DNA of 12,094 nt from the NCBI GenBank assembly GCA_947074135.1, contig CAMTOL010000045.1:1-12094 (forward strand), given 5' to 3'. A program made the translations under genes and the position numbers. Below, in pieces: positions 1-12,094 of the stretch. The stretch is from an uncultured Rikenellaceae bacterium (GTDB lineage Bacteria; Bacteroidota; Bacteroidia; Bacteroidales; Rikenellaceae). Under the pieces are notes generated by a model. That model was not told the origin of the DNA. It was given only the letters and a program-made list of their open reading frames with translations, and searched no databases. How positions within the stretch are numbered: position 1 is the stretch's first letter; every line of letters starts with the position of its first letter.

Positions 1-53
1 CCCTTTTTGAAAAAAGGGAAAACCAAAAACTTTTGACGAGTACTTCGTACTCG
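1..53 (+). promoter_or_regulatory. Two small hairpins upstream of groEL
   Basis: Two inverted repeats lie just before groEL. The first pairs positions 1-8 (cccttttt) with 11-18 (aaaaaggg). The second pairs 37-43 (cgagtac) with 47-53 (gtactcg) around a TTC loop, which makes a compact UUCG-like hairpin. Neither is followed directly by a clean T-run. In many bacteria groES lies immediately upstream of groEL, so this could be the groES-groEL spacer, but no groES codons are visible here. A role in mRNA processing or stability is inference. From 54 to 104 the leader is T/A-rich with no Shine-Dalgarno sequence. Confidence 0.4.
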
Positions 54-92
54 ATAACTTTATTTGATTTACTTTTTGATTTTTAATTTTAG

Positions 93-1736
<1,644 letters not shown>

Positions 1737-1766
1737 TCATTGAGAACCAAGGTTGTTAAAATTTTT

Positions 1767-1808
1767 AAAGGGTAGAGTCAATGCGAAAGGCTCTACCCTT
1801 TATTATTG
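1767..1808 (+). terminator. Intrinsic terminator after groEL
   Basis: A perfect 11-bp stem pairs 1767-1777 (aaagggtagag) with 1791-1801 (ctctacccttt) around a 13-base loop, 30 bases past the groEL stop. The following tract (TATTATT) is T-rich but broken, so termination may be incomplete. Position and stem quality support the call. Confidence 0.75.
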
Positions 1809-2043
1809 ACTAAATAACAAACAACGGAATCACACTCTCGATATTAACAAGTTCTTTATCTGAACAATAAATCAACTAATACGATAAAAAAATTACTCAA
1901 AATTATCGCAATTTCACTTTTTTTCGTATCATTGCACCTTCTTAAGCAGTATTTAATAAATTTATTCATTTAATAACTGAAAACAGAGAACAGACACTCA
2001 AATTCTCAAAAAAACGCTTTAAAACATTAAACAAATAAACAAA
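1809..2043. other. AT-rich non-coding gap between groEL terminator and lipoprotein gene
   Basis: No convincing open reading frame or RNA gene is visible on either strand. The only promoter-like element I see is TATCATTG at 1927-1934, one mismatch from the Bacteroidota -7 consensus TAnnTTTG. It has no clear TTG -33 partner and would leave a leader of about 100 bases before the gene at 2044. I treat it as a weak candidate. The final stretch before the ATG is A-rich. Confidence 0.4.
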
Positions 2044-2529
2044 ATGAAAAAAAGAATGATTGCGCTTATAGCTTTTGTAGCTGTAGCGCTTGTAAGCTGT
2101 AATCCAACTGGAAGCTCAAGCTACAGTCTAACCGTTAACTTCGGCTTTATACCTGCTGTAAACCTTGTAGATACTACCTACCTTGACCCGAGTGTAAATA
2201 ATGCTAAATATAGAATGGACACCATTCTGTTCAACTATCTTAACAGAGATAAAGTTGCAGGAGTTGCATCTTTCTCAGCTACTGGTCCAGACATCTATAC
2301 TATCGACTCACTGCTTAGCAAACAAATTGATAGTACATATAAAGCTCTACTTCCAAGAGCAAAACTATACAACTACAAACAATTGCTAGAAGACAAAGTA
2401 GCATTCTTTGCAGGCGAAATTGAGATAGTTTATGCTACACTTAACCTTGACGGTCAAGAGGGAGAGTACAACAAAGCTGAAAAAATTGATGCAGTAAAAT
2501 TTGAAACAATCAACAAAAGGTACCGGTAA
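2044..2529 (+). CDS. Putative lipoprotein of unknown function
   Basis: I do not recognise the family. The 161-residue product begins with a clear lipoprotein signal: a positively charged start (MKKR), a hydrophobic stretch, and a lipobox LVSC at residues 16-19 with Cys19 as the lipidated residue. The mature N-terminus (NPTGSSS) lacks the acidic run used in some Bacteroidota to send lipoproteins to the cell surface, so a periplasm-facing anchor is more likely (inference). The mature part is mixed and polar with no further membrane segment. A central stretch rich in Ile, Asp and Ser is followed by a charged C-terminus ending NKRYR. The gene stands alone, with a terminator upstream (groEL) and its own terminator at 2554-2594. 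It starts with ATG after an A-rich leader. Confidence 0.8.
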   Translation: MKKRMIALIAFVAVALVSCNPTGSSSYSLTVNFGFIPAVNLVDTTYLDPSVNNAKYRMDTILFNYLNRDKVAGVASFSATGPDIYTIDSLLSKQIDSTYKALLPRAKLYNYKQLLEDKVAFFAGEIEIVYATLNLDGQEGEYNKAEKIDAVKFETINKRYR

Positions 2530-2553
2530 GAATGACTTTTTTAACAGAGTTTC

Positions 2554-2594
2554 AATGGGTGAGTTCGATAATATTCGTACTCACCTATTTTTTT
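2554..2594 (+). terminator. Intrinsic terminator after the lipoprotein gene
   Basis: The stem pairs about 2554-2564 with 2579-2589, roughly 11 bp including one G-T pair, with core ggtgagt/actcacc. A short inner pairing (cga/tcg) is possible in the loop. A run of seven Ts (2588-2594) overlaps the base of the stem. This is a good rho-independent terminator 24 bases after the stop codon. Confidence 0.8.
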
Positions 2595-2598
2595 AGAT

Positions 2599-2630
2599 AC
2601 TATTTTTATAGGTTTTTGCAAAAAAATAGT
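2599..2630 (+). other. Second, AT-rich hairpin downstream of the terminator
   Basis: The sequence actattttt (2599-2607) is the exact reverse complement of aaaaatagt (2622-2630), giving a 9-bp AT-rich stem with a 14-base loop. It follows the terminator by only a few bases and precedes the guaB promoter. It could be a backup terminator, or simply a product of the AT-rich composition. Confidence 0.35.
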
Positions 2631-2744
2631 TAACTTTAAAAATATTATTTTTCGATTTTTTAACGTTTTTAGGTTATTAGACGAATATATACGCTAAAAA
2701 ATACATTTATTTGGTCAAGGATATTAAAATTCGATAAAAAAGAG

Positions 2745-2752
2745 TATCTTTG
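2745..2752 (+). promoter_or_regulatory. Bacteroidota-type -7 promoter box for guaB
   Basis: TATCTTTG matches the Bacteroidota primary sigma -7 consensus TAnnTTTG exactly and ends 31 bases before the guaB ATG. The expected TTG-type -33 element about 20 bases upstream is degenerate (only TTA near 2724-2726). The call therefore rests on the -7 box and its position. Confidence 0.6.
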
Positions 2753-2783
2753 TGCGCAATTAAATGTCAAAATAAACAATGCT

Positions 2784-4259
2784 ATGGCACTAATCGAAGA
2801 CAAAATTGCAACAACTGGGCTTACATTCGACGATGTTCTACTCGTCCCTGCCTACTCTGAAGTTCTACCACGCGACGTTAGTATCGCAACCAAATTCTCT
2901 CGCAGAATTACACTCAACACCCCAATCGTTTCGGCAGCTATGGACACTGTTACCGAGGCTGATATGGCTATTGCTATTGCGCGTCAAGGCGGCATAGGTG
3001 TTATTCACAAAAATATGACTATCGAACAGCAAGCAGCTCAAGTTCGCAAGGTTAAACGTGCAGAAAACGGTATGATTTATGACCCTGTAACTTGCAGCAA
3101 AGAGCACACTGTTGGCGATGCGCTTATCTTAATGCGTGAAAATAGAATTGGCGGTATTCCAGTGGTCGATGAGTCGCACAAACTCATCGGTATTGTTACA
3201 AACCGAGATTTACGCTTCCAAACCGATATGGCACGTAAAATCGAGGAGGTGATGACTAGCAAAAATCTGGTAACAACAATGAACCCAGATTTGACCAAAG
3301 CGTCGCAAATTCTGCTCGAAAATAAAATCGAAAAACTACCTGTAGTTAATGCCGAAGGCAAACTAGTAGGACTACTTACATACAAAGATATTACCAAAGT
3401 CAAAGATAACCCAAACGCAGCTAAAGACTCAAAAGGTCGCCTTAGAGTTGCAGCTGGAGTAGGTGTAACCGCCGACACTATGGACAGAGTTGACGCACTA
3501 GTCGAGGCTGGAGTTGATGCAATTGTTATTGACACCGCTCACGGTCACACTCTGGGCGTTGTTGGCAAACTTAAAGCTGTCAAAGAGAAACACCAACATA
3601 TTGATGTTGTTGTTGGCAATATTGCAACTGGAGCTGCAGCTCGTATGCTTGCTGATGCAGGTGCCGACGGTGTTAAGGTTGGTATTGGACCAGGGTCGAT
3701 TTGCACAACTCGTATAATTGCCGGTGTTGGCGTTCCACAACTAACTGCTATTTTTGATGTAGCTCAAGAGCTTGAGGGCAGCGGTGTTCCAGTGATTGGT
3801 GATGGCGGCATTCGCTATTCAGGCGATATTGTTAAGGCCCTAGCAGCGGGTGCTGATACTATTATGGCTGGAGGATTGTTTGCAGGGGTTGAAGAGAGCC
3901 CAGGGGAAACAATTATCTACAACGGACGTAAATTCAAATCCTACCGAGGTATGGGTTCATTGGAGGCTATGCAGAAAGGTTCGAAAGACCGCTACTTCCA
4001 AGACGTTGAAGACGATGTTAAGAAGCTAGTCCCCGAAGGAATTGCAGCTCGTGTGCCGTATAAAGGGTCGCTTAGCGAGGTTATTTACCAAATGATTGGC
4101 GGATTGCGTGCAGGTATGGGGTATTGCGGAGCGGCTAATCTTTGCGAATTGAAAAAAGCGCAATTTATTCGTATCACGGCTAGTGGTATGAGTGAGTCGC
4201 ATCCTCACGATGTGGCAATTACTCGCGAAGCACCTAATTACTCACCTGAAAAAATGTAA
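2784..4259 (+). CDS. guaB: Inosine-5'-monophosphate dehydrogenase (IMPDH)
   Basis: Cytoplasmic enzyme that oxidises IMP to XMP with NAD+, the committed step of guanine nucleotide synthesis. The 491 residues are the normal length for the long bacterial form. The TIM-barrel catalytic domain is split by a Bateman module: two CBS domains lie at about residues 98-145 and 154-204 ([20 protein letters not shown] and a matching second copy). The active-site loop [10 protein letters not shown] places the catalytic Cys at residue 307. The mobile flap motifs [17 protein letters not shown] and [11 protein letters not shown] carry the usual Arg/Tyr residues. The ATG at 2784 gives the expected N-terminus; the ATG at 2779 is out of frame. 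The gene appears to be transcribed from its own promoter (TATCTTTG) and is followed by a hairpin. All key residues are present. Confidence 0.98.
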
Positions 4260-4267
4260 AAAAAACG

Positions 4268-4320
4268 CAGAATTGGGGTTGGCTGCCTTGCGCTGCCTGA
4301 ACCCCAATCTGACAACTTTT
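4268..4320 (+). terminator. Hairpin downstream of guaB, possible terminator
   Basis: A 9-bp perfect stem pairs 4272-4280 (attggggtt) with 4300-4308 (aaccccaat). Beyond a bulged A it extends by cag/ctg (4268-4270 with 4309-4311), making about 12 bp. The T-run (TTTT, 4317-4320) comes several bases after the stem, so it is a weaker terminator than those after groEL and queA. It could reduce rather than stop transcription into the DUF3467 gene. Confidence 0.55.
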
Positions 4321-4352
4321 ACAAAATATAATATTCGCAAAAAGAAAAAAAA

Positions 4353-4661
4353 ATGGCAGAACAACATATAAACAACGAACTCGATATAGAGATTAACGAG
4401 GAGATAGCACAAGGCACCTACTCGAATATGACTATAATTTCGCACTCAACAACCGAATTTGTACTTGACTTTGTGCGTATTATGCCGGGGCAACCTAAAG
4501 CACAGGTTAAGAGTCGTATAATTGTAACTCCGGAGAATGCAAAACGCCTACTAACGGCACTCGAAGATAATATCGCTCGCTACGAACAGGCAGTGGGCAA
4601 GATTGGAATGCACACTCCAGAGATGCCAATTATAACTGGCTTCTCTGGTCTTGAGAGCTAA
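4353..4661 (+). CDS. DUF3467 family protein
   Basis: A small 102-residue soluble protein that I recognise as DUF3467, a family of unknown function common in Bacteroidota. An acidic N-terminus (NNELDIEINEEIAQGTYSN) leads into a beta-rich core (TTEFVLDFVRIMPGQPKAQV), then SRIIVTPENAKRLLTALEDN, a helix running into YEQAVGKIG. There is no signal peptide or membrane segment, so it is probably cytoplasmic. The ATG at 4353 follows an A-rich leader (AAAAAGAAAAAAA). It lies 93 bases after guaB with a hairpin between, so it may be partly co-transcribed. No catalytic residues are apparent, and the function is unknown. Confidence 0.9.
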   Translation: MAEQHINNELDIEINEEIAQGTYSNMTIISHSTTEFVLDFVRIMPGQPKAQVKSRIIVTPENAKRLLTALEDNIARYEQAVGKIGMHTPEMPIITGFSGLES

Positions 4662-4665
4662 CTTT

Positions 4666-4762
4666 CAATGCATATTCACAATGCATAATTTTGGTTATTA
4701 TAACAATTAGCTATGCGTTATTAATAAAATAATTATGCATTATGGGTTATGAATTATGAATT
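4666..4762. repeat. Cluster of short direct, inverted and heptamer repeats
   Basis: Three overlapping repeat patterns fill this gap. CAATGCATA occurs twice in direct orientation (4666-4674 and 4679-4687). AATGCATAATT (4680-4690) has a perfect 11-bp inverted copy AATTATGCATT (4731-4741), which could fold over a 40-base spacer. Four head-to-tail heptamers follow at 4735-4762 (ATGCATT, ATGGGTT, ATGAATT, ATGAATT), ending three bases before the next start codon. This could be a remnant of a dispersed intergenic repeat. No coding potential is visible. Confidence 0.6.
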
Positions 4763-4765
4763 AAT

Positions 4766-5323
4766 ATGATTGAGCCTACAACTACCGATGTGTCGTTACT
4801 GCTCTCGCTTAATGGCGATGGCGGTGCGACACTCGATTTTTTAATGTACTACATATCAGGCAGATTTACGTGGATTCCGCTCTACATACTGCTACTTTGG
4901 GGAGTGTGGCGCAAGGTTGGCACTCGCAATCTACTGTGGTTTGCTCTAGGCGTGGTTCTGCTGATACTTGCAGCCGACCAAACGGCAAATTTGGCTAAAA
5001 TGTACTTACCTAAATTAAGACCATCGCACTACGAACCATTAGAGGGTTTGGTACATACGGGGATTTATGATTATCGAGGGGGGTTGTATGGCACGATTAG
5101 TTCGCACGCAGCAAACTGTATTGCAATTGCCATTTACTGTGGTGCTGTGTTACGCAAGGGATGGATTTGGGCATTGCTCACAGTTTGGGTTTTAGTGGTG
5201 AGCTACTCTAGAATTTACCTTGGCGTTCACTACCCTTACGATGTTGCGTTGGGACTAATTGAGGGTGCGCTATGGGGCATTTTATTTGCTTGGTTGTATA
5301 AATTAATCACAAAGAGGCGATGA
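4766..5323 (+). CDS. PAP2-type membrane phosphatase
   Basis: Integral membrane protein of the PAP2 (phosphatidic acid phosphatase type 2) superfamily, which removes phosphate from lipid phosphates. Likely substrates in bacteria include phosphatidylglycerophosphate, undecaprenyl diphosphate and lipid A; the actual one cannot be read from sequence. All three motifs are visible: K78-M-Y-L-P-K-L-R85-P, then ISSHAAN with Ser112, Ser113 and His114 replacing the classic PSGH, and SRIYLGVHYPYD with Arg149, His155 and Asp159. Hydrophobic helices lie at about 24-48, 55-75, 112-129, 132-147 and 158-180. The 185-residue length is normal for the compact form. The start lies straight after the heptamer repeats with no Shine-Dalgarno sequence. 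The stop overlaps the next start (ATGA), suggesting coupled translation. Confidence 0.92.
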   Translation: MIEPTTTDVSLLLSLNGDGGATLDFLMYYISGRFTWIPLYILLLWGVWRKVGTRNLLWFALGVVLLILAADQTANLAKMYLPKLRPSHYEPLEGLVHTGIYDYRGGLYGTISSHAANCIAIAIYCGAVLRKGWIWALLTVWVLVVSYSRIYLGVHYPYDVALGLIEGALWGILFAWLYKLITKRR

Positions 5324-5622
5324 AAGATGTTAGGATAACTGTTGTACGCAAGGTATTTCATAGCGATTTGGCGGCAAAGTATGAGAACCCAATTGAACAC
5401 GCCTGCGAAACAGAACAAGGAGCTGTTTATGTGGCAATTGGAGGCGAGAAACCAGATGGGTTGTGTGAGAGCGCTTGGGGTTCGATGCGTGAGTTTGTGG
5501 AAGAGTTGGCACGAGGTGGCGGTAATTTTTATGATGGTTGGATGAAAAATCCCCATTCGGCTATGATTTCGTGTAACGATGGCTTCCGACCCGTCAGTTT
5601 TTTGATTGAAACAATTGAATAA
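5320..5622 (+). CDS. TIGR04076-like small cysteine-containing protein
   Basis: A 100-residue soluble protein that resembles the TIGR04076 family from memory: a start of the form MKxVxITVVxKxFxxDLA, a central GLCxxAW, a GGGNF turn, and the end CxDGFRPVSFxIE. Three cysteines (29, 49, 85) lie at positions I recall as conserved in the family, which could mean metal binding or redox chemistry; that is inference. The function is unknown. The ATG overlaps the PAP2 stop by four bases (ATGA) and has a purine-rich AAAGAGG just upstream, one of the few Shine-Dalgarno-like sites in the window. The YfhO-like gene begins 13 bases after its stop, so the three are probably co-transcribed. Confidence 0.8.
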   Translation: MKDVRITVVRKVFHSDLAAKYENPIEHACETEQGAVYVAIGGEKPDGLCESAWGSMREFVEELARGGGNFYDGWMKNPHSAMISCNDGFRPVSFLIETIE

Positions 5623-5635
5623 AGATATAAGATAG

Positions 5636-8074
5636 ATGCAAAAGTTTATTAAATCCGTTCTTCCGCACATTGTTGCACTAGTAGTATTTGCTGTCGTTTC
5701 GGCTGCAATGTTTTATCCCGAACTGTCGGACAAAGCACTGCGCCAAGGCGACGTTATCAACCACGAGGGTATGGTGCAAGATATTGACCAATATATTGCC
5801 ACCTACGGCGAACACCCCAACTGGAGCGGACGTATGTTTGGCGGTATGCCCTCCTACACAATGTCTATGGACCACGGTTTTCATCTATTCTCGCTCGTCA
5901 ACCTACACCACGCCGAGAACTCAATTCTGATGCTTTTCCTAGCAATGGCAGGTTTTTACCTAATGCTACTGCTTATGGGCGTTAATGCTTGGGTGGCGAT
6001 TGTGGGTAGCCTCGCTTATGGACTCTCGACCTACTTCCCTATCATAATTTCGGCTGGGCATATTACTAAAATGTGGGCTTTACAATGGGTAGCACCACTC
6101 ATTGGTTCGATTTGGTACACCTATCGTGGACGTATGTGGACAGGTGGCGCACTATCGGCTCTCTTTACGGCTCTGCTCGTCGGCTCATCGCACCACCAAA
6201 TAACCTACTACTTCCTCTTTGTTATAGCGGCTCTTGTTATTATGCAGCTCGTGGTTTCGTTCAAAACAAAGCTACTTAGTCGATTTGCTAAAGCATCGGC
6301 AGTACTACTACTTGCAGCCTCACTAGGCGTTGGGAGCAACATTGTAGGACTATACTACATTGCCGACTACACCAAAGTTTCGACTCGTGGAGGAGCAAAT
6401 GAAACTGCGAATGAAACCAATGAAAAAGACCCAAACAAGACTTCAGGACTTGACAGAGATTACATTACAGCGTGGAGCTACGGCAAAAGCGAAACATTTA
6501 ATCTGTTTATTCCTAATTTTGCTGGTGGTGGTCGTAATTTTAAAGAGGGTGGCGATGTTGACCATACACTCTCGAAATATCAAGTACCTAAGGACTACTA
6601 TAAAAACTTACCCTCATATCACGGCTCACAACCATTTACCGAAGGACCAGTTTACATTGGTGCTGTTATAATCTTCCTAGCTCTCTTTGCGCTGTTCCTA
6701 CTGCCAGGCGAGTACAAATGGTGGATTATTGCCCCTACCCTACTAGCTCTATTGTTAGCTTGGGGACATAACTTAGGGTGGTTCACAAACCTATTTATCG
6801 ACTACTTTCCGCTTTACAACAAATTTAGAGTGCCATCGATGATACTCGTTGTTGTCGAGTGGTCAATTCCGCTACTTGCGTCACTTGGATTGTGCAAACT
6901 CTACAAAATGACTAGCGGACTGCCTATTACATACACACCACCCGTTAAAACCGAAAATGCTCTTTTCATCTCAACTGCAATTGCTGGAGGTTTTGCGCTG
7001 ATTTCAGCTCTAATTCTCCCTGCATTAATGAGTTTCACAGGAGCTAACGATGGGGCTATGGGACTGCCTAACGATATACTTGTGGCGATGGAGAGCGAAC
7101 GTGCAGCACTGCTTAGAGCAGACTCACTTCGTACACTTTTATTGATATTGGCAACTGCATTAGTGTTGTGGCTCTATATAAAAGGTGCAATCAAAAAAAT
7201 GGCAATTATGGTGGCTTGTGTTGCGGCACTTGTCATCTTCGATCTCTTTGGCGTTGACCGCAGGTATGTTTCGAGTGATGATTTTGTGTCAAAACGTGAA
7301 GCAAAAACAGTTGTTGCAACTGATGCCGACAAAACTATACTTCAAGATAAGAGCGACTTTAGAGTTGCCGACTTCTCGACTGGCAATCCATTCTCATCGT
7401 CAAGAGCCTCATACTTCCACCGCTCAATAGGCGGCTATCACGCTGCCAAAATGGGTCGCTATCAGGAACTTATTGATGCTCACCTCTCGAAAATGAACCA
7501 CAAAGTCTATGATATGCTAAATACAAAGTATTTCATAACCAGCGAAGGAGTTGAACAAAACCCAAGCGCAATTGGTAGCGCAACAGTCATTGATAGTGTA
7601 ATCTGGGTAAACAGCACCGCTCAAGAGCTGCAAATGCTAGGTTCGCAAGAGTTTAACCCTAGCTATGTGGCAATTGTAAACGAAAAATATCGTGACGCAC
7701 TAAAATCTGCCGACATTAGTGCAATTCCAGACTCTAACGACTATGTGCAACTCATAAGCTATGAACCAAATAGACTGAAATACGAGGTTCAAACCCAAAA
7801 TAATCGCCTAATCCTCTTTAGCGAAATTTTTCACAAAGATTGGGTAGTTTCGATTGACTCCGAGTTAGCTACACCAATCGAGGTGGATTATGTGCTACGT
7901 GGAGTAGTAGTACCTAGTGGAGTTCACACCGTAGAGTGGGTTTTTGTGCAACCTAATAGCAAAGTTATGATGAGTATTGCAGCCGTTTCGACTAGTGCAA
8001 TTATTTTGTGGTTAATTGCTATATTTGCACTCTGGATTCATACCCTCATAATATCAAAAACAAAAGATGAATAG
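5636..8074 (+). CDS. YfhO-family polytopic membrane protein
   Basis: Large integral membrane protein (812 residues) of the YfhO family, with the GT-C glycosyltransferase-like layout. A first helix at about residues 9-27 is followed by an extracytoplasmic loop with RQGDVINHEGM and the conserved stretch WSGRMFGGMPSYTM near 63-76. Many further helices run to about residue 540, then a large soluble domain and a final helix near 775-800. The soluble domain contains YDMLNTKYFI (about 625-634), a motif I associate with this family. B. subtilis YfhO is linked to glycosylation of lipoteichoic acid; the substrate in Bacteroidota is not known, so a role in moving sugars from a polyprenyl carrier is inference. 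The frame is intact throughout. The 3' end overlaps the first ftsX codons by eight bases. The stop is TAG. Confidence 0.88.
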   Translation: MQKFIKSVLPHIVALVVFAVVSAAMFYPELSDKALRQGDVINHEGMVQDIDQYIATYGEHPNWSGRMFGGMPSYTMSMDHGFHLFSLVNLHHAENSILMLFLAMAGFYLMLLLMGVNAWVAIVGSLAYGLSTYFPIIISAGHITKMWALQWVAPLIGSIWYTYRGRMWTGGALSALFTALLVGSSHHQITYYFLFVIAALVIMQLVVSFKTKLLSRFAKASAVLLLAASLGVGSNIVGLYYIADYTKVSTRGGANETANETNEKDPNKTSGLDRDYITAWSYGKSETFNLFIPNFAGGGRNFKEGGDVDHTLSKYQVPKDYYKNLPSYHGSQPFTEGPVYIGAVIIFLALFALFLLPGEYKWWIIAPTLLALLLAWGHNLGWFTNLFIDYFPLYNKFRVPSMILVVVEWSIPLLASLGLCKLYKMTSGLPITYTPPVKTENALFISTAIAGGFALISALILPALMSFTGANDGAMGLPNDILVAMESERAALLRADSLRTLLLILATALVLWLYIKGAIKKMAIMVACVAALVIFDLFGVDRRYVSSDDFVSKREAKTVVATDADKTILQDKSDFRVADFSTGNPFSSSRASYFHRSIGGYHAAKMGRYQELIDAHLSKMNHKVYDMLNTKYFITSEGVEQNPSAIGSATVIDSVIWVNSTAQELQMLGSQEFNPSYVAIVNEKYRDALKSADISAIPDSNDYVQLISYEPNRLKYEVQTQNNRLILFSEIFHKDWVVSIDSELATPIEVDYVLRGVVVPSGVHTVEWVFVQPNSKVMMSIAAVSTSAIILWLIAIFALWIHTLIISKTKDE

Positions 8075-8870
8075 ACGAGTTTACACAGGCAGAATAGCCT
8101 CAGTAATAGGAATATCGGTAGCACTCTATCTGGTAGGCGTAGATCTATATGTCGTTTTGGAAGCATAGAAAACACTGCAAGATCTCAGAGGCGAATTGAA
8201 AGTGTCAATAACAGTTAAAGATAGCGAAAGAATCGACCCTTTTGCAACAACAAAAGAGCTGCAAAAAATCGAGATAATACGTTCTGTTGAGTATATTGAC
8301 AGCACTAAAGCAGAACGCGACTTCACCTCCCACTTAGGAGTAAATTTTACTGAACTGGCAGGCGTTGGCGTACTGCCTAGCTCGTTCTTGGTTACAATAA
8401 AAACAGTTGGCGGAGCAAGAGAAGGCATTAACGAGTTTAAACAAACCGTAAAACAACTCGATTGGGTCGAAAGCGTTCAGAGCGAAGATGCGATAGTCGA
8501 AGAGATTGAACGGACAACCAAACTAATGGAGCAGTTTTCGATGTGGCTAGGTGGAGTTGTGGGAGTTGTGGCACTTATTATCTGCTTTGTGTTGATAAAG
8601 TTATCGATTGGAGCAACATTCAACTGTTATGACTACCAACTGCGTCCAATACTTAGCTCGAGGTGCTATCGTTGGGCGTGGGTAAGCGGAGTGGTAAGTG
8701 GAGGCGTTGCCACTGGGCTACTTTGGTTTACCATTAAAACCTCAGATATGGTACTGCCCCAATTGGAATTTTCGTACGACACTCTGCCGCTAATTTCAGC
8801 TGTGCTGATTGTTGGCTCAACAGTAATGACGCTACTCTCAACAGCACTTTCGATTGCAGTTCAAAAATAA
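8067..8870 (+). pseudogene. ftsX: ftsX interrupted by an in-frame TAG (cell-division permease-like protein)
   Basis: FtsX, with the ATPase FtsE, transmits signals across the inner membrane to peptidoglycan hydrolases. An ATG at 8067, overlapping the YfhO gene end, opens 33 codons (MNRRVYTG...VVLEA) holding the first membrane helix, which contains an unusual Asp26. TAG at 8166-8168 stops it. The same frame then reads on to TAA at 8870. The rest is clearly FtsX: an extracytoplasmic domain with VEYIDSTKAERDF and LPSSFLVTIKT, then three helices. Without the TAG the product would be 267 residues. The longest open part starts at a TTG (8196) and gives 224 residues lacking the first helix. The loop after the second helix, normally RLxIYxKRFxIxTMxLVGAT, reads IKLSIGATFNCYDYQLR here and barely matches. 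It could be a decaying gene, a sequencing error, or a split or suppressed gene. Confidence 0.75.
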
Positions 8871-8898
8871 AAATAGACAAATAATTCATAAAAAAGAT

Positions 8899-9114
8899 AT
8901 GACTTTCAGTAAGAAAAACTACATTTTGATGGGTGTCGGAGTGGCACTTATCGTTCTAGGGTTTATACTGCTCTCTGGTGGCGGTGCCGAAAATCCTGAA
9001 ACCGAATTTTCATACGAAATATACTCATTTCGTCGTCTTTGGGTTGCCCCAATTGTGCTTATCGCTGGTTTTGCAGTCGAAGCTATTGCCATCTTTAAAC
9101 GCTTTAAAAACTAA
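8899..9114 (+). CDS. DUF3098 family membrane protein
   Basis: A 71-residue protein with two membrane helices (about residues 9-26 and 46-64) that I recognise as DUF3098, a small uncharacterised family of Bacteroidota. Between the helices it has SGGGAENPETEF followed by YSFRRLWVAPIVL, the family hallmark. I chose the ATG at 8899 (MTFSKKNYILMG). An upstream in-frame TTG at 8854 would add residues encoded by the end of ftsX and does not fit the family. The gene lies 28 bases after ftsX and eight bases before uppP. Its usual place between ftsX and uppP suggests an envelope role, but the function is unknown. Confidence 0.9.
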   Translation: MTFSKKNYILMGVGVALIVLGFILLSGGGAENPETEFSYEIYSFRRLWVAPIVLIAGFAVEAIAIFKRFKN

Positions 9115-9122
9115 AATAAACT

Positions 9123-9914
9123 ATGGAGGTTTTTGAAGCGATACTACTCGGTCTTGTTCAAGGATTGACCGAGTTTCTACCCGTTAGTAGTAGTGGACAC
9201 CTCGTAATTGCAAACGACGTGTTGGGCGTAAACCTCAACCAAGAGGCTATGCTGACATTCGGCGTTGTAGTTCACGCTGCAACCGTACTTGCCACAATTA
9301 CAGTATTCTGGAAGGTACTTTTAGATCTTTTTACAGGACTTTTTAAATTTCAAATTAATCCTCAAACAAAGTATGTGCTGTTGATTGTCATTTCGATGAT
9401 TCCAGTTATGGTCGTTGGATTGTTTTTCAAAGGTTGGGTCGAGAATTTCTTTGGAGAAGGGTTGAAGTTAGTTGGGTCGATGCTGCTCATTACTGCTGCG
9501 TTGCTTACACTCTCATACTTTCTAGCACCAAAAAATCCAAAACCAATAAACTGTTCACGAGCTTTCACCATAGGTTTGGCTCAAGCTGTAGCGGTACTTC
9601 CGGGAATTTCACGCTCTGGGGCAACGATTTCAACAGGATTATTGCTAGGTGTGGACAAAAAAGAGATTGCGCAGTTTTCGTTCTTGATGGTGCTGGTGCC
9701 AATTTTAGGCGAAGCTTTTTTGGAACTGGTAAAGGGGGAGTTTTCGCCTGCGTCTTCGGGTATTTCGACGGTTGCATTGATTAGCGGCTTCTTGGCGGCG
9801 TATATTAGCGGATTATTTGCCTGTAAAGTTATGATACGCATTGTAAGTCGTGGCAAACTCTACTGGTTTGCAATCTACTGCGCCGTTATTGGTATAATTG
9901 CTCTAATTTGGTAA
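9123..9914 (+). CDS. uppP: Undecaprenyl-diphosphatase UppP (BacA)
   Basis: Inner-membrane enzyme that hydrolyses undecaprenyl diphosphate to undecaprenyl phosphate, recycling the lipid carrier for peptidoglycan and other surface glycans. Overexpression of the family gives bacitracin resistance. The 263-residue length is typical. Signature motifs are intact: QGLTEFLPVSSSGHL at residues 13-27 (Glu17, Ser22-24, His26), a conserved His at 51, and LPGISRSGATIS at 159-170 with Arg164. Several hydrophobic helices span the rest. The start is ATG with eight bases after the DUF3098 stop, and truB follows seven bases later, so it sits inside the same transcription unit. No missing catalytic residue is seen. 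Confidence 0.97.
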   Translation: MEVFEAILLGLVQGLTEFLPVSSSGHLVIANDVLGVNLNQEAMLTFGVVVHAATVLATITVFWKVLLDLFTGLFKFQINPQTKYVLLIVISMIPVMVVGLFFKGWVENFFGEGLKLVGSMLLITAALLTLSYFLAPKNPKPINCSRAFTIGLAQAVAVLPGISRSGATISTGLLLGVDKKEIAQFSFLMVLVPILGEAFLELVKGEFSPASSGISTVALISGFLAAYISGLFACKVMIRIVSRGKLYWFAIYCAVIGIIALIW

Positions 9915-9921
9915 ATTTCAT

Positions 9922-10614
9922 ATGATTCTAAATATTGATAAACCTTACGGGTGGACATCGACAGACGTGATTCGCAAACTGCGAAACGTTATGCTTAAAA
10001 ATGGATACCCCAGAAAAGTGAAAGTCGGACACGCCGGCACACTAGACCCTCTTGCTACTGGAGTCCTTGTGGTCTGTACCGAAAAAGACACTAAAAAAGT
10101 AAATGACCTCCAAGCCGAACGCAAAGAGTACCTCTTCACTATCGAACTCGGCGCCACAACCGTATCGTTCGACCTCGAACATCCTATCTCAGAGAGATTT
10201 CCAACCGAACATATCACCGAAGATATGATACGCGAGGCGGTAGAAAAGTTGAGAGGTACACAAAACCAAATCCCACCGCTCTATTCCGCTAAAAGAATAG
10301 ACGGCAAACGCGCTTACGAACTGGCTCGTGACGGCGCAGCAGTCGAAGAGGTAGATATCAAAGCAGCACAAATCGAAGTCTATGATATAGAAATTCTTAG
10401 TATTGAAATGCCCTACGTCAAAATTAGAACAGAGTGTAGCAAAGGGACTTACATTCGCTCAATGGCGCGTGATATTGGCACAATGCTTGATAGTGGTGCG
10501 CACCTAACTGAACTTCGAAGAACCAAAAGCGGTGGCTTTTTAGATGGCGAGGCACTAAACATTGATCAAGCATCCGAAATTCTATGCCAATATAAAAAAG
10601 AGGCTGTAGAATGA
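9922..10614 (+). CDS. truB: tRNA pseudouridine(55) synthase TruB
   Basis: Converts uridine 55 of the T-psi-C loop of tRNAs to pseudouridine in the cytoplasm. The protein opens with the family signature NIDKPYGWTSTDV, and the catalytic motif GHAGTLDPLATG carries the nucleophile Asp42. IPPLYSAKRIDGKRAYELAR and KGTYIRSMARDIG follow, both typical of TruB. At 230 residues it is of the short type found in Bacteroidota, lacking the longer C-terminal PUA-containing tail of the E. coli enzyme (inference from length). It begins seven bases after uppP. The stop is TGA. It is probably co-transcribed with uppP. Confidence 0.97.
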   Translation: MILNIDKPYGWTSTDVIRKLRNVMLKNGYPRKVKVGHAGTLDPLATGVLVVCTEKDTKKVNDLQAERKEYLFTIELGATTVSFDLEHPISERFPTEHITEDMIREAVEKLRGTQNQIPPLYSAKRIDGKRAYELARDGAAVEEVDIKAAQIEVYDIEILSIEMPYVKIRTECSKGTYIRSMARDIGTMLDSGAHLTELRRTKSGGFLDGEALNIDQASEILCQYKKEAVE

Positions 10615-10651
10615 AACAAAATAGGACATAATTACGTATTATATAAATATT

Positions 10652-10672
10652 TTGCTCTCTTTTTTTGAGCAA
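10652..10672 (+). other. Small hairpin between truB and queA
   Basis: TTGCTC (10652-10657) pairs with GAGCAA (10667-10672) around a T-rich nine-base loop. The T-run lies inside the loop and not after the stem, so it does not look like a standard terminator. The 86-base gap otherwise shows only AT-rich sequence and no exact -7 promoter box. Confidence 0.3.
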
Positions 10673-10700
10673 TTCTCAAACATAAACAATAAAAACGATA

Positions 10701-11750
10701 ATGAAACTATCGCAGTACAAGTACGACTTCTCGCCAGATATGTTGGCAAAATATCCAACCGACGACCGTGACGGCTCTAGATTAATGGTTTACGATAGAC
10801 GTACAAAAAAACTAGAACACAAGCTGTTCTCTGACCTGATTAACTACTTCAAAGATGGCGACGTATTGATTCTGAACAATACAAAGGTTTTTCCTGCGCG
10901 TATGTATGGAAATAAAGAGAAAACAGGCGCAGAAATCGAAGTGTTCCTACTGCGAGAACTCAACTCTGAGATGCGACTATGGGACGTACTAGTAGAACCA
11001 GCTCGCAAAATACGCATCGGCAACAAACTATATTTTGGCGATGACGATGCTATGGTTGCCGAGGTAATCGACAACACTACCTCAAGAGGTCGTACCCTTA
11101 GATTCCTATACGACGGAACATACGAAGAGTTTAGAGATGCACTATATAAACTAGGCGAAATGCCACTACCCCGCTGGATTCGCGAGAAACCAGAAGAGAT
11201 TGATACCGAACGATACCAAACAATCTACGCCAAAGAAGAGGGCGCAGTTGCAGCCCCAACAGCTGGACTTCACTTCAGTAAACACCTGCTTAAACGCCTC
11301 GAAATTAAAGGTGTTAATACAGCAGAAATCACACTACACGTAAGTCTAGGCTCATTTCGCTCAGTTGACGTTGAGGATCTGACTAAACACAAGATGGATT
11401 CTGAAAGAGTTATCATTACTCAAGAAGCTAGTGCACTTGTAAACGCATCGAAAGAGAAAAACAAAAAGATTTGTGCAGTTGGCACTACTGTTATGCGTTC
11501 AATTGAGAGCTCCGTATCGAGCGAAGGAGAATTAAAACCTTTTGACGGCTGGACTAATAAATTTGTTTTTCCGCCGTATGATTTCTCTGTTGCAAACTGT
11601 ATGGTAACAAACTTTCATCTACCATACACCACTCAGTTGATGATGGTTTCTGCATTTACAGGCTACAATGAGATTATGGAACTCTATAAAATCGCTAAAA
11701 ACGAGGGTTACCGCTTCGGAACATATGGCGATGCTATGCTGATACTCTAA
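10701..11750 (+). CDS. queA: S-adenosylmethionine:tRNA ribosyltransferase-isomerase QueA
   Basis: Cytoplasmic enzyme that transfers and isomerises the ribosyl part of S-adenosylmethionine onto 7-aminomethyl-7-deazaguanine in tRNA, giving epoxyqueuosine, the penultimate step of queuosine synthesis. The 349 residues match the family. Recognisable segments are the N-terminus [38 protein letters not shown], the strongly conserved [39 protein letters not shown] and, near the end, [18 protein letters not shown]. The ATG at 10701 follows an A-rich leader. It lies 86 bases after truB in the same direction and may be co-transcribed or have its own promoter. A strong hairpin terminator follows. Confidence 0.98.
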
Positions 11751-11776
11751 GAGAGTTCAACCCCATACTATAAAGC

Positions 11777-11823
11777 AAAAAAATAGAGCTTAACTCGCAT
11801 ATGGAGTTAAGCTCTATTTTTTT
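11777..11823. terminator. Strong two-way intrinsic terminator between queA and the minus-strand gene
   Basis: A 20-bp perfect stem pairs 11777-11796 with 11804-11823 around a seven-base loop (gcatatg). The core tagagcttaactc is flanked by seven As on the left and seven Ts on the right, so it has the terminator form when read from either strand. It sits 26 bases after the queA stop and 16 bases from the end of the convergent minus-strand gene. Confidence 0.93.
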
Positions 11824-11839
11824 ATCAAGCCTAAACTAA

Positions 11840-12094
11840 CTAGAATCTCCAACCTACCATAAGACAGAATGACATATTCTTAGCTTTACTAATATCGTCG
11901 TAAATACTGCTAATATTAACATTCTCACAGTTGTTGACGCCTGTCAACCCAAATTTAACTCTTGCATCAAAAAGTAGCCCAAACCCAAACTGGTCACTTA
12001 GACCCACTCGACTTGAAAACACAACCCTGACAGCCTTAAAGTACATGGGTGTTTCACCTCATGCCCCATACCTGGTTTTTAGACAAGAGATATC
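11840..12094 (-). pseudogene. C-terminal fragment of an outer-membrane beta-barrel protein, with an in-frame stop
   Basis: Reading the minus strand, the frame ends at 11840 with NMSFCLMVGWRF. A C-terminal aromatic strand ending in Phe is the usual insertion signal of outer-membrane barrels. Upstream it has alternating strand-like segments (VVFSSRVGLSD, GLLFDARVKFGLTGVN) that resemble the end of the Bacteroidota OMP_b-brl_2 type barrels. The open stretch spans 11840-12058, and the first ATG (12046) gives 68 residues with no signal peptide, far too short for a whole barrel. TGA at 12059-12061 blocks the frame. Beyond it the same frame reads KTRYGA to the window edge. A neighbouring frame (QVWGMR, then stop at 12054-12056) could be joined by one indel instead. 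It is either a broken gene or a sequence error; the 5' part lies outside the window. Confidence 0.55.

Follow-up and report, generated by a model that had tools for sequence, protein, structure and literature searches.

An in-frame amber codon after the first membrane helix interrupts ftsX in an uncultured Rikenellaceae bacterium of a genus with strongly diverged FtsX

The locus analyzed here raises the question of what a TAG codon is doing inside the reading frame of ftsX. The window, i.e., the whole stretch of DNA analyzed, is an entire contig of 12,094 bases within a 264-contig draft of an uncultured Rikenellaceae bacterium (genome G000, 84% complete). On its forward (+) strand, the ftsX frame opens with an ATG at 8067, runs through 33 sense codons to a TAG at 8166-8168, and continues over 233 further sense codons to a TAA at 8868-8870. 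The N-terminal fragment (8067..8165, +) holds the start and one hydrophobic stretch, the first membrane helix, and aligns with residues 1-33 of P0002, the nearest relative of the encoded protein; the remaining frame (8169..8870, +) encodes the periplasmic domain and three membrane helices. An earlier note on this DNA had stated that the TAG (8166..8168, +) splits ftsX in frame just after its first membrane helix, and our reading of the frame from 8067 to 8870 confirmed this, as did a read-through search, which reported one TAG inside the FtsX match. No frameshift was found in the 801-base frame, and the remaining 11 genes of the window are all open. The open frame downstream of the TAG is more than a product of chance, since, given the base composition, a run of 233 codons without a stop would arise with a probability of ~3e-7, and 18 and 13 stops occur in the two other frames of this stretch.

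The gene is embedded in a conserved neighborhood. Its start overlaps the TAG stop codon (8072-8074) of the gene for a YfhO-like membrane protein (5636..8074, +), and it is followed by intact genes for a DUF3098 membrane protein (8899..9114, +; PF11297, 89.1 bits) and the undecaprenyl-diphosphate phosphatase UppP (9123..9914, +; PF02673, 241 bits), the latter serving as our control for evolutionary rate. The order YfhO-FtsX-DUF3098-UppP-TruB-QueA is identical in the congener G002, whose assembly is a single contig of 3,149,227 bases. Two annotations in this neighborhood deserve mention: the YfhO-like protein (5636-8074) stays under every Pfam and NCBIfam cut-off despite homologues named as YfhO family, and UppP (9123-9914) passes the Pfam BacA model (241 bits) and stays below all NCBIfam equivalog cut-offs listed (185 versus 217.5 bits for TIGR00753).

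The interrupted gene is ftsX, and the earlier assignment to this family holds by its Pfam domain, its fold, and the order of the genes. Positions 18-96 of the Pfam domain FtsX_ECD (PF18075), the FtsX extracellular domain, match the downstream piece at its residues 26-103 (8244..8477, +), with 26.1 bits for the piece itself and 27.9 bits in a search of the genome (cut-off 23.5). The NCBIfam FtsX equivalog was not reached (TIGR00439, 44.4 bits versus a cut-off of 255), nor were the cut-offs of two other NCBIfam FtsX models; the piece is divergent (window FtsX has a mean identity of about 20% to other Bacteroidales FtsX) and lacks the N-terminus. The structure predicted for the 233-residue piece, of moderate confidence (pLDDT 75.3, pTM 0.50), places a periplasmic domain ahead of three further membrane helices. 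Its best Foldseek match was FtsX 8ymc (E 8.9e-10); of the 20 matches with E <=0.001, the 11 at ranks 1-11 were full FtsX chains of FtsEX entries, and the others were FtsX domains or MacB. A continuous frame with an N-terminal helix 1, as in other FtsX, was not found, owing to the TAG at 8166-8168.

The stop is private to this genome among the matches listed. With P0002 as the query, 218 of 250 family genomes gave a match, and G000 alone had an internal stop among the matches listed; the TAG, whose conservation in relatives the earlier note took as an argument against simple decay, is thus common to no relative among them. P0002 is an intact protein of 269 aa that aligns across both window pieces at 40% identity (45% in the 33 residues that precede the TAG and 39% in the 227 columns that follow). 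A protein search for close relatives of the window FtsX returned only its own cluster and P0002, and a search for near strains with the YfhO protein gave no match above 66% identity. In an alignment of 63 FtsX rows (L045 yielded no row, and 9 duplicates were removed), the stop column contains Leu (18), Tyr (9), Arg (9), Asn (6), Lys (4), Val (4), Met (3), Gln (3), Phe (2), Ser (2), Ile (1), and His (1), in addition to the window's stop; P0002 has Tyr. With Lys and Gln so infrequent relative to Leu, the earlier expectation that this residue is often Lys or Gln had to be abandoned. The locus thus presents features of a pseudogene, namely, intact homologues, a private stop (among the matches listed), and a frame that is otherwise preserved.

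FtsX differs markedly even between members of the genus. Within the genus (G000, G001, G002, and G003; 6 pairs), FtsX identity is 19-29% and UppP identity 59-78%, whereas in other genera (4 genomes, 6 pairs) the corresponding values are 48-63% and 54-59%. Judged by these identities, the evolution of FtsX in this genus is strongly accelerated relative to that of UppP. YfhO and DUF3098 are somewhat diverged in the genus as well, though far less than FtsX, and its members stand on long branches of unsure placement in a tree of 35 FtsX.

The divergence includes the site at which FtsX docks to the ATPase FtsE. Most Bacteroidales FtsX contain a TM-K-LVGA motif in the loop that joins helix 2 to helix 3, which corresponds to 8622..8648 (+) in the window. 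In the 63-row alignment, LVGA is kept in all 61 other rows and is absent from the window and P0002, in both of which the docking loop is five residues shorter. The TM2-TM3 loop of the window FtsX thus lacks the LVGA docking helix of a working FtsEX. In G001 and in the assembled part of G003, the length of the loop is kept and the LVGA motif is lost, and in G002 the motif is retained. A study on pneumococcal FtsX reports that the segment ISREIQIMRLVGA, equivalent to the docking motif, binds FtsE, and that the substitutions I216K and V220K in ISREIQIMRLVGA are lethal through loss of FtsE contact (PMC7468199).

The partner itself was found in only part of the genus. None of 21 genomes reached the cut-off of the NCBIfam FtsE model, and we identified FtsE first by its clade and later with profile A2. 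In the ATPase tree (L104, L126, and L139 gave no row), a supported FtsE clade of 14 includes the copy of G002 and held no rows from G000, G001, or G003. A search with a profile of six FtsE, in which every candidate was scored, gave 367 bits for G002; the best matches in G000, G001, and G003 had 153.6, 150.8, and 159.1 bits, respectively, which is the level of other ABC proteins, and FtsE of other genomes reached at least 289.8 bits, with the exception of one 224.8-bit fragment (contig edge or similar). The completeness of G000, G001, and G003 is 84, 68, and 65%, respectively, and the missing FtsE may sit in the unassembled part. A search across the family, in which 23 candidates were scored for most genomes, detected FtsE in 109 of 120 genomes and in all 72 of those that were at least 90% complete. 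Outside the genus, FtsE was missing in 8 of 45 less complete genomes (G016, G032, G036, G074, G081, G097, G123, and G130). At this rate, the chance that incompleteness alone accounts for three absences out of three is ~0.006, a figure that is too low, the true one being higher, because G000, G001, and G003 are less complete than most of the 45. In four of the eight genomes (G036, G081, G097, and G123), the FtsX motif is kept in every case, which fits an FtsE that is merely unassembled there; three others (G016, G032, and G130) had no FtsX match to P0002 among the matches listed. In G000 and G001, no FtsE adjoins the counterparts of the genes on either side of FtsE in G002, which is weak evidence, since FtsE flanks differ between genera and the gene order around FtsE is not conserved in the family.

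The survey also returned several separate observations. The four genomes G098, G102, G105, and G108 of genus g15 have one TAA or TAG inside each FtsE match, which may mean no more than an alignment that runs beyond the start codon or may be a genuine feature of g15, and an ABC ATPase match in G008 (C404:2636-3283) contains one internal TAA. In two genomes of genus g10, G012 and G031 (96% and 87% complete), FtsE was found and FtsX gave no match to the P0002 query, from which it may be too diverged.

The reading frame also contains information on the age of the stop. Of random substitutions in the ftsX frame, 3.6-4.6% (one per 22-28) would create a stop, and a single stop allows for no more than about 0.13-0.17 neutral (unconstrained) substitutions per site; one stop and no frameshift thus speak for a short neutral time. 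The codon usage of the 233 downstream codons falls within the spread of values for the 11 intact genes, and the mean identity to 61 other FtsX is 20.9% for the window and 20.4% for P0002. Pointing the other way, the 33-residue N-terminal piece of the window is less like other FtsX than that of P0002 is (28.4% versus 32.7%), and its synonymous codon score of -0.112, calculated from 33 codons only, is below those of all 11 intact genes. From the single stop, the absence of frameshifts, the normal codon usage, and the P0002-like distance to other FtsX, we conclude that constraint acted on FtsX during most of its history after it separated from P0002 and that the stop came late.

Taken together, we consider it probable that the TAG represents a recent nonsense allele, which inactivates ftsX in a lineage in which FtsEX was already failing. 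Among the options that the earlier note had offered, a recent nonsense mutation is the best. The sequence of events may have begun with the strong acceleration of FtsX in the genus, followed by the loss of the docking motif from FtsX of the window genome, P0002, G001, and G003 and by the disappearance of a detectable FtsE from G000, G001, and G003 (all incomplete); the window frame would then have gained its one stop. Without FtsE, ATP could not drive FtsX, so the loss of FtsX would cost little. Translation would end after 33 residues and give a short one-helix peptide, and the remainder, if begun at a TTG or GTG, would lack helix 1, its periplasmic domain being misplaced. The fast evolution of FtsX, the lost motif, and the failure to find FtsE would therefore make a loss of FtsX function tolerable and render suppression or split translation less likely. 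What speaks against decay is that P0002 and G001 retained an open FtsX frame once uncoupling had occurred, which argues that FtsX kept some use, contrary to simple dispensability.

The alternative that survives best is that the TAG is an artefact or a minority allele, i.e., a wrong assembled base or joined strains, FtsX being intact and fast evolving. We consider this unlikely, though to be taken seriously. The genome is a draft of 264 contigs, the FtsX protein is represented by a single contig in the protein database, where its entry P0001 is a one-member cluster, and a lone stop in a clean frame with normal codon usage is just what one wrong base would produce. However, with 11 other open genes in the window and no internal stop in any of 24 ABC-ATPase domains of G000, the consensus is not generally poor, and the stop falls in the gene that, by comparison, changes fastest in the window.

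Translation of ftsX as two separate pieces, with the second re-initiated and either both or the second alone active, appears very improbable. The only start-like codons soon 3' of the TAG are a TTG (8196) and a GTG (8202) (8196..8204, +), from which an open frame of 222-224 codons begins; they lie 30-36 bases from the stop, and the automatic gene call P0001, the window's own FtsX in the database, opens at GTG 8202. Nevertheless, there is no nearby ATG, the first in-frame one lying >300 bases beyond these codons, and no split relative was seen among the matches listed. The second piece would moreover have its periplasmic domain at the N-terminus, with no preceding helix. The normal topology of FtsX places a helix before the periplasmic domain, and its absence would be a defect.

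Very improbable is also that a suppressor tRNA or weak termination allows the TAG to be read through to a full-length FtsX. The coding appearance of the frame 3' of the TAG and the predicted FtsX fold of its product would agree with it, and the 19 tRNA genes identified in G000 compare with 39 in the genome of Mucinivorans hirudinis (PMC4319616), so a suppressor could sit in unassembled DNA. The earlier note had raised the possibility of an amber-suppressor tRNA, and none of these 19 genes (an incomplete set) has a CTA anticodon. General suppression would be costly, as release factor RF1 is intact (486 bits versus a cut-off of 423) and TAG ends many genes; 19 of 47 mechanical open reading frames of at least 180 aa in the G000 stretches read, some of which may be non-genes, end in TAG, including groEL and YfhO. 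RNA structure that would favor readthrough was sought in three stretches 3' of the stop and was unremarkable (z-scores -1.20, -0.20, and 0.02), and the stop is absent from relatives among the matches listed. Readthrough, suppression, and separate translation are thus without positive support here. A reassigned amber code is ruled out by the TAG-ending genes, the intact RF1, and the lack of CTA among the 19 tRNAs of the incomplete set, in agreement with the standard code proposed earlier. A second ftsX, for which the earlier note had suggested a search, was likewise not found in the genome, in that a PF18075 search at E up to 10 found 8244..8477 as the sole match above the cut-off in G000, the two other matches (13.0 and 11.2 bits) being below it and in unrelated-looking frames. 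Among the other genes inspected, the RF2 frame of G000 (C19, L101, 1435-2514) lacks an ATG near its beginning. A programmed frameshift is known for RF2 genes and would fit such a frame.

Beyond the preferred reading of a recent nonsense allele, we tentatively propose that part of this Mucinivorans-like genus keeps FtsX working without FtsE and that the window species is now losing or shortening even that. The frames of P0002, G001, and the assembled part of G003 are open at 19-40% identity, which supports an FtsE-free FtsX because, at this distance, stops would abound in a frame free of constraint. If so, FtsX would regulate cell wall hydrolysis independently of ATP and might act as a passive scaffold; no report of FtsX kept without FtsE in Bacteroidota was found in the limited collection of literature searched. 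A stop codon in a single draft assembly is ordinary, and its setting is more useful. The related genomes seem to show successive steps, from a fast-evolving FtsX with FtsE, through the loss of motif and FtsE, to a broken FtsX, and, if confirmed by complete genomes, they would offer a natural test of any role of FtsX without its ATPase.

In comparison with known systems, the window FtsX shares the PF18075 domain with FtsX of the FtsEX type VII ABC complexes of E. coli, P. aeruginosa, M. tuberculosis, and S. pneumoniae, and its model resembles the FtsX structures 8ymc, 8i6o, 8w6i, and 8idb in Foldseek. Unlike these, it is interrupted after helix 1 and lacks the LVGA docking motif and five loop residues. 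Loss of ftsEX is described in a study on "Candidatus Liberibacter asiaticus" and "Candidatus Liberibacter solanacearum" (PMC3885570), which are host associated, as is this lineage, and have lost the division complex, as it probably has; there, both genes are reported absent, whereas in the window a broken ftsX frame remains and ftsE was not found. The closest comparison is the FtsX of G002, attributed to Mucinivorans hirudinis M3T, a leech symbiont of the Rikenellaceae (PMC4319616). It belongs to the same genus, has the same gene order, and is also unusually diverged, with 29% identity to the window FtsX; in contrast to the latter, its frame is intact, its docking motif is kept (IRTMQLVGARR), and its FtsE is present.
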